NCBI RefSeq assembly: GCF_023347235.1
Contig: NZ_CP094467.1
Span: 2,542,001 to 2,606,000, forward strand
DNA length: 64,000 nucleotides
Reading direction: 5' to 3'
Source of the DNA: Faecalibacterium sp. I4-1-79
GTDB taxonomy: Bacteria; Bacillota; Clostridia; Oscillospirales; Ruminococcaceae
This document shows, in pieces, positions 1 through 64,000 of the stretch (its first letter is position 1; each line of letters opens with the position of its first letter). The position numbers and the translations under genes were made by a program. The notes under the pieces were generated by a model. The model saw only the letters and a program-made list of their open reading frames with translations. It searched no databases and was not told the DNA's origin.

Positions 1-458
1 GGCTTGTGCAGGCGTTGGGCGTATTGATCGACACGGTGGTCATCTGCAGCTGCACTGCCTTTCTGATGCTGCTGGTGCCGCAGGACATCACCGCCGGGCT
101 GACCGGCATGGGCCTTTTACAGACTGCTATGCAGTACCATCTGGGCAGCTTTGGCATCGTGTTCATTGCGGTGATCTTAGCACTGTTCAGCTTCTCCACC
201 TTTCTGGGGGTGCTGTATTACGCCCGGGGCAATGTGGCCTACCTGTGCGGCGACAACTGGTGGAGCCAGACTGCCTACAAGCTGCTGGCGCTGGCTATGC
301 TGCTGGTGGGCGGTACACAGGCCTACACCGTGGTGTGGGATCTGGTCGATGTGGGCATCGGACTGATGACCATCTTCAATATGCTGGCGCTCGTTCCCCT
401 CTCCGGCGAAGCGCTGACCGCCCTGAACGACTACGAAATGCGCAAAAAGCTGAAATAA
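1..458 (+). CDS. Sodium:alanine symporter family protein (AGCS), C-terminal part
   Basis: This gene enters from the left edge, so only about the last 151 residues are present; the frame is open from base 3 and ends at TAA 456-458. The stretch GVLIDTVVICSCTAF near its beginning is typical of the amino acid carrier/alanine-glycine:cation symporter family, which imports small neutral amino acids with sodium. Three hydrophobic segments follow, then a charged tail (YEMRKKLK). A GTG at 6 is only an internal codon. The true start lies outside the window. Family call is from recognised sequence character. Confidence 0.85.
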   Translation, partial: LVQALGVLIDTVVICSCTAFLMLLVPQDITAGLTGMGLLQTAMQYHLGSFGIVFIAVILALFSFSTFLGVLYYARGNVAYLCGDNWWSQTAYKLLALAMLLVGGTQAYTVVWDLVDVGIGLMTIFNMLALVPLSGEALTALNDYEMRKKLK

Positions 459-465
459 GAGCACA

Positions 466-508
466 AAAACGGGCTGCTGCACAAGGTTCTGTGCAACAGC
501 CCGTTTTG
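466..508. terminator. Bidirectional intrinsic terminator
   Basis: A stem of about 14 pairs (469-482 with 491-505, one G-T pair) is flanked by an A-run on the left and T-run on the right. It separates the plus-strand symporter gene from the convergent minus-strand gene ending at 525. Confidence 0.8.
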
Positions 509-524
509 TAATATGCTAAAACTT

Positions 525-3236
525 TCAGCTATGCTGCTTCAGGGCGCAGACGGCGATGCTCAAGGCGCTCCATGCGGCCTGATACATCAGCACCGTGGCG
601 ATGGACAGCTGCCAGATGCTGCCCGCATAGGTCAGCAGCACTGCAATGAACACCGAGAAGCACACCGACACCAGCTGCACCGTTGTGGCGCTGGTCTCGG
701 CATTCTGTGCCTGGTCTGCGGCCTGCAAGCCGCCGGTCAGGCTGGCAAAGCCCCTGTGATGGTACAGGCAGCACTTAGGCTTTTCCGGGGCTGCATCAGC
801 GGCTTCAATGGCCTGACACTGCTCACCGTCCAGCACGGTAACCATGCCCTCCGGCAGATGGTAGGCCTCGGTGATGTGCCGCGCCGTCAGGCTGGGGTCC
901 TTGCTGGTGACCAGCAGACGGATGTTCTCCCTTTGCAGAGAAGCAAGGCTGCGTGCCACATTGCGGCCGCCCACATAGCGCAGCACAAACATGGCGTGCA
1001 GGTTGCCGGACACTGCCAGATACAAAATTTGCAGTTCACCGTTTTTGGAATGGCTGTCCTCGTAGTCCTGCTCCGGCAGGGTAACACCCTCCTGCTCCAT
1101 GTAGCGGCGGGTGCCGATGAGGATGCGGTTATTGTCGCACCATGCCGAAAAGCCCAGCCCGGTGTGCTGTTCCAGATCCTTGACCGGGAACAGGATATCG
1201 GTGCGGTCCTCGATGATCTGGCTGAACAGTCCGCGCAGAGTGTCGCAGCTCTCGTTCAGCACACTGGCCGCATACAGAATGGCGCGGTCGATGCGGCCGC
1301 CCTTGAAGATGCGGATATCCTCCAGCGTTACGCTGTCGGCGGTAAACAGGTCGTCGGCGTCCAGTTCAATGGTGTCGATGCCGCCCAGCTCCTCAATGGC
1401 TGCCCAGCCGGGCACCACAGCGCCCACAGCGGCAGCCGCTCTTTGCAGCCGCAGCGCCGCCAGACCGGGCACCAGCACCGAGGAAAGGGGGGCGCCCATG
1501 CACAACACGGCAGCAGCCGCAGCCACGGCGCAGTTGATGCCGCCGCCGAACAGCAGGAAGGCCACGCCGCTGAGCACTGCTGCTGCCAGCAGAACGCAGG
1601 CCACCTTCCGGGCACGGCGCTCGCTGGCGCGCTCGCTGAGGCTCTGCTCCACAAAATCATCGCTGGCGGTCTGCACCGGGCGGCTCAGCAGCACCCACGG
1701 ATCCTTCTGCTCCAGATCCCGGGCGAGGGCGCGGATCAGATCTTTATCGCGGGTGCGGTAAGCGCCCCGCACTTCGCCGCCCTCTGCTGCCAGCGTGTAG
1801 CCGCCCTGCACGGCAGCCAGCATTACCCGGCTGCCCACCAGCGCCAGAAACAGCCCCAGCGCTGCCATACCGGTCAGCAGACCGATGCCCTCGGTGCTGC
1901 GGTAGGCGTTGGCATTCAGCATGGCCACCACTGCCTGCAGCAGCGCTGCCACAGCGGCCAGCGCGGGCATGGTGTCTGCACTGGGACGGCCGCGCAAGCC
2001 GGTCAGACCGTCCCGCAGCACCGGGTAGCCCACAAACAGGCTGGCGGCAAACAGCAGCAGATTGGCGGCATAGAACGCCGCCGGGGCAGCGTCCGGGTCC
2101 AGCACCGAAAGCGGCGGCAGCAGACGTTCTGCCGTCAGCCCAAGGTGCAGCAGCACCACAGCCAGAATGCCCGCCAGCACACAGCGCAAGGTCAGCTCTG
2201 CGGCCATGTGGTGCAGCTTATCAGTGGTGGATTCCGGCACAGTATTCTCGGCAGGGGCAGCGGTTTCTGCTGCGGGTGCGTCCTCCGGCTGTGCCGGGGT
2301 CACAGCTGCATCGGCTGCCGGTGCGGGCACTGTTTCATCAGCAGGAGCGCCGTCCTGCTCCAGCGGGAGCAGCGGCAGGCTCATAGTATCCTCTTTTTCC
2401 GGCTTGCGGGCAGCGGGCTTCTCGTCCTCTGCTGTGCCGAACATCTGGAAAATCGACTTTTTCTCAGGCTTTTTCGGCAGTGTCTCCGGGTCTGCCGGAA
2501 CGCTGGCAAACACCGCCGACGGCAGCTCCTCGGCAGGCTTCTGTGCTGCCTTTGCCGGGGTTTTCTCCGGCTCTGCGGCGGGCTGTGCAGGCGCAGGCTG
2601 CACCTTGAGCTGCGGCGCTGCCTGCACAGGTTTTGCGGGCTGCGGGGCAGGCTTTGCCTTGCCGCTCATGCCGTTGAGCATATCCTTCAACTGCTGCATC
2701 TCCCGCTGTTCCAGTTCCTCCTGCGGCAGCAGCGTCTCCGGGGCGTTCTTCGCCTTGGGCTGTTTTTGGGGGGCCGCAACAGGCTGCGGCTCCGGCTGGG
2801 GTGCAGGCTTTTTCGGCTGTGGCTTCACGGCAGCAGCCGCCTTGGGTGCAGGCACAGGCTCTGCCGGGACGGCCTTGACAGGCTCCGGGCGGGCGGGCTG
2901 CATCGGCATTACCGGAACAGGGTCTGCGGTGCGCAGCTCCAGCGCCATGTCCTCCTGCTCCGGCTGTACCGGCTTTGCATCTGCCCCCAGCAGGATCTCG
3001 CCGGTGGGGATCTCCAGCATCGGCTGTGCCGGGGCGGGCGACTCTTCTTTGTCGTAGCCGAACAGCTTGCCCAGCAGCTTGGCCTTGGGCTTTTCCTCCA
3101 CCGGAGCAGGCTCGTCCCGGTGGGTCATCTCCTCGGGCAGATCGATCACACTGGTGCTGAAGAAGTTGCGGAAACGCTCCTCTGCCGAGAGCTCCCCCGC
3201 CTGCTTGCCCTTGCGTTCATTTTTATTGTTCGGCAT
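525..3236 (-). CDS. Degenerate P-type-ATPase-like membrane protein with long disordered N-terminus
   Basis: 903 residues. The start at 3236 (MPNNKNERKG) is chosen because GGAGG lies 7 bases upstream; a start five codons earlier would overlap that site. Residues 1 to about 340 are rich in Pro, Ala, Lys and Glu and look disordered. Then come paired membrane segments, a soluble region and a final pair of membrane segments, the layout of a heavy-metal (P1B-like) P-type ATPase. Around residue 626, where the family has DKTGT, the protein reads DADDLFT. The aspartate is kept but K, TG and T are lost. No TGES and no GDGxNDxP motif is seen, although an N-domain-like GLGFSAWCDNNRILIGTRRYMEQ stretch (cf. 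G-x-G of the family) is recognisable in outline. It probably cannot form the phospho-intermediate and may be a scaffold or sensor. It follows rlmB after 42 bases, probably in one transcript. Confidence 0.7.
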   Translation of the reverse strand: MPNNKNERKGKQAGELSAEERFRNFFSTSVIDLPEEMTHRDEPAPVEEKPKAKLLGKLFGYDKEESPAPAQPMLEIPTGEILLGADAKPVQPEQEDMALELRTADPVPVMPMQPARPEPVKAVPAEPVPAPKAAAAVKPQPKKPAPQPEPQPVAAPQKQPKAKNAPETLLPQEELEQREMQQLKDMLNGMSGKAKPAPQPAKPVQAAPQLKVQPAPAQPAAEPEKTPAKAAQKPAEELPSAVFASVPADPETLPKKPEKKSIFQMFGTAEDEKPAARKPEKEDTMSLPLLPLEQDGAPADETVPAPAADAAVTPAQPEDAPAAETAAPAENTVPESTTDKLHHMAAELTLRCVLAGILAVVLLHLGLTAERLLPPLSVLDPDAAPAAFYAANLLLFAASLFVGYPVLRDGLTGLRGRPSADTMPALAAVAALLQAVVAMLNANAYRSTEGIGLLTGMAALGLFLALVGSRVMLAAVQGGYTLAAEGGEVRGAYRTRDKDLIRALARDLEQKDPWVLLSRPVQTASDDFVEQSLSERASERRARKVACVLLAAAVLSGVAFLLFGGGINCAVAAAAAVLCMGAPLSSVLVPGLAALRLQRAAAAVGAVVPGWAAIEELGGIDTIELDADDLFTADSVTLEDIRIFKGGRIDRAILYAASVLNESCDTLRGLFSQIIEDRTDILFPVKDLEQHTGLGFSAWCDNNRILIGTRRYMEQEGVTLPEQDYEDSHSKNGELQILYLAVSGNLHAMFVLRYVGGRNVARSLASLQRENIRLLVTSKDPSLTARHITEAYHLPEGMVTVLDGEQCQAIEAADAAPEKPKCCLYHHRGFASLTGGLQAADQAQNAETSATTVQLVSVCFSVFIAVLLTYAGSIWQLSIATVLMYQAAWSALSIAVCALKQHS

Positions 3237-3278
3237 CCTTGTTCCTCCCACTGTTCTGGATGGAGTTTACCGCTTGTT

Positions 3279-4085
3279 TTATTCTTCTACGGCGCGCTGC
3301 GACTGGATCTCGTACAGGATGATGCCAGCTGCCACCGAAACATTATAGCTGTCCACGCCGGTGCCGGGTGCAGCCATATCCAGCCGCACCACGCCATCAC
3401 ACAGCTTCTTGACCAGCTGGGATACGCCGCTGCCCTCGCTGCCCAGTACCAGCGCGATGGGGCCGGTCAGATTATTTTTGCGCAGGGACACACCATCCAT
3501 GTCGGCGCAATAGACGAACACGCCCTGCTCCTTCAGACGGCGGATGGTCTCGCCGATGTTGGCCACCCGCGCCACCGGCAGACGCTCGGCAGCGCCTGCG
3601 CTGGACTTGATGACGGTGGGGGTGACGGACGCGCCGCCCCGCTTGGGGATGACGATGCCGTGAGCGCCGCACAGCAATGCACTGCGCATGACTGCGCCCA
3701 GATTGTGGGGATCCTCAATGCCGTCGCTCAGCACCAGAAAGGGCGGTTCGCCCTTGGCCTTGGCTGCTGCCAGCAGATCCTCCACGGTCGCGTACTCGAT
3801 CTCGCTGGCAAAGGCTGCTACGCCCTGATGGCTCTCGGTGCCGGTCATCAGGCGCAGCTTGTTGGGGTGCACCCGCTTGACCGTTGCGCCGGCTTCCTTG
3901 GCCAGTGCTGTATAGTATGCCGCCACTGCCGGAGCCATCCCCTCGGCAATGAGCACGGTGTCCACACCGGAGCCGCTCTTCAGCAGCTCGGTCACCGGGT
4001 TTTTGCCGTAGATCAGGCTCTCGCTTTTCTGCTGCGGCTGCTCTGCATCGCGGCGCGGACGGCGCGGCTGGTTACGTTCTTCCAT
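3279..4085 (-). CDS. rlmB: 23S rRNA 2'-O-methyltransferase, TrmH/SpoU family (RlmB-like)
   Basis: 268 residues. A SPOUT methyltransferase that would methylate a ribose in 23S rRNA using S-adenosylmethionine. The N-terminal substrate-binding domain starts at SESLIYGKNPVTELL. All three SpoU motifs are present: DPHNLGAVMRSA (motif 1), LVLGSEGSGVS (motif 2) and DMAAPGTGVDSYNVSVA (motif 3). The start at 4085 (MEERNQPRR) has AAGGAG 9 bases upstream; an upstream in-frame extension to 4172 lacks such a site. A charged Arg/Gln-rich N-terminal tail precedes the domain. The exact modified nucleotide cannot be told from sequence; TrmH-type tRNA activity is an alternative. Confidence 0.88.
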   Translation of the reverse strand: MEERNQPRRPRRDAEQPQQKSESLIYGKNPVTELLKSGSGVDTVLIAEGMAPAVAAYYTALAKEAGATVKRVHPNKLRLMTGTESHQGVAAFASEIEYATVEDLLAAAKAKGEPPFLVLSDGIEDPHNLGAVMRSALLCGAHGIVIPKRGGASVTPTVIKSSAGAAERLPVARVANIGETIRRLKEQGVFVYCADMDGVSLRKNNLTGPIALVLGSEGSGVSQLVKKLCDGVVRLDMAAPGTGVDSYNVSVAAGIILYEIQSQRAVEE

Positions 4086-4162
4086 CTTTTTATGCTCCTT
4101 CCGTTCCGGGTGGGCAGTGCCGCGCCGGAGCGTTTTATTTTGTTTATGATAATCCAAGATAA

Positions 4163-4168
4163 AGTATA
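4163..4168 (-). promoter_or_regulatory. Possible -10 box upstream of rlmB
   Basis: TATACT on minus, about 80 bases before the rlmB start. The hexamer 17 bases upstream (TGGCGA) is a poor -35, so this is tentative. Confidence 0.4.
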
Positions 4169-4335
4169 CCATATCTCGCCCGGCTTCGCCACAAATTGCC
4201 GGGATTTTATTCCCCGACGCCTAAAATTTTTTTCGGCAGAAAGCGTCTTTCCTGCCGGACTGGGCATCTGTAAAAATGTTTTGCACGCTGCCCGGGCGGC
4301 ACGACACACTTCTGCTGTTTTGCCAAGGCAAAAAG

Positions 4336-4477
4336 TTTTCCACAAAAAATGTCTATACATTCCGTAAATGCTCCGCAATTTTTCCACAAGTTGAAAACTC
4401 CGTGGAAAGTGTGCAAAAGTCCAGCCGCAGCGCCTGTTTTCCGGGTGGAATTAAACAGTTTCCACCGAGTTTTCAAC
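4336..4477. repeat. Inverted repeat with DnaA-box-like motifs in AT-rich gap
   Basis: Within the gene-free stretch 4086-4876 there is an inverted repeat with 19-base arms, 4390-4408 and 4459-4477 (right arm TTTCCACCGAGTTTTCAAC), matching at 18 of 19 positions across a 50-base loop. The exact 9-mer TTTTCCACA, a one-mismatch DnaA box that fits TTWTNCACA, occurs at 4336-4344 and 4380-4388. Further TTTCCAC/GTGGAAA motifs alternate in orientation. A very AT-rich stretch follows (about 4500-4615). The rest of 4086-4760 shows no gene. Confidence 0.5.
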
Positions 4478-4766
4478 AGCAGCTTCCCCCATATCTTAGC
4501 AAAAGTCTTACAATTTGTAAAATTCAAGTCGGAATTATGACAATTTTTTGAACCGGAAATTGTCCGTTTTTGCAATTTCCTCCAACATCATTTTGACGAA
4601 TGTTAAAATACGTTGAAAACCCACTTCATCCAAGCGCAAGGCAGATGTTGCGGCGTATATGGATTTTTGTCTCTAAACACGATAAGTTTCTGATGCAGCC
4701 GCTGGAGCTGCTTTGTGCCGTGCTCGTTCCGCAGCAGCTCTATGCAAGAAAAAGCGCCTGTTCGGA

Positions 4767-4795
4767 TTGATTTTAGGCGCAGTTTGGGGTATACT
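4767..4795 (+). promoter_or_regulatory. fba promoter
   Basis: TTGATT (4767-4772), a 17-base spacer and TATACT (4790-4795), about 80 bases before the fba start. A good sigma-A match. Confidence 0.8.
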
Positions 4796-4876
4796 AACCA
4801 TGTGGGCTTGTTAAACCATGCACAATGCGGTGTGTGGCAGAGCCGGAACCCCGATAATTTTTGGAGGTAATGAATA

Positions 4877-5740
4877 ATGTTGGTAAATGCAACCGAAATG
4901 CTGCTCAAGGCACGCGATGGCCACTACGGTGTGCCGCAGTTCAACATCAATAATCTGGAGTGGACCAAGGCAGTCCTGACCGCCTGCGAGGAAATGAAGA
5001 GCCCCGTCATTCTGGGTGTTTCCGAGGGTGCAGGTAAGTACATGACCGGCTTCAAGACTGTTGCCGCTATGGTCAGCGCCATGGTCGATTCCATGGGCAT
5101 CACCGTTCCCGTCGCTCTGCATCTGGACCACGGCACCTACGAGGGCTGCAAGGCCTGCGTTGAGGCCGGTTTCTCTTCCATCATGTTCGATGGCAGCCAC
5201 TACTCCATCGAGGAGAACGTGGAAAAGACCAAGGAGCTGGTTGCTCTGGCACACGCTCACGGTATGAGCATCGAGGCCGAGGTCGGCTCCATCGGCGGCG
5301 TTGAGGACGGCGTTGTAGGCGCTGGCGAGATCGCTGATCCCGAGGAGTGCGCAAAGATCACCGCTCTGGGCATCGACTTCCTGGCTGCCGGCATCGGCAA
5401 CATCCACGGCGTCTACCCCGCAAACTGGAAGGGTCTGGACTTCGAGGCTCTGGACCGCATCCACAAGGCCACCAACAACATTCCTCTGGTTCTGCACGGC
5501 GGCACCGGCATCCCCGATGAGATGATCGCAAAGGCCATCAGCCTGGGCGTTTCCAAGATCAACATCAACACCGAGTGCCAGCTGGTGTTTGCTGAGGCCA
5601 CCCGTAAGTACATCGAAGAGGGCAAGGATCAGCAGGGCAAGGGCTTCGACCCCCGCAAGCTGCTGGCTCCCGGCGCAAAGGCCATCGAGGCCAAGTGCAA
5701 GGAGAAGATCGAGCTGTTCGGCTGCGCAGGCAAGGGCTAA
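4877..5740 (+). CDS. fba: Fructose-1,6-bisphosphate aldolase, class II
   Basis: 287 residues, the usual length for class II aldolases. It cleaves fructose-1,6-bisphosphate to dihydroxyacetone phosphate and glyceraldehyde-3-phosphate in cytosolic glycolysis, using Zn2+. LHLDHG holds the catalytic Asp84 and ligand His85; NIHGVY (His177) and VLHGGTG (His207) supply the other metal ligands and phosphate binding. GGAGG lies 9 bases before the ATG. It is monocistronic, between its own promoter and a strong terminator. The codon use is strongly biased, as expected for a highly expressed glycolytic gene. Confidence 0.95.
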   Translation: MLVNATEMLLKARDGHYGVPQFNINNLEWTKAVLTACEEMKSPVILGVSEGAGKYMTGFKTVAAMVSAMVDSMGITVPVALHLDHGTYEGCKACVEAGFSSIMFDGSHYSIEENVEKTKELVALAHAHGMSIEAEVGSIGGVEDGVVGAGEIADPEECAKITALGIDFLAAGIGNIHGVYPANWKGLDFEALDRIHKATNNIPLVLHGGTGIPDEMIAKAISLGVSKININTECQLVFAEATRKYIEEGKDQQGKGFDPRKLLAPGAKAIEAKCKEKIELFGCAGKG

Positions 5741-5783
5741 GCTGAGGCTTGTATCGTAACCGGTACACCACCCAATAAAGTAT

Positions 5784-5829
5784 GCGGCCCCGCCGCACTG
5801 TTATGCACAGTGCAGCGGGGCCGCTTTTT
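5784..5829 (+). terminator. fba terminator
   Basis: A 17-pair GC-rich stem (5784-5800 with 5808-5824, one mismatch) is followed by TTTTTA. Confidence 0.9.
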
Positions 5830-5832
5830 ATT

Positions 5833-6501
5833 TTATATGCGAGCACTCAGACGTGGGTCTTTTCCATATCGCCAGAAATGGATTGCATACAGTCCCGCAC
5901 CCAGAAGCAGGCAAAAGACTGAATAGCTAAGAATCGGAAGCCGCAGCAGTACAATCTTACCCGCGATCTGGGTAAAGAACCAGCCCGTTCCATACAGAAT
6001 CACGATATAAAGCATCAGCCATGCAGCATATTTCAGCCAATGCTCCCGCGGCGGAAAGCCTACCTGCTCCATCATCCGGCGGAACAGTATGCAAAACGCC
6101 GCCACTGCAACAGCAAGCTGCATCAGATACCCTACGGATAGTTCAAAAAACCAATTTCCAATTACCGGATAGAGCAGCAAGCCTTCCACGCCCCACCCCA
6201 AAAAGAAATACAGAGGTGCAACATACCAGAAGTAATCCCCGGCTCTCAGTGTTTTCAAGCTGGGCTTGACCTCTTCCACAAAGGTCTTTGCGTCCGAAAT
6301 CGAATGAAACAGTTCCTGATTTTCCTTGTTGGCTTGGATTGCAATATCAAGCAAATCGCTGCGCACAAGTTCGATACCACAGAAGTCCCAGCTGACCCGG
6401 CGAAGATAACGAATCACTTCTTTAAGCTGTGCCCGACTTTCTTCAGTCAGCAGCTTAGTACGCATCCGGTTTGTTTTTCGCAATGCAAAATACTTATTCA
6501 T
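5833..6501 (-). CDS. Four-span membrane protein paired with PadR regulator
   Basis: 222 residues. The first 85 are soluble and helical with many charged residues. Four hydrophobic spans follow at about 91-113, 118-140, 156-177 and 184-210. The start is set by GGAGG 7-8 bases upstream of the ATG at 6501. The gene overlaps the end of the padR gene by 8 bases, so the two are translationally coupled. PadR-controlled operons often encode such small membrane proteins of uncharacterised families (DUF1700/DUF1129-like by general architecture, not verified). The function is unknown; a role in envelope stress or efflux-type responses is only a guess from the pairing. Confidence 0.75.
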   Translation of the reverse strand: MNKYFALRKTNRMRTKLLTEESRAQLKEVIRYLRRVSWDFCGIELVRSDLLDIAIQANKENQELFHSISDAKTFVEEVKPSLKTLRAGDYFWYVAPLYFFLGWGVEGLLLYPVIGNWFFELSVGYLMQLAVAVAAFCILFRRMMEQVGFPPREHWLKYAAWLMLYIVILYGTGWFFTQIAGKIVLLRLPILSYSVFCLLLGAGLYAIHFWRYGKDPRLSARI

Positions 6502-6826
6502 CTGGCTCCTCCTTAAAAATTTTTTTCACCAGCTGGCAGAGCTGGCTCCAATCCTGCCGGAACTCAAGAAGCGCCTGCCGCCCTTCTTCCGTTACAATGT
6601 AGTATTTTCGGCTCGGCCCCTTGGGAGAAGGTCTGCGTTCTACCGTAACCTTTCCCTGCTGCTCCAAGCGCAATAGCAGCGGATAGAGTGTACTTTCACT
6701 CAAGTCAGAAAATCCGACCTGTTTCAGATGCATCACGATCTCATAGCCATAGGTCGGCTCTTGCGCAATCAATTTCAGGACACAATATTCCAGAACACCC
6801 TTTAAAAGTTGTGCATTGTTTTCCAT
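6494..6826 (-). CDS. PadR-family transcriptional regulator
   Basis: 110 residues, the short PadR type. The winged helix is visible from LLKGVLEYCVLKLIAQEPTYGYEI through STLYPLLLRLEQQGKV to GPSRKYYIVTEEGRQALLEF. It should bind DNA as a dimer and repress its own operon. GGAGG lies 5 bases before the ATG. The promoter upstream carries a TATGTAAT...ATTACATA dyad that fits PadR operators. Coupled to the downstream membrane protein by an 8-base overlap. Confidence 0.92.
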   Translation of the reverse strand: MENNAQLLKGVLEYCVLKLIAQEPTYGYEIVMHLKQVGFSDLSESTLYPLLLRLEQQGKVTVERRPSPKGPSRKYYIVTEEGRQALLEFRQDWSQLCQLVKKIFKEEPDE

Positions 6827-6845
6827 AAGTCCTCCTCTCCGCTAG

Positions 6846-6900
6846 TATGTAATGCGTAGTAGCTTATCTACATTGTATTACATAGTAGTGTTTCTGTCAA
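6846..6900 (-). promoter_or_regulatory. padR promoter with overlapping operator
   Basis: TTGACA (6895-6900), a 17-base spacer and TACAAT (6872-6877) on minus. The dyad TATGTAAT (6846-6853) / ATTACATA (6877-6884) brackets the -10 box and start point, which is the expected layout for PadR autorepression. Confidence 0.75.
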
Positions 6901-6952
6901 GCCCTGACCTATTGGCATTACAACCAAAAATCATGCCATATTTTTATGCAAC

Positions 6953-6979
6953 AAAAAAACCCTGAGACTTTCATCTCAG
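6953..6979 (-). terminator. rRNA operon terminator
   Basis: On minus a CTGAGA...TCTCAG stem (6974-6979 with 6962-6967) is followed by GGTTTTTTT. It lies just past 5S rRNA. Confidence 0.8.
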
Positions 6980-6992
6980 AGCTTTCTGTTCA

Positions 6993-7110
<118 letters not shown>

Positions 7111-7235
7111 GATTTGACTGAATCAGTATAACACATTTCTGCGTATCTGTCCAGTATTTTTAGAAGGACGTGCCTTCAAAACTGAATAATCACTGCTGAC
7201 ATTTTTTCGTTGACTTAAAAGTCTCAAGCGAATTG

Positions 7236-11849
<4,614 letters not shown>

Positions 11850-12045
11850 ATGATATTTATCACTTAAAAGTGTTAAATCTTGTTTCGCTCAGCACGCAAT
11901 CGCTTGCGTCCTGTGTGAATTACCTTTGTTTGGAATTGTTTACCGTGTTTTTCCAACACGAATATAGGTTCCGTTACAAGTTCTTTCGATATTGTTCAAT
12001 TTTCAAGGTCCTGTGCGCCGCAGCCTTGCGGCTGACGACTTGATT

Positions 12046-12074
12046 ATTTTACCACAGAAGCGGTTTTTTGTCAA
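12046..12074 (-). promoter_or_regulatory. rRNA operon promoter P2
   Basis: TTGACA (12069-12074), a 17-base spacer and TAAAAT (12046-12051) on minus, about 200 bases before 16S. The leader 11850-12045 holds no gene. Confidence 0.8.
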
Positions 12075-12231
12075 GCACTTTTTTGAGAAGCTTTTGAAGT
12101 TTTCCGAACTTAAATCGCTCAGCAGTTTCTCGGTGCTAACCGGAACATTCGAACGTTCATTGGTTCTTTTCAAGGGCTTCCTGCTGGGACTTCAGAAGTC
12201 ATTCTTTTGTCTCAGCGCTTGGCGCTCACAT

Positions 12232-12260
12232 ATAATATCATACCGCAACTACTTTTGCAA
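12232..12260 (-). promoter_or_regulatory. rRNA operon promoter P1
   Basis: TTGCAA (12255-12260), a 17-base spacer and TATTAT (12232-12237) on minus, about 190 bases upstream of P2. Tandem promoters are usual for rRNA operons. Nothing else is seen in 12075-12365. Confidence 0.6.
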
Positions 12261-12365
12261 GCCTTTTTTACATTTTTTTCGCCTTTTTTTGCGCTTTGTA
12301 TACATCATCCAGTTTTTTGTTCAGTTTCAGGGGATGTTTTGACCTTTCTTCCACCATTTCTGCGC

Positions 12366-12402
12366 AAAAACAGCCGCCGCACAAAAAGTGCAGCGGCTGT
12401 TG
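12366..12402 (-). terminator. Terminator after CPBP protease gene
   Basis: On minus the stem AACAGCCGC-GCAC pairs across a TTTTT loop and is followed by TTTTTG. Confidence 0.85.
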
Positions 12403-12411
12403 CCTTGGGAT

Positions 12412-13320
12412 TCAGTTCTTTTCTTCCTGCTTCATCTCCCGCAGGGTCAGCCAGACTGCTGCTGCCAGCATCGGCAGCGCAGCGATCAGTCCAATGGGCA
12501 TGGGGCCCAGTACATTATAATAAGCGTCTGCCGGGGTGACCAGCACCTGCGGCAATGCTGCAATGGCATTGAACGCACCGTGTGCGATGGCCGGCACCCA
12601 GATGCAGCCGGTCTTTTCGTAGAGCCAGTCCAGCAGAGTGTTGAGGGCAAAGCAGACCACGCACCATACCACCAGCCCCAGCAGGGGTGCGCCCAGATAG
12701 TTGGTACCGTACTCGTAGCCTACCAGCAGCATCAGCGGCCAGTGCCAGACACCCCATACAACACCGCCCAGCAGACGGCCGTTCAGTAGACCAAACCGCT
12801 CTTTCAGGCGGGGCATCATGTAGCCGCGCCAGCCGACCTCCTCGCCCAGCGCGGGGAACATATTGATAGCCGGGGCAAGGAGCACCGCAAACAGACCGTT
12901 TTGCAGCAGATAGCTGAGGGTGGAAACGCCCAGCTGGCTGCGCAGGGTCTGCGCGTCCATCTCGCCGCCGTAGGCGGCTACCAGCCAGCTGCCGGAAAAG
13001 TCCAGCCGGGAGGGGAATACGGCAAAATACAGCACCGCACCCAGCAGGGTGAGCACCGCCGGGCCGAACCATGCCGCCAGCCAGAACCGCCGCTTGCCCT
13101 GCACCTTCCAGCCGATGCCGGTGGGCTGGCGCAGAAATGCCTTTTGCACCAGCAGTACAGCCAGCAGCGGGCAGAACATGGTAACGATGAGCGCCAGCTG
13201 ATACAGCACCGCATTATTCTGCTGCAATAGTGCCATGCAGCCGCCGACCTGACACAGCCATGCCATGCCGAAGGCAAGCAGGAAGTACAGGCCGAAGCCC
13301 TGTTTTTCTTTTACTGTCAT
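12412..13320 (-). CDS. CPBP-family intramembrane metalloprotease
   Basis: 302 residues with about eight hydrophobic spans. The Abi/CAAX-protease motifs are all present: EEVGWRG (motif 1, paired glutamates), WGVWHWP (motif 2 with His) and HGAFN (motif 3 with His). These should form a membrane-embedded metal site. The family ranges from prenyl-protein proteases to bacteriocin self-immunity factors, and the substrate here is unknown. Its ATG overlaps the stop of the YbjQ gene by 4 bases (ATGA), so it is the last gene of the merR-ybjQ-cpbp operon. Confidence 0.9.
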   Translation of the reverse strand: MTVKEKQGFGLYFLLAFGMAWLCQVGGCMALLQQNNAVLYQLALIVTMFCPLLAVLLVQKAFLRQPTGIGWKVQGKRRFWLAAWFGPAVLTLLGAVLYFAVFPSRLDFSGSWLVAAYGGEMDAQTLRSQLGVSTLSYLLQNGLFAVLLAPAINMFPALGEEVGWRGYMMPRLKERFGLLNGRLLGGVVWGVWHWPLMLLVGYEYGTNYLGAPLLGLVVWCVVCFALNTLLDWLYEKTGCIWVPAIAHGAFNAIAALPQVLVTPADAYYNVLGPMPIGLIAALPMLAAAVWLTLREMKQEEKN

Positions 13321-13628
13321 ACAAACTTCACCGCCGTTCCGTAAGCTATGACCTCTGCCGCGCCCTGCATGACGCTGGCAGAGGCGTACCGCATGCCCAC
13401 AATGGCATCTGCGCCAAGGCTTTCAGCGTCCTTGACCATGCGTCCGGTGGCGATCTGCCGGGCTTCGGTGAGCATATCGGCGTAGTCGGTCACCTCCCCG
13501 CCCACAAGGGTGCGGAAACCGGCCATCATATCGTGGCCAAGGTTGCGGCTCTGCACCGTGCTGCCCCGCACCACGCCCAGCGCTTCCAGTTTTTTGCCCG
13601 GAATCTCGTTAATAGTTACGATAAGCAT
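13317..13628 (-). CDS. YbjQ/UPF0145 family protein
   Basis: 103 residues, the normal length for this small pentamer-forming domain. Conserved features include the start MLIVTINEIPGKKLEALGVVRGSTV, the DADAIVGM-like segment (LGADAIVGMRY) and the final AYGTAVKF. The family is annotated as putative heavy-metal binding without firm biochemical proof. It starts inside the 3' end of the MerR gene (20-base overlap) with GGGAG 6 bases before ATG, so it is probably translationally coupled and co-regulated. Confidence 0.88.
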   Translation of the reverse strand: MLIVTINEIPGKKLEALGVVRGSTVQSRNLGHDMMAGFRTLVGGEVTDYADMLTEARQIATGRMVKDAESLGADAIVGMRYASASVMQGAAEVIAYGTAVKFV

Positions 13629-14262
13629 CTTCTTCTCCCTTTCCGATCTCTTCGATCCGATCCAGCAGCACCTTCAGGGTGCCTACGATGCAGCCCGCCG
13701 GGATGCCGAACATCACCACCAGCAGCGGTAGCGGCGGGGCATCCTGCGGGTCGGTGTAGATTGCCCAGCCCATGATCGCCATTACAAAAGCCATCATGGT
13801 CATAAAAAGGGCGGCACCGATGCAGGCACCCCGGATGCGGCGGGTCTTTTGGTCAGTCCGTTCAATGTTCACAAAAGTCACTCCCTGTTCTTCCCGTGCG
13901 GTCAGACGCGCCAGCGTCTGCTCCACATCCAGTTGTTCCAGAGGGCCGTTCTCCTGTTGGAGCAGCGTGCAGAAACCGATTGCTTCTTCCAAGTCGGCGC
14001 GGCGGCTGCGCAGACGTTCCAGCTGCCGGCTCATGCCCTCGGCCAGCGTGCGCTGCCCTTCCAGCATCTCCCGGATCTCTGCCAGCGGCACGTCCAGCTT
14101 ACGCAGCAGCTTGATGCGGCGCAGGCGCTCCACATCCGCCTGCGAGTAGCTGCGGTAGCCGTTGCCCGGCTCCCGGCTGGGACTGATGAGCCCCTCCTCC
14201 TCGTAAAAGCGGATGTTCTTTTTGGTCACGCCGACGGCGGCTTCCACTTCGTTGATCTTCAT
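13609..14262 (-). CDS. MerR-family regulator with C-terminal membrane hairpin
   Basis: 217 residues. Residues 1-70 form the MerR winged helix (KINEVEAAVGVTKKNIRFYEEEGLISPSREPGNGYRSYS), followed by the dimerisation coiled coil to about 125. The C-terminus, instead of a ligand domain, has two hydrophobic spans (GACIGAALFMTMMAFVMAI and LLVVMFGIPAGCIVGTLKVLL) separated by a short Asp/Pro loop. This suggests a membrane-anchored or membrane-sensing regulator. The promoter has a 19-base spacer with a dyad, the hallmark of MerR activation by DNA untwisting, and probably drives its own operon with ybjQ and the CPBP protease. Confidence 0.9.
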   Translation of the reverse strand: MKINEVEAAVGVTKKNIRFYEEEGLISPSREPGNGYRSYSQADVERLRRIKLLRKLDVPLAEIREMLEGQRTLAEGMSRQLERLRSRRADLEEAIGFCTLLQQENGPLEQLDVEQTLARLTAREEQGVTFVNIERTDQKTRRIRGACIGAALFMTMMAFVMAIMGWAIYTDPQDAPPLPLLVVMFGIPAGCIVGTLKVLLDRIEEIGKGEEDAYRNY

Positions 14263-14289
14263 GGGTCACGACCCCCTCCTTACGGGAGT

Positions 14290-14320
14290 ATTCTACACCT
14301 TCCACAAAGGGGAAGGTCAA
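14290..14320 (-). promoter_or_regulatory. MerR-type promoter and operator
   Basis: TTGACC (14315-14320) and TAGAAT (14290-14295) on minus are separated by 19 bases. The spacer contains the dyad ACCTTCC-N7-GGAAGGT. The over-long spacer plus dyad is typical of MerR targets. Confidence 0.85.
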
Positions 14321-14372
14321 GCCTTTTTGCAAAAAAGAGCCGCCGCACAACCTTGTACAGCAGTTCCTTCCT

Positions 14373-15560
14373 TTAAAAATAGCACTTGATCTGGAAACGG
14401 TCGGCGTTGTCCTGCTTTTTCTCTACCACGATATGCTCGTGGTTGAAGTCGAAGTGCACCGGGGTGCACAGGTCGGTATTGCGGGTCAGGCGCAGCAGTT
14501 CCTGCACGCGCTTCTTTTCCTCCGGCACATAGAACAGGTAGCTCACGCCCTCTTTTTTGGCGCGGCCGGTGCGGCCGATGCGGTGGGTGTAGTGCTCGTT
14601 CTCGCTGGGCACATCATAGTTGATGACAGCATCCACATCCGAGACGTCAATGCCGCGGGCGGCAACGTCCGTAGCCACCAGAATGGCCAGCTTGCCGTCC
14701 CGGAAAGCCTGCATGATCTGGTTGCGCTCCTTCTGGGAGAGGTCGCCGTGCAGGCAGTCCACCGAGAAGCCCAGCCGTGCCAGCTGGTTTGCCAGTGTGG
14801 CGGTGTTGAACTTGGTATCGCAGAACACCATCACCCGCTTGTAGCCCTCGCCGATGATGATCTGTGCCAGATCCGACAGCTTGTTACGGCCGGAGGTCTC
14901 CAGCATATACTGGGTGATCTTGGGCTGGCTTTCCTCCCGGGGCTGCACGGTGATCTCCTCGGCGTTGTGCTGGTACAGCCAGCCGATATCCATCACCTCG
15001 CGGCTGATAGTGGCGGAGAACATGGACAGCGCCTTGCGCGCCTTCATCATCTCGATGATGTGGCGCACATCCTTATAAAAGCCCATATTCAACATTTCAT
15101 CGGCTTCGTCCAGCACGATCTGGGTCACATGGGAGATATCAATACTGTGGTGCTTGTAGTGATCCATCAGCCGTCCCGGGGTGGCTACCACGATCTGGCA
15201 GCCCTCGGCCAGACGCTTTGCCTGCTTTTCCATATTGGCACCGCCGTATACGCACGCCACCTGCACCTCTGGCATAAAGTAGGTGAGGTTGGTCAGCTCC
15301 TCCGCGATCTGCTGGGCAAGCTCCCGGGTGGGTGCCATGATAACGGCCTGCGGGTATTTGTTTTCCGGCTGGATATGCTCCACCACCGGGATACCGAAGG
15401 CACAGGTCTTGCCGGTGCCGGTGGGTGCCTTGGCAATAACATCATGCCCGGCCAGCATGAGGGGGATGGTCTTTTCCTGAATCTCGGTCATTTCGGCAAA
15501 GCCCATGCGTTCCACGGCCTTGTGGATGGCTTCGCTGCACTGCAACTCGCTGTAAAGCAT
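14373..15560 (-). CDS. DEAD-box ATP-dependent RNA helicase
   Basis: 395 residues, close to the minimal two-domain core. Motifs in order: Q motif GFAEMTEIQEKTIP, I APTGTGKT (45-52), Ia PTRELAQQI, Ib ATPGR, II DEAD (151-154), III SAT (182-184), IV VMVFCDTK, V DVAARGID and VI HRIGRTGRA. There is no long RNA-binding tail, only about 30 residues after domain 2. The start at 15560 (MLYSELQ) has GGAG 8 bases upstream; the in-frame extension to 15665 has no such site. A general role in RNA remodelling (ribosome assembly or mRNA decay, CshA/DeaD-like) is inferred. Confidence 0.93.
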   Translation of the reverse strand: MLYSELQCSEAIHKAVERMGFAEMTEIQEKTIPLMLAGHDVIAKAPTGTGKTCAFGIPVVEHIQPENKYPQAVIMAPTRELAQQIAEELTNLTYFMPEVQVACVYGGANMEKQAKRLAEGCQIVVATPGRLMDHYKHHSIDISHVTQIVLDEADEMLNMGFYKDVRHIIEMMKARKALSMFSATISREVMDIGWLYQHNAEEITVQPREESQPKITQYMLETSGRNKLSDLAQIIIGEGYKRVMVFCDTKFNTATLANQLARLGFSVDCLHGDLSQKERNQIMQAFRDGKLAILVATDVAARGIDVSDVDAVINYDVPSENEHYTHRIGRTGRAKKEGVSYLFYVPEEKKRVQELLRLTRNTDLCTPVHFDFNHEHIVVEKKQDNADRFQIKCYF

Positions 15561-15603
15561 TTGGACAACTCCGTTCTTTGTGGCGTTTTTTCTCGTTGCA
15601 ACA

Positions 15604-15632
15604 AGTATAGCATGAAATGCCGCGCTTGTCAG
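15604..15632 (-). promoter_or_regulatory. Helicase gene promoter
   Basis: CTGACA (15627-15632), a 17-base spacer and TATACT (15604-15609) on minus. Confidence 0.7.
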
Positions 15633-15640
15633 CAGAGAAA

Positions 15641-15677
15641 CAAAAAGAACCGCACCCGGGGTCACGGGTACGGTTCT
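15641..15677 (-). terminator. Terminator after HU gene
   Basis: On minus a 13-pair stem (15665-15677 with 15646-15658) is followed by TTTTTG, between the HU gene and the helicase promoter. Confidence 0.85.
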
Positions 15678-15689
15678 CAGTGTGCAGGA

Positions 15690-15992
15690 TCAGGCGGTCT
15701 CTTCCACGCTCTTCTTGCCGGCCTCCAGCTTCTGCTTGAAGCGACCGCTGGCCTTGAAGCCGGGGATGGAGGTGGACTCCAGCTGGCTGGAGACCTTGGT
15801 CTTGGGGTTGGTGTAAGCCTTCGGCTTGCGGGGACGCATCTCAAAGCGGCCAAAGCCGGCGATGGTCACCTTTTCGTCAGCGCGCAGGCAGTCCGCGATC
15901 TGGTCAAACATTGCATCCATCGTGGTCTCGACCTGAGCTTCGGTAAAGCCGGTCTTGCGTGCCACGGTTTCGATCATCTGGGAACGGGTCAT
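15690..15992 (-). CDS. hup: HU-family nucleoid DNA-binding protein
   Basis: 100 residues. It starts with the helical dimerisation region (MTRSQMIETVARKTGFTEAQV) and has the conserved VTIAGFGRFEMRPRKPKAYTNPKT segment that forms the saddle and DNA-wrapping arms. The arm carries NP for intercalation, and the tail is Lys-rich. AGGAGG lies 10 bases before the ATG at 15992, favouring it over the longer frame to 16115. A -10 box TATACT lies at 16053-16058 without a clear -35. HU bends and compacts DNA; an IHF-like subtype is not excluded. Confidence 0.93.
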   Translation of the reverse strand: MTRSQMIETVARKTGFTEAQVETTMDAMFDQIADCLRADEKVTIAGFGRFEMRPRKPKAYTNPKTKVSSQLESTSIPGFKASGRFKQKLEAGKKSVEETA

Positions 15993-16149
15993 GTATCGAT
16001 ATCCTCCTGGAATGTCCAAAAGTAACGTCTTTTGGCAAATTTTGCGTTGTTGAGTATAACATATTTCTCGTACTGTTTTCGATGGATTGCGCACGAAATG
16101 TACCTTATTGCACACGAACTATATTTAGTTCCGTGCACCCCGCACAAAT

Positions 16150-16178
16150 ACAGCGCCCACCGTTTCGGCAGGCGCTGT
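16150..16178 (-). terminator. Probable terminator after carB
   Basis: ACAGCGCC (16150-16157) pairs with GGCGCTGT (16171-16178). The T-tract on minus is weak (TATTTG). Confidence 0.5.
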
Positions 16179-16207
16179 ACAGAACTATTTTATGCGGGTC
16201 TCAGGGC

Positions 16208-19200
16208 TTATTTGCTGCGGTACAGAGTGGCGATATCCACCAGCGGGATGTTTGCCAGACTGTGCTCGCTGCGCAGGCAGTCCACCAGAGAGGCGGCAGT
16301 ATCCACTGCGGTGATGCAGGGGATGCTCAGCTCCACGGCCTTACGGCGCAGGCGGACGGAATCGCGCCGGGGGTCACGACCCTTGGCGCTGGTGGAGAAC
16401 ACATAGTCCACCAGACCGCTCTGCAGCAGATCCACGATGTTGGGCGCCTCGCCGGAGATGTTGCGCACCTCGTTGCAGGGAACCATGTGCTTGTTGAGCC
16501 ATGCACAGGTGCCGGAGGTACCGTAGAGCTTATAGCCCATATCCTTCAGCTTCCATGCAATATCCACGAACTCGGGCTTGTCGCTGTCCTTCACGGTGAA
16601 GATGCAGCAGCTGCCCGGGCCGGGGGTCTTGAAGGTATAGCCTGCACCGATCAGACCCTTGAGCAGGGCGTCGTGGTAATTGGGCGCAATACCCAGCACC
16701 TCGCCGGTGGACTTCATCTCGGGGCCGAACTGGGTATCCACGGCGTGCAGCTTTTCAAAGCTGAACACGGGTACCTTTACCGCCACATAGGGGGCGTTGG
16801 GGTGCAGACCGGTACCGTAGCCCATATCCGTCAGTTTCTCGCCCAAGCAGCAGCGCACGGCCATATCCACCATGGGCACGCCGGTGACCTTGGAGATGTA
16901 AGGCACGGTACGGGAGGAGCGGGGGTTCACCTCGATGACATACACACGGCCATGGGAGACGGCGTACTGCACGTTGACCAGACCGGTGACGTGCAACTCG
17001 CGGGCAAAGCGGCCGGTATAGTCCACCATGGTGTCGATCTCGTCCTGCGTCAGGTGCTGTGCCGGGTAGACACAGATGGAGTCGCCGGAGTGCACGCCGG
17101 TGCGCTCCACCTGCTCCATGATGCCGGGGATCAGGAAGTTTTCGCCGTCGCAGATGGCGTCCACCTCGCACTCGGTACCCATGATGTACTTATCCAGCAG
17201 CACCGGGTGATCCATATCGACGTGCTCGGTGATAACGCCCATGTACTCGATGATATCCGCCTTGTTGTAGGCCACGATCATGTTCTGACCGCCCAGCACA
17301 TAGGAGGGACGCATCAGCACCGGCAGGCCGATCTCCTCGGCAGCGGCCAGAGCCTCGTCCAGATTGAACACGGTGCGGCCCGGGGCGCGGGGGATGTTGC
17401 AGCGCTCCAGCAGCTCGTCAAAACGCTCGCGATCCTCGGCCTCGTCGATGGCGTCCGCCGGGGTGCCCAGAATGGGCAGACCGATCTCGTCCATGTGCTT
17501 GGCCAGCTTGATGGCGGTCTGTCCGCCGAACTGCACCACGCAGGCATCCGGCTTTTCGGTGGCAATGATGTTGTCCACGCTCTCCGGGTTCAGCGGGTCG
17601 AAGTACAGACGGTCGCCGGTATCAAAGTCGGTGGAAACGGTCTCGGGGTTGTTGTTGACCAGAATGGCCTCGCAGCCGTTCTTTTTCAGCGTCCATACGC
17701 AGTGCACAGAGCAGTAGTCGAACTCGATGCCCTGACCGATACGGATGGGGCCGGAGCCAAAGACCAGAACCTTCTTCTTTTTAGGCTCGCCCTTGGCAGC
17801 GGTCTCGGCTTCCTTCTCGGCGATGAAGCTTGCAGCCTCGTTGTCGCCGTCGTAGGTGGAGTAGAAGTAGGGGGTGTTGGCAGAGAACTCGGCAGCGCAG
17901 GTATCCACCATCTTGAAGCCGGCGCGGTAGTTCTCCACGGGCAGGGTGTCCACCTGTGCCAGACGGCGGATGGTCTTATCCTGGAAGCCGTACTTCTTGG
18001 CAGTCTTGTACTGCTCCAGAGACAGCTGGCCGTTGCACTGTGCCAGACCCTTTTCCAGATCTGCCAGATGCTGCATCTTATCAAGGAACCACCAATCGAT
18101 CTTGGTGATATCGTAGATGACCTTGTGGTCGATGCCGCGCTTCAGTGCCTCGTACACGCAGAACACGCGCTCGGCGTCCTGAACGTGCATGTGCTCCACC
18201 ACTTCCTCGTCGGTCAGCTCCTCAAAGGGCTTGTGGGTCAGGGTGTCCATGCCCAGCTCAATGGAGGAAACAGCCTTCATCATGGCAGCTTCGAAGCTGT
18301 TGCCGATGCTCATCACCTCGCCGGTAGCCATCATCTGGGTGCCCAGAGACTTGTCGGCGTAGACGAACTTATCAAAGGGCCACTTCGGGTACTTGACCAC
18401 GATGTAGTCCAGCGCAGGCTCGAAGCAGGCGCAGGTCTTGCCGGTGACATCGTTGGTGATCTCGTCCAGCGTGTAGCCGATGGCGATCTTGGTAGCCACC
18501 TTGGCAATGGGGTAGCCGGTAGCCTTGGAAGCCAGCGCGGAGGAGCGGGACACACGGGGGTTGACCTCGATGACCGCGTAGTCGAAGCTGTCCGGCTTCA
18601 GGGCGAACTGGCAGTTGCAGCCACCCTCGATGCCCAGCTCGGTGATGATATTCAGTGCGGCGGTACGCAGCATCTGGTACTCGTGGTCGGTCAGGGTCTG
18701 GGAGGGAGCCACGACCACCGAGTCACCGGTGTGGATACCCACGGGGTCGAGGTTCTCCATGTTACATACGGTGATCACGTTGCCCTTGTGGTCGCGCATC
18801 ACCTCGTACTCGATCTCTTTCCAGCCGGCGATGCACTTTTCCACCAAAATCTGATGGATGGGAGAAAGGCGCAGGCCGTTGGTGCCGATCTCGATCAGCT
18901 TTTCGCGGGTCTCGCAGATGCCGCCGCCGGTGCCGCCCATGGTAAAGGCCGGGCGCACGATGACCGGGTAGCCGATGCGGTCGGCGCAGTCCAGTGCGTC
19001 CTGCAGCGTCTCCACCACCTCAGAGGGGATGATGGGCTGGTGCAGCTTTTCCATGGTCTCCTTGAACAGCTCACGATCCTCGGCACGGTCGATGGTCTCA
19101 GGCTTGCAGGCCAGCAGACGGATGCCGGTGCGGTCCAGATAGCCGGAGCGTGCCAGCTCCATGGACAGGTTCAGACCTATCTGACCGCCGAGGTTGGGCA

Positions 19201-19459
19201 GCACGGAGTCCGGCTTTTCAATGTCCAGAATACGCTCCACGACTTCCAGCGTCATGGGCTCGATATACACATGGTCGGCCACGTCCGGGTCGGTCATGAT
19301 GGTAGCGGGGTTAGAGTTCAGCAGAACAGTCTCGATGCCCTCTGCTTTCAGGGCGCGGCAGGCCTGTGTGCCGGAGTAGTCAAACTCCGCAGCCTGACCA
19401 ATGATGATAGGGCCGGAGCCAATGACCAGCACCTTTTTGATTCTGGGGTCCTTCGGCAT
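16208..19459 (-). CDS. carB: Carbamoyl-phosphate synthase, large subunit
   Basis: 1083 residues, full length. Makes carbamoyl phosphate from bicarbonate, ammonia channelled from CarA, and two ATP. The N-terminal half starts with KKVLVIGSGPIIIGQAAEFDYSG and carries the first ATP-grasp. The second half repeats the fold from KKKVLVFGSGPIRIGQGIEFDYCS. The MGS-like allosteric domain (about the last 130 residues) ends the protein. The ATG is one base past the carA stop, with AAAGGAGG 9 bases upstream, so the two subunits are coupled. Third gene of the pyrE-carA-carB unit. Product serves both UMP and arginine synthesis, and argF lies 44 kb away in this window. Confidence 0.97.
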   Translation of the reverse strand: MPKDPRIKKVLVIGSGPIIIGQAAEFDYSGTQACRALKAEGIETVLLNSNPATIMTDPDVADHVYIEPMTLEVVERILDIEKPDSVLPNLGGQIGLNLSMELARSGYLDRTGIRLLACKPETIDRAEDRELFKETMEKLHQPIIPSEVVETLQDALDCADRIGYPVIVRPAFTMGGTGGGICETREKLIEIGTNGLRLSPIHQILVEKCIAGWKEIEYEVMRDHKGNVITVCNMENLDPVGIHTGDSVVVAPSQTLTDHEYQMLRTAALNIITELGIEGGCNCQFALKPDSFDYAVIEVNPRVSRSSALASKATGYPIAKVATKIAIGYTLDEITNDVTGKTCACFEPALDYIVVKYPKWPFDKFVYADKSLGTQMMATGEVMSIGNSFEAAMMKAVSSIELGMDTLTHKPFEELTDEEVVEHMHVQDAERVFCVYEALKRGIDHKVIYDITKIDWWFLDKMQHLADLEKGLAQCNGQLSLEQYKTAKKYGFQDKTIRRLAQVDTLPVENYRAGFKMVDTCAAEFSANTPYFYSTYDGDNEAASFIAEKEAETAAKGEPKKKKVLVFGSGPIRIGQGIEFDYCSVHCVWTLKKNGCEAILVNNNPETVSTDFDTGDRLYFDPLNPESVDNIIATEKPDACVVQFGGQTAIKLAKHMDEIGLPILGTPADAIDEAEDRERFDELLERCNIPRAPGRTVFNLDEALAAAEEIGLPVLMRPSYVLGGQNMIVAYNKADIIEYMGVITEHVDMDHPVLLDKYIMGTECEVDAICDGENFLIPGIMEQVERTGVHSGDSICVYPAQHLTQDEIDTMVDYTGRFARELHVTGLVNVQYAVSHGRVYVIEVNPRSSRTVPYISKVTGVPMVDMAVRCCLGEKLTDMGYGTGLHPNAPYVAVKVPVFSFEKLHAVDTQFGPEMKSTGEVLGIAPNYHDALLKGLIGAGYTFKTPGPGSCCIFTVKDSDKPEFVDIAWKLKDMGYKLYGTSGTCAWLNKHMVPCNEVRNISGEAPNIVDLLQSGLVDYVFSTSAKGRDPRRDSVRLRRKAVELSIPCITAVDTAASLVDCLRSEHSLANIPLVDIATLYRSK

Positions 19460-19460
19460 T

Positions 19461-20567
19461 TCAGCGTGCCTCCTTTGCTGCTTTGACGTTGTTCAGGAAG
19501 CGGTCGAACAGGAATTCGGTGTCCTTGGGGCCGCCGTTTGCTTCCGGGTGGAACTGCACGGTAAAGCAGTTCCACTTTTTGTACTTGATGCCCTCGCAGG
19601 TGCCGTCGTTGGCATTCACCTGTGCCACCTCGCCCATCTCGGCGGGCAGCTCCTCGCCCACGACCGCGTAGCCGTGGTTCTGGCTGGTGATAAAGGTGCG
19701 GCCGGACTCAAAGTCGGTCACAGGCTGGTTGGCACCGCGGTGACCGTACTTCAGCTTCATGGTCTTGGCACCGGCTGCCAGTGCGGACAGCTGGTGACCC
19801 AGACAGATGCCGAAGGTGGGGATGTTCAACGCAAAGATGTGCTTGAGGTTCTCGATGATCTCCACCGGCTCGGCGGGGTCGCCGGGGCCGTTGGACAGCA
19901 TGATGCCGTCCGGGGCAAGGGCCTTGATCTGCTCTGCCGTTGCAAAGGCGGGCATCACGGTCACCTTGCAGCCGCGCTTGACAAGGCAGCGCACGATGTT
20001 GCGCTTGCAGCCGTAGTGCATCAGCACGATATGGGTCTCGCCTTCCGGGTTGAACACCTCGGGTGCGGCGCAGGTCACGTTCTTCACGGCGTCGGTCACG
20101 GCGTAGGCGCGGATCTCAGCCAGCAGTGCCTCGGTCTCGGCCTTATTGACCGGGTCGGCGGGGTCAAAGGTGGTCAGGATGGCGCCGTTCATCACGCCGC
20201 TCTCCCGGATGATGCGGGTCAGGTGGCGGGTGTCGATGCCCTCGATGCCGATGGTATTGTTCTTTTTCAAAAAGCTGTCCAGCGTCTCCTCACAGCGCCA
20301 GTTGGAGGGGGTGGTGCAGGCTTCGCGCACGATGTAGCCCTTTGCCCAAATGCGGTCGGACTCCATGTCATCGTGGTTCATGCCGTAGTTGCCAATGAGG
20401 GGATAGGTCTGGGTGATGATCTGGCCATAGTAGCTGGGGTCGGTCAGGGTCTCCTGAAAGCCCACCATGCCAGTGGAGAACACCACCTCGCCCACGGTCA
20501 CGCCCTGCGCGCCCACGGACTGTCCGGCAAAGACCATGCCGTTTGCCAAAAGAAGATATGCGTTCAT
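19461..20567 (-). CDS. carA: Carbamoyl-phosphate synthase, small (glutaminase) subunit
   Basis: 368 residues. The N-terminal CPSase domain (LLANGMVFAGQSVGAQG, GEVVFSTGMVGFQETLTDPSYYGQI) is followed by a class I glutamine amidotransferase. Nucleophile Cys255 is in FGICLGHQ, and the catalytic His340 and Glu342 are in FHPEANGGP. It supplies ammonia to CarB by hydrolysing glutamine. It follows pyrE after 31 bases and precedes carB by 1 base. Confidence 0.97.
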   Translation of the reverse strand: MNAYLLLANGMVFAGQSVGAQGVTVGEVVFSTGMVGFQETLTDPSYYGQIITQTYPLIGNYGMNHDDMESDRIWAKGYIVREACTTPSNWRCEETLDSFLKKNNTIGIEGIDTRHLTRIIRESGVMNGAILTTFDPADPVNKAETEALLAEIRAYAVTDAVKNVTCAAPEVFNPEGETHIVLMHYGCKRNIVRCLVKRGCKVTVMPAFATAEQIKALAPDGIMLSNGPGDPAEPVEIIENLKHIFALNIPTFGICLGHQLSALAAGAKTMKLKYGHRGANQPVTDFESGRTFITSQNHGYAVVGEELPAEMGEVAQVNANDGTCEGIKYKKWNCFTVQFHPEANGGPKDTEFLFDRFLNNVKAAKEAR

Positions 20568-20598
20568 AGTTTTCCTCGTTTCAACAAAAGCTTTCAGT

Positions 20599-21192
20599 TT
20601 ACAGGGTCTGCTTTGCTTCCTGCTTCATCTTGCGGCTGCCCAGATGCACCAGCGGCAGCTTGCCCTCCTTGCAGATGGGGCACTCCTCCGGGGTATAGTT
20701 GGGCAGGTCCAGCTTCAGGGCGCTGGCCAGAATGGGGATGGGAGACGGAGCCTCGGGCTTGGTGCGGTCCACCACGCAGGTGATGCCAAGGCAGATGCCG
20801 CCGGCCTCTTCGATGACGCGCTTGGTCTCCAGAGAGGAGATGCCGGTGGTCACCACGTCCTCTGCGATGATGCACTTTTCACCCGGATGGATGGCAAAAC
20901 GCTTCAGGCACATCACGTTGTCCACGCGCTCGGTAAAGATCGCGCGCTTGCCGGTCTGGCGGGCCAGCTCGTAGGCGTACACGATGCCGCCCATGGCAGG
21001 GCCGACGATGACGTCCACATCCATCTCCTTGACCTTGTCGGCCACAGCCTTCATCACCTCGGCGCAGCGGTCCGGGTACTGCTGCAGATAAGCCATCTGG
21101 CAGTATGCGCCGGAGTGCCGGCCGGAGGACAGCAGGAAGTGACCCTCCAGAAATGCGTCACAGCTCTTCAGAATTTCAAGTGCTTCACTCAT
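20599..21192 (-). CDS. pyrE: Orotate phosphoribosyltransferase
   Basis: 197 residues. Joins orotate to PRPP to give OMP. The PRPP-binding motif is CIIAEDVVTTGIS. The start SEALEILKSCDAFLEGHFLLSSGRHS carries the usual orotate-binding region. The C-terminus holds a CPIC pair (EECPICKEGK) as in the clostridial-type enzymes. GGGAG precedes the ATG. It heads the second pyrimidine unit from its own promoter and has only a 40-base leader with no hairpin. Confidence 0.96.
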   Translation of the reverse strand: MSEALEILKSCDAFLEGHFLLSSGRHSGAYCQMAYLQQYPDRCAEVMKAVADKVKEMDVDVIVGPAMGGIVYAYELARQTGKRAIFTERVDNVMCLKRFAIHPGEKCIIAEDVVTTGISSLETKRVIEEAGGICLGITCVVDRTKPEAPSPIPILASALKLDLPNYTPEECPICKEGKLPLVHLGSRKMKQEAKQTL

Positions 21193-21238
21193 TGTACTTC
21201 TCCCTCTCTTTTCAGTGGTGTATATTCCTTTGGGTGGT

Positions 21239-21267
21239 ATTGTACCACGCTTTTACGGCATTTGCAA
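21239..21267 (-). promoter_or_regulatory. pyrE-carA-carB promoter
   Basis: TTGCAA (21262-21267), a 17-base spacer and TACAAT (21239-21244) on minus, in the 137-base gap after pyrD. Confidence 0.75.
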
Positions 21268-21329
21268 ATTTATGCGTTAAGTTTTATTTTATGCGCATAA
21301 TTGTAGATATTTTATGGATATATCAGTTT

Positions 21330-22256
21330 TTATTCTGCATGACGTGCGCAGCCGCGGATCTCGTCCAGCGTTTTCACGCCGTTTTTGTCCATCCATGCTG
21401 CCATCTCATCGGCAATGGTCTCCATCGCGCGGGGGTTTGCAAAGTTTGCCGCGCCCACCTGCACTGCGGCGGCACCTGCCATGATGAACTCCAGTGCGTC
21501 ACGGCCGGTTGCAATGCCGCCCAGACCCACCACCGGGATGTTCACCGCACCCACGGCCTGCCAAACCATGCGCAGGGCGATGGGGCGCACCGCCGGGCCG
21601 GACAGACCGGCAAAGATGTTGTTGAACACCGGGCGGCGCTTTTCCAAGTCAATGGCGCAGGCCTGGAAGGTGTTGGTCAGGCTGATGGCGTCCGCACCGG
21701 CAGCCTCCACAGCCTTGCACATCTCGGGGATATTCTCGGCCTGCGGGCTCAGCTTGACCATCAGGGGCTTTTTGCAGGCAGCGCGCACCATGCGCACCAC
21801 TTCCCCGGCAGCTTCGGCTTTCACGCCGTAGGCCATGCCGCCCACCTTGACGTTGGGGCAGGAGATGTTCAGCTCCACAATGTCCACTGCGCTCTCGCTC
21901 AGCATGGCAGCGCCTTCCACATACTCCTCCTCGCTGTGGCCGCCAAGGTTTGCAATGGCCACCGTGCCGTATTTCTGCTTCAGTTCCAGCATCTCGGGCA
22001 GCTCCACGTCAATAAAGTGCTGCACGCCGGGGTTCTGCAGGCCGATGCTGTTGATGAGGCCGGAGGGGGTCTCCCACAGGCGCTCGCCCTTGTTGCCGTA
22101 CTGGCCGTGCAGGGTAAGCCCCTTGCCGGAGATGCCGCCGATCTTTGCAAAATCGGCCAGTTCCTCGTACTCCACACCGTAGCCCACGGTGCCGGATGCG
22201 CCGATGACCGGGCTGTTCATCACAAAACCCAGCAGGTTGGTTTTCAGGTCTGCCAT
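21330..22256 (-). CDS. pyrD: Dihydroorotate dehydrogenase B, catalytic subunit
   Basis: 308 residues, class 1B length. An FMN TIM-barrel that oxidises dihydroorotate to orotate and passes electrons to PyrK. Catalytic Cys133 is in NISCPN, the class 1 signature, and GLGGIATGRDALEF binds FMN phosphate. The ATG shares one base with the pyrK stop (TGATG), so PyrD and PyrK are made together, as expected for a heterotetramer. Last gene of the pyrC-pyrF-pyrK-pyrD unit. Confidence 0.97.
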   Translation of the reverse strand: MADLKTNLLGFVMNSPVIGASGTVGYGVEYEELADFAKIGGISGKGLTLHGQYGNKGERLWETPSGLINSIGLQNPGVQHFIDVELPEMLELKQKYGTVAIANLGGHSEEEYVEGAAMLSESAVDIVELNISCPNVKVGGMAYGVKAEAAGEVVRMVRAACKKPLMVKLSPQAENIPEMCKAVEAAGADAISLTNTFQACAIDLEKRRPVFNNIFAGLSGPAVRPIALRMVWQAVGAVNIPVVGLGGIATGRDALEFIMAGAAAVQVGAANFANPRAMETIADEMAAWMDKNGVKTLDEIRGCARHAE

Positions 22257-23029
22257 CAGAAGAACACCTCCGTTGCGTCAAATACAGGGCCGTTCTTGCA
22301 CACGCTTTTGCCCTCGCCGCTCTTGGTCTCGCAGGTGCAGCCAAGGCAGGCGCCAATGCCGCAGGCCATCTTCTTTTCCATGCTCACAAAGCAGGGGGTG
22401 CCTTTTTCGGCACACAGGCGGGCGGCGTTCTTCATCATCACGGTGGGGCCGCACACCAGCACCACATCGTAATCGGCGGGGTCATACAGCTGGGTGACAA
22501 AGCCGTGGAAGCCCACCGCGCCGGTGTCGGTGGACACCTTGACGAGGTTTGCGATGCTGCGGTACTCCTCCATGCAGTAGGGGGTATCGCGGAAGCCGAA
22601 GAACACATCCGGCTTTACTCCGGCAGCGGCCAGCTCGCGGGTAAGCTGGAACATGGGTGCAGTGCCGATGCCGCCGCCCACCACGGCGATCTTTTTGTAC
22701 TTGCTCAGGATGTCCGGCACATCAAAGCCGTTGCCCATGGGGCCGGTGAGCTGGAAGGTATCCTGCTGCTTGAGCTGTGCCAGCTTCTCGGTGCCCTCGC
22801 CCACCACCTGATACAAAAACTCGATGGTGCTGCTGTCCGGGTTCCAGCGGTGCACGCTGATGGGGCGGGACAGGAAGGGGGCTTCGTCTGCGCCCCAGGA
22901 GCGCAGGGTGAAGAACTGGCCTGCGTGGGGGGCATGGTCGCGGTCCGGCCACACCACGGTCAGCAGGCGGATGTCCGGGGCAATGACCTCATTGCGCAGG
23001 ACGGTGGCTTCACAGCAGGCTGCACGCAT
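22256..23029 (-). CDS. pyrK: Dihydroorotate dehydrogenase B, electron-transfer subunit
   Basis: 257 residues. FAD-binding RPISV (55-59), a nucleotide-binding GGGIGTAP (118-125) and a 2Fe-2S cluster with Cys223, 228, 231 and 244 (MACGIGACLGC...VCKNGPVF). It moves electrons from PyrD to NAD+. I place the start at ATG 23029, where AAGGAGG lies 9 bases upstream. A TTG two codons earlier is in frame but too close to that site. It overlaps the end of pyrF by 20 bases. Confidence 0.96.
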   Translation of the reverse strand: MRAACCEATVLRNEVIAPDIRLLTVVWPDRDHAPHAGQFFTLRSWGADEAPFLSRPISVHRWNPDSSTIEFLYQVVGEGTEKLAQLKQQDTFQLTGPMGNGFDVPDILSKYKKIAVVGGGIGTAPMFQLTRELAAAGVKPDVFFGFRDTPYCMEEYRSIANLVKVSTDTGAVGFHGFVTQLYDPADYDVVLVCGPTVMMKNAARLCAEKGTPCFVSMEKKMACGIGACLGCTCETKSGEGKSVCKNGPVFDATEVFF

Positions 23030-23876
23030 GAGCAATGGCCTCCTTCATGTTCACACACTCGTTGTAAGCGGCCTCGTCAAAGACAACGCCCGGCTGCTTT
23101 TTGTAAGCCAGCAGGATGCCGCGGCTGGAGTTGACCACGCCCCCGTTGCCCTTGGTGAGGTACTGAGCGATATCCTCGGCCTTGCCGCCCTGTGCGCCGT
23201 AGCCGGGGATCAGGAAGAAGCTGTCCTGATACTTTGCGCGGATCTCGGTGGCCTCCTCGATGTGGGTACCGCCGATGACCAGACCGATGGAGGAGTAGCC
23301 GTGCTCGCCCATATAGTCCTTGCCCAGCGCGTTCAGCTTGTCGCCCACCAGATCGTAGACGTGGCGGCCGTCGGCCAGCTTCTCGTACTCAAAGTCCTTG
23401 GCGCCGCCGTTGGAGGTGCGGCAGAGCACGAACATACCCTTGCCCTGCTTCTCAGCATAGGGCAGATAGGGGCTGATGGAGTCCAGACCCATGTAGGGTG
23501 CCAGCGTGACGAAATCACTCTCGAAATCACCGGTAAAGTGACCCATGGCGTACATCTCGGCAGTCTTGGCAATGTCGCCGCGCTTGATGTCCGCGATCAC
23601 CGGCACACCGGCCTCGCGCACAGCCTTCAGGGTGTCGGCGTAGGCCTTCATGCCCTCCATGCCCAGAGACTCATAATAAGCGATCTGCACCTTGTAGCAG
23701 CCGGCCACAGCCTTGGTGGCATCAATGAGCTTCTTGTTGAAGCGCACGATGTTCTCGCCCTTGGTCAGGGTGCTGTCCACAAAGTCGGCGGGCAGGTAGC
23801 TGAAATCGGTGTCCAGACCCACGCACACCGGGCCGCGGGCTTCCACAGCTTCGTACAGTTTGTCCATGTTCGTCAT
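23010..23876 (-). CDS. pyrF: Orotidine-5'-phosphate decarboxylase
   Basis: 288 residues, the longer type 2 form. It decarboxylates OMP to UMP. The catalytic Asp-Lys-Asp array is in DIKRGDIAKTAEMY (Asp96, Lys98, Asp101). AGGAGG precedes the ATG. It follows pyrC by 56 bases and overlaps pyrK by 20. Confidence 0.96.
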   Translation of the reverse strand: MTNMDKLYEAVEARGPVCVGLDTDFSYLPADFVDSTLTKGENIVRFNKKLIDATKAVAGCYKVQIAYYESLGMEGMKAYADTLKAVREAGVPVIADIKRGDIAKTAEMYAMGHFTGDFESDFVTLAPYMGLDSISPYLPYAEKQGKGMFVLCRTSNGGAKDFEYEKLADGRHVYDLVGDKLNALGKDYMGEHGYSSIGLVIGGTHIEEATEIRAKYQDSFFLIPGYGAQGGKAEDIAQYLTKGNGGVVNSSRGILLAYKKQPGVVFDEAAYNECVNMKEAIAHACSLL

Positions 23877-23932
23877 TTGGGTGTCCTCCTGTATAAGTCG
23901 TATTTATAGAAAATAAATTGTAACTATGGGTT

Positions 23933-25123
23933 TTACTCCTCGGCCTGATAGGTGATCTTACCGGCCTTGATGGTGGCAAACACCTTGCCGTAGAGCTGTG
24001 CACCGTCAAAGGGAGTGTTGTGGCTCTTGGAGTGCAGCTTTTCCTTTTCCACCGTGTAGGGAGTGTCCAGATCCACCAGCACAAAATCGGCATCGAAGCC
24101 CGGCTCCAGCTGACCCTTGGCAAGGCCCAAAATCTCGGCGGGGCGGGTGCTCATCAGATGCACCAGCAGCTCCAGCGGCAGACCCTCCTGCTTGCAGAGC
24201 TTAGTGTAGCACACGCCGAAGGCGGTCTCGCTGCCCACCATACCGGCCATGCCCTTCAGCTTATCCTCTTCGGAGTGGGGTGCATGGTCTGTGGCAATGG
24301 CGTCAACGATGCCGGTGCGGATGCCCTCCACCAGTGCCTCCACGTCATCGGCGGTGCGGATGGGCGGGTTGACCCGGTAGTCGCAGGTGTCGTTGGTGAA
24401 CCACAGGTGGTGGGGGGTCACCTCACAGGTGACGGGTGCGCCCCGCAGCTTTGCCGTGCGGATGGCGTCCAGCGCACCCCGGGTGGACACATGGCACATG
24501 TGCAGCCGGGTCTGGTAGTACTCGCTCAGCCAGCAGTTGCGCACTGTCTCGATGTCCTCGGCCAGACGGTAGTCCCACGGGCTGATCTCCATATCCTCGG
24601 CGTGGCTCATGACCGTGATGTCCTTCTGGGTGCAGATGGCAAAGGCCCGCGCCATGGTGGCGTTATCCTGCACGCCGTGGCCATCCTCGGTGATGAACTT
24701 CACGCTGGCGGGCAGAGTCTTGAGGTGGTCGATGCTCACACCGTCAAAGTTCTCGGTGATGGAGACGGTCTGGTTTGCATCGCACAGCCCCACCTCGGCG
24801 GCTTTCTGCTCCACCATCATGGCCTGTGCGGCGGAAGAGCAGACGGGCTTGGTGTTGGGCATCAGGTTTACAAAGGTGTAACCACCGGCGGCGGCGGCGC
24901 GGCTGCCGGTCTCGATGTCCTCCTTGTACTCAAAGCCCGGGGTGCGCCAGTGGCAGTGCAGGTCCACAAATGCGGGCAGCACCGTCAGCCCACCGGCATC
25001 CACCACCGTCTCGTTCTCGGCGGCAAGGGCGGAAAGATCCTGCCCTACGGCAGCGATTTTGCCATCCTTTACATAGATCTCGAGCGGCCGTCCCTCGGTG
25101 TTCACAGCGTTTGTCAGCAGCAT
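23933..25123 (-). CDS. pyrC: Dihydroorotase
   Basis: 396 residues, an amidohydrolase that closes carbamoyl-aspartate to dihydroorotate. The metal motif is VDLHCHWRTPG (His56, His58), and the third region is ATDHAPHS. MSHAEDMEIS and CHVSTRGA carry the other ligands. AGGAGG lies 7-8 bases before the ATG. First gene of the unit, transcribed through the attenuated leader described at 25177-25370. The aspartate carbamoyltransferase gene (pyrB) that would precede it in the pathway is not in this window. Confidence 0.95.
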   Translation of the reverse strand: MLLTNAVNTEGRPLEIYVKDGKIAAVGQDLSALAAENETVVDAGGLTVLPAFVDLHCHWRTPGFEYKEDIETGSRAAAAGGYTFVNLMPNTKPVCSSAAQAMMVEQKAAEVGLCDANQTVSITENFDGVSIDHLKTLPASVKFITEDGHGVQDNATMARAFAICTQKDITVMSHAEDMEISPWDYRLAEDIETVRNCWLSEYYQTRLHMCHVSTRGALDAIRTAKLRGAPVTCEVTPHHLWFTNDTCDYRVNPPIRTADDVEALVEGIRTGIVDAIATDHAPHSEEDKLKGMAGMVGSETAFGVCYTKLCKQEGLPLELLVHLMSTRPAEILGLAKGQLEPGFDADFVLVDLDTPYTVEKEKLHSKSHNTPFDGAQLYGKVFATIKAGKITYQAEE

Positions 25124-25176
25124 CGCGGTTCCCTCCTGTAATGGTATTTTTGTGTATCAAACGCCCGAAAACGGGC

Positions 25177-25207
25177 AAAAAAAAACTTTTCCCCGCAAAG
25201 GGAAAAG
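25177..25207 (-). terminator. pyr operon attenuator
   Basis: On minus CTTTTCCC (25200-25207) pairs perfectly with GGGAAAAG (25186-25193) and is followed by nine T. It lies inside the pyrC leader, one base after a leader-peptide stop codon, and about 50 bases before the pyrC start. A second small stem, GCCCG/CGGGC (25163-25176), follows it. Confidence 0.85.
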
Positions 25208-25208
25208 C

Positions 25209-25298
25209 TCATTGCGCAAAAAAAGGAAACAACGAAGCCACGGCAAAACCGGACGCGAACTGCTTGTTCAGTTTCGGGTTCTGGGCGCTGCACAGCAT
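25209..25298 (-). CDS. pyr operon leader peptide (29 aa)
   Basis: ATG 25298 to TGA 25209. AAGGAG sits 7 bases before the ATG, a strong ribosome-binding site. The peptide starts MLCSAQNPKL and ends ASLFPFFAQ. Its last third is encoded by the U-rich tract TTGTTTCCTTTTTTTGCG on minus, and its stop codon is one base upstream of the attenuator stem. A ribosome at the stop would cover the 5' arm and prevent termination. This is the design of enterobacterial pyrE/pyrBI leaders, where RNA polymerase slows at U-tracts when UTP is low. The peptide has no expected function of its own. That it is translated is inferred. Confidence 0.7.
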   Translation of the reverse strand: MLCSAQNPKLNKQFASGFAVASLFPFFAQ

Positions 25299-25340
25299 GG
25301 TGTTTCTCCTTTTTATGATGGTTGCGTTTTCATTCGTATT

Positions 25341-25370
25341 ATTTTATCATAGAACCGCAAAATATGTCAA
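25341..25370 (-). promoter_or_regulatory. pyrC operon promoter
   Basis: TTGACA (25365-25370), an 18-base spacer and TAAAAT (25341-25346) on minus. It gives a leader of about 210 bases containing the leader peptide and attenuator. Confidence 0.82.
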
Positions 25371-25524
25371 TGGCTGCGCGCAAAAACAGGTGCTAAAAGG
25401 TTTCTGGTATCTCTCGCCGAATTTTGGATACTCTACCCAAAACCCGGGTCATGCGGCAAAATAAATGCCATTTTGTTCCACAATCCCTAGCGCGGCACTG
25501 TACTTTCGTCTCCTGCTGTGCTAT

Positions 25525-25530
25525 TATAAT
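25525..25530 (+). promoter_or_regulatory. -10 box of cysE
   Basis: TATAAT about 60 bases before the cysE start. The -35 hexamer is weak (ACTTTC). Nothing else is seen between the divergent pyr promoter and this site. Confidence 0.5.
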
Positions 25531-25591
25531 ACGGTAAAAGGGAGAGCCCCGCCGCGTGGGCGGGTGTTTATGGGAAAGAGAGGTTTTCCGC

Positions 25592-26263
25592 ATGGGTTTA
25601 CTTGAGGACGCGCGGAACATCCAGCGCAAGGACCCCGCCGCACGCAGCGTGCTGGAGGTAATGCTGCTGTACCCGGGATTCCACATTCTGGTGTACCACC
25701 GCATTGCGCACTGGCTGTACGAGCACAAGCACTTTTTTCTGGCACGATGGGTCAGCCAACATGGCCGCCACCGCACCGGCATCGAGATCCACCCGGGTGC
25801 CACCATCGGCAAGTGTCTGTTCATCGACCATGGCATGGGCATCGTGTTCGGCGAGACCTGCGAGATCGGGGATAACTGCACCATCTACCACGGAGTAACG
25901 CTGGGCGGCACCGGCAAAGATACCGGCAAACGCCACCCCACCTTGGGCAACAATGTGCTTATCGGCGCGGGCACCAAGGTGCTGGGCCCGGTGTTCATCG
26001 GAGATAACGCCCGCATCGGTGCGGGCAGCGTGGTTCTGCGCAACCTGCCCGCCAACTGCACCGCCGTGGGCGTGCCCGCCGAGGTGGTGCGCATCAACAA
26101 CAAGGCGGTGAACCCTGCCGACGATCTGGACCAGCAGGATCTGCCGGACATCGTCTCGCAGCGGCTCACCGATCTGGATCGCCGCCTGAGCCAGCTGGAA
26201 AAAGCGGCGCAGGGCGATATTCCACCCACTGCCGCGCAGATCGCCGCCCGGCAGCGGAAATAA
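25592..26263 (+). CDS. cysE: Serine O-acetyltransferase
   Basis: 223 residues, the short EpsC-type enzyme. It acetylates serine with acetyl-CoA in the first step of cysteine synthesis. The left-handed beta-helix hexapeptides run from about residue 60 (IHPGATIGKCLFIDHGMGIVFG) to about 170. DHGMGIVFGET and HPTLGN hold the usual active-site histidines. AGAGAGG lies 8 bases before ATG 25592. A 40-residue Gln/Ala tail follows the helix. It stands alone, with a terminator after it. Confidence 0.92.
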   Translation: MGLLEDARNIQRKDPAARSVLEVMLLYPGFHILVYHRIAHWLYEHKHFFLARWVSQHGRHRTGIEIHPGATIGKCLFIDHGMGIVFGETCEIGDNCTIYHGVTLGGTGKDTGKRHPTLGNNVLIGAGTKVLGPVFIGDNARIGAGSVVLRNLPANCTAVGVPAEVVRINNKAVNPADDLDQQDLPDIVSQRLTDLDRRLSQLEKAAQGDIPPTAAQIAARQRK

Positions 26264-26285
26264 AAGATCCTTTTGATAAAAAGAG

Positions 26286-26324
26286 GAGACAGGCTTCCCG
26301 GAAAGGGTCGCCTGTCTCTTTTTT
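26286..26324 (+). terminator. cysE terminator
   Basis: GAGACAGGC (26286-26294) pairs with GCCTGTCTC (26310-26318), followed by TTTTTT. Confidence 0.9.
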
Positions 26325-26335
26325 GTTGTCAGCTG

Positions 26336-28717
26336 CTATAACACCTGCTCACCGTTTTCTTTATTGCAGTACATCCGGGCATCGGCCTGCCGGATAGCCT
26401 CGGTCAGGGGCTGCACATTGCACACGCCGCCAATGCTTACCGAAAGCCGGAGCTCCGGGTGGCTGGGCACCCGTGCCGCCTGCACAGCGTTCTGCACCCG
26501 CCGGATGACGCTTTCTACGCCGTCAGGGCAGTTCTGGGGCATCAGCAGCAAAAATTCATCGCCGCCGTAGCGGATCAGAATATCGGTCTGGCGCAAGCAG
26601 CTTTGCATGGCTGCGGCCACGGTTTGCAGCGCCTCGTCCCCCACCAGATGCCCAAAGCTGTCGTTGACCGACTTGAACTGGTTCACATCGATCATCGCTA
26701 CACCGCCGTGCATCTCGCCCCCGGCAAGGAACTTATCAAAATAGCGGCGGGTGTAGGCCCCGGTCAGAGGGTCTACGAAGGCGCTGCGTTCCATTCCATC
26801 GCAGCGGTCCAGCAACAGCCGGTGGCCGCCCATATCCAGCCAGCGGCCATCCGTCAGCCGGGTGACCATTTCCAGCATACAGCCCCTGCCGCCTACCTCG
26901 ATGTACTTGGAAATGACAAAATAGGCTTCCTCGTCCTTGAACTCGATCTTATTCAGAATGGTCTTGCGGGCGTAGGCTTTGGCCGAGATGCAGTTTTCGC
27001 ACCGGGTATCCCGGTTCCATACCATGTGGCAGTTGCCGGGCTTTTCGGTCAGGATGCCGTCGCTGTCCAGCGCAAGCACCTTGCGGTGCTCCGGGTCTAC
27101 CAGACGCACCACATCAAAGATGCCCTGCAGCCGCCGCAGAAACTGGGCGGGATCCTCTTCCGGGTCGGTCGCAGTCAGCAGCTCTGCCTGATGCTCCACG
27201 CGGTGCTGTTCATCGGTGAGCTGCCCCAGCACGTTCACGCAGCGGCGCACCCCGGCACCGCTCCAGATGGTGTGCAGCGCCATCCGGTGCAATCGCGGCT
27301 CCCCGTTCCGCTCCACCATGACCGGCAGCACCACGTCCGGTGCTTCCGGCGTGGCGCGGCTGATAGCCTTGGAAAGCTTGCGCTGATCCTGCTCGTTCAA
27401 AAAGCCAAGTCCCCTGCCCTGTGCAAAATCGGTCACCGTTTTTTGCTGCAAGGGCTCGGCATGGTAGTCATACACGGTCACGCTGCCTGCCAGCAGGTCG
27501 TAGTCGAACCGGATGCCGCCGCACTGGGCGGCGTAGAAATCCGTGCGTTCCTTTTCCTGTTCCAGCAGCAGCTGAGAGTGGTTCTCCCGGGGCAGCGCCT
27601 CCCGGTGCAAAATCTCCTCCGAAAGGCGGTGGGTCTCCTGCCGGAAGCCGCGGTCCCACTCCGAGCGGGTCAGCTCGGTGCGCAGCTGCTCCGAGGACTT
27701 TTGCAGGCAGTCCAGCAGCAGCGGGTTAAAAGCGCCGCACTCGCCGTTCAATATCATGCGCAGCGCGGTGTCGTGGTCGTAAGCGTGCTTATAGCAGCGC
27801 TCGCTGGTCAGGGCGTCGTACACGTCCGCCAGCGCCACCACCTGCGCCGCAATGGGGATCTCGTCCCCTTTCAGCCGGTCAGGGTAGCCATTGCCGTCCC
27901 AGCGCTCATGATGCCAGCGACAGATGGCGTGCGCCACCTGCAACAGCGGCTCGTCCCGGGCAATGGACTGTCCCAGATCCTGCAGCATCTGCGCACCCGC
28001 CACGGTATGGTTCTTGATAATGGCAAACTCTTCGGCGGTCAGGCGTCCGGGCTTGTTCAGGATCTCCTCCGGGATGACGATCTTGCCGATATCGTGCAGC
28101 GCCGAGGCGGTGCTGATGCGGGCGATATCGCTTTCGTCCAGCTGATAACGATCGGTCTTTTGCACCAGCCGGTGCAAAAGCAGGTCGGTCAGGGTGCGGA
28201 TGTGCAGAACATGCAGCCCGCTCTCGCTGTTGCGGAACTCCACCACATGGCTCAGGATGCTGATCATCAGCACGCTGTTGTGTTCTTTTTCGTACACCTG
28301 ATCGGTGACAAGGCGGGTGAGCCGCTTTTGCTTGGCGTACAGCATGAGGACATTCTTCACCCGGCGCAGCACCATGATCCGCTCGAAGGGACGGCGGATA
28401 TAGTCCGTTACCCCCAGATCGTAGGCGCGCTCGATGTTGGCGGTGTCCTCTGCCGCCGAGATGACGATGACCGGGATCTCGTCCAGCCATGCGTGGTACT
28501 TCATCACCCGCAGCACATCAAAGCCGTCCATGCCGGGCATCATCAGGTCCAGCAGCAACAGAGAGATATCCGTGCGTTGCCGCATCAGTTCCACTGCCGC
28601 TGCGCCGTCCTCTGCTTCCAGATAGTCATAGCCATCGCCCAGTATCTCCTTGAGCAGGGCACGGTTGATCTCGGAATCATCCGCGATCAGGATCTTCGGT
28701 TTCTCGTTCATGGCCAT
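26336..28717 (-). CDS. Response regulator with HD-GYP and GGDEF domains
   Basis: 793 residues. Domains in order: receiver (about 7-115, phospho-acceptor Asp57 in LLLLDLMMPGMDG), HD-GYP phosphodiesterase (about 145-320, HD at 208-209 and HHERWDGNGYP at 269-279), a PAS-like middle region (about 430-640), and a C-terminal diguanylate cyclase with intact GGDEF (718-722) preceded by an RQTD inhibitory site (709-712). It could therefore both make and break cyclic di-GMP. In the receiver the conserved Lys before Pro is Arg (RRP, 108-110). I use ATG 28717 (AAGGAG 4-5 bases upstream); ATG 28711, two codons on, is the alternative. It stands alone, so the cognate kinase is not evident. Confidence 0.9.
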   Translation of the reverse strand: MAMNEKPKILIADDSEINRALLKEILGDGYDYLEAEDGAAAVELMRQRTDISLLLLDLMMPGMDGFDVLRVMKYHAWLDEIPVIVISAAEDTANIERAYDLGVTDYIRRPFERIMVLRRVKNVLMLYAKQKRLTRLVTDQVYEKEHNSVLMISILSHVVEFRNSESGLHVLHIRTLTDLLLHRLVQKTDRYQLDESDIARISTASALHDIGKIVIPEEILNKPGRLTAEEFAIIKNHTVAGAQMLQDLGQSIARDEPLLQVAHAICRWHHERWDGNGYPDRLKGDEIPIAAQVVALADVYDALTSERCYKHAYDHDTALRMILNGECGAFNPLLLDCLQKSSEQLRTELTRSEWDRGFRQETHRLSEEILHREALPRENHSQLLLEQEKERTDFYAAQCGGIRFDYDLLAGSVTVYDYHAEPLQQKTVTDFAQGRGLGFLNEQDQRKLSKAISRATPEAPDVVLPVMVERNGEPRLHRMALHTIWSGAGVRRCVNVLGQLTDEQHRVEHQAELLTATDPEEDPAQFLRRLQGIFDVVRLVDPEHRKVLALDSDGILTEKPGNCHMVWNRDTRCENCISAKAYARKTILNKIEFKDEEAYFVISKYIEVGGRGCMLEMVTRLTDGRWLDMGGHRLLLDRCDGMERSAFVDPLTGAYTRRYFDKFLAGGEMHGGVAMIDVNQFKSVNDSFGHLVGDEALQTVAAAMQSCLRQTDILIRYGGDEFLLLMPQNCPDGVESVIRRVQNAVQAARVPSHPELRLSVSIGGVCNVQPLTEAIRQADARMYCNKENGEQVL

Positions 28718-28999
28718 GTTTCTCCTTTTGCGGCGCATCCATCTGCTCCGGCTTTGTTCCGGGTGTACCGTCCGCACTAATCGAATGCAGCGGGCTTTCC
28801 CCGGCATCCGCTTTATTGCGTTCATTTATACTTTACTGGATTTTACAGCAAAATGCAAGGATGCGTGCAACATTTCTGCCATTTTCCGGTATTTTCTGCA
28901 AACGTTCTCATTCCCGGCTGTATAAATGCAATCCAATTTTTACAGTACCCTTTGCAAACGTTGTTCAAAAGCAAGCCGTTTGTCGTTACAGCCCTTTCT

Positions 29000-29104
29000 G
29001 TGAAAATGCGGTTGCCGCGCTCCGCAGAGCGCGGCAGCCGCGAAATATAAATCTACTTTCCTCTGACAATGCGCAAAGCAAAGCAGAGCGCATTTTAAAT
29101 CGTC
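29000..29104 (+). repeat. Dispersed hairpin element, copy A
   Basis: Starts GTGAAAATGCG, then a 13-pair stem (GCGGTTGCCGCGC / GCGCGGCAGCCGC) around the loop TCCGCAGA, an AT-rich middle, and the end segment ATGCGCAAAGC...GAGCGCATT followed by TTAAATCGTC. It belongs to the family described under findings. It makes up most of the gene-free stretch 28718-29159; the remaining bases show no gene. Confidence 0.75.
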
Positions 29105-29118
29105 CCACGCAGAAAGAA

Positions 29119-29152
29119 AAAGGACTGCTGCGCAAAACACGCAACAGTCCTT
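29119..29152 (-). terminator. Terminator after coiled-coil gene
   Basis: On minus AAGGACTGTTGCG pairs with CGCAGCAGTCCTT across a short loop and is followed by TTTC. Confidence 0.8.
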
Positions 29153-29159
29153 TTAAGAT

Positions 29160-29717
29160 TCATTCTTGGGGCATCATGGCATCGAACCAACCCATCAGTT
29201 CCGCAGCCATCTGCTCCAGCCGGGTCTCCGGCTGCCATGCAGGCTGTGCGGGCTCCGGGGGCAGCGCCTGTTCCGGGGCACAGAGAGTCTCTTCCGTCTC
29301 CGGTACAGGCTGTTCCGGTGCAGCCTCGCATTGCGGCTCAATCTCGGGGGCTGTATCCGGCTGCACGGGTGCTTCCTGGGCAGTCTGCTGCATGGCAGCA
29401 AGAGCAGCTTCCGCTCTGCGGCAGGCGGCCTCAGCCTGTTCTGCCCGGGCATTGGCCTGTTCCAGCTGCTCCCGCGCCTGCTCACAGGCGGCTTCCAGCT
29501 CTGCATTCTCGTGCTTGAGGGCAAGCAGGGTGCGCTCAAAGGCGAACATCCGGGTCTGGTACCGGCGCACCTCGGCGCGTGCCGCAGCCAGCTTGCGGCT
29601 CAGCTGCTCTGCCTGCGCCCGGGCGCTTTCCGCCTGTGCTGCGGCAGATGCCTGTACAGCAGCCTGCCGGGCAAATTGTCCGCGCAGGGCACCGGTCTCC
29701 CGCTCTGTCTGCACCAT
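29160..29717 (-). CDS. Coiled-coil protein downstream of ftsZ
   Basis: 185 residues, not recognised. Residues 1-115 form a long, nearly uninterrupted Ala/Glu/Gln/Arg-rich coiled coil. Residues 115-165 are an acidic Pro/Glu linker, and the C-terminus has a short amphipathic segment (LEQMAAELMGWFDAMM). There is no membrane span. GGGAGG lies 6 bases before the ATG, so it is a genuine gene. It follows ftsZ after 79 bases on the same strand. Position and shape suggest a divisome-associated structural protein (a ZapB- or DivIVA-like role in form only), which is inference. Confidence 0.7.
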   Translation of the reverse strand: MVQTERETGALRGQFARQAAVQASAAAQAESARAQAEQLSRKLAAARAEVRRYQTRMFAFERTLLALKHENAELEAACEQAREQLEQANARAEQAEAACRRAEAALAAMQQTAQEAPVQPDTAPEIEPQCEAAPEQPVPETEETLCAPEQALPPEPAQPAWQPETRLEQMAAELMGWFDAMMPQE

Positions 29718-29796
29718 GATGCCCTCCCATGCACACCTTGCACGGGGCTTGCGCTGACCGCATGGGCGCAGCTGCCAGCCCCATTGTAGCCTGTAA

Positions 29797-30972
<1,176 letters not shown>

Positions 30973-31031
30973 AACTTTGTCCTCCATCGGATTTTTATGT
31001 GGAACTGCGCAAAAGCCGCACAGATATTATC

Positions 31032-31059
31032 ATACGATACTTATATAACAGTATCGTAT
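31032..31059. promoter_or_regulatory. Palindrome in ftsZ promoter region
   Basis: ATACGATAC (31032-31040) and GTATCGTAT (31051-31059) form a perfect 9-base inverted repeat with a 10-base AT spacer. It touches the murA stop codon. On minus TTGCAA-N17-TACGAT ends in this dyad, so it could be a promoter with an operator for ftsZ. In the plus direction it is followed by a T-run. Confidence 0.5.
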
Positions 31060-32390
31060 CATTTTTTCATTCCGATTGCAAGACAAAATTGCTTTTTCGT
31101 GGGTGTTTTTTTCATAACCCCACTCCGGGCGGGTATTTCCTGCCAAATCTGTGCGCCCAGCCCCGCCAAAAGCCGGTCAAGGTCTGCATACCCGCGCCGG
31201 ATAAATTCTGTTCCGCCAAGGCGGCTGCTGCCCCGGGCAGCCAGTGCCGCAAGCACCAGCGCCGCCCCGCCTCGCAGGTCCGGTGCGGTCAGCTTTGCCC
31301 CGTGCAGCACCCCGGCGGGCTGCACATACAAGGTACGCTCTGCCACTCGGACGTTTGCCCCCAGCGCCGCAAAGCCCTCCGCGCAGGCAAATCGGTTTTC
31401 AAACACCCTGTCCTGCAAGCTGCTTTCTTCCTGTGCGCAGAGCATCACCGCCGCCAGCAGCGGGGCGGCGTCCGTGGCAAGGCCGGGATAAGGTGCGGTG
31501 TGCACATTTCCCGCGCCGCGCAGTGCCCCGAACCGTGAAATGGCGGCAGCATCGCGCGCACGCTCTACGGTGCAGCCCATTTGTTCCAGAATTTCCAGCA
31601 GCGGCGCATACAGCCCGGGCGCACAGCCTGCCAGCTCCACCCTGCCGCCTGCCGCTGCCGCCGCACAGGCCAGCGTAGAGGCGATGATACGGTCTGCCAC
31701 CGGCGCAAAGGTGCAGCCTGCAAGGCAGCGCTTTCCCTGCACCCGGATGGTGTCGGTGCCCGCGCCCTCCACGCAGCCGCCGCAGACGTTGAGGAAGGCG
31801 GCAAGATCCACGATCTCCGGTTCCTTTGCGGCACCATGCAGCACGGTCTGCCCCTGCGCCGTAGCAGCGGCCAGCAGCAGTGTTTCGGTAGCGCCCACGC
31901 TGGGAAAGCTAAGACAGATCTCCGCGCCCCGCAGCCCCGCCGGGGCGTACAGCGTAAGCTGTCCGGGCGCAGCGGGCAGCTGCCGCACCCCCATCTGCGC
32001 CAGCCCCTGCAAATGCAGGTCGATGGGTCTTGCCCCGATGCGGCAGCCCCCGGGCAGTACAGTGTTCACCCGCCCCAGCCGCGCCAGCAGCGGCGCACAG
32101 AACAGGATGGATGCCCGCATCCTGCCTGCGGCCTCCGGTGCAAGGTCGGTGCGCATGGGCTGTCCCTGCACCACCAGCTCTGCGCCCTGCCAGCCCGCCG
32201 TGCAGCCCACGCCCCGCAGCAGGGCAAGACAGTCCTCCACATCGGTCAGGCGCGGCACATTTTGCAGCCGCACCGGCCCGCTGCACAGCAGCGCAGCTGC
32301 CAGCAGCGGCAGCACACTGTTTTTGGCCGCAGGCAGTTCCACCCTGCCCTGCAAAGGCCGTCCACCCGTAATGATCCAATCCCCAGCCAT
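31059..32390 (-). CDS. murA: UDP-N-acetylglucosamine 1-carboxyvinyltransferase
   Basis: 443 residues. First committed step of peptidoglycan synthesis: transfers enolpyruvate from PEP to UDP-GlcNAc. Lys23 in PAAKNSVLPLL and nucleophile Cys116 in VLPGGCRIGARPID are in place (a Cys enzyme, so the fosfomycin-sensitive form). The start MAGDWIITGGRPLQG at 32390 fits the family N-terminus, with GGGGG 7 bases upstream. That site lies in the 3' arm of a 17-pair hairpin (32394-32444). Ala-rich and somewhat divergent, so it could be the second MurA paralogue of a Firmicute. Confidence 0.92.
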   Translation of the reverse strand: MAGDWIITGGRPLQGRVELPAAKNSVLPLLAAALLCSGPVRLQNVPRLTDVEDCLALLRGVGCTAGWQGAELVVQGQPMRTDLAPEAAGRMRASILFCAPLLARLGRVNTVLPGGCRIGARPIDLHLQGLAQMGVRQLPAAPGQLTLYAPAGLRGAEICLSFPSVGATETLLLAAATAQGQTVLHGAAKEPEIVDLAAFLNVCGGCVEGAGTDTIRVQGKRCLAGCTFAPVADRIIASTLACAAAAAGGRVELAGCAPGLYAPLLEILEQMGCTVERARDAAAISRFGALRGAGNVHTAPYPGLATDAAPLLAAVMLCAQEESSLQDRVFENRFACAEGFAALGANVRVAERTLYVQPAGVLHGAKLTAPDLRGGAALVLAALAARGSSRLGGTEFIRRGYADLDRLLAGLGAQIWQEIPARSGVMKKTPTKKQFCLAIGMKK

Positions 32391-32393
32391 GCC

Positions 32394-32444
32394 AAGACCC
32401 CCGTTCTGCAAAAGATACCCCATGGTATGCAAAACGAGGGTCTT
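32394..32444 (-). promoter_or_regulatory. Hairpin covering the murA ribosome-binding site
   Basis: On the minus-strand RNA, 32428-32444 pairs with 32394-32410 over 17 consecutive positions (15 Watson-Crick, 2 G-U). The GGGGG that would serve as Shine-Dalgarno is inside the 3' arm, 3 bases from the murA AUG. No T-run follows, so it is not a terminator. Confidence 0.65.
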
Positions 32445-32570
32445 TGGTCAAAGAAATGCGCCGGAAACGGCCTTCCCGCAGTCTGCTGGGTTTGTCCGGT
32501 CATTTGTCCGTGTTTTTCCGGTATTTCCGCGCCGCTGCTGCCCCATTGCGGCAGGAAATGCAGCCTTTTA

Positions 32571-33701
32571 TCAGCTTTCGCCCCGAGAGACGGAAAGCAC
32601 GATGCCCATCTCGCCCAGAAGCATCATCAGGCTGGTACCGCCGGAGGAGAAAAAGGGCAGACTGATGCCGGTGTTGGGGATGGTGTTGGTGACCACCGCG
32701 ATGTTCAGCACCGCCTGCAATGCCACCTGCACCACAAAGCCCACCACCAGCAGTGCGCCAAAGCGGTCCGGCGCGTGCGCCGCCAGCGTGATGCCCCGCC
32801 ACAGCAGCGCGCTGAACAGCAATATCACCGCACACGCGCCCAGAAAGCCCAGTTCCTCGCAGAGGATGGAAAAGATGAAGTCATTCTGCGGTTCGGGCAC
32901 GAACAGATGCTTCTGGCGGCTGTTGCCCAGCCCCAGCCCCGCCGCCCCGCCGCTGCCGATGGCGTACAGGCTTTGGATGGTCTGGTGGCCGTCCCCCAGC
33001 GGGTCGGCAAAGGGGTCCAGCCACGAATTAAGACGGTCGGCGGCGTAGGGCACCAGCTCCGGCATGAGCACGATGGCCGTGCCGATGGCGGCAGCGCCGC
33101 CCGCCCCTGCCAGCATAAACCACCGCAGCCCGGTGCCGCCCACAAACATAAGCACCGCGCCGATGCTTAAAATCAACACTGTACCGGAAAGGTGAGGCTC
33201 CAGCAGCATGAGTATCGCCACCACCCCCAGCACCAGCGCAAAGGGCACTACCCCCACCGCAAAGCTGCCCATGCGGTCGTGGTTCAAAGCGATGATGTGG
33301 GCAAACACCAGCACTACCGCAAATTTGGCGATCTCGCTGGGCTGTAATGTGCCCAGCCCCGGCAGCACCAGCCAGCGCTTACAGCCGTTATACTCCGGCA
33401 TGAACAGCACCGCCGTCAGCAGCACCAGCGAGAGCGCCAGCAGCGGCCACGCCAGTTTGTGATAGATGTGGTAGTCCACCCGGCTGGCCATCCACATCGC
33501 CGCCAGACCCATGGCGGCGTACAGCAGCTGCGGCCGCACATAGGCAAAGGCGTCCTGCCGCCGGTACAGTGCCACCGCGCTGCTGGCGCTGCACAGCATC
33601 ACCAGCCCAAAGGCTACCAGCGTGAGCACCAGCACCAGAAAGGGCAGGTCCATGGGCGGCAGCGGCCGCAGCATCCCTTTGCGGGCAGCAGTTCTGTGCA
33701 A
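32571..33701 (-). CDS. ftsW: SEDS-family glycosyltransferase FtsW
   Basis: 376 residues with about ten membrane spans. SEDS proteins polymerise lipid II together with a class B PBP. CKRWLVLPGLGTLQPSEIAKF and NTIPNTGISLPFFSSGGTSL are the conserved SEDS motifs. The start is TTG 33701 with GGAGG 9 bases upstream. A class B PBP is divergently encoded 100 bases away, the expected partner. RodA is the alternative, but the location with ftsZ and murA favours FtsW. Confidence 0.92.
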   Translation of the reverse strand: MHRTAARKGMLRPLPPMDLPFLVLVLTLVAFGLVMLCSASSAVALYRRQDAFAYVRPQLLYAAMGLAAMWMASRVDYHIYHKLAWPLLALSLVLLTAVLFMPEYNGCKRWLVLPGLGTLQPSEIAKFAVVLVFAHIIALNHDRMGSFAVGVVPFALVLGVVAILMLLEPHLSGTVLILSIGAVLMFVGGTGLRWFMLAGAGGAAAIGTAIVLMPELVPYAADRLNSWLDPFADPLGDGHQTIQSLYAIGSGGAAGLGLGNSRQKHLFVPEPQNDFIFSILCEELGFLGACAVILLFSALLWRGITLAAHAPDRFGALLVVGFVVQVALQAVLNIAVVTNTIPNTGISLPFFSSGGTSLMMLLGEMGIVLSVSRGES

Positions 33702-33802
33702 TCCCGGTCACCTCCGTTTCTGTTATTGTACGCGGGTGCGGGGGCGGTTAGTCATACGCGCCGCCGTCGGGCGCATAAACTGCCCGCAAAGGGGGTGCTG
33801 CC

Positions 33803-35686
33803 ATGCGCGGCTCAAAACCCACGGACGCCCTGCGCACTTTGCCGGAGCGGGCGTTCCGTCTGCGGGCACGGCTTATTGCGGTGGGACTGTGCGCCGTCTG
33901 CTTTGCAGGGCTCATCGGGCGGTTGTTCTGGCTGCAATTATGCACCGGCGGCTGGTACACCCAGCGGGCGCTGGGGCAGCAGCTGCGGGACACCGTTGTG
34001 CCCGCCGACCGTGGCAAGATATACAGCGCCGACGGCGCGCTGCTTGCCGCCAACAGCAGCTGCTGGACCCTGCGTGCCAGCCCCCGGGAGATGCCGGAGG
34101 ATAAGCTTGCCCTTGCCGCCAAGGGGCTTGCCGAGATCCTGGAGCTGGACGAGGCAAAATTGCTGGAAAAGTTCAGCGACCGACGTTCCAACGACTGCCT
34201 TTTGCGCTACCGGGTGGAGCGGGAAACCGCCGATGCCGTGCGGGATTTCTGCGTGGAGAACGACATTACCGGCGTGCGCATCAATCAGGACTCCAAGCGC
34301 TGGTACCCGCAGGGGGAGCTGCTGGCCTCGGTGCTGGGGTTCACCAATGTAGACAACGCCGGGGTCAGCGGGCTGGAGCTGAAATACAACGACACCCTTA
34401 CCGGGCAGAACGGGGTGGTGCTGACCGCCGTGAACGCTTGGGGCTACACGCTGGCGCAGAGCTACGAGACCGAGCTTGCCCCCGTGGAGGGCAGCGGGCT
34501 GCGGCTGACCATCGATGCAAATATTCAACATTATCTTGAAAATGCGTTGAATTATGCGGTGCAGGAGCACCATGTAGCTGCCCGCAGCGTGGGCATCGTG
34601 ATGGAGGTGAACACCGGGGCAGTGCTGGCCATGGCTACCACCCCGGCCTATGACCCCAACCAGCCCCGGGTCATCGCCGATAAGGCCGCACGCACCGCCG
34701 TGGATACCCTTTCCGGCAAAGAGCGCGCCGCCGCCCTGCAGCTGGCGCAGCAGACCCAGTGGCGCAACAAGGCAGTGAGCGACTTATACGAGCCGGGTAG
34801 CGTGTTTAAGCTCATCACCTGCGCGGCGGCGCTGGACGCCGGTGCCATCACCCGGCACTCCACCTTTTACTGTGGGGACTCTATCTCGGTGGCGGGCACG
34901 CGGTTCCACTGCGCCAATCACAAGCGCCACGGCAGCCAGACCGTGACCCAAGCGCTGGAAAACTCCTGTAACCAGAGCTTTATCCAGATCGGGGCGCGGC
35001 TGGGCAAGCAGGCCTTCTGCGATTATTTTGCCGCCTTTGGTCTGCGGGAACCCACCGGCATCGACCTGCCCGCCGAGCCGAAAAAGAGCCTGTACTACAC
35101 CGCCGACCGTATGGGGCCGGTGGAGCTGGCTTCCTGTGCCTTCGGGCAGAGCAGCAAGATCTCGTATCTGGAAATGGCTGCCGCCGTCTGCGCGGTGGTG
35201 AACGGCGGCAAGCTGATGCAGCCGTATCTGGTCTCGGACATTCTTGCGCCGGACGGCAGCATTTTGCAGCACAACGCCCCTGTGTGCAAACGGCAGGTGA
35301 TCCAGCCCGCCACCTCTGCCACCATGCGGGAGATGATGGAGGCAGTTGTGCTGTACGGCGGCGGGCGCAACGCGCAGATCGCGGGCTACCGGGTGGGCGG
35401 CAAAAGCGGCACCAGCCAAAAGCTGGACAGCGCCGACGAGAAGGCCCGCATTGCCAGCTTTGTGGCAGTGGCCCCCATCGATGACCCGCAGTTTTTGTGT
35501 CTGGTCTGTCTGGATGAGCCCCACAGCTGGACCACCGCCGGCGGCAGTCTCTCGGCACCGGTCTGTGCCGAGGTGCTGGAGCAGACGCTGGTATACAAAG
35601 GCGTCCCCCGGGCAGCAGACAGCGGCAGCGCAGACGCGCAAGCCGCCGCCCTGCCCGCCGATGGGGACAGCTTTGACGGGGCATGA
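33803..35686 (+). CDS. Class B penicillin-binding protein (FtsI/SpoVD-like transpeptidase)
   Basis: 627 residues. One N-terminal membrane anchor (about 23-45), a PBP dimerisation domain, and a transpeptidase domain with SVFK (Ser333, Lys336), SCN (388-390) and KSGT (534-537). It crosslinks septal or spore peptidoglycan with FtsW. There are no PASTA repeats, only a short Ala/Asp tail. GGGGG precedes the ATG. No strong promoter is seen in the 100-base divergent gap. A dispersed hairpin element begins at its stop codon. Confidence 0.92.
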   Translation: MRGSKPTDALRTLPERAFRLRARLIAVGLCAVCFAGLIGRLFWLQLCTGGWYTQRALGQQLRDTVVPADRGKIYSADGALLAANSSCWTLRASPREMPEDKLALAAKGLAEILELDEAKLLEKFSDRRSNDCLLRYRVERETADAVRDFCVENDITGVRINQDSKRWYPQGELLASVLGFTNVDNAGVSGLELKYNDTLTGQNGVVLTAVNAWGYTLAQSYETELAPVEGSGLRLTIDANIQHYLENALNYAVQEHHVAARSVGIVMEVNTGAVLAMATTPAYDPNQPRVIADKAARTAVDTLSGKERAAALQLAQQTQWRNKAVSDLYEPGSVFKLITCAAALDAGAITRHSTFYCGDSISVAGTRFHCANHKRHGSQTVTQALENSCNQSFIQIGARLGKQAFCDYFAAFGLREPTGIDLPAEPKKSLYYTADRMGPVELASCAFGQSSKISYLEMAAAVCAVVNGGKLMQPYLVSDILAPDGSILQHNAPVCKRQVIQPATSATMREMMEAVVLYGGGRNAQIAGYRVGGKSGTSQKLDSADEKARIASFVAVAPIDDPQFLCLVCLDEPHSWTTAGGSLSAPVCAEVLEQTLVYKGVPRAADSGSADAQAAALPADGDSFDGA

Positions 35687-35805
35687 CGATTTGGAATGCG
35701 CGCCGCGTTCGCTTTGCGCATAAACGGCGGAAGAATGATTTTTAATTTGCAATTCTGGAAAATCTGCGGATTTTCCAGAATTGCCTTTTCACGGGAGGGG
35801 TCGTG
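35685..35805 (-). repeat. Dispersed hairpin element, copy D
   Basis: Inverted copy that overlaps the stop codon of the PBP gene. The stem GCAATTCTGGAAAA (35749-35762) pairs perfectly with 35771-35784 around TCTGCGGA (35763-35770), followed by CTTTTCACG, so in the plus direction it can act as a terminator. Confidence 0.8.
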
Positions 35806-36016
35806 GTAGCAAACGGTAGTTGCAGCGCCGCTTTCTGCGAAAGCGCGGCGCTGCGGGGTCACCCCTTCCGTCATCGCCTGCGGCGATGCCACCTTCCCCA
35901 AGGGGACGGCTTCAGCACTGCCAGAAATTTCCTCATTGCACCTAACGCTTTAGCAACGAACGTAACGGCTTGGCTCTCCCTTCGGGAGAGCTGGCGCGGG
36001 AGCGCCTGAGAGGGTT
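35806..36016. repeat. Intergenic repeat-rich stretch
   Basis: No gene. It contains small perfect stems such as GCCGC...GCGGC, GGCTCTCCC-ttc-GGGAGAGC (about 35970-35990) and GGCGCGGGAGCGCC. A related GCTCTCCC-gcaa-GGGAGAGC stem recurs at 52832-52851. Confidence 0.5.
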
Positions 36017-36050
36017 AAAAAATAACGGAACGTCCGCAGACATTCCGTTA
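36017..36050 (-). terminator. xpt terminator with TCTGCGGA loop
   Basis: On minus TAACGGAATG pairs with CGTTCCGTTA around the loop TCTGCGGA, followed by TTTTTT. The loop is the same as in the dispersed element family. Confidence 0.85.
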
Positions 36051-36063
36051 CGCTGAAATTCTA

Positions 36064-36657
36064 TTAGTTCTGGTTCGGCTGGGGACGGAAGGTGATCTCG
36101 CCGGTGGTGCTGTCCATGGCGTCCACGATGGCAAGGCTCTCCAGCTGGATGCCCTTGCTGCGGATCAGCTCGCCGCCCTGCTGGAAGCCCTTTTCCACGG
36201 CGATGCCGATGCCCTCTACGGTGGCACCGGCTTCCTCGGCCAGTTCCAGCAGACCCATCAGGGCGCAGCCGTTGGCCAGAAAATCGTCGATGATCAGCAC
36301 ATGATCCTCCGGGGTGAGGAACTTTTTGGAGACGATGACGTTGTAGATCTTTTTGTGGGTGAAGGACTGGATCTGGGTCTTGTAGTTGTCGTAGTCCAGA
36401 TTGATGCTCATGGATTTTTTGGCAAACACCACCGGCACGTTCAGCTCGCTGGCTACCACAGCCGCAATGCCAATGCCGCTGGCCTCGATGGTCAGCACCT
36501 TATTGATAGGCTTGCCCGCAAACAGGCGCTTCCACTCCCGTGCCATCTCGCGGAACAACGGAATGTCCATCTGGTGGTTGATAAAGCTGTCCACCTTAAG
36601 CACGTTGCCCTCGCGCACAATGCCGTCCCTGCGGATACGATCTTCCAGCATCTTCAT
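36064..36657 (-). CDS. xpt: Xanthine phosphoribosyltransferase
   Basis: 197 residues. Salvages xanthine with PRPP to XMP. The PRPP loop is [33 protein letters not shown] and [14 protein letters not shown] match the Bacillus Xpt pattern. The start is ATG 36657 with GGAGG 9 bases upstream; the long upstream frame lacks such a site. Promoter at 36782-36810 gives a leader of about 118 bases. I see no purine riboswitch in it. Confidence 0.93.
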
Positions 36658-36781
36658 AAAATATATCCTCCAACCCTTGCAGGCGCGTTTTCTGCCTCCG
36701 GCTCGCCCGCCGCGAAAAGTGCCCGCCTGTTTTCCATTCCCGGGCGCGCGCCACACGCACCCATGATATAATGTTTCACCT

Positions 36782-36810
36782 AGTATACCGGAAGCATCCC
36801 GCTTTGACAA
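36782..36810 (-). promoter_or_regulatory. xpt promoter
   Basis: TTGTCA (36805-36810), a 17-base spacer and TATACT (36782-36787) on minus. Confidence 0.75.
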
Positions 36811-36869
36811 GGGGTTTTCATGCCAAAATTCGTAAAAATACGACACCAAACCTCTTCGTTTTTTCTAAA

Positions 36870-37015
36870 AGTATGACCTTGTCCAAAAATACCGAAACTT
36901 CGTGAGGTTGTCGGGTCATTTTTGGTTTATCCTCCCTTGTTCTTTCGCGGTTTTCGAGTATACTATTCTTAATAGGAGAAGGGTCATATCCGGGATTTTT
37001 GACCGGACGAGGAGG
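36870..37015. promoter_or_regulatory. patatin gene promoter within inverted repeats
   Basis: TTGTTC (36937-36942), a 16-base spacer and TATACT (36959-36964) on plus. Around it are complementary pieces ATGACC...GGTCAT and CCAAAAAT...ATTTTTGG, and a further GGTCATATCC / GATTTTTGACC pair nearer the gene, which suggest an operator or leader hairpin. Confidence 0.5.
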
Positions 37016-37023
37016 AAAATGGT

Positions 37024-37893
37024 ATGAAAACAGGACTTGTGCTGGAAGGCGGCGCTATGCGCGGAATGTTCACCGCTGGCGTACTGGATGTGCTGATGGA
37101 GCACAACATCCAGCTGGACGGTGCCATTGGCGTGTCGGCGGGGGCAGTGTTCGGCTGCAACTACAAGTCGCACCAAATCGGGCGCACCATCCGCTACAAC
37201 ACGGAATACTGCACCGACAAGCGCTACGCCAGCTTTGGCAACCTGCTGCGCACCGGCAACCTGTACAGCGAGCAGTTCTGCTACCATACCGTGCCGGAAA
37301 AGCTGGACCCTTTTGACACCAAGGCTTTCCGGGAGAACCCCATGGACTTTTTTGTGGTGTGCACCGATGTGCGCACCGGTGAGCCTATCTACCACAAGTG
37401 CCGCACCGGCGACGCCGAGGATATCCAGTGGATGCAGGCTTCGGCATCCATGCCGCTGGCGGCCAAGATTGTGAAGATCGGCCACTATCAGCTGCTGGAC
37501 GGCGGTGTGGCAGATTCCATTCCTGTGCGCTTTTTCGAGTCTATCGGCTACAAGCGCAACCTGATCATCCTGACCCAGCCCAAGGGTTTTGTAAAGCAGA
37601 AAAACAAGATGCTGCCCCTTATCCGGGCAAGGTATGTGCGCTATCCCGCTTTTGTGGAGGCCGTGGCAGACCGGCACCAGCGCTACAATGAGACGCTGGC
37701 CTATATTTCCATGCTGGAGCAGTCCGGGCGGGCATTCGTCATCCACCCGCCCATCCCGCTGGAAATTCCCTCTATGGAGCGTGATCCCGCCCAGCTGCGC
37801 CGCGTATACGAGACCGGTCGTGCCGTGGCACAGATCCAGATCGACAAGATTGCAGCCTATGTGGAGGAGTCCAAGGCTGCACCGGAAGAATAA
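37024..37893 (+). CDS. Patatin-like phospholipase
   Basis: 289 residues, RssA/YjjU-like bacterial patatin. Lipid acyl hydrolase with a Ser-Asp dyad: oxyanion hole EGGAMRGMFTAGVL, nucleophile elbow GVSAG and DGG (LLDGGVADSIP). GAGGAGG lies before the ATG. No signal peptide, so cytosolic. Monocistronic between its own promoter and terminator. The substrate is unknown. Confidence 0.92.
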   Translation: MKTGLVLEGGAMRGMFTAGVLDVLMEHNIQLDGAIGVSAGAVFGCNYKSHQIGRTIRYNTEYCTDKRYASFGNLLRTGNLYSEQFCYHTVPEKLDPFDTKAFRENPMDFFVVCTDVRTGEPIYHKCRTGDAEDIQWMQASASMPLAAKIVKIGHYQLLDGGVADSIPVRFFESIGYKRNLIILTQPKGFVKQKNKMLPLIRARYVRYPAFVEAVADRHQRYNETLAYISMLEQSGRAFVIHPPIPLEIPSMERDPAQLRRVYETGRAVAQIQIDKIAAYVEESKAAPEE

Positions 37894-37898
37894 CACGA

Positions 37899-37935
37899 AA
37901 GGCTGCTGCACAGGTTTGTGCAGCAGCCTTTTTTT
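37899..37935 (+). terminator. Terminator after patatin gene
   Basis: AGGCTGCTGCACA pairs with TGTGCAGCAGCCT with a short loop, followed by TTTTTTT. Confidence 0.9.
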
Positions 37936-37948
37936 CACGGAGAGATAC

Positions 37949-37984
37949 AAAAAAGAGGTCTGCACCTCGCGGTGCAGACCTCTT
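37949..37984 (-). terminator. rplJ-rplL terminator
   Basis: On minus AAGAGGTCTGCAC pairs with GTGCAGACCTCTT, followed by a T-run. Confidence 0.9.
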
Positions 37985-38020
37985 GATGTTCAAGAAAGAA
38001 CGGTAAGAGAAGGGGTTAAA

Positions 38021-38395
38021 TTACTTAACCTCAACCTTAGCGCCAGCCTCTTCCAGCTTCTTCTTGATGTCGTCAGCCTCAGCCTGGGAGACCTTCTCCT
38101 TGACAGCCTTGGGAGCGCCATCAACGATAGCCTTAGCCTCCTTCAGGCCCAGACCGGTGATCTCCTTAACGGCCTTGATGACCTGCATCTTGGTAGCGCC
38201 AGCCTCAGCCAGGATGACGTCGAACTCGGTCTTCTCTTCCTCAGCGGCAGCAGCAGCGCCAGCAGCAGCGGGAGCAGCAGCAGCAACAGCAGAAACACCG
38301 AACTCCTCGCAATAGGTGTCGATCAGTTCCTTCAGCTCCAGAACGGTCAGGCCCTTGACGGACTCGATGATGGCAGTAATCTTCTCAGAAGCCAT
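38021..38395 (-). CDS. rplL: 50S ribosomal protein L7/L12
   Basis: 124 residues. The N-terminal dimerisation domain ([24 protein letters not shown]), an Ala/Gly-rich hinge (about 38-56) and the C-terminal factor-binding domain ([26 protein letters not shown] to the end) are all present. Recruits elongation factors as L12 dimers on L10. It follows rplJ in the same transcript. Confidence 0.98.
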
Positions 38396-38465
38396 GGTAA
38401 TAACCCTCCAATATCAATGGTTTTTGTTTGTTTCAGTTTTTTGTTAAGCGGCGGTCACGCGGCCA

Positions 38466-38981
38466 TTAGGCAGCGGGCTCCTCCTGCTTGTCGGCATAAG
38501 CCTGCATTGCAACGGCCAGACCAGACAGAGTGCTGGTGAGGGCGCCTGCAAACATGGACAGCATACCTTCGCGGTTGGGCAGCTTTGCGATAGCGTTGGT
38601 CTCGGCGGCGTTCATAGCCTTGCCTTCCATGAAGCCAGCCTTCACGACGAACTTCTTGGACTTATCGCCATCCTGATACTTGCACAGGATGCGGGCAGCA
38701 GCCATGGGGTCAGCCTCGTGAGCAAAAGCGACAGCGGTGTCGCCCTTGAAGTTCTCAGCCAGACCCTCCAGAGCGGTACCCTTAACTGCCAGACGCAGCA
38801 TGGTGTTCTTCACGACCATGTAATCAACGCCTGCCTCACGCAGCTCCTTACGGAGCTTGGTGTCGTTCTCGACGTTAATGCCGCCGTAAGCGACGACGCA
38901 GCCGGAAACCGCACTCTCAAACTTTGCCTTCAGATCAGCGACGTAAGCCTGCTTTTCAGAAAGAATCTTTGCACTGGGCAT
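38466..38981 (-). CDS. rplJ: 50S ribosomal protein L10
   Basis: 171 residues. It anchors L12 dimers on the stalk. The start MPSAKILSEKQAYVADLKAKF and the NTMLRLAVKGT rRNA-binding region are typical; an Ala-rich C-terminal helix binds L12. GAGGTG precedes the ATG. Expression should be controlled by the L10 leader and its terminator upstream. Confidence 0.97.
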   Translation of the reverse strand: MPSAKILSEKQAYVADLKAKFESAVSGCVVAYGGINVENDTKLRKELREAGVDYMVVKNTMLRLAVKGTALEGLAENFKGDTAVAFAHEADPMAAARILCKYQDGDKSKKFVVKAGFMEGKAMNAAETNAIAKLPNREGMLSMFAGALTSTLSGLAVAMQAYADKQEEPAA

Positions 38982-39009
38982 TCGGTTTCACCTCGTTTCA
39001 AAAACTTGT

Positions 39010-39150
39010 ATCGAAAGCCGGAGCAATGAAAAAAGCCTCTCTCCCGCGCACTGCGCCGAGAGAGAGGCATAAAGCAACTTTACGCACGTTTCTCGGCAGG
39101 CGGTAAAACTTTACACTGGACTCCAGCGCCTGCTGTCTTAAAAACAGCAT
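39010..39150 (-). promoter_or_regulatory. L10 leader RNA with attenuator
   Basis: About 140 transcribed bases before rplJ. They contain paired segments and end in the terminator stem GCCTCTCTC...GAGAGAGGC (39035-39068) followed by TTTTTT (39029-39034). This fits the known Firmicute L10(L12) autoregulatory leader. Identity is inferred from place and structure. Confidence 0.75.
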
Positions 39151-39154
39151 GATT

Positions 39155-39183
39155 ATAATACCGCAAACGTGCGGCGTTGTCAA
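39155..39183 (-). promoter_or_regulatory. rplJ-rplL promoter
   Basis: TTGACA (39178-39183), a 17-base spacer and TATTAT (39155-39160) on minus. Confidence 0.8.
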
Positions 39184-39258
39184 GTGCTTTTTTGAATTTT
39201 CTGGCAAAATTTTTCTGCCACCCGTAAACAGGCAGCAGAAAAATATCAGAAATTCAAA

Positions 39259-39951
39259 TTAGACACCGTACTTCAGGGTGTTCAGACGGATGCCAGGGCC
39301 CATAGTGGTGGCGATGGTAGCGCTCTTGAAGTAGGTACCCTTTGCTGCAGCGGGCTTTGCCTTGGCAATAGCCTCCATCACAGTGTCCAGGTTGGTGTAC
39401 AGCTTCTCTGCACCGAAAGAAGCCTTGCCCACGGGCACATGGATGATGTTCTGCTTGTCCAGACGGTACTCGATCTTACCAGCCTTAGCCTCGCTGACAG
39501 CCTTGCCCAGATCAGGAGCCACAGTGCCGGCCTTGGGGTTGGGCATCAGGCCACGGGGGCCCAGAACCTTACCCAGACGGCCAACGCGGCCCATCATATC
39601 GGGGGTGGTCACGACGACGTCAAAATCCATGAAGCCGCCGGCGATCTTTGCGATCAGCTCGTCATCGCCAACGATATCAGCGCCAGCAGCCTCAGCAGCA
39701 GCTGCTGCGGGGCCCTTAGCAATAGCGCAGACGCGGACGGTCTTGCCGGTGCCGTTGGGCAGAACGACAGCGCCGCGGACCTGCTGGTCAGCGTGACGGC
39801 CATCAACGCCCAGACGGACGTGCAGCTCGACGGTCTCATCGAACTTGGCGGAAGCGGTCTTGCAAGCCAGCTCCAGAGCCTCGTTCACATCGTATGCCTT
39901 AGTAGAATCGACCAGCTTTGCAGCGTCGACATAGTGCTTGCCATGTTTCAT
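39259..39951 (-). CDS. rplA: 50S ribosomal protein L1
   Basis: 230 residues. [26 protein letters not shown] and [22 protein letters not shown] are diagnostic. L1 forms the mobile stalk at the E site and in many bacteria represses its own operon. AGGAGG precedes the ATG. Last gene of rpmG-secE-nusG-rplK-rplA. Confidence 0.98.
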
Positions 39952-40008
39952 TGTATATCCTCCTGTGTGGTCATGCGGGCAGTGTTATGCCCTCCCACTG
40001 TTTATGTC

Positions 40009-40434
40009 TCAGCCCTCGACGGTGACGCCCATGGAACGGCAGGTGCCGCGAACCATGCTGCAGGCAGCTTCCAGAGAAGCAGCGTTCAGGTCGGGCATCT
40101 TGGTCTTGGCGATCTCCTCCACCTGAGCGGCGGTCAGAGAAGCAACCTTTTCCTTGTTGGGCTTGCCGGAAGCGGTGTTGATGCCAGCGGCCTTCTTGAT
40201 CAGAACAGCTGCCGGAGGAGTCTTGGTGATGAAGCTGAAGGAGCGGTCAGCGTACACGGTGATGACGACGGGGATCACATAACCCATCTGGTTCTTGGTA
40301 CGCTCGTTGAACTCCTTGGTGAACGCCATGATGTTGACGCCCTTCTGACCCAGAGCAGGGCCAACAGGGGGAGCCGGAGTCGCCTTGCCGGCCTCGATCT
40401 GCAGCTTAATGTAGCCAGTAACTTTCTGTGCCAT
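40009..40434 (-). CDS. rplK: 50S ribosomal protein L11
   Basis: 141 residues. [32 protein letters not shown] is the classic L11 start; the C-terminal domain binds the GTPase-associated rRNA. ATG 40434 has GGAGG 10 bases upstream; the longer frame to 40515 has none. 57 bases before rplA. Confidence 0.98.
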
Positions 40435-40570
40435 GATAAATGCACCTCCAAAAATCTGTGGTGAGTTGCGGCGCAGTGTCTCTGCGCCTCCCACGAGCGC
40501 GTGCACGCTGCACACGCTCTATAAGAACCGCACTGCGGTCTTACCTTGGTAAACGGAACTTGCCGGTTGG

Positions 40571-41122
40571 TTACGGCAGCTCGACCTGACCGATCTCCAC
40601 CTCTGCGGGGGTCTCGCGGCCGAACATATTGACCTTGAGCTTCACCTTGAAGTTCTCGGTATCAATGGCCTCCACAAGGCCCATAAAGCCTTCCAGAGGA
40701 CCGGCGGTGATCTGCACGGTATCGCCGACAGCAAAATCGACGCTGAGCGGTGCAGCCTTTTCCACGCCCATCTTCTCCACTTCCTCAGCGGTCAGCGGAA
40801 CGGGCTTGGAGGCAGGGCCGACAAAGCCGGTGCAGCCGCGCGTATTGCGCACGACATACCAGGTATCGTCGTTCATCACCATTTTGACCAGAACGTAGCC
40901 GGGGAACAGCTTGTGCTCCACCATCTTCTGCTTGCCGTTCTTGTCGATCTCAGGAACCATCTCGACGGGAACCTTGATGTCGCAGATCAGCTCCTGCAGG
41001 TGGCGGTTCTCCACCATGGTCTGCAGGTCGTTGGCGACCTTGTTCTCGTAACCGGAATAGGTATGCACAACATACCAAAGAGCCTCAGTGGACTCATCTA
41101 CCAGCTTGGTTGATTCTTCCAT
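40571..41122 (-). CDS. nusG: Transcription termination/antitermination protein NusG
   Basis: 183 residues. The NGN domain (WYVVHTYSGYENKVANDL, KLFPGYVLVKM) binds RNA polymerase. The KOW domain begins at DFAVGDTVQITAGPLEGFMG. It modulates pausing and couples transcription to translation. Between secE and rplK as in most Firmicutes. Confidence 0.97.
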   Translation of the reverse strand: MEESTKLVDESTEALWYVVHTYSGYENKVANDLQTMVENRHLQELICDIKVPVEMVPEIDKNGKQKMVEHKLFPGYVLVKMVMNDDTWYVVRNTRGCTGFVGPASKPVPLTAEEVEKMGVEKAAPLSVDFAVGDTVQITAGPLEGFMGLVEAIDTENFKVKLKVNMFGRETPAEVEIGQVELP

Positions 41123-41152
41123 TTTGGTTGACCCTCCGTTTCAAGATGATTC

Positions 41153-41404
41153 TCAGGCGCCGATGATCAGGCCCAGAATACCACCAAAGATGGCATCCAG
41201 CAGGATCATCACAACCGCTGCAATAGCGACGGTCACGAGCACGACGATGGTGTTGGTCTTGACGTCCTGCTTGGACGGCCAGACCACCTTCTTCAGCTCG
41301 CTCTTGGTATCGCGGAAGAACTTTGCGACCCGTGCGCAGAAGCCCTTGACAGCGGCTTTAGCTTTGGCCACAAAGCCCGGCTTTTTCTCGGTTTTGTCTG
41401 CCAT
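41153..41404 (-). CDS. secE: Preprotein translocase subunit SecE
   Basis: 83 residues, the short one-span form. The amphipathic helix FFRDTKSELKKVVWPSKQDV precedes a single membrane span (IVVLVTVAIAAVVMILLDAI). Part of SecYEG. ATG 41404 with GGAG just upstream; the upstream in-frame extension to 41539 overlaps rpmG in another frame and is not coding. Confidence 0.95.
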   Translation of the reverse strand: MADKTEKKPGFVAKAKAAVKGFCARVAKFFRDTKSELKKVVWPSKQDVKTNTIVVLVTVAIAAVVMILLDAIFGGILGLIIGA

Positions 41405-41421
41405 TATGCTCCGCCTTTCTT

Positions 41422-41571
41422 TTACTTGGTTTCGCGATGAACGGTGTGCTTCTTGCAGAAACGGCAATACTTCTTCATCTCGAGACGATCGGGGTTGTTC
41501 TTCTTGTTCTTCGTGGTGTTGTAGTTGCGCTGCTTGCACTCGGTGCAGGCCAGAGTGATTTTAACGGTCAT
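41422..41571 (-). CDS. rpmG: 50S ribosomal protein L33
   Basis: 49 residues, ATG 41571 to TAA 41422. It starts [17 protein letters not shown], with a second cysteine pair in YCRFCKKH, so it is the zinc-binding (C+) form. [11 protein letters not shown] is the family signature. GGAGG lies 9 bases before the ATG. First gene of the rpmG-secE-nusG-rplK-rplA operon. Confidence 0.96.
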
Positions 41572-41674
41572 TTGTTGACACCTCCATTATAACGGTTGTT
41601 TTGAACCTCCCTCGGGTGCGGGTGGCAGCTGTAAAAACAGGCGCACTTAATAACCCCGCAAAAGAGGTGATATC

Positions 41675-41703
41675 ATTGTACCACGCGTTTTTCAATCCGT
41701 CAA
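41675..41703 (-). promoter_or_regulatory. rpmG-secE-nusG operon promoter
   Basis: TTGACG (41698-41703), a 17-base spacer and TACAAT (41675-41680) on minus, about 100 bases before rpmG. The rest of the divergent gap 41572-41879 holds no gene. Confidence 0.82.
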
Positions 41704-41779
41704 GCAGAAAAAAGCGATTTTGAGAAACTTTTTTGCAGCCGGCGTCTTTTTGTCCCAAGGCAGCTTTTTTGCATTCTGC

Positions 41780-41808
41780 TTGCATCGCGGGCGTAGATAT
41801 TGTATAAT
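41780..41808 (+). promoter_or_regulatory. ddl operon promoter
   Basis: TTGCAT (41780-41785), a 17-base spacer and TATAAT (41803-41808). Confidence 0.8.
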
Positions 41809-41879
41809 GAATCGAAACGGCATTTTACCGGTTTGAAGCCGCCCCTTTACCGGGGCTTTATAAATAGGAGTGAGATATC

Positions 41880-42974
41880 ATGCAGTCTGCAAATAAAATG
41901 TGCGTGGCTCTGTTGTTTGGCGGTATGTCCAGCGAACATGAGGTCAGCTGTGTCTCTGTGGGCAACTTTGTCCGCAACATCGACCGCAGCAAATACGAGG
42001 TGCTCACCGTGGGCATCACCAAGGAGGGCCGCTGGCTCTACACCGAGGCCACGGCGGAGCAGATGGCCGACGGCAGCTGGGAAGAGCTGCCCGGCAATAT
42101 GCCCTGCGTGATCAGCCCGGACCGCGCCGACCACGGCATGATCCTGTTCACCCCGGACGGCCGGGTGGAAAAGATGCACCTTGACGTGGTGATCCCGGTG
42201 CTGCACGGCCTGTGGGGCGAGGACGGCACGGTGCAGGGCCTGCTGGAGCTGGCAGGCATCGCCTATGTGGGCTGCGGCGTGCTGGCAAGCTCTGTGTGCA
42301 TGGATAAGGCTGTAGCCAACGCCCTGTTCGAGGCCAACGGTGTGCCCCATACCAAGTGGGTAGCCGCCAACCGCTGGGAGATCGAGAAGGATCTGGAGGG
42401 CGTTTGCGCCGGTGTGGAGCAAAAGCTGGGCTGGCCGGTGTTCGTCAAGCCTGCCAACGCAGGCTCCAGCGTGGGCATCTCCAAGGTGTCCAGTCAGGAG
42501 GAGCTGAAGGCCGCCATCGCCCTTGCGCTGGAAAACGACCGCAAGGTGGTGTTTGAGGCCTTTGTGGACGGACAGGAAGTGGAGTGCGCCGTCATCGGCT
42601 CCGATCCCGCTGTTGCCACCCGTCCCGGTGAAATCCTTGCCGGTGCAGAGTTCTACACCTATGATGATAAGTACAAGAACGGCGTGAGCCAGACCGTCAT
42701 CCCGGCACATCTGCCGGAGGCCAAGCTGGACGAGGTAAAGACCTATGCCGCCATGGCCTACACCGCACTGAACTGCGAGGGTCTGGCACGGTGCGATTTC
42801 TTTGTGGAAAAGAACACCGGCCGGGTGCTCATCAACGAGATCAACACCTTCCCCGGCTTTACCGCCATCAGCATGTACCCCAAGCTCATGGAGCACGAGG
42901 GTCTGCCGGTGCCGCAGCTCATCGACCGTCTGATCGCACTGGCGGTGGAAAGGACGGAAAAGCAGCATGGATAA
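41880..42974 (+). CDS. ddl: D-alanine--D-alanine ligase
   Basis: 364 residues. ATP-grasp enzyme that joins two D-Ala for peptidoglycan. LFGGMSSEHEVSCVS is the N-terminal signature, VIPVLHGLWGEDGTVQGLLELAGIAYVG the second, then KPANAGSSVGISKV and EINTFPGFTAISMYPKL. The omega loop has the KYKNG pattern expected for a D-Ala-D-Ala rather than D-Ala-D-Lac enzyme, though this is not certain. GGAG lies 7-8 bases before ATG. It overlaps murI by 8 bases. Confidence 0.95.
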   Translation: MQSANKMCVALLFGGMSSEHEVSCVSVGNFVRNIDRSKYEVLTVGITKEGRWLYTEATAEQMADGSWEELPGNMPCVISPDRADHGMILFTPDGRVEKMHLDVVIPVLHGLWGEDGTVQGLLELAGIAYVGCGVLASSVCMDKAVANALFEANGVPHTKWVAANRWEIEKDLEGVCAGVEQKLGWPVFVKPANAGSSVGISKVSSQEELKAAIALALENDRKVVFEAFVDGQEVECAVIGSDPAVATRPGEILAGAEFYTYDDKYKNGVSQTVIPAHLPEAKLDEVKTYAAMAYTALNCEGLARCDFFVEKNTGRVLINEINTFPGFTAISMYPKLMEHEGLPVPQLIDRLIALAVERTEKQHG

Positions 42975-43791
42975 TCGCCCCATCGGTGTGTTCGACAGCG
43001 GTCTGGGCGGTCTGACCGGCGTGCGGGAGCTGCGCAAGCGCCTGCCCCATGAGGATATCATCTACTTCGGCGATACCGGCCGGGTGCCCTACGGCAGCCG
43101 CAGCCCGGAGACCATTCTGCAGTACGCCCGGCAGGATGTGGCCTTTCTGCTTTCCAAAAACGTCAAGTGCATCATGGCGGCCTGCGGCACGGTGAGCAGC
43201 ACCTACCCGGCTGCGGAAGCAGCCCAGCTGCCGGTGCCCTACCTTGGCGTAGTGGATGCCGCCGCCCGGGAAGCAGCCTTTGTCACCCGCAACCGCCGCA
43301 TCGGCGTCATTGGCACAGCCGCCACCATCCGCTCCCACAGCTACGAAAAGCTGCTGCGGCAGCTGGTGCCCGGGGTGGAGATCACTGCCCGCGCCTGCCC
43401 GCTGTTTGTACCGCTGGTGGAGGCCGGGTATGTGGATCACAGCGAGGCCGGAAAGCAGCAGATCACGAAGCTGGTCATTGCCCAATACCTGACCGAGGTG
43501 CGCGAAGCCGGGGTGGATACCCTGATCTTGGGCTGCACCCACTACCCGCTGCTGAAAAGCATGATCGGGGAGTTTATGGGGCCGGGCGTCACGCTGGTGG
43601 ACCCCGCCATGACCGCCGCCCACCATCTGGAGCGGATGCTTGCCGAACGCGGGCTGCGCGCCAGCCATGAAAGCGGGCAGGCACACTTTTACGTCAGCGA
43701 TGTGCCGGACAGCTTTGTGCAGACGGCAGACCTGTTTCTGGGCGAGTACAAGGGCGGCCCGGTGGAGCAGATCGCCATTGATAAATATTGA
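42967..43791 (+). CDS. murI: Glutamate racemase
   Basis: 274 residues. Supplies D-glutamate for peptidoglycan. VFDSGLGGLTGVREL and DTGRVPYGSRS open the protein. The two catalytic cysteines are Cys73 and Cys190 (LILGCTHYPLL). Around Cys73 the usual ACNT reads ACGT (73-75), so the conserved Asn is Gly. Translationally coupled to ddl by overlap, a sensible pairing of D-amino acid steps. Confidence 0.93.
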   Translation: MDNRPIGVFDSGLGGLTGVRELRKRLPHEDIIYFGDTGRVPYGSRSPETILQYARQDVAFLLSKNVKCIMAACGTVSSTYPAAEAAQLPVPYLGVVDAAAREAAFVTRNRRIGVIGTAATIRSHSYEKLLRQLVPGVEITARACPLFVPLVEAGYVDHSEAGKQQITKLVIAQYLTEVREAGVDTLILGCTHYPLLKSMIGEFMGPGVTLVDPAMTAAHHLERMLAERGLRASHESGQAHFYVSDVPDSFVQTADLFLGEYKGGPVEQIAIDKY

Positions 43792-43805
43792 TAAGGAAAT
43801 ACAAC

Positions 43806-44282
43806 GTGAGCAAGCCACTGAAGGAAGACTATATCATCCGCATCAAAAGCCGCATTGAGCAGCGGCTGGACGAACCGGCTGCGGAGGAAGAAAAAGAAGA
43901 ATTTGTGGAGCTGATGACCCGGGGCAGCTTTGTGCTGAAGGGCGGCAGCTACTATGTGACCTACCGCGAGACCGAGACCACCGGCTACGAGGGCTGCACC
44001 ACCACCCTGAAGATCGCCGCAGACGGCAGCCGGGTGGCGATGCTGCGGTTCGGCAAGGGCGGCGGGGCTGGTACCCAGCTGCTGATCGAAAAAGGCCGCC
44101 GCAACCTGTGCCACTACGAGACCGGCTTCGGCTCTATGACCCTGGGCGTGACTGCGGACGAGATCGACTGTCAGCTGACCGAAAAGGGCGGCACCGCCAG
44201 GTTTGCCTACCTGCTGGATGCCGACAGCGCCGAGCTGGTGAGCCGCAACCGGCTGGAAGTTACCGTGACCCATGTGAATTGA
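43806..44282 (+). CDS. YwiB-like (DUF1934) beta-barrel protein
   Basis: 158 residues. Many short alternating strands (GSFVLKGGSYYVTYRETETTGYEGCTTTLKI, RRNLCHYETGFGSMTLGV) match the lipocalin-like DUF1934 family, whose function is unknown. The start is GTG 43806 with AAGGA 8 bases upstream; a TTG at 43788 is in frame but overlaps the murI stop. It precedes argS, and this order is common in clostridia. Soluble, cytosolic. Confidence 0.82.
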   Translation: MSKPLKEDYIIRIKSRIEQRLDEPAAEEEKEEFVELMTRGSFVLKGGSYYVTYRETETTGYEGCTTTLKIAADGSRVAMLRFGKGGGAGTQLLIEKGRRNLCHYETGFGSMTLGVTADEIDCQLTEKGGTARFAYLLDADSAELVSRNRLEVTVTHVN

Positions 44283-44317
44283 TGAAGTTCCCTGAGACTG
44301 TGAAAGGAATCCGACCC

Positions 44318-46141
44318 ATGACTGATTTTGAAAAGACCTACCAGACCTACCAGAACTACAACCCCCGGCAGGCTGCACTGGACGAGGCACGCGCTCTGCT
44401 GACCGCAGCCGCCAAGGCTGCTATGGCAGACGGCACCCTGCCAGAGGCAGAACTGCCCGCCTTTATCGTGGAGATCCCCGCCGACGTGAAAAACGGCGAT
44501 ATCGCCTCCAACCTCGCCATGGCCGGTGCACGCACCTGGCGCAAGGCTCCCAAGATGATCGCAGACGCCCTGCTGGCACATCTGCCTTCCATCGAAAACA
44601 GTGTGTTCTCCAAGGTGGAGGTTGCCGGTCCCGGCTTCATCAACCTGTTCCTAGCCCAGAGCTTCTGGGCAGGTGTGGTGCTGGGTGCCTGCGCCAACAA
44701 GGAGTATGGCCGCACCGACCACGGCAAGGGCGCAAAGTACAATGTGGAGTTCGTTTCTGCCAACCCCACCGGCCCCATGCACATGGGCAACGCCCGCGGC
44801 GGCGCACTGGGCGACTGTCTGGCCGCTGTGCTGGACTGGTCCGGCTACGATGTGACCCGCGAGTTCTATATCAACGACGCCGGCAACCAGATCCAGAAGT
44901 TCGGCAAAAGTCTGGCGGTGCGCTACCTGCAGCAGTTCTGCGGCGAGGAAGCCTATCCCCTGCCCAAGGAGTGCTATCAGGGCGGCGATATCAAGGTGCT
45001 GGCCGGTGAGTTTGCCGAGCTGAACGGCGACAAGTACGTTGCCGCCTGCTCTGGGCTGAGCGAGGAGGCTCTGTTTGAGAGCGAGGCCTTTGCCGCCCTG
45101 AAGGACGCATTGGTGGCCTACGCCCTGCCCAAGAACATCGCCGCGCTGAAGCGCGATCTTGGCAAGTACCGCATTGATTATGATGTCTGGTTCCACGAGA
45201 GCACCCTGCACGAGTCCGGCGCAGTGCTGGCTGTGGTGGACAAGCTGCTGGAGCTGGGTGCCTGCTACAAGGCCGAGGACGGCGCCATCATGTACCGCAG
45301 CGCCCAGTACGCGGCCAAGTACGGCACCGTGAACAAGAAAAAGACCGAGGACGGCACCGAGGAAGAGGCGAAGGACGAGGTGCTCGTCCGCGCCAACGGC
45401 ATCCCCACCTATTTTGCCGCCGATATCGCCTACCACTACAACAAGCTGGCCACCCGCGGCTTTGCCAAGGCCATTGACGTGTGGGGCGCAGACCACCACG
45501 GCCATGTGGCCCGCATGAAGGGTGCCATGGATGCAATCGGCCTGAATGGCGAGGATCTGGATGTTGTGCTGATGCAGATGGTCAACCTGATGCGGGACGG
45601 CCAGCCTGTCCGTATGTCCAAGCGCACCGGCAATGCCATCACCCTGACCGACCTGCTGGAAGAGGTGCCCATCGACAGCGCACGCTTCCTGTTCAATATG
45701 CACGACGCAGGCAGCGGCATCGACTTTGATCTGGATCAGGCCGTCAAGACCGACAACGATAACCCGGTGTACTATGTGCAGTACGCCCATGCCCGCATCT
45801 GCTCCATCCTGAAGAAGATGGAGAGCGAGGGTGTGCAGTTTGCCGGTGCGGAGCACATCGACGCCACCCTGCTCACCGAGCCCTCCGAGATGGATCTGAT
45901 CCGTATGCTGGCTGCCTTCCCGCAGGAGATCGTGATGGCTGCCGAGAAATACGACCCCAGCCGCATCAACCGCTTTGTCATCGACCTTGCAAGCGCCTTC
46001 CACCGCTTCTACGGCAACTGCCGCATTCAGGGCGCAGACCCCGCCGTGCAGCAGGCACGCCTTGCCCTGTGCATCGGCGTGAAGAACGCCATCTTCAACG
46101 TGCTTACCATGTTCAAGATCAACGTGCCCGAGAAGATGTAA
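44318..46141 (+). CDS. argS: Arginyl-tRNA synthetase
   Basis: 607 residues. Class I enzyme charging tRNA-Arg. The HIGH motif is PMHMGNARGG and the KMSKS-like motif is RMSKRTG. The N-terminal Add-1 domain and C-terminal anticodon domain (YVQYAHARICSIL to the KM end) are complete. I take ATG 44318 with AAAGGA 9 bases upstream. An in-frame ATG at 44282 overlaps the previous stop but has no ribosome-binding site. Confidence 0.96.
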   Translation: MTDFEKTYQTYQNYNPRQAALDEARALLTAAAKAAMADGTLPEAELPAFIVEIPADVKNGDIASNLAMAGARTWRKAPKMIADALLAHLPSIENSVFSKVEVAGPGFINLFLAQSFWAGVVLGACANKEYGRTDHGKGAKYNVEFVSANPTGPMHMGNARGGALGDCLAAVLDWSGYDVTREFYINDAGNQIQKFGKSLAVRYLQQFCGEEAYPLPKECYQGGDIKVLAGEFAELNGDKYVAACSGLSEEALFESEAFAALKDALVAYALPKNIAALKRDLGKYRIDYDVWFHESTLHESGAVLAVVDKLLELGACYKAEDGAIMYRSAQYAAKYGTVNKKKTEDGTEEEAKDEVLVRANGIPTYFAADIAYHYNKLATRGFAKAIDVWGADHHGHVARMKGAMDAIGLNGEDLDVVLMQMVNLMRDGQPVRMSKRTGNAITLTDLLEEVPIDSARFLFNMHDAGSGIDFDLDQAVKTDNDNPVYYVQYAHARICSILKKMESEGVQFAGAEHIDATLLTEPSEMDLIRMLAAFPQEIVMAAEKYDPSRINRFVIDLASAFHRFYGNCRIQGADPAVQQARLALCIGVKNAIFNVLTMFKINVPEKM

Positions 46142-46152
46142 CATAAAACCAC

Positions 46153-46192
46153 AGGGGCTGTTGCACAGCATTTGGCGCAACAGCCCCTTTTT
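46153..46192 (+). terminator. argS terminator
   Basis: AGGGGCTGTTGC (46153-46164) pairs with GCAACAGCCCCT (46177-46188), followed by TTTTT. Confidence 0.9.
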
Positions 46193-46225
46193 ACGGTGTA
46201 TGGAGAGAAAGCAGCTGTCGCTTCC

Positions 46226-46448
46226 GTCACGACCCCTCCCGTGAAAATGCGTTTGTCGCGCTCCGCAGAGCTTGTCGGGGCAAAGCCCCTCCATCTGCTA
46301 ACGCAGACCGCTCTGCCGCTTAAAAGCCCCACTGGGGCTTTCATTGCTGCGCTGCGCTCCGCAAACGCGGTCGCTCCAAACGCGAAATTAAAAATAATTT
46401 TTCCGCTGAATATGTGCAAAGCAACGCGGAGCGCATTCCAAATCGTCT
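46226..46448 (+). repeat. Dispersed hairpin element, copy B (enlarged)
   Basis: Has both ends of the family (CCTCCCGTGAAAATGCG and GCAAAGC...GAGCGCATTCC-AAATCGTC) and the TCCGCAGA loop at about 46262-46269. The right half of the hairpin is displaced by about 110 extra bases containing GGGGC/GCCCC and AAGCCCC/GGGGCTT stems. It ends 29 bases before the dihydrouridine synthase start. Confidence 0.7.
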
Positions 46449-46476
46449 ACCCCCAAAACAGATACAAGGAGAACCC

Positions 46477-47496
46477 ATGGAACCTTTGAAGATCGGCAAT
46501 ATCACCCTGCCCCACCGGGCGGTGTTCGGCCCTATGGCAGGCTTTACGGATGCCCCCTGCCGCCGCCTGATGGCGCAGCACGGCGCGGGCTTTACGGTCA
46601 GCGAGATGGTGTCCAGCCGGGCGCTGGTGTACGGCGACCACAAGACCGTCAGCCTGCTGAAGGCAGAGCCTAACGGCGCACCCTACGGGGTGCAGATCTT
46701 TGGCGAGGTGCCGGAGATCATGGGCGAAGCCACCGCCGCCATCGAGCAGTACGAATTTGACTTTGTGGATATCAACATGGGCTGCCCTGCCCCCAAGATC
46801 GTTTCCGGTGGGGCGGGCAGCAAGCTGATGCTGGACCCCGACCGCTGCGGGCGCATCGTGGAGCAGGTGGTGGCGCACACTAAGCGCCCCGTCACCGTAA
46901 AAATGCGCAAGGGCTGGGATGCCGACCACATTACCGCCGTGGAGTGCGCCAAAGCCTGCGAGCAGGCGGGCGCGGCGTTGGTGGCAGTGCACGCCCGCAC
47001 CCGGGAGCAGATGTACACCCCGGGCATCGACCCGGAGATCATCGCCCGGGTAAAGGATGCAGTAAAGGTGCCTGTGCTGGGCAACGGCGATATCCACTGC
47101 GCCGAGGACGCGCTGCGCATGGTGCGGCAGACGCACTGCGACGGCGTGATGATCGCCCGGGGCGCACTGGGCGACCCGTGGCTGTTTGAGCGGGTGAACG
47201 CCGCGCTGGAGGGTCTGCCCGCCCCCAAGGAGCCGAACCTGCAGGCGCGGATGAACGCGCTGCGCCGTCAGGTGGAGGAGATGGTGGAGCAGAAGGGCGA
47301 GTTTGTGGCTATGCCGCAGGCGCGTGCCCAGACCATGCACTACATGAAGGGGCTGAAGGGCGCTGCCGCCCTGCGCCGCTACTGCTGCACCCTGACCCAC
47401 TTGGAAGATCTGGACGAACTGATCGCTGCCGTGTTTGAAGAGCAGCGCAAAGCCGGGCTGGACCCCGACGATGTGCGGGAAGTACCGTTTCCGTAA
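46477..47496 (+). CDS. dusB: tRNA-dihydrouridine synthase (DusB-like)
   Basis: 339 residues. FMN enzyme reducing uridines in tRNA. FGPMAGFTDAPCRRL opens the barrel and NMGCPAPKIVSGGAGSKLM holds the catalytic Cys. VKMRKGW, HARTREQMY and GNGDIHCAEDA bind FMN and tRNA. AAGGAG lies 5 bases before ATG 46477. The gene sits alone between two dispersed elements in opposite orientation. Which uridines are modified cannot be told. Confidence 0.94.
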   Translation: MEPLKIGNITLPHRAVFGPMAGFTDAPCRRLMAQHGAGFTVSEMVSSRALVYGDHKTVSLLKAEPNGAPYGVQIFGEVPEIMGEATAAIEQYEFDFVDINMGCPAPKIVSGGAGSKLMLDPDRCGRIVEQVVAHTKRPVTVKMRKGWDADHITAVECAKACEQAGAALVAVHARTREQMYTPGIDPEIIARVKDAVKVPVLGNGDIHCAEDALRMVRQTHCDGVMIARGALGDPWLFERVNAALEGLPAPKEPNLQARMNALRRQVEEMVEQKGEFVAMPQARAQTMHYMKGLKGAAALRRYCCTLTHLEDLDELIAAVFEEQRKAGLDPDDVREVPFP

Positions 47497-47513
47497 GCCC
47501 GTAGCTCGAACAA

Positions 47514-47630
47514 CGATTTAAAATGCGCTCCGCTTTGCTATGCGCATCATCAGCGGAAAAAATATTTTAAATAGAGCAATGCCGGAGCGTCTGCGGACGC
47601 TCCGGCATTGCATTTTCACGGGAAGGGTCG
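47514..47630 (-). repeat. Dispersed hairpin element, copy C
   Basis: Inverted copy after dusB. The stem GCAATGCCGGAGCG (47576-47589) pairs perfectly with 47598-47611 around TCTGCGGA (47590-47597), followed by ATTTTCACG. The outer end reads CGATTTAAAATGCGCTC. It may terminate dusB. Confidence 0.82.
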
Positions 47631-48143
47631 TAGAGAGAAACGGCATTTGCAGCGCCGCTTCCTACGGAAGCGCAGCGCTTGCGGCGGGCATCCTTGCTCC
47701 CCGGGGAGCTGTCGCGCAGCGACTGAGGGGCTATAAATGGAGAAGCGAAAAAAGCGTTAAAGCGATAGCGCCGACTGGCGCAGCGCTAGCTTTTTTGTGC
47801 TTCGACTTCTTCTTTAGGATTGTCAAGGGCGAGCAGCCCTTGACGACGGGTTGCGGCACCCAGCATCCGCTTCGTGCCTTGGGCGACACTCGCGTCTTGC
47901 TGGCCGCTGCCCCAACAACTGCTCTCTGTTTCCGCCGCTGGCGGTGGTCGCAGTTGTTGCATTGCGGGGTGGGTGGAGTCCAGAGGTAGGGAGGGGGGAG
48001 TCGGAACACCCCTCCCTGCCTCTGGCCCAGCGGAGCGTCCCTGCGCGCTTGCGGCAAGCAATTACTTTCCCCGCGGAGCATGGCAGCTCTTTTTTAGTTT
48101 TTGCCACCAAAAGAGAACATTCCCCCGGCGGCAAGCCGTATGG
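47631..48143. other. Gene-free, strongly structured stretch
   Basis: No convincing gene in either strand. Inverted repeats: TCAAGGGC/GCCCTTGA (47823-47830, 47836-47843), CAACAACTGC/GCAGTTGTTG (47913-47922, 47950-47959) and a 16-base pair at 47981-47996 with 48009-48024 (15 of 16). A further GCGCC...GGCGC stem at about 47768-47779 is followed by TTTTTT at 47791. It could be a non-coding RNA or decayed repeat DNA. I do not recognise RNase P, SRP or tmRNA in it. Confidence 0.5.
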
Positions 48144-48731
48144 TTACTGCTTCGTCAGCTCGTCCAGATTCTGAGTATAGCAGGGCAGGCAGTGCTCCAG
48201 AAACCAGTCGGCCTCCGGGCATTGCATGGCTTGCAGCGCGGCGCGCTGCTGCGTGAGTGCGGCGTCAAATTCGTGGTTGCCGCTGCGCTGCTCCTCGGTG
48301 CATTTGATCAGCGCACTCAGCCGGTCGGCAGCCTTGAGCAGACGATGCTCCTCTGCGGTGAGTGCCGTGCCATCCATGCAGGGGGTCAGCTCTGCAGCCA
48401 GCTCTGTGGGTAAAAGCGCCGCCATGGAGCGCACGCTCTCGGTCTCCAGCGCCTTGTAGGCGTCCCGCAGCGCTGGGGAGTGGTACTTGACCGGCGTTGG
48501 CATATCCCCGGTGATGATCTCCGGCGCGTCGTGGTACAGCGCCGCCACTGCCACCACCTCGGGGCGGCAGGGCGTGCCGGTGTAGTGCTTGGCAATGAGG
48601 CACAGCAGGTGCGCCAGCAGTGCGGTGTCACAGGTGTGCTCGCTGAGGGATTCCGCCCGGGTGGAGTGCATCAGGCTCCATCGGGTAATATACTTCATGC
48701 GCGCCAGTAAGGCACTGAAGGGATACAGCAT
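48144..48731 (-). CDS. HD-domain 5'-nucleotidase, YfbR-like
   Basis: 195 residues. The HD fold runs through RWSLMHSTRAESLSEHTC, ALYHDAPEIITGDMPTPVKY and the later AADRLSALIKCTEEQ. This is the YfbR pattern for dephosphorylation of deoxynucleoside 5'-monophosphates with a divalent metal. AAAAGGAGG lies 9 bases before ATG 48731. The much longer frame that continues to 50717 runs antisense through the next gene and is not coding. Confidence 0.88.
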   Translation of the reverse strand: MLYPFSALLARMKYITRWSLMHSTRAESLSEHTCDTALLAHLLCLIAKHYTGTPCRPEVVAVAALYHDAPEIITGDMPTPVKYHSPALRDAYKALETESVRSMAALLPTELAAELTPCMDGTALTAEEHRLLKAADRLSALIKCTEEQRSGNHEFDAALTQQRAALQAMQCPEADWFLEHCLPCYTQNLDELTKQ

Positions 48732-48869
48732 GGCAATACGCCTCCTTTTCTTCACCATACCCGCCGGGCGCTTGGTTGTCAAGCCCTTTTTTCTTGCGCG
48801 CCGCCGTGCTATACTACAAGGTGACATCAAATCCACTTCCGCGCCGGTGCGCGGAGAAAGAGGAACACT

Positions 48870-51272
48870 ATGGAAAAGTTTATAAAACCACGGCTGCTCA
48901 CACCAAGGGAGCAGAGCCATAAAAAATTCTGGCAGGCGGTAGGGCTGTGCGCCCTGACGGCGGCCATCTTCTTTTTGCCGTTCTACATCCTTGACGGCGG
49001 CTTTTTCCACTATGCAGGCGATTTTAACAGCCAGCAGATCAGCTTTTACCGGTATATGAACGGCTTTGTCAAGGGTGCGGGCTACCCGGACAGCGCCTTT
49101 GCCGGTGCGCCGCGCAATACCTTTTCGTGGGCGACCGACCTTGGCAGCGGAGTGATGAACGCCTACTCCTTCTACCTGTACGGCTCGCCGTTTTTTTGGC
49201 TGTCGGTGCTGCTGCCGCAAAGCTGGCTGCCCTATATGATGGTGCCGCTGCTGGTGCTCAAGTTCGGCGTGGCGGGCGGCGGTGCGTATCTGTACCTGCG
49301 TCGCTACGTCAAAAACGAGAACTACGCGGTGCTGGGTGCCTGCCTGTACGCGCTTTCCGGCTTTGCGGTGTACAACGTGTTCTTTAACCACTTTGTGGAT
49401 GTGGTGGCACTGTTCCCCTATCTGCTCTGGGCACTGGACGAGGCCATTTATGAGGATCGTCACGGCCTGTTCGCCTTCTGGGTGGCGGTAAACCTGCTCA
49501 ACAACTATTTCTTCTTTGTGGGACAGGTAATTTTCCTGTGCATCTACTTCGTGTGCAAACTGACCACCAAGGACTTCCGGCTGACCGGGCGCAAGTTCGG
49601 GCATCTGTTGTGGGAGAGCGTGCTGGGCGTTGCCATGGGCTGTCTGCTGTTGTTCCCGGCGGTGCTCAGCCTGCTGCAGAACCCGCGCACCATCGATCTT
49701 TCCTCCGGCTGGGGCTTTTTGACCTACGCCAAGGTGCAGCAGTATCTGGCCATCCTGCTCAGCTGGATCCTGCCGCCGGACTCCCCCTACCTCACCTCGG
49801 TCTGGTCGGAGGGCGTCATCAAGTGGACGAGCATGACGGCCTATCTGCCGCTGTGCAGTCTGGCCGGTGCCATGGCCTACTGGCGCAGCCGGAAGGCCGA
49901 CAGTAAAAAGCGCATCGTGGCGGTGTGCGCCGTGTGCGCGCTGGTGCCGGTGCTGAACAGCGCCTTCTACGCGCTCAATTCCAGCTACTACGCCCGCTGG
50001 TACTATATGCCCACCCTCATCCTTGCCGCCATGACCGTGAACGCGCTGGAGGACCCGGACATCGATCTGGACGCACCTGCCCGGGGCATCGGCTGGATCA
50101 TGCTGGCTACGCTGGTCTTTGCCGTAGTGCCCGTGCGGGACGATACCACCGAGACATGGTCTTTCGGCGTGCTGAAGAACCCGGGGCAGTTCTTTGTCGT
50201 GCTGGGCTTTGGTCTGCTGGGGCTTATGCTGTACCGCGTTCTTTGCAGCAAGTGGCGGCAGGACAGCCGCTTTGCCCAGCGCATGACGGCGGCGGTGCTG
50301 GTGTTTGCCTGCGCATTCACCATGGTGCACATCGGCATTGGCAAGTTTGGCCAGTGGCACACCGACAGCGACCTTGTGGAGCAGGACACGAACGCCCTGC
50401 TGCTGAAAAATGACCTGCCGGAGGGCGACTATCGCATCGACACCTACAAGATCCACGATAACATCGGGATGTGGCTGGATAAGAGCTGCCTGCAATACTT
50501 CGGCAGCACGGCGGCTCCCAGCATCCTCAGCTTCTACCCGGGGCTGGGGGTCAAGCGGGACGTGCGCAGCGAGCCGGAGATCACAAACTACGCTTTGCGC
50601 GGCCTGCTGAGCGTGGAGTACCTCATTACCACCCCGGAAAAGCGCGAAAGCTTTGAGGACGAGGCAGACGCAGGCTGGACCTATCTTGCCGATGTGGACG
50701 GCTACACGCTGTACCACAACGATAACTACGTTCCCATGGGCTTTACCTACGACTACTATGTGACCGATGCCACCTACCAGACTTCGATCAAGACCCTGCG
50801 TTCCAACCTGCTGATGCGGGCGCTGGTGCTGGAGGACGAGGACGTAAAGGCATACGGTCAGTACCTGACCGAACTTTCGGAGGACATGCTAAATGATCTG
50901 CACTACGACAGCTACACGCAGGACTGCGCCGACCGCCGCGCCCACAGCTGCTCTGTGTTCCAGATGAACAATGCAGGCTTCCATGCCGAGATCACGTTGG
51001 ACAAGCCAAACCTCGTCTTTTTCTCCGTGCCCTACGATGACGGCTTTACCGCCTATGTCAACGGCGAAAAGACCGATATCCTGCAAGTGGACGAGGGACT
51101 GATGGCGGTGCTCTGCCCGGCGGGCGCAAGCAGCATCGACTTTGTGTATCAGGCCGCCGGGCTTTCCGCAAGCCGGGTGGTGACCGCAGTGGCCATTCCT
51201 GTGTGGGTGGTGTACGTTGCCTGCTTTGTGCGCCGCAAGCGCCGCAGCACCGGTGCCCCGGCAGAAGAATGA
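48870..51272 (+). CDS. YfhO-family polytopic membrane protein
   Basis: 800 residues with about 12-13 membrane spans and a soluble C-terminal region (about 530-770) before a last span. YAGDFNSQQISFYRYMN and NTFSWATDLGSGVMNAYSFY near the N-terminus are typical of the YfhO/GT-C-like family, implicated in Bacillus in glycosylation of lipoteichoic acid. A role in surface glycan transfer is inferred from the family. AGAGGA precedes the ATG. The 138-base divergent gap has no clear promoter. Confidence 0.88.
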   Translation: MEKFIKPRLLTPREQSHKKFWQAVGLCALTAAIFFLPFYILDGGFFHYAGDFNSQQISFYRYMNGFVKGAGYPDSAFAGAPRNTFSWATDLGSGVMNAYSFYLYGSPFFWLSVLLPQSWLPYMMVPLLVLKFGVAGGGAYLYLRRYVKNENYAVLGACLYALSGFAVYNVFFNHFVDVVALFPYLLWALDEAIYEDRHGLFAFWVAVNLLNNYFFFVGQVIFLCIYFVCKLTTKDFRLTGRKFGHLLWESVLGVAMGCLLLFPAVLSLLQNPRTIDLSSGWGFLTYAKVQQYLAILLSWILPPDSPYLTSVWSEGVIKWTSMTAYLPLCSLAGAMAYWRSRKADSKKRIVAVCAVCALVPVLNSAFYALNSSYYARWYYMPTLILAAMTVNALEDPDIDLDAPARGIGWIMLATLVFAVVPVRDDTTETWSFGVLKNPGQFFVVLGFGLLGLMLYRVLCSKWRQDSRFAQRMTAAVLVFACAFTMVHIGIGKFGQWHTDSDLVEQDTNALLLKNDLPEGDYRIDTYKIHDNIGMWLDKSCLQYFGSTAAPSILSFYPGLGVKRDVRSEPEITNYALRGLLSVEYLITTPEKRESFEDEADAGWTYLADVDGYTLYHNDNYVPMGFTYDYYVTDATYQTSIKTLRSNLLMRALVLEDEDVKAYGQYLTELSEDMLNDLHYDSYTQDCADRRAHSCSVFQMNNAGFHAEITLDKPNLVFFSVPYDDGFTAYVNGEKTDILQVDEGLMAVLCPAGASSIDFVYQAAGLSASRVVTAVAIPVWVVYVACFVRRKRRSTGAPAEE

Positions 51273-51311
51273 CTTTGACCGGGCCAAAAAACAAAAATTT
51301 AAAAATCCCTC

Positions 51312-51339
51312 TTGACTTTACGAAGATAAAGTGTATAAT
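51312..51339 (+). promoter_or_regulatory. Promoter of T-box 1
   Basis: TTGACT (51312-51317), a 16-base spacer and TATAAT (51334-51339). Confidence 0.8.
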
Positions 51340-51345
51340 GCAATC

Positions 51346-51630
51346 AAACCGATGAGGCGGAAGAGAACCTGCACAGCGCATCTGCAGTGAGCCCGGACAG
51401 TGCAAACGGGCGAAAGCGGGGCAGAGTTTCGTGGGCCGCCGAGGGCCGGGCAAACGGGCACAAACCCCAGTAGCTTTGGACGGAAGTCTCCGTTACAGGA
51501 CAGGGGAGTGTTGGCTCTCCGTGAGTGGCTCTGCTGTATTGGATGCAGAGCAAGCAAGGTGGCACCGCAGAATCGTATTTACCGATCCTGTCCTTGTGGA
51601 TAACACACAGGGACAGGGTCGTTTTGTTTT
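51346..51630 (+). promoter_or_regulatory. T-box riboswitch, probably tRNA-Trp
   Basis: The core AAGGTGGCACCGCAG (51556-51570) is the T-box. The antiterminator competes with the terminator GATCCTGTCC (51584-51593) / GGACAGGGTC (51611-51620) followed by GTTTTGTTTT. Stem I closes by GGCGG (51356-51360) with CCGCC (51436-51440). Aligned with the second T-box in this window, the specifier falls on TGG (51432-51434, Trp). The TGGC of the core implies discriminator base G, as in tRNA-Trp, and not A as in tRNA-Phe. Uncharged tRNA-Trp would allow transcription of the transporter. Confidence 0.88.
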
Positions 51631-51662
51631 AAGACCCGTCCCGCAAAGGGAGCGGGTCTTTT
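51631..51662 (+). terminator. Second hairpin after T-box 1
   Basis: AAGACCCG-CCC pairs with GGG-GCGGGTCTT and is followed by TTG, directly after the T-box terminator and before the transporter gene. It may be a back-up terminator or a post-readthrough structure. Confidence 0.6.
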
Positions 51663-51697
51663 GATTTGCCGCCCGCTCCGGGAAAGGAGTTACCACT

Positions 51698-52798
51698 ATG
51701 AAAAACCTGAACATGATCTCCCGCCGCAGCTTCCTGAAGGCCGCTCTGGCCGCCTCCGCTGTTTCTGCTATGGCACTGACCGGCTGCGGCAGCGCTGCTT
51801 CCAGCACCGCCTCCAGTGCAGCGGTCTCCTCCTCCGCAGCTGCTTCCGGCAGCGCCACTGCCGCTGGCGAGACCTTCAAGGTGGGCATCGTCAACTATGT
51901 GGATCACGCCTCCCTCAACCAGATCGTGGAATCTGTGGAGAGCCGTCTGGACGCCATCGGCAAAGAGAAGGGTGTCACCTTTGACTATACCGATTACTAC
52001 GCCAACGCACAGGCCGACCAGTCCAACCTGAACCAGATCGGCGCAGACCTTGTGGCTGACGGCGTAGACGTGATCGTGGCCGTGGCCACCCCCACCGCCG
52101 CTACCATGCTGGCCGCTGTGGAGGACACCGACATCCCGGTGGTCTACTCCGCTGTGACCGATCCCGCCGCCGCAGGCTTTGACGGTGAGGAGAATATCAC
52201 CGGCACCTCCGATGCCCTGAACACCGACGCCATCATGAACCTGATCGTGGCGGCAAACCCCGGCATCGATACCATCGGTCTGCTGTATGACCTGAGTCAG
52301 GATGCCTCCACCCAGGCCATTGCAGACGCCAAGGCCTTCTGCGAGAAGAACGGCATCAAGGTGGTGGAAAAGAACGGCACCACCACCGCCGAGGTGCAGA
52401 TGGCTGCCGAGGCACTGGTCGCCGCCGGGGTCAAGGCCGTGTTCACCCCCACCGACAACACCATCATGACCGCCGAGCTGTCCATCTACGAGAGCTTCAT
52501 CGAGGCCGGTGTGCAGCACTACACCGGTGCCGACAGCTTTGCGCTGAACGGCGCACTGGTGGGCTACGGTGTGGACTACGTCCAGCTGGGCGAAGCCACC
52601 GCCGATATGGTCAGCCAGCTGCTGTGCGACAGCAAGACCCCCGCAGACCTGCCCTACCAGACCTTTGATAACGGCATCGTTACCATCAACACCGAGACCG
52701 CCGAGGCGCTGGGGCTGGATCTGGCAGCCCTGAAGGAAGCCTTCAAGCCCTACTGCACCGAGATCACCGAGGTGACCACCGCCGAGAGCTTCTCCTGA
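51698..52798 (+). CDS. ABC transporter substrate-binding lipoprotein (TrpX-like)
   Basis: 366 residues. The signal region holds SRRSFLKAA, a twin-arginine-like motif, then a hydrophobic core and the lipobox LTGC, so the mature protein starts at about Cys30. A Ser/Ala linker follows. The binding domain (FKVGIVNYVDHASLNQIVESV) is the ABC sugar-/amino-acid-like family with tryptophan/tyrosine members (TrpX). The Trp-type T-box upstream supports tryptophan as ligand. GGAG lies before ATG. First gene of three. Confidence 0.88.
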   Translation: MKNLNMISRRSFLKAALAASAVSAMALTGCGSAASSTASSAAVSSSAAASGSATAAGETFKVGIVNYVDHASLNQIVESVESRLDAIGKEKGVTFDYTDYYANAQADQSNLNQIGADLVADGVDVIVAVATPTAATMLAAVEDTDIPVVYSAVTDPAAAGFDGEENITGTSDALNTDAIMNLIVAANPGIDTIGLLYDLSQDASTQAIADAKAFCEKNGIKVVEKNGTTTAEVQMAAEALVAAGVKAVFTPTDNTIMTAELSIYESFIEAGVQHYTGADSFALNGALVGYGVDYVQLGEATADMVSQLLCDSKTPADLPYQTFDNGIVTINTETAEALGLDLAALKEAFKPYCTEITEVTTAESFS

Positions 52799-52806
52799 AC
52801 CCCGCT

Positions 52807-52855
52807 CCGTCAAAACCTGACGGCTTTTCTGGCTCTCCCGCAAGGGAGAGCTTTT
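52807..52855 (+). terminator. Two short stems after the substrate-binding gene
   Basis: CCGTCA/TGACGG (52807-52812, 52818-52823) followed by CTTTT, and GCTCTCCC/GGGAGAGC (52832-52839, 52844-52851) followed by TTTT. They may reduce distal transcription and leave the lipoprotein in excess, as is usual for binding proteins. Confidence 0.55.
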
Positions 52856-52880
52856 GGCGGTTCTGGGGAAAGTGGTTTTC

Positions 52881-52942
52881 CTCTCCCGTGAAAATACGTT
52901 TGTCGCACTCCGCAGAGCAATGCGGCACGCATTCAAAATAAC
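52881..52942 (+). repeat. Dispersed hairpin element, copy E (short)
   Basis: CTCTCCCGTGAAAATACG, then TCCGCAGA at 52909-52916 and the end GCATTCAAAATA. A compact version lacking the AT-rich middle, between the first and second transporter genes. Confidence 0.65.
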
Positions 52943-52960
52943 ATAAAAGGAGCATACACC

Positions 52961-53905
52961 ATGCTGGCGAGTATCTTTTCCCTCAACGTCTTGCAGACAG
53001 CGCTGGAGCTGGGCTGCATCTACGGACTGGTGGCGTTGGCACTGTTTCTGAGCTACTCCATCCTGAATATTGCCGACCTTTCCACCGACGGCTGCTTTAC
53101 GCTGGGCTGCGCGGTAGCCTGTCAAGTGGCGTTGACCGGCCACCCCATCCTTGCGCTGGCGGCAGCTATGGCCGCGGGGGTGTGCTCCGGCTTTGTCACC
53201 GCCTTTTTGCAGACAAGGCTCGGGGTGGAAAGCATCATGGCCGGTATCATCGTCAACACCGGCCTGTACACCATCAATCTGGCGGTGATGGGCTTTTCTT
53301 CCACCATGTCACTGGTCAAGACCCCTACCATCTTCTCCATGGCAAAAAGCGCACTGGGCTTTCTGGGCAGCTGGTATAAGCTGGCGCTGGCGGCTGTCAT
53401 TATTGCCGTAGCCTGCGCGGCGATGCTGGGCTTTCTGGGCACGCGGCTGGGGCTTTCCATCCGCGCCACCGGCGATAACGCCGCCATGGTGCGGGCTTCC
53501 AGCATCAACCCTGCCTTTACCATCACGGTGGGTCTGTGCGTTTCCGGTGCGCTGTGTGCGCTGTCCGGCGGGCTGCTGGCGCAGTACCAGAAAAGCTGCG
53601 ATATCAACGTGGGCACCGGCATGGTGACCATTGCACTGGCTTCCCTGATCATCGGCGAGACGCTGGTGGGCAAGCGTACCATGCTGCGCCGCATTCTGGG
53701 CGTGGTGTTCGGCAGCTGCCTGTACCGTTTTATCGTAGCGGTGGCGCTGCGGTTCAATGTGCCCGCCGCCGCCATGAAGCTGGTTTCCGCCATCATTGTG
53801 GCAGTGGCCATCTCCATGCCCGCCATCCGGGAGCACTTCGCCTTTGAAAAGCGCCGGCACGCCGCCCGCGCCCGCCGCACCGTGACCAACAGGGAGGGAC
53901 AGTAA
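52961..53905 (+). CDS. ABC transporter permease (TrpY-like)
   Basis: 314 residues, about eight spans (LELGCIYGLVALALFLSYSILNIADLSTDG onward). The LSIRATGDNAAMVRASSI segment is the cytoplasmic coupling loop of branched-chain/ribose-type permeases. Arg-rich C-terminus. AAGGAG precedes the ATG. Second gene of the putative tryptophan importer, one base before the ATPase gene. Confidence 0.9.
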   Translation: MLASIFSLNVLQTALELGCIYGLVALALFLSYSILNIADLSTDGCFTLGCAVACQVALTGHPILALAAAMAAGVCSGFVTAFLQTRLGVESIMAGIIVNTGLYTINLAVMGFSSTMSLVKTPTIFSMAKSALGFLGSWYKLALAAVIIAVACAAMLGFLGTRLGLSIRATGDNAAMVRASSINPAFTITVGLCVSGALCALSGGLLAQYQKSCDINVGTGMVTIALASLIIGETLVGKRTMLRRILGVVFGSCLYRFIVAVALRFNVPAAAMKLVSAIIVAVAISMPAIREHFAFEKRRHAARARRTVTNREGQ

Positions 53906-53906
53906 C

Positions 53907-54725
53907 ATGGAAATGCTGCAGCTGAACGACCTGCACAAGACCTTTAACCCCGGCACCGTCAACGAAAAGGTGGCGCTTGCCGGAGTGAGCCTGCAGATGG
54001 AAGCCGGAGATTTTGCCACCATCGTGGGCTCCAACGGCGCGGGCAAATCCACTCTGTTCAACGCCATTACCGGCGGCTTTATCGCCGACGAGGGCAGCAT
54101 TCTGCTGGGCGGGCAGGACATCACCTTTGCGCCGGAGCACCAGCGCAGCAAGGTCATCGGGCATCTGTTCCAGGACCCGCTCAAGGGCACCGCGCCCAAC
54201 ATGACCATCGAGGAAAATCTGGCGCTGGCTTACCTGCGGGCAGGCACTGCGCCCAACGCCATCTTCTCCCGCATTTCCCGCAAGGACAAGGCGCTTTTCC
54301 GCGAAAAGCTGGCTTTGCTGGACATGGGTCTGGAGGACCGCATGAAGCAGCCGGTGGGGCTGCTCTCCGGCGGTCAGCGGCAGGCGCTTACCCTGCTCAT
54401 GGCTACCCTTGTCACCCCAAAGCTGCTGCTGCTGGACGAGCACACCGCCGCGCTGGACCCCGCCACCGCCGAAAAGGTGCTGGCGCTGACCAAGAGTATC
54501 GTGGCCGAGAAAAAGATCACCTGCCTGATGGTGACCCACAATATGCATCAGGCGCTGGAGCTGGGCAACCGCACCCTGATGATGGACGCCGGGCGCATCG
54601 TGTTTGACGTAAAGGGCGCAGCGCGCAGCAAGATGACCGTGGACGATCTGCTGGAAAAGTTCCGCGAGAACGCCGGCAAAAATCTGGATAATGACCGCAT
54701 CCTGCTGAGCAAGATGGAGAAATAA
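53907..54725 (+). CDS. ABC transporter ATP-binding protein (TrpZ-like)
   Basis: 272 residues. Walker A GSNGAGKST (41-49), Q-loop LFQDPLKG, signature LLSGGQRQAL, Walker B LLLLDEHTAALDP and switch His in VTHNMHQAL. Powers the permease encoded immediately upstream. The long Q-loop-to-signature helix with the ISRKDKALFREKL stretch is usual in this subfamily. Confidence 0.93.
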   Translation: MEMLQLNDLHKTFNPGTVNEKVALAGVSLQMEAGDFATIVGSNGAGKSTLFNAITGGFIADEGSILLGGQDITFAPEHQRSKVIGHLFQDPLKGTAPNMTIEENLALAYLRAGTAPNAIFSRISRKDKALFREKLALLDMGLEDRMKQPVGLLSGGQRQALTLLMATLVTPKLLLLDEHTAALDPATAEKVLALTKSIVAEKKITCLMVTHNMHQALELGNRTLMMDAGRIVFDVKGAARSKMTVDDLLEKFRENAGKNLDNDRILLSKMEK

Positions 54726-54749
54726 AAATATTTTTACCAGAGGTGTCGT

Positions 54750-55520
54750 ATGATAAAAATTGCTTTTTTTGATGTAGACGGAACCTTGCTCAAGCTGGGC
54801 AGCAAGGAGCCATCCCCAAAAACTGTGCAGGCTTTACAGCAGCTGCAAGCAAACGGGGTCTTGTTGTGCATGGCGACCGGCAGAGGCTATCTCTCCATCC
54901 CGCATTTTGAAGGTGTCGATTTTGATATCTGGCTGACCTTCAACGGCTCCTATGTCCGCAGCAAGGATACTGTGCTCTTCAAAAATCCGCTGGACGCTGA
55001 CGACAAACACAAGATTCTGCAAAACCTGAAGCAGATGCACCGGGCAGCTGCTATCAGCAATGAGCACTTTATCGTAACAAACGGGACAGACCCCGATCTG
55101 GCACAATACTTTTCCTTTGGCAGCGAAAAGCTGGTGATTTCCGAGCATTTTGATGCGCTGTGCGAGGAGGAGATCTATCAGATCATGTGCTCCTGCAACA
55201 GCGCCGAATACACACAGATCTTACAGGGGACGCACGCCACACAGATCACCGCATGGTGGGACAAGGCAGTAGATATTATTCCGCTCTCCTGCGGCAAGGG
55301 AAACGCTGTAAGGGCGGTCTTGGCGCATTATGGATTTTCAAAGTCCGAAGCCGTTGCCTTTGGGGACGGACGGAACGACATTGAAATGCTGGAAGCAGTC
55401 GGTACAGGCGTTGCTATGGGAAACGCGCTCGAAGAGGTCAAGGCCAGAGCTGCCGTCCGCTGCCGCTCTGTGGAAGAGGACGGGGTCTATCATTACTGCC
55501 TTGAAAACCACCTTATCTGA
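54750..55520 (+). CDS. HAD-superfamily hydrolase, Cof type
   Basis: 256 residues. Motif I FFDVDGTLL, motif II ATGRG, motif III Lys in the GKGNAV segment and motif IV FGDGRNDIEML are all present, with a Cof/C2B cap between. A Mg2+ sugar-phosphate or nucleotide phosphatase of undefined substrate. AGAGGTG precedes the ATG. Slightly more AT-rich than its neighbours. Confidence 0.92.
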   Translation: MIKIAFFDVDGTLLKLGSKEPSPKTVQALQQLQANGVLLCMATGRGYLSIPHFEGVDFDIWLTFNGSYVRSKDTVLFKNPLDADDKHKILQNLKQMHRAAAISNEHFIVTNGTDPDLAQYFSFGSEKLVISEHFDALCEEEIYQIMCSCNSAEYTQILQGTHATQITAWWDKAVDIIPLSCGKGNAVRAVLAHYGFSKSEAVAFGDGRNDIEMLEAVGTGVAMGNALEEVKARAAVRCRSVEEDGVYHYCLENHLI

Positions 55521-55563
55521 GGGAGACTCCCTTCTATGCTGTGTTCCTTCTCGTAAAAGCGAA

Positions 55564-55605
55564 AAAGGTCTGCTGCACCGGCACGGTGCAGCAGACCTTT
55601 TAATT
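55564..55605. terminator. Bidirectional terminator
   Basis: AAAGGTCTGCTGCACCG (55564-55580) pairs perfectly with 55584-55600, with A- and T-runs outside. Lies between the convergent HAD and GntR genes. Confidence 0.9.
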
Positions 55606-55614
55606 TTTATTCTT

Positions 55615-56274
55615 TTACCACAGGCGGATGACCTTGATGACGCCCTCGGCTTTATCGCGGGCCAGCTCCAGATGGTGCTGCAGCGCCATGGCTGCGCCGT
55701 CCCAGTCCCCTGCCAGAGCAGCATCCAGAATCTGCAGATGCTCCTCACAGGTCTGCTCCTGATTGATCATGCTCACCTTGCCGGTCATGATGCGGAACCG
55801 GGTGTTCAGGCCGGTAATACGGTCGTAGGCAGAGCGCAGATACTTGTTGGGCAGGGTGCTCATCAGCAGCTCGTGGAAGTCGTCGTCCGACTTGCAGAAA
55901 TCCTCGATGCGCTCGCTGTGGTGCATCAGCTCGGCGTAGGCCTCCAGCTGCTCCCGGGGGATGGCATTGCCGTAAGTACGCAGGGCGTAGGGCTCCACCA
56001 GCAGACGCATTTCAAACATGCTGTGCACGTCCTCTTCGGTGATGCCGGAGACCATCAGACCCTTTTTGGGCAGAATGGTGATCAGCCCCTCCTGCTCCAG
56101 ACGCCCCAGTGCATCCCGCATGGGGGTGCGGCTGATGTTGCCCATCTCGGCGCAGAGCTTCTGCTCGTTCAGAAACTCGTTGGGGCGGTACTCGCAGTTC
56201 AGGATCTTGGTTTTGAGGTACTGGTACGCCTGCAGCTTCAGGCTGAGCTTTGCCTGTGCTTCCTGCTCTTTCAT
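55615..56274 (-). CDS. GntR-family regulator, FadR/FCD type
   Basis: 219 residues. The winged helix (LKLQAYQYLKTKILNCEYRPNEFL, ISRTPMRDALGRLEQEGLI) is followed by an all-helical FCD ligand domain with the expected metal-binding residues in EMRLLVEPYALR, DDDFHELLM and CEEHLQILDAAL. AGGAG lies 9 bases before ATG 56274; two codons of in-frame extension are not needed. The effector and target genes are unknown. Confidence 0.92.
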   Translation of the reverse strand: MKEQEAQAKLSLKLQAYQYLKTKILNCEYRPNEFLNEQKLCAEMGNISRTPMRDALGRLEQEGLITILPKKGLMVSGITEEDVHSMFEMRLLVEPYALRTYGNAIPREQLEAYAELMHHSERIEDFCKSDDDFHELLMSTLPNKYLRSAYDRITGLNTRFRIMTGKVSMINQEQTCEEHLQILDAALAGDWDGAAMALQHHLELARDKAEGVIKVIRLW

Positions 56275-56571
56275 AAGCACACTCTCCTATTCTTCTTTGT
56301 CTTCTTCTCCAAAAACGTTCCAAAACGTCCGAACCGGCAGCGCAAACCCACCGCTGCCGGTTTCTTCTTCATGTTCAGCCAGCTTGTATCCCGGCTGCAA
56401 TCCAACCACTTTATCTAATACATTATTTCACATCAGGGCATTTTTTACAAGACTTTTTACTTAACTTTGGCGTGTTTTCCGTTTTATACAAAGATTACGC
56501 CTTGATTTTGCTACTTTTTACAATGTTTTTTGTGCTTGTCGCCAAACAGACCCACTTTCCGCCCGCTTCTT
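56275..56571. other. Gene-free stretch between GntR and Fur-type regulator
   Basis: Holds a perfect stem AACCGGCAGCG/CGCTGCCGGTT (56332-56342, 56352-56362) followed by TCTTCTT on plus. No plus gene ends here, so it may belong to a short RNA or shield the fur promoter. The rest (56365-56571) is AT-rich and without recognised signals. Confidence 0.4.
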
Positions 56572-56600
56572 TTGCATCCAAGGGCAAACTGTGCTACAAT
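56572..56600 (+). promoter_or_regulatory. Promoter of Fur-type gene
   Basis: TTGCAT (56572-56577), a 17-base spacer and TACAAT (56595-56600). Confidence 0.75.
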
Positions 56601-56646
56601 AGAGCCAAAAAACAACACATCTACACCGGAAAGGACCGAAACTCTC

Positions 56647-57132
56647 ATGGCACGAAGCGATGGCTACAACACCCGCACCCGGCAGCTCATCTTAGATTAC
56701 CTCATCAACAACCGCCAGCACGCGGTAAGCGCCTCCAACATTCTGGAGCATCTGGAGGCACAGGGCGCAAGCCCCAACCCCACCACCGTGTACCGCTATC
56801 TGGATAAGCTGGCGGGCGAGCAGCGCATTATGAAATATGTGGCCGACAAAGGCGAGCGGGCGGTGTTCCAGTATGTGGACGAGGGACGCCACTGCCGGGA
56901 GCATCTGCACCTCAAGTGCGTGCAGTGCGGGCGCATCTATCATCTGGACTGCCATTTTATGGACGAGGTGCGCGCCCACCTGATGGCAGAGCACGGCTTT
57001 ACCCTGCAATGCGAGGGCAGTGTGCTGTACGGGCTGTGCCGTCATTGCGCGCAGAACGCGGCACCGTCCACAGCAGAAGAACAGCCTGCAAAAAAATGCG
57101 CCTGCTGTGTTGACACGGACAAAAACCCGTGA
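56647..57132 (+). CDS. Fur-family metal-responsive regulator
   Basis: 161 residues. The N-terminal winged helix (TRQLILDYLINNRQHAVSASNILEHL, NPTTVYRYLDKLAGEQRI) and a C-terminal dimer domain with the structural zinc site CVQC...CRHC and the HCREHLHLKC segment. The tail has extra Cys (KKCACCVD). It could be Fur, Zur or PerR; the metal cannot be assigned. ATG 56647 fits the family start. The promoter of the following T-box lies inside its last codons. Confidence 0.9.
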   Translation: MARSDGYNTRTRQLILDYLINNRQHAVSASNILEHLEAQGASPNPTTVYRYLDKLAGEQRIMKYVADKGERAVFQYVDEGRHCREHLHLKCVQCGRIYHLDCHFMDEVRAHLMAEHGFTLQCEGSVLYGLCRHCAQNAAPSTAEEQPAKKCACCVDTDKNP

Positions 57133-57138
57133 TACAAT
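57110..57138 (+). promoter_or_regulatory. Promoter of T-box 2, inside the end of the Fur gene
   Basis: TTGACA (57110-57115), a 17-base spacer and TACAAT (57133-57138). The -35 lies in the coding sequence, and the stop codon is at 57130-57132. Confidence 0.82.
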
Positions 57139-57144
57139 GCAGAC

Positions 57145-57446
57145 AATAAAAGCGTTGACCGGGAAAAGTAAGGTTTCAGGTTTTTCTTGCAGAGAGCGCG
57201 GGACGGTGGAAACCGCGCAGAAAACGAAGCCCGAAGAACACCCGTGAGCCGCTCCCTGAACCTGCGTGTGCAGCAGTAGGGGCAGACGTGCGCCGCTCGT
57301 TATCGCGGCAGTGCTTTCAACGGGGAGAGCGCACAAAAGTGACCGGCGTATTGCGTATGCCGGTAATTTAGGTGGCACCACGGATACGGCAGCATATTCG
57401 TCCTAGGACTATGGGATGAATGGCTGCCGTATTTTTATTTTTATCG
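57145..57446 (+). promoter_or_regulatory. T-box riboswitch for tRNA-Asn
   Basis: Stem I shows AGTAAG (about 57167), AGAGAG (57191-57196), GGTGGA (57205-57210) and the specifier AAC (57237-57239) followed by ACCCGTGAGC. The T-box core AGGTGGCACCACGG starts at 57370. TGGC predicts discriminator G, which fits tRNA-Asn. The terminator ATACGGCAGC (57384-57393) / GCTGCCGTAT (57423-57432) is followed by TTTTATTTTTAT. Controls asnB. Confidence 0.93.
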
Positions 57447-57469
57447 TTTTTACAAGAGGGGTAAGAAGT

Positions 57470-59056
57470 ATGTGTTGTGTTATGGGTTATACGGGGCACG
57501 ACCTGAGTGCCGAAAAATTCAAAGAGTATCTGCTGCGCACCGTGGACCGCGGGCCGGACGACCAGCGGGTGGTGGAGGGTCCCTACGGCCTGATGGGCTT
57601 TGGGCGGCTTGCCATCATGGGACTGACCCCGGAGGGGATGCAGCCCTTTTACCGGGGCGCCGACTGCGTGGTGTGCAACGGCGAACTGTACGGTTTCCGG
57701 TTCGAAAAAGAGATCTTAAAGCGCCGGGGCTATAAGTTCTGCTCTGACTGCGACTGCGAGATCCTGCTGCCGCTGTACTACGAGTACGGGCTGGATATGT
57801 TCCGCCACATGGACGCGGAGTTTGCACTTATTCTGTATGATTCCCGCAAGGATCGGCTCATCGCCGCCCGCGACCCCATCGGCATCCGTCCGCTGTTCTA
57901 CGGCTACTCCAAGTCCAGCCACAAGATCGCCTTTTCCTCCGAGATGCGCAACCTCATCGGCTGGTGCGATGATATCCGTCCCTTCCCCATTGGCAGCTAC
58001 TACTGCGACGGCCGCTTTGTGCGCTACGAGGACATTGCGGACGTGCCCGCCCCCATGCAGGACGATATGCCCACCATCCTGAAGAACATCCGCGAGAAGC
58101 TGATCGCCGGTGTGGAAAAGCGGCTGGATGCCGATGCACCCGTGGGCTTTCTGCTTTCCGGCGGGCTCGACTCCTCCTTGGTGTGCTCCATTGCCGCCAA
58201 AAAGCTGGGCAAGCCCATCCGCACCTTTGCCATCGGCATGGACACCGATGCCATCGACCTGAAATACGCCCGGCAGACTGCGGACTATCTTGGCAGCGAG
58301 CACCACGAGATTATCATCAACCGCGAGATGGTGCTCAGCAGCTTGGAAGAGGTCATCCGGCTGCTGGGCACATGGGATATCACCACCATCCGCGCCAGCA
58401 TGGGTATGTACCTGCTGTGCAAGGCCATTCACGAGCAGACCGATGTACGTGTGCTGCTGACCGGCGAGATCTCGGACGAGCTGTTCGGCTACAAATACAC
58501 CGACTACGCCCCCACCGCCGATGCTTTCCAGCAGGAGAGCCAGAAGCGCATCCGGGAGCTGTACATGTACGATGTGCTGCGGGCAGACCGCTGCATCTCC
58601 TCCAACAGCATCGAGGCGCGGGTGCCCTTTGGCGACTTGGATTTTGTGCGCTACGTCATGGCCATCGACCCGGAAAAGAAGCTGAACCGCTACGGCAAGG
58701 GCAAGTACCTGCTGCGCAAGGCCTTTGAGGGCGACTGGCTGCCGCCGGAGATCCTGTGGCGTGAAAAGGCCGCCTTCTCGGACGCCGTAGGCCACAGCAT
58801 GGTGGACGACATCAAAGAGTACGCCGAAAGCCTGTACACCGAGGAGGAGTTCCAGATGCGCCGGGCAAACTACTCGGCACACTGCATGCCCTTTACCAAG
58901 GAGAGTTTGCTGTACCGGGAGATCTTCGAGAAATACTACTACGACCAGAGCCGCACCATCGTGGGCTTCTGGATGCCCAACAAAGCATGGCCGGGCTGCA
59001 ACGTCAACGATCCCTCTGCCCGCGTGCTGGCAAACTACGGTGCCTCCGGCGTGTAA
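57470..59056 (+). CDS. asnB: Glutamine-hydrolysing asparagine synthetase
   Basis: 528 residues. The N-terminal Ntn glutaminase starts with MCC, so Cys2 is the nucleophile after Met removal; RLAIMGL and NGELYGF are in place. The synthetase domain has the pyrophosphate loop SGGLDSS (230-236) and ends with FWMPNKAWPGCNVNDPSARVL. Makes asparagine from aspartate, glutamine and ATP. GAGGGG precedes the ATG. The tRNA-Asn T-box just upstream matches the product. Confidence 0.95.
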   Translation: MCCVMGYTGHDLSAEKFKEYLLRTVDRGPDDQRVVEGPYGLMGFGRLAIMGLTPEGMQPFYRGADCVVCNGELYGFRFEKEILKRRGYKFCSDCDCEILLPLYYEYGLDMFRHMDAEFALILYDSRKDRLIAARDPIGIRPLFYGYSKSSHKIAFSSEMRNLIGWCDDIRPFPIGSYYCDGRFVRYEDIADVPAPMQDDMPTILKNIREKLIAGVEKRLDADAPVGFLLSGGLDSSLVCSIAAKKLGKPIRTFAIGMDTDAIDLKYARQTADYLGSEHHEIIINREMVLSSLEEVIRLLGTWDITTIRASMGMYLLCKAIHEQTDVRVLLTGEISDELFGYKYTDYAPTADAFQQESQKRIRELYMYDVLRADRCISSNSIEARVPFGDLDFVRYVMAIDPEKKLNRYGKGKYLLRKAFEGDWLPPEILWREKAAFSDAVGHSMVDDIKEYAESLYTEEEFQMRRANYSAHCMPFTKESLLYREIFEKYYYDQSRTIVGFWMPNKAWPGCNVNDPSARVLANYGASGV

Positions 59057-59140
59057 CGCCAGAGCATTTTTCAGCAGAAAACTTTTTATGATTTCGGAAC
59101 ACCGGAGCATCTGCGGACGCTCCGGTGTTCCATTTTTACG
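59057..59140 (-). repeat. Dispersed hairpin element, copy F (outer end shortened)
   Basis: Begins directly after the asnB stop. Stem GGAACACCGGAGC (59096-59108) pairs with 59119-59131 around a loop containing TCTGCGGA (59110-59117), followed by ATTTTTACG. It serves as the asnB terminator. Confidence 0.75.
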
Positions 59141-59141
59141 C

Positions 59142-59185
59142 AAAAAAGCCCCCGCCGACAGAGGGAAAAAAGTGTCGGCGGGGGC
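59142..59185 (-). terminator. Terminator of the EF-G-like gene
   Basis: On minus GCCCCCGCCGACA pairs with TGTCGGCGGGGGC (13 pairs), followed by TTTTTT. Confidence 0.92.
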
Positions 59186-59216
59186 TCAGGAAAATGTCAA
59201 ATCAGGGGTTCAGGGC

Positions 59217-61301
59217 TCAGTCGTCTGCGGCCTCGTCCAGATTACCCAGCTTCTTGGCCTGCTCCACAACGGCAGGCACCAACATCTCGGGCAGAGTCTC
59301 GTAACGGGCGAACTCGGTGGTGAACCAGCCGCGGCCCTGCGTGGTCTGACGGATAAAGGTGGTAAAGTTTGCAAGCTCTGCCAGCGGCACCTCGGCAATG
59401 ATGGTCTGCAAGCCGTCCTCGTCCGGCTCCATGCCCAGCACACGGCCGCGGCGCTTGGTCACATCGCCCATGATATCGCCGGTGTTGTCGTTGGGCACAT
59501 GGGCTTTCAGGGTGTGGATGGGCTCCAGAATGACGGGGCCGGCCTCCGGCATAGCGGCTTTATAGGCCAACTTTGCAGCCATGATAAAGGCCATTTCAGA
59601 GCTATCCACCGGGTGGTAGCTGCCGTCCAGCAGGGTGGCCTTCAGGCCGACCACGGGGTAACCGGCCAACACGCCCTTTTCGGCAGCCAGACGCACGCCC
59701 TTTTCCACGGCGGGGAAGAAGTTCTTGGGCACGCTGCCGCCGAACACCTTCTCCTCGAACACCACCTGCTCGCTGTCGCAGGGCTCGAAGTTGATGATAA
59801 CATCACCGAACTGGCCGTGACCGCCGGTCTGCTTCTTATGGCGCCCCTGCTTCTGGCAGGCCTTGCGGATGGACTCGCGGTAGGCGATGCGGGGAGCTTC
59901 CAGACCGATCTCCACGCCGAACTTGTTCTTCAGCTTGGCCTTGACCACGTCCAGATGCTGCTCACCCAAGCCGCCGATGACCTGCTGATGGGTCTCGGCG
60001 TTATTGATGTAGCACAGGGTGGGATCTTCTTCCATCAGGCGTGCCAGTGCGCTGGAGATCTTGCCCTCGTCGCCCTTCTTGGCCACGGTAACAGCCATAA
60101 ACAGGCTGGGCTTGGGGAACACAGGCGCGGGCAGCTTGACCACGCGGTCTGCATCGCACAGGGTATCGCCGGTCTTTGCGCTCACCAGCTTTGCCACTGC
60201 GCCGATATCACCGGCACCGATGCCGTCGTTCTCGATCTGCTTCTTGCCAATGATGGTCAGGGGTTTAGTGATCTTTTCCACCTCGCCGGTGCGGGCGTTG
60301 GTCAGCGGTTCGCCTGCGGTCACCTTGCCGCTGATAACACGCAGATAGCTCAGCTTGCCCACGAACGGGTCAGCCACGGTCTTAAAGACGTAGGCGGCAG
60401 TGGGTTCGTCCTCGGTGCAGTGCAGCTCCACCGGCTCGCCGTTGGCGTCCTCGGCCAGCGTGCTGGCCTCGTGCTCCGGGCTGGGCAGCAGCTTGTGCAT
60501 ATTGAACAGCAGCATATCCAGTGCCTGCATATTCACGGCGCTGCCGCAGAACACGGGGGTGATCAGGCCATCCTTAACGCCCTTTCGCATACCCTCCACG
60601 ATCTCCTCGGTGGTAAAGGGCTCGCCGCCGAAGAACTTTTCCATCAGCTCATCGTCGGTTTCCGCAATGGCCTCGCTCATGGCCTCGATCAGGCCCTGGA
60701 AACGGTGACCGATGTCCGGCAGGTCCACCTGGATCTGCTTGCCGCCCTCGTACTTGAAGGCCTTCTGGCTGAACAGGTTGATGTACACGGGGGTGCCGTC
60801 GTCCAGCTTTGCGGGCACGACACAGGGGCAGACGGTGGAGCCGAAGCGGATCTTCATATCCTCAAGGATCTTGAAGTAGTTGGCGTTTTCCAGATCGCAC
60901 TTGGAGACGAACACCATGGTGGCCTTGCCGTTCTTGCGCGCCAGCTGGAACGCCTTTTCTGCGCCCACAGTAACGCCGCTGCGGCCGGACACGCACACCA
61001 GCACGCTCTCGGCGGCGCGGATGCCCTCGTACTCGCCTGCTTCAAAGTCGAACAGACCCGGTGCATCGATCAGGTTGTACTTGATGCCCTCGTACTCCAC
61101 CGGCACAACGGACGCCGACAGGCTGGCCTTGCGCTTTGCTTCCTCGGGATCAAAGTCCGAAATCGTGGTACCGTCCTCAACCCGGCCCATACGCTCGGCA
61201 GCGCCCGAAAAATAGACCAGTGCTTCGGTCAGCGTGGTCTTGCCGCTGCCGGCATGGCCGGCAATCAGAATATTGCGGATGTTGTTGCTTGCGTATTTCA
61301 T
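59217..61301 (-). CDS. Elongation factor G-like GTPase
   Basis: 694 residues, EF-G length. P-loop AGHAGSGKTT (14-23), switch II DAPG (79-82), then the G4 motif reads SKCD (133-136) where EF-G has NKxD. Domains II-V follow (TGGHGQFGDVIINFEP, AAMPEAGPVILEPIH, RRGRVLG). This is the paralogue often called EF-G2/EF-G-like or FusA2, not the canonical factor beside rpsG-tuf. Its exact role is unknown. Start ATG 61301, with GAGGG about 10 bases upstream. A -10 box TATTAT lies at 61368-61373 without a good -35. Confidence 0.88.
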   Translation of the reverse strand: MKYASNNIRNILIAGHAGSGKTTLTEALVYFSGAAERMGRVEDGTTISDFDPEEAKRKASLSASVVPVEYEGIKYNLIDAPGLFDFEAGEYEGIRAAESVLVCVSGRSGVTVGAEKAFQLARKNGKATMVFVSKCDLENANYFKILEDMKIRFGSTVCPCVVPAKLDDGTPVYINLFSQKAFKYEGGKQIQVDLPDIGHRFQGLIEAMSEAIAETDDELMEKFFGGEPFTTEEIVEGMRKGVKDGLITPVFCGSAVNMQALDMLLFNMHKLLPSPEHEASTLAEDANGEPVELHCTEDEPTAAYVFKTVADPFVGKLSYLRVISGKVTAGEPLTNARTGEVEKITKPLTIIGKKQIENDGIGAGDIGAVAKLVSAKTGDTLCDADRVVKLPAPVFPKPSLFMAVTVAKKGDEGKISSALARLMEEDPTLCYINNAETHQQVIGGLGEQHLDVVKAKLKNKFGVEIGLEAPRIAYRESIRKACQKQGRHKKQTGGHGQFGDVIINFEPCDSEQVVFEEKVFGGSVPKNFFPAVEKGVRLAAEKGVLAGYPVVGLKATLLDGSYHPVDSSEMAFIMAAKLAYKAAMPEAGPVILEPIHTLKAHVPNDNTGDIMGDVTKRRGRVLGMEPDEDGLQTIIAEVPLAELANFTTFIRQTTQGRGWFTTEFARYETLPEMLVPAVVEQAKKLGNLDEAADD

Positions 61302-61496
61302 ATCGGTTTTTCCCTCATTTCCGCCGCACGGAGCATTCTCTCCGTTTTTGTGGCATATTTTACAAAGATAATACCACACTTGAAATGATTTTTAAATATA
61401 TCGTTTCAAATTTTAGCAAAAACGCCTGCCAAACTTCCGGGCACTGTTTTGTGCAAGTTGACATTGGGGTGTAAAACAGACGGGCAGAAAAAGCAG

Positions 61497-61536
61497 AACT
61501 CCCGGCAGCGCGTACAGGCGCAGAACCGGGAGTTTT
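61497..61536. terminator. Orphan bidirectional hairpin
   Basis: AACTCCCGG pairs with CCGGGAGTT, with an A-run on the left and TTTT on the right. It lies between the EF-G-like gene promoter and the first toxin-like promoter; no gene obviously ends here. Nothing else is seen in 61380-61496. Confidence 0.5.
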
Positions 61537-61538
61537 CG

Positions 61539-61567
61539 TTGCAAATATGCGGGTTTTATGGTATGCT
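61539..61567 (+). promoter_or_regulatory. Promoter of toxin-like mRNA 1
   Basis: TTGCAA (61539-61544), a 17-base spacer and TATGCT (61562-61567). The leader of about 125 bases starts near GGCGCTGATTGCATAATCGG. Confidence 0.65.
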
Positions 61568-61696
61568 GTAAGTGCCGCTTCGGCGGTAAGGGCGCTGATT
61601 GCATAATCGGTGGTCTAGCTCCTTCCGGCTGCGCGCCAGAGGGGACGAAAAACTTTTTGCTTCCCCTGACGCGAAAGCGGAAAGGGGGGATGCTTC

Positions 61697-61798
61697 ATGA
61701 CGTTTGAACAGGTCGTGCTGCTGCTCACGCTGCTTGGCGGAGCAATCTACATTACCTTCGAGATCACATGGACGATTTCCAACGGCAAAAAGAAATGA
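61697..61798 (+). CDS. Small hydrophobic peptide 1, type I toxin-like (33 aa)
   Basis: ATG 61697 to TGA 61796-61798, with GGGGGG 7 bases upstream. Starts MTFEQVVLLLTLLGG, one membrane span, then a charged tail SNGKKK. This is the shape of the putative holin-like/Fst/TxpA toxins. The Shine-Dalgarno run can pair with CTTCCCCT about 25 bases upstream, so translation is probably restrained in the full mRNA. A strong minus-strand promoter downstream (61892-61920) fires back across the 3' end. Toxicity is inferred, not shown. Confidence 0.7.
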   Translation: MTFEQVVLLLTLLGGAIYITFEITWTISNGKKK

Positions 61799-61885
61799 CC
61801 GCTCATGCCCTCAGAAAGCAAGCGGTCATTCTTTACGACTGATTAGCCGGATGAGGAGCTGACCATTGCAGTCAGCGCTCTTTCT
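61790..61885 (-). ncRNA. Predicted antisense RNA 1 (antitoxin)
   Basis: From the minus promoter TTGACA (61915-61920), 17-base spacer, TATACT (61892-61897), transcription would start near 61885. It would end after the stem AGCGGTC/GACCGCT (61821-61827, 61797-61803), which on minus is followed by ATTTCTTTTT. Length about 95 bases, complementary to the 3' end of the toxin mRNA including the stop codon. Confidence 0.65.
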
Positions 61886-61891
61886 ATTCGT

Positions 61892-61920
61892 AGTATAGTC
61901 TATTTTTCCGGGTTTGTCAA
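61892..61920 (-). promoter_or_regulatory. Antisense promoter 1
   Basis: TTGACA (61915-61920), 17 bases, TATACT (61892-61897) on minus. A near-consensus promoter with no minus-strand gene downstream before the EF-G-like region. Confidence 0.8.
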
Positions 61921-61958
61921 GCCGCAGACCCGTTGGAAAAGGCAGGAGGTTTTACGCG

Positions 61959-62438
61959 ATGAAACGCGAGGATTATATCAACTGGGACGAATATTTTATG
62001 GGTATTGCGCTGCTTACCGCCATGCGCTCCAAGGACCCCAACAGTCAGGTGGGCGCGTGCATCGTAAGCCCGGAAAACAAGATCCTTTCCCTAGGCTACA
62101 ACGGGATGCCCATGGGCTGCAGCGATGACGAGATGCCTTGGGAGCGGGAGGGCGCCCCCCTGCAGACCAAGTATATGTACGTCTGCCACGCCGAGCTGAA
62201 CGCCATTCTCAACAGCGCCCACAACAACCTGAAGGGTGCCCGGGTGTATGTGACTCTGTTCCCCTGCAACGAGTGCACCAAGGCCATCATCCAGTCCGGC
62301 ATTGCCGAGGTGGTGTACTACGGCGACAAGTACCACGACAGCGATTCCAGCATTGCGGCGCGGTTCATGTTCGAGCACGCCGGTGTCCGGCTGACCCCCT
62401 ATAAGCCCACCGGACGCCGGGCAGAGCTGGAGTTGTAA
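61959..62438 (+). CDS. dCMP deaminase (ComEB-like)
   Basis: 159 residues. Zinc-dependent deamination of dCMP to dUMP for dTTP synthesis. Zinc ligands are in CHAELNAI (His77, catalytic Glu79) and PCNEC (Cys103, Cys106). [16 protein letters not shown] is the nucleotide-binding region of dCMP deaminases. AGGAGG lies 8-9 bases before ATG 61959. It lies between two toxin-like loci and has no clear promoter of its own, so it may rely on read-through or on an unrecognised site. Confidence 0.93.
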
Positions 62439-62452
62439 GCATAACCTTTTTA

Positions 62453-62481
62453 TTGCAATTCGCAATAATTTATGTTATTCT
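62453..62481 (+). promoter_or_regulatory. Promoter of toxin-like mRNA 2
   Basis: TTGCAA (62453-62458), a 17-base spacer and TATTCT (62476-62481), directly after the dCMP deaminase stop. Confidence 0.68.
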
Positions 62482-62633
62482 ACCCATAAGACGCTGATTG
62501 CATCATTGGTGGTCATGCTTTCTGTCCCGTATCGCTGATTCTTCCTGTACATGGAACGAAGCAGAGGTTCAGGGAGGGAAACTTTTTTGAAGAAAACTTC
62601 CCTGCGCCTTGAAGGCGAAGGGAGGGATATCGT

Positions 62634-62771
62634 TTGAATCTGACAGAAGTTTTGAATCTTCTCATGGTCATTCTCACCCTGTTGGGACTGATTTTGGAAG
62701 TAGTCCGTCTGACCGTCGAGGTCATGGATAAGAACTCGCAGAAGAAAAATGACGACAACAAAAAAGATTGA
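62634..62771 (+). CDS. Small hydrophobic peptide 2, type I toxin-like (45 aa)
   Basis: TTG 62634 to TGA 62769-62771, with GGAGGG 7 bases upstream. After the initiator it reads NLTEVLNLLMVILTLLGL, one membrane span, then a highly charged tail with SQKKNDDNKKD. A paralogue in layout of the peptide at 61697-61798. The Shine-Dalgarno can be masked by ACTTCCCT just upstream, with CGCCTT/AAGGCG forming an inner stem. ATG at codon 11 is a poorer start. Toxicity is inferred. Confidence 0.68.
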   Translation: MNLTEVLNLLMVILTLLGLILEVVRLTVEVMDKNSQKKNDDNKKD

Positions 62772-62854
62772 CCGCCTCCAGAGTTCCAGCCTGAGCGGTC
62801 AATCTTTTGACTAATACGGGACGGAAAGCTGACCTGTGCAGTCAGCGTCCTTCT
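62760..62854 (-). ncRNA. Predicted antisense RNA 2 (antitoxin)
   Basis: Predicted start near 62854 from the promoter at 62861-62889. The bidirectional terminator GATTGACCGC (62766-62775) / GCGGTCAATC (62795-62804) is a perfect 10-pair stem, followed on minus by TTTTTT and on plus by TTTTG. About 95 bases, antisense to the end of toxin-like mRNA 2. Confidence 0.65.
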
Positions 62855-62860
62855 GTTTAT

Positions 62861-62889
62861 AGTATAACCTTTGCCGTGTTCTTTGTCAA
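62861..62889 (-). promoter_or_regulatory. Antisense promoter 2
   Basis: TTGACA (62884-62889), 17 bases, TATACT (62861-62866) on minus; same hexamers and spacing as antisense promoter 1. Confidence 0.8.
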
Positions 62890-62910
62890 GGCAGGCACGA
62901 ATGTTCCCTC

Positions 62911-62939
62911 TTGACCTTCCCGATGCAACGTATTATAAT
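62911..62939 (+). promoter_or_regulatory. argF promoter
   Basis: TTGACC (62911-62916), a 17-base spacer and TATAAT (62934-62939). Confidence 0.85.
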
Positions 62940-62951
62940 AGAATCACAGCT

Positions 62952-62965
62952 TGAATAAATATTCA
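62952..62965 (+). promoter_or_regulatory. ARG box (ArgR operator)
   Basis: TGAATAAATATTCA, a perfect palindrome matching the TGAATWWWWATTCA ArgR consensus, about 12 bases past the -10 box at the expected transcription start. Arginine-dependent repression of argF is inferred. Confidence 0.82.
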
Positions 62966-62995
62966 GCGGTTATTGCATAGAGAGGGAAATATACA

Positions 62996-63991
62996 ATGGA
63001 ACTGAAAAATCGCAGCTTTTTGAAGCTATTGGACTACACCCCCGCCGAGATCGGGCAGCTGCTGGAGCTGGCCGCTGACCTGAAAGCCAAAAAGAAGGCC
63101 GGTATCCGTCACGACCAGCTGCGGGGCAAAAATATTGCCCTGATCTTTGAAAAGACCTCCACCCGCACCCGCTGCAGCTTTGAGGTAGCCGCCCACGATC
63201 TGGGCATGGAAGTGACCTATCTGGACCCCTCCGGCAGCCAGATCGGCAAAAAGGAGTCCATCGCCGATACCGCCCGGGTGCTGGGACGGATGTTTGACGG
63301 CATCGAGTACCGTGGCTACGGTCAGCAGATCGTGGAAGAGCTGGCGCACTACGCCGGCGTGCCGGTGTGGAACGGCCTGACCAACGAGTTCCACCCCACC
63401 CAGATCTTGGCCGATTTCCTTACCATTCAGGAACATTTCGGTCATTTGAAGGGCATCCACTTTGTTTACTTTGGGGACGCCCGCTACAACATGGGCAACA
63501 GCCTGATGGTGGGCTGTGCCAAGATGGGCCTGCACTTTACCGCCTGCGCACCCAAAAAGTACCAGCCGGACCCCGCGCTGGTGGAGCAGTGTCAGGCCAT
63601 TGCAGCCCAGACCGGTGCCACCCTCTCCTTTGAAGAGGACCCCGTCAAGGCCGCAAAGGGCGCAGACGTGCTGTACACCGATGTGTGGGTGTCCATGGGC
63701 GAGCCGGTTGAGGTGTGGGCAGAGCGCATCCACGATCTGGCCCCCTACCAGATCAATCAGGATCTGATGAATATTGCAGGCCCGGATGCAGTATTTATGC
63801 ATTGCCTGCCCGCCTACCACGACCACAAGACCACCGTGGGCAAGGAGATGGGCGAGCGCTTTGGCCGCGATGCCATGGAGGTGACCGACGAGGTGTTCGA
63901 AGGCCCCCAGAGCATCGTGTTTGACGAAGCCGAGAACCGGATGCACACCATCAAGGCGGTCATGGCAGCCACCTTGGGATATCAGGAATAA
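62996..63991 (+). CDS. argF: Ornithine carbamoyltransferase
   Basis: 331 residues, full length. Transfers carbamoyl phosphate to ornithine, giving citrulline in arginine synthesis. The carbamoyl-phosphate motif STRTR (55-59), FHPTQILAD (132-140), the ornithine-binding SMG (233-235, VWVSMGEP) and HCLP (269-272) are present. GAGAGGG precedes the ATG. A single ARG box at the promoter points to an anabolic, arginine-repressed enzyme; arcB of the deiminase pathway is less likely without neighbours. Confidence 0.95.
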
Positions 63992-64000
63992 AGAGATAAG

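Follow-up and report, generated by a model that had tools for sequence, protein, structure and literature searches.

A conserved leader ORF before pyrC in Faecalibacterium: a candidate UTP-sensing attenuator with a predicted gate over its ribosome-binding site

The pyr operons of Firmicutes are commonly taught as being controlled by PyrR. In the E. coli pyrE attenuator, the open reading frame (ORF) ahead of the terminator is that of a real upstream gene, rph, which ends shortly before the terminator, and a ribosome at its stop codon can cover the terminator. The E. coli pyrBI operon carries before its first gene a leader ORF (pyrL) with a U-rich, A-poor stretch and an intrinsic terminator, and the logic of its attenuation is described in sections of PMC10135430 and PMC5021804. 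According to parts of PMC4824070, termination in E. coli fell from ~90% to <10% when a stop codon was moved from 28 to 5 bp before the stem, the effect of the stop codon ends beyond 27 nt, and terminators that lie within 100 bp of the start of a coding region evade the ribosome if pausing does not assist it. Such following by a ribosome is disfavoured in Bacillota, since a part of PMC13323073 classes them at phylum level as runaway, with RNA polymerase outrunning the ribosomes; runaway transcription in B. subtilis is the subject of the corresponding part of PMC7858274. Leader-peptide attenuators have also been predicted for histidine genes in bacilli, as a section of PMC2965389 reports. These too are of a Firmicute leader-peptide type, but they sense an amino acid through a run of codons, whereas the signal proposed below is nucleotide supply.

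The locus described here, a leader before pyrC in Faecalibacterium, shares with E. coli pyrBI a leader ORF before the first pyr gene, a U-rich and A-poor stretch (in the last 40 nt of pyrL, T 0.35 and A 0.07) and an intrinsic terminator. The terminator lies at a similar distance from the start codon (87 nt in pyrL, 91 nt here), and a T-tract followed by GCCC is common to both. In contrast to pyrL, whose ORF passes through the terminator, 44 of the 45 leaders here have their stop codon 0-1 nt ahead of the stem; the host is a member of the Bacillota in which Rho was not found over cut-off (13 genus genomes), and the peptides have no detectable sequence relation. The position of the stop codon recalls E. 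coli pyrE, where rph ends just before the terminator, but a short dedicated leader takes the place of a real gene. PyrR attenuation, known from Bacillus and other Firmicutes, acts on the same genes in related bacteria; it differs in that here we find no PyrR over cut-off in 31 genus genomes, no PyrR RNA motif in the window, and a putatively translated leader instead. Among the papers listed by full-text literature searches with partial journal coverage, no title or abstract dealt with attenuation at a pyr leader of Faecalibacterium or related bacteria, and Faecalibacterium goes unmentioned in the consulted parts of PMC2965389, PMC6429828 and PMC3766115.

The pyr genes and the leader locus

The window, by which we mean the whole 64-kb stretch of DNA that was analysed, belongs to a genome of 3.23 Mb in one contig, whose PyrC is 99% identical to that of named F. 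prausnitzii strains. On its minus strand are encoded pyrC (dihydroorotase, the first gene of the operon, 23933..25123; TIGR00857), pyrF (orotidine-5'-phosphate decarboxylase, 23010..23876; TIGR02127), pyrK (dihydroorotate dehydrogenase electron transfer subunit, 22256..23035; NF000798) and pyrD (dihydroorotate dehydrogenase, 21330..22256; NF005574), each over the cut-off of the model given. They are followed on the same strand by pyrE, carA and carB, the last of these read from its translation. An earlier note on this DNA had stated that the pyrE-carAB unit lacks a leader of the kind described below, and this is borne out: pyrE has a promoter-like site of its own and no attenuator. The genome also holds two pyrB paralogues (C1:1772289-1773233, plus strand; C1:2695878-2696774, minus strand), and the upstream regions of both are without this leader. 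Other features of the window include a ribosomal RNA operon (6993-11850, minus strand) and a T-box leader over the Rfam gathering score (57146-57408, plus strand).

Reading along the minus strand from the divergent cysE, we find a promoter, a Shine-Dalgarno sequence (SD), the leader ORF, the U-rich tract, the terminator and pyrC; all coordinates in this paragraph refer to that strand. The promoter (25341..25370) consists of a -35 TTGACA, 18 nt and a TG-extended -10 TAAAAT, with 11 of 12 consensus matches, and the same hexamers occur in other Faecalibacterium upstreams. The SD, AAGGAG (25306..25311), stands 7 nt ahead of the ATG at 25298, which opens a frame of 29 codons (25209..25298; MLCSAQNPKLNKQFASGFAVASLFPFFAQ) ending in TGA at 25211-25209, and both the frame and the position of its stop are conserved. 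The end of this frame is rich in U and poor in A (19 T and 2 A per 40 nt, 25212..25251) and contains the tract TTGTTTCCTTTTTTTGCG (25215..25232). A single base (25208) separates the stop codon from the intrinsic terminator (25177..25207), which is made up of an 8-bp stem, CTTTTCCC/GGGAAAAG, with a loop of 6 (25207-25186), followed by nine T (25185-25177). The layout had been set out in the earlier note from the promoter, SD and 29-codon ORF to the U-tract, stop codon, 8-pair stem, nine T and pyrC, and every detail of it checks against the sequence.

Two minor elements flank this arrangement on the same strand. Immediately 3' of the T-tract there is a small second hairpin, GCCCGTTTTCGGGC (25176-25163). 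Between cysE and pyrC, upstream of the pyrC promoter, lies the palindrome TTTTGGGTAGAGTATCCAAAA (25442-25422), with counterparts in several Faecalibacterium upstreams and the version TTTTTGTAAGCTTTACTAAAAA in the poultry clade; it is a possible regulator site, for either cysE or pyrC.

Scans for promoters (1 found, 0.7 expected in 2.5 kb) and for terminators (3 found, 2.7 expected) each perform no better than chance when taken alone, and the case for the element therefore rests on conservation. The fold z-score of the window leader is only -1.82. The terminator pattern occurs a single time in the 3.2-Mb genome and not at all in the reversed control. Scanning 464 kb for similar attenuators yielded ORF hits, 5 in all, at 4 of the 35 terminators, compared with 0 of 4 in the reversed control, and among these hits the window leader alone is judged convincing.

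Distribution of the leader, PyrR and Rho

We assembled the upstream regions of 68 loci, drawn from 31 genus genomes (30 of which supplied loci), 37 named loci and the window, and merged those identical over 300 nt, which left 47 distinct upstreams. Comparison of pyrC leaders across related genomes, a check that the earlier note had proposed in the form of an alignment, places the attenuator before pyrC in 41 of the 47, and in the four Anaerofilum loci, where pyrB and pyrI are ahead of pyrC, it stands before pyrB. Two Clostridium loci (L065, L066) have no leader and were dropped before the leader counts, which refer to 45 distinct leaders, near-identical ones included.

The leader ORFs are 22-33 codons long and end in TGA (37), TAA (6) or TAG (2). 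The gap between the stop codon and the stem (CTTTTCC) is 0 nt in 22 of the 45 leaders and 1 nt in another 22. The sole exception is a pyrC leader (L009, genome G015) that has six T in the U-tract where its relatives have seven and whose frame extends 13 nt into the stem; this frame ends within the terminator loop, and may represent a real variant, a slippage site or a sequencing error. The leader peptides are recognisable inside a clade and unrelated across genera. When the interior of the leader was shuffled, it stayed open in the right frame with a chance of 0.12-0.33 for each of 13 representatives; the product of these values, ~6e-10, is too small because the leaders share ancestry. Open leader frames would nonetheless not be expected to outlast such divergence of the peptide unless they were under selection. 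The in-frame pN/pS values of four groups (0.69, 0.52, 0.51 and 0.91, with 0.60-0.99 in the other frames) lend weak support to coding. The earlier claim that a translated leader controls the terminator ahead of the pyr genes is strengthened by the retention of frame and stop codon in spite of peptide divergence.

The composition of the leader changes along its length: over the final 40 nt ahead of the stop codon, T averages ~0.44 and A ~0.08 across the leaders, as against ~0.14 and ~0.31 at 61-100 nt before it. This U enrichment exceeds what the peptide requires. Across the 29 Faecalibacterium leaders the last 14 codons contain 518 T, where peptide and codon usage would predict 418.5 (sd 9, assuming independent leaders; those of Faecalibacterium are related), and across the 16 other leaders they contain 287, where 235.2 would be predicted. 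The peptide itself is also skewed, Phe taking 24% of these codons in Faecalibacterium and 21% in the others, compared with 3.9%. Among sampled genes, 40-nt stretches of coding sequence with at least 19 T are found at 602 of 123708 positions.

A survey of the family found the terminator pattern in 32 of 396 genomes, once per genome, and none in the reversed control. All 30 pattern loci that we fetched precede pyrC (25) or pyrB with pyrC further on (5), and the stop codon lies 0-1 nt from the stem in 29 of them; judged by their leader sequences, 16 of the 30 are new, the other 14 coming from genomes that had been counted before. Since the pattern misses at least one genome (G016, whose leader L014 differs at the stem end), it understates prevalence. 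In total, 14 genera of a single Bacillota family have the attenuator: 11 were found by pattern, and L139, L146 and L147 add the rest, the stem of L147 being altered yet still paired (a looser form). A looser form of the attenuator occurs in three further genera. In three pyrB leaders (L148, L152, L154) the ORF reaches into or through the terminator, and in this L152 and L154, which come from distant genera, are built like E. coli pyrL. Judging by these variants, the common feature is not the stop codon itself but an ORF that would carry a ribosome to the terminator. Four of 17 further loci (L151, L155, L156, L157) are without such a leader, and two of them, L156 and L157, belong to genera that have PyrR.

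The earlier note had seen neither pyrR nor a PyrR-type antiterminator, and this observation holds on a wider scale: none of the 31 genus genomes has PyrR (NF003549) over cut-off, although weak sub-cut-off matches occur in 30, and the PyrR-binding RNA motif RF00515 is not among the matches in the 64-kb window. On these grounds we rejected PyrR control. PyrR is over cut-off in 150 of the 396 family genomes, which divide into 0 of 32 genomes with the pattern and 150 of 364 others (Fisher p=1.3e-7 by genome). Counted by genus, with the overlap between genera judged by eye, the figures are 0 of 11 and 63 of 115 (p=6e-4). Because the genera with the pattern are related, the exclusion perhaps reflects one event, a single replacement.

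Rho (TIGR00767) is over cut-off in none of 13 genus genomes, that of the window included, where the best weak match scores 77.9 bits against 509, and in 8 of 14 control genomes. The leader is thus unlikely to be a Rho target in Faecalibacterium, and the reading of the pyrimidine-rich tract as a Rho site was rejected for the genus. A riboswitch likewise finds no support: no Rfam family is over its gathering score at the leader, where one chance-level match (E 0.9) was returned, and the leader interior varies between genera.

Predicted pairing of the SD with the U-rich tract

Folding pairs the U-rich tract with the leader's own SD, a predicted complementarity that the earlier note missed and that is new here. 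In the window the predicted hairpin has the 5' arm AAAAAGGAGAAAC, with the SD inside it (25302..25314, minus strand), and the 3' arm GTTTCCTTTTTTT, complementary to the SD region (25218..25230, minus strand). Given that the tract is complementary to the SD, the logic of the leader may be one of gated ribosome loading rather than of simple following. Among the papers listed by the same literature searches, again with partial journal coverage, no title or abstract concerned SD sequestration in pyrBI. The partner varies with the SD from clade to clade: AAAAAGGAGAAAC pairs with GTTTCCTTTTTTT in the window, AAGGGGAAC with GTTCCCC in the poultry clade and GGGGCCGGC with GCCGGTGTT in Fournierella, while in Anaerofilum the complement of the SD is just 3' of the start codon and the pairing falls outside the tract.

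The duplex of a leader's own SD and tract is better than that with shuffled tracts in 15 of 17 clades (p=1.5e-4), better than that with the tracts of other clades in 13 of 17 (p=0.009) and better than that with the SDs of other clades in 14 of 17 (p=0.017). The mean unpaired probability of the SD is 0.11 over the 45 leaders, and below 0.25 in 38 of them. Shuffling the ORFs raises this mean to 0.32, with 36 of the 45 real leaders below their shuffles, and recoding them with synonymous codons raises it to 0.26, with 38 of the 45 below; the SDs of 190 ordinary genes in the genome average 0.42. Twenty loci of other genera gave a weaker effect in the same direction (0.18 vs 0.27; 15 of 20, p=0.027), a count that includes two loci, L119 and L120, whose SD window was mis-set; this set is composed of the 16 new loci minus the near-copies L111, L114 and L116, plus seven further loci. 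Pairing of the SD with the 5' arm of the terminator is also better than that of shuffled SDs, in 40 of 45 leaders, but was set aside because that arm is pyrimidine-rich by need.

We also folded the leaders stepwise, holding 12 nt back within the polymerase. Mean openness of the SD across the 45 leaders is 0.62 with the polymerase 27-45 nt past the start codon, 0.53 with the polymerase 20 nt from the stop codon and 0.11 once the whole ORF is out. Openness drops in 43 of the 45 leaders, though only 30 are both open early (>0.5) and shut late (<0.25). The predicted gate is weak in some clades: the SD is open in L025 and L060, and in Anaerofilum L050 it is shut by 33 nt past the start. For the window leader alone the gate is not significant, 12% of ORF shuffles being equally closed; its tract pairs better with SDs of other clades in 91% of swaps, and its SD is still 0.41 open with the polymerase at the stop codon. 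Covariation within clades that would favour the gate is thin, RNAalifold finding compensatory changes in 5 of the 31 pairs of the F. prausnitzii group, where 27 of 279 cells are unpaired, and in none of the 28 pairs of the poultry group or the 22 of Fournierella.

Proposed mechanism and alternative readings

From the conservation and folding results we incline, with modest confidence, to the view that the leader is probably a UTP-sensing, ribosome-dependent pyr attenuator of the pyrBI/pyrE kind, equipped with a gated ribosome-binding site. The attenuator reading of the earlier note gains from the position of the element before pyrB where pyrB leads the operon, from the lack of PyrR over cut-off and from the excess of U. 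When UTP is plentiful, RNA polymerase would cross the U-rich tract quickly, the tract would fold onto the SD and block ribosome loading, and the terminator would form, leaving the pyr genes off. When UTP is scarce, the polymerase would pause in the tract, and with the tract not yet out of the enzyme the SD would be open; a ribosome could then load, move to the stop codon and cover the 5' arm of the terminator, so that transcription would continue into pyrCFKD. The ribosome would have to load early but would not have to ride tightly behind the polymerase; the gate would make tight coupling unnecessary because only early loading matters.

Such a leader would be a UTP switch that works, like its E. 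coli counterparts, by the relative timing of polymerase and ribosome, in bacteria where coupling of this sort was considered unlikely. Its retention in 14 genera of a Bacillota family points to ribosomes that still steer transcription there by loading on nascent RNA, and the pyrC leader would offer a natural reporter for the coupling question in an abundant human gut genus. Among terminators within 80 nt of a stop codon, the share lying at 12 nt or less is 9 of 43 for a Faecalibacterium sample, 7 of 20 for E. coli, 1 of 6 for L. eligens and 9 of 19 for Acetoanaerobium; we rejected this distance as a test of coupling, the counts being too few and too mixed to decide for the genus. Purine bias is 0.017, compared with 0.026 in E. 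coli, 0.103 in Lachnospira eligens and 0.122 in Acetoanaerobium, and was dropped as a sign of coupling because, according to part of PMC13323073, loss of Rho alone may remove the bias.

The gated reading has to be weighed against plain attenuation of the pyrBI/pyrE type, in which the U-tract pauses the polymerase, a following ribosome covers the terminator and there is no gate, an account that we consider unlikely while taking it seriously. The conservation evidence fits it equally well, as does the enrichment of U through amino-acid and codon choice, and L017, L025, L053 and L060, as in part the Fournierella group, have a weak gate or none. The complementarity would then simply follow from the SD being rich in purines and the tract in pyrimidines; against this, the pairing is stronger than in shuffles that preserve composition (15 of 17 clades), than in exchanges between clades (13 and 14 of 17) and than after synonymous recoding (38 of 45 leaders), and the partner shifts with the SD between clades. 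It is improbable, in our judgement, that the leader senses translation in some other way that is not specific to UTP, whether the signal is ribosome supply, initiation rate or, by stalling at Phe codons, Phe-tRNA. Any ribosome-dependent terminator would respond to translation generally, and the leader is rich in Phe (24% of its last 14 codons), but the element precedes pyr genes in 30 of 30 fetched loci, the number of Phe residues varies (L122 has a single one) and Phe does not account for all of the T excess. In the stalling version a ribosome held at Phe codons would mask the partner of the SD. With respect to amino-acid attenuation, the leader is Phe-rich but the genes behind it are pyr genes.

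A trans-acting factor, be it a small RNA or a protein that senses pyrimidines and is not PyrR, might instead open or shut the hairpin, with the U-richness serving merely as an anti-SD. The predicted hairpin over the SD would present a possible target, but we think this very improbable, given a leader interior that is not conserved across genera and that matches no Rfam family over its gathering score, and given that U is enriched outside the anti-SD too, for example in Anaerofilum, where the anti-SD is near the start. We find it scarcely credible that the ORF is a small gene in its own right, with a terminator of its own, unconnected to the control of pyrC. Promoter, SD, ORF and terminator are indeed all present and in-frame pN/pS is below 1; the peptide, however, is unconserved across genera, the element is invariably located ahead of the first pyr gene, and in some genera the stem is just 37-42 nt from pyrC, which leaves scant space for a second promoter.

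If the gate of the preferred reading is real, a specific new prediction follows from it for the classical attenuator of E. coli pyrBI. We advance, tentatively and as something quite possible without being probable, the wider hypothesis that UTP-sensing pyr attenuators are ribosome-loading timers whose U-tract is both UTP sensor and anti-SD, control depending on a ribosome having loaded by the time the tract appears, not on tight coupling; such timers would work without PyrR and, in Faecalibacterium, without Rho, and E. coli pyrL would obey the same rule. The predicted late closing of the SD is common to pyrL and most of the leaders described here. In pyrL, the plain duplex test gives no signal (-14.3 vs -13.4 shuffled). 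Openness of its SD is 0.42-0.78 until +75, 0.03 at +81 and 0.00 at the stem (+87), and the partition-function test gives 0.00 vs 0.14 for shuffled sequences, with 0 of 200 shuffles as closed.
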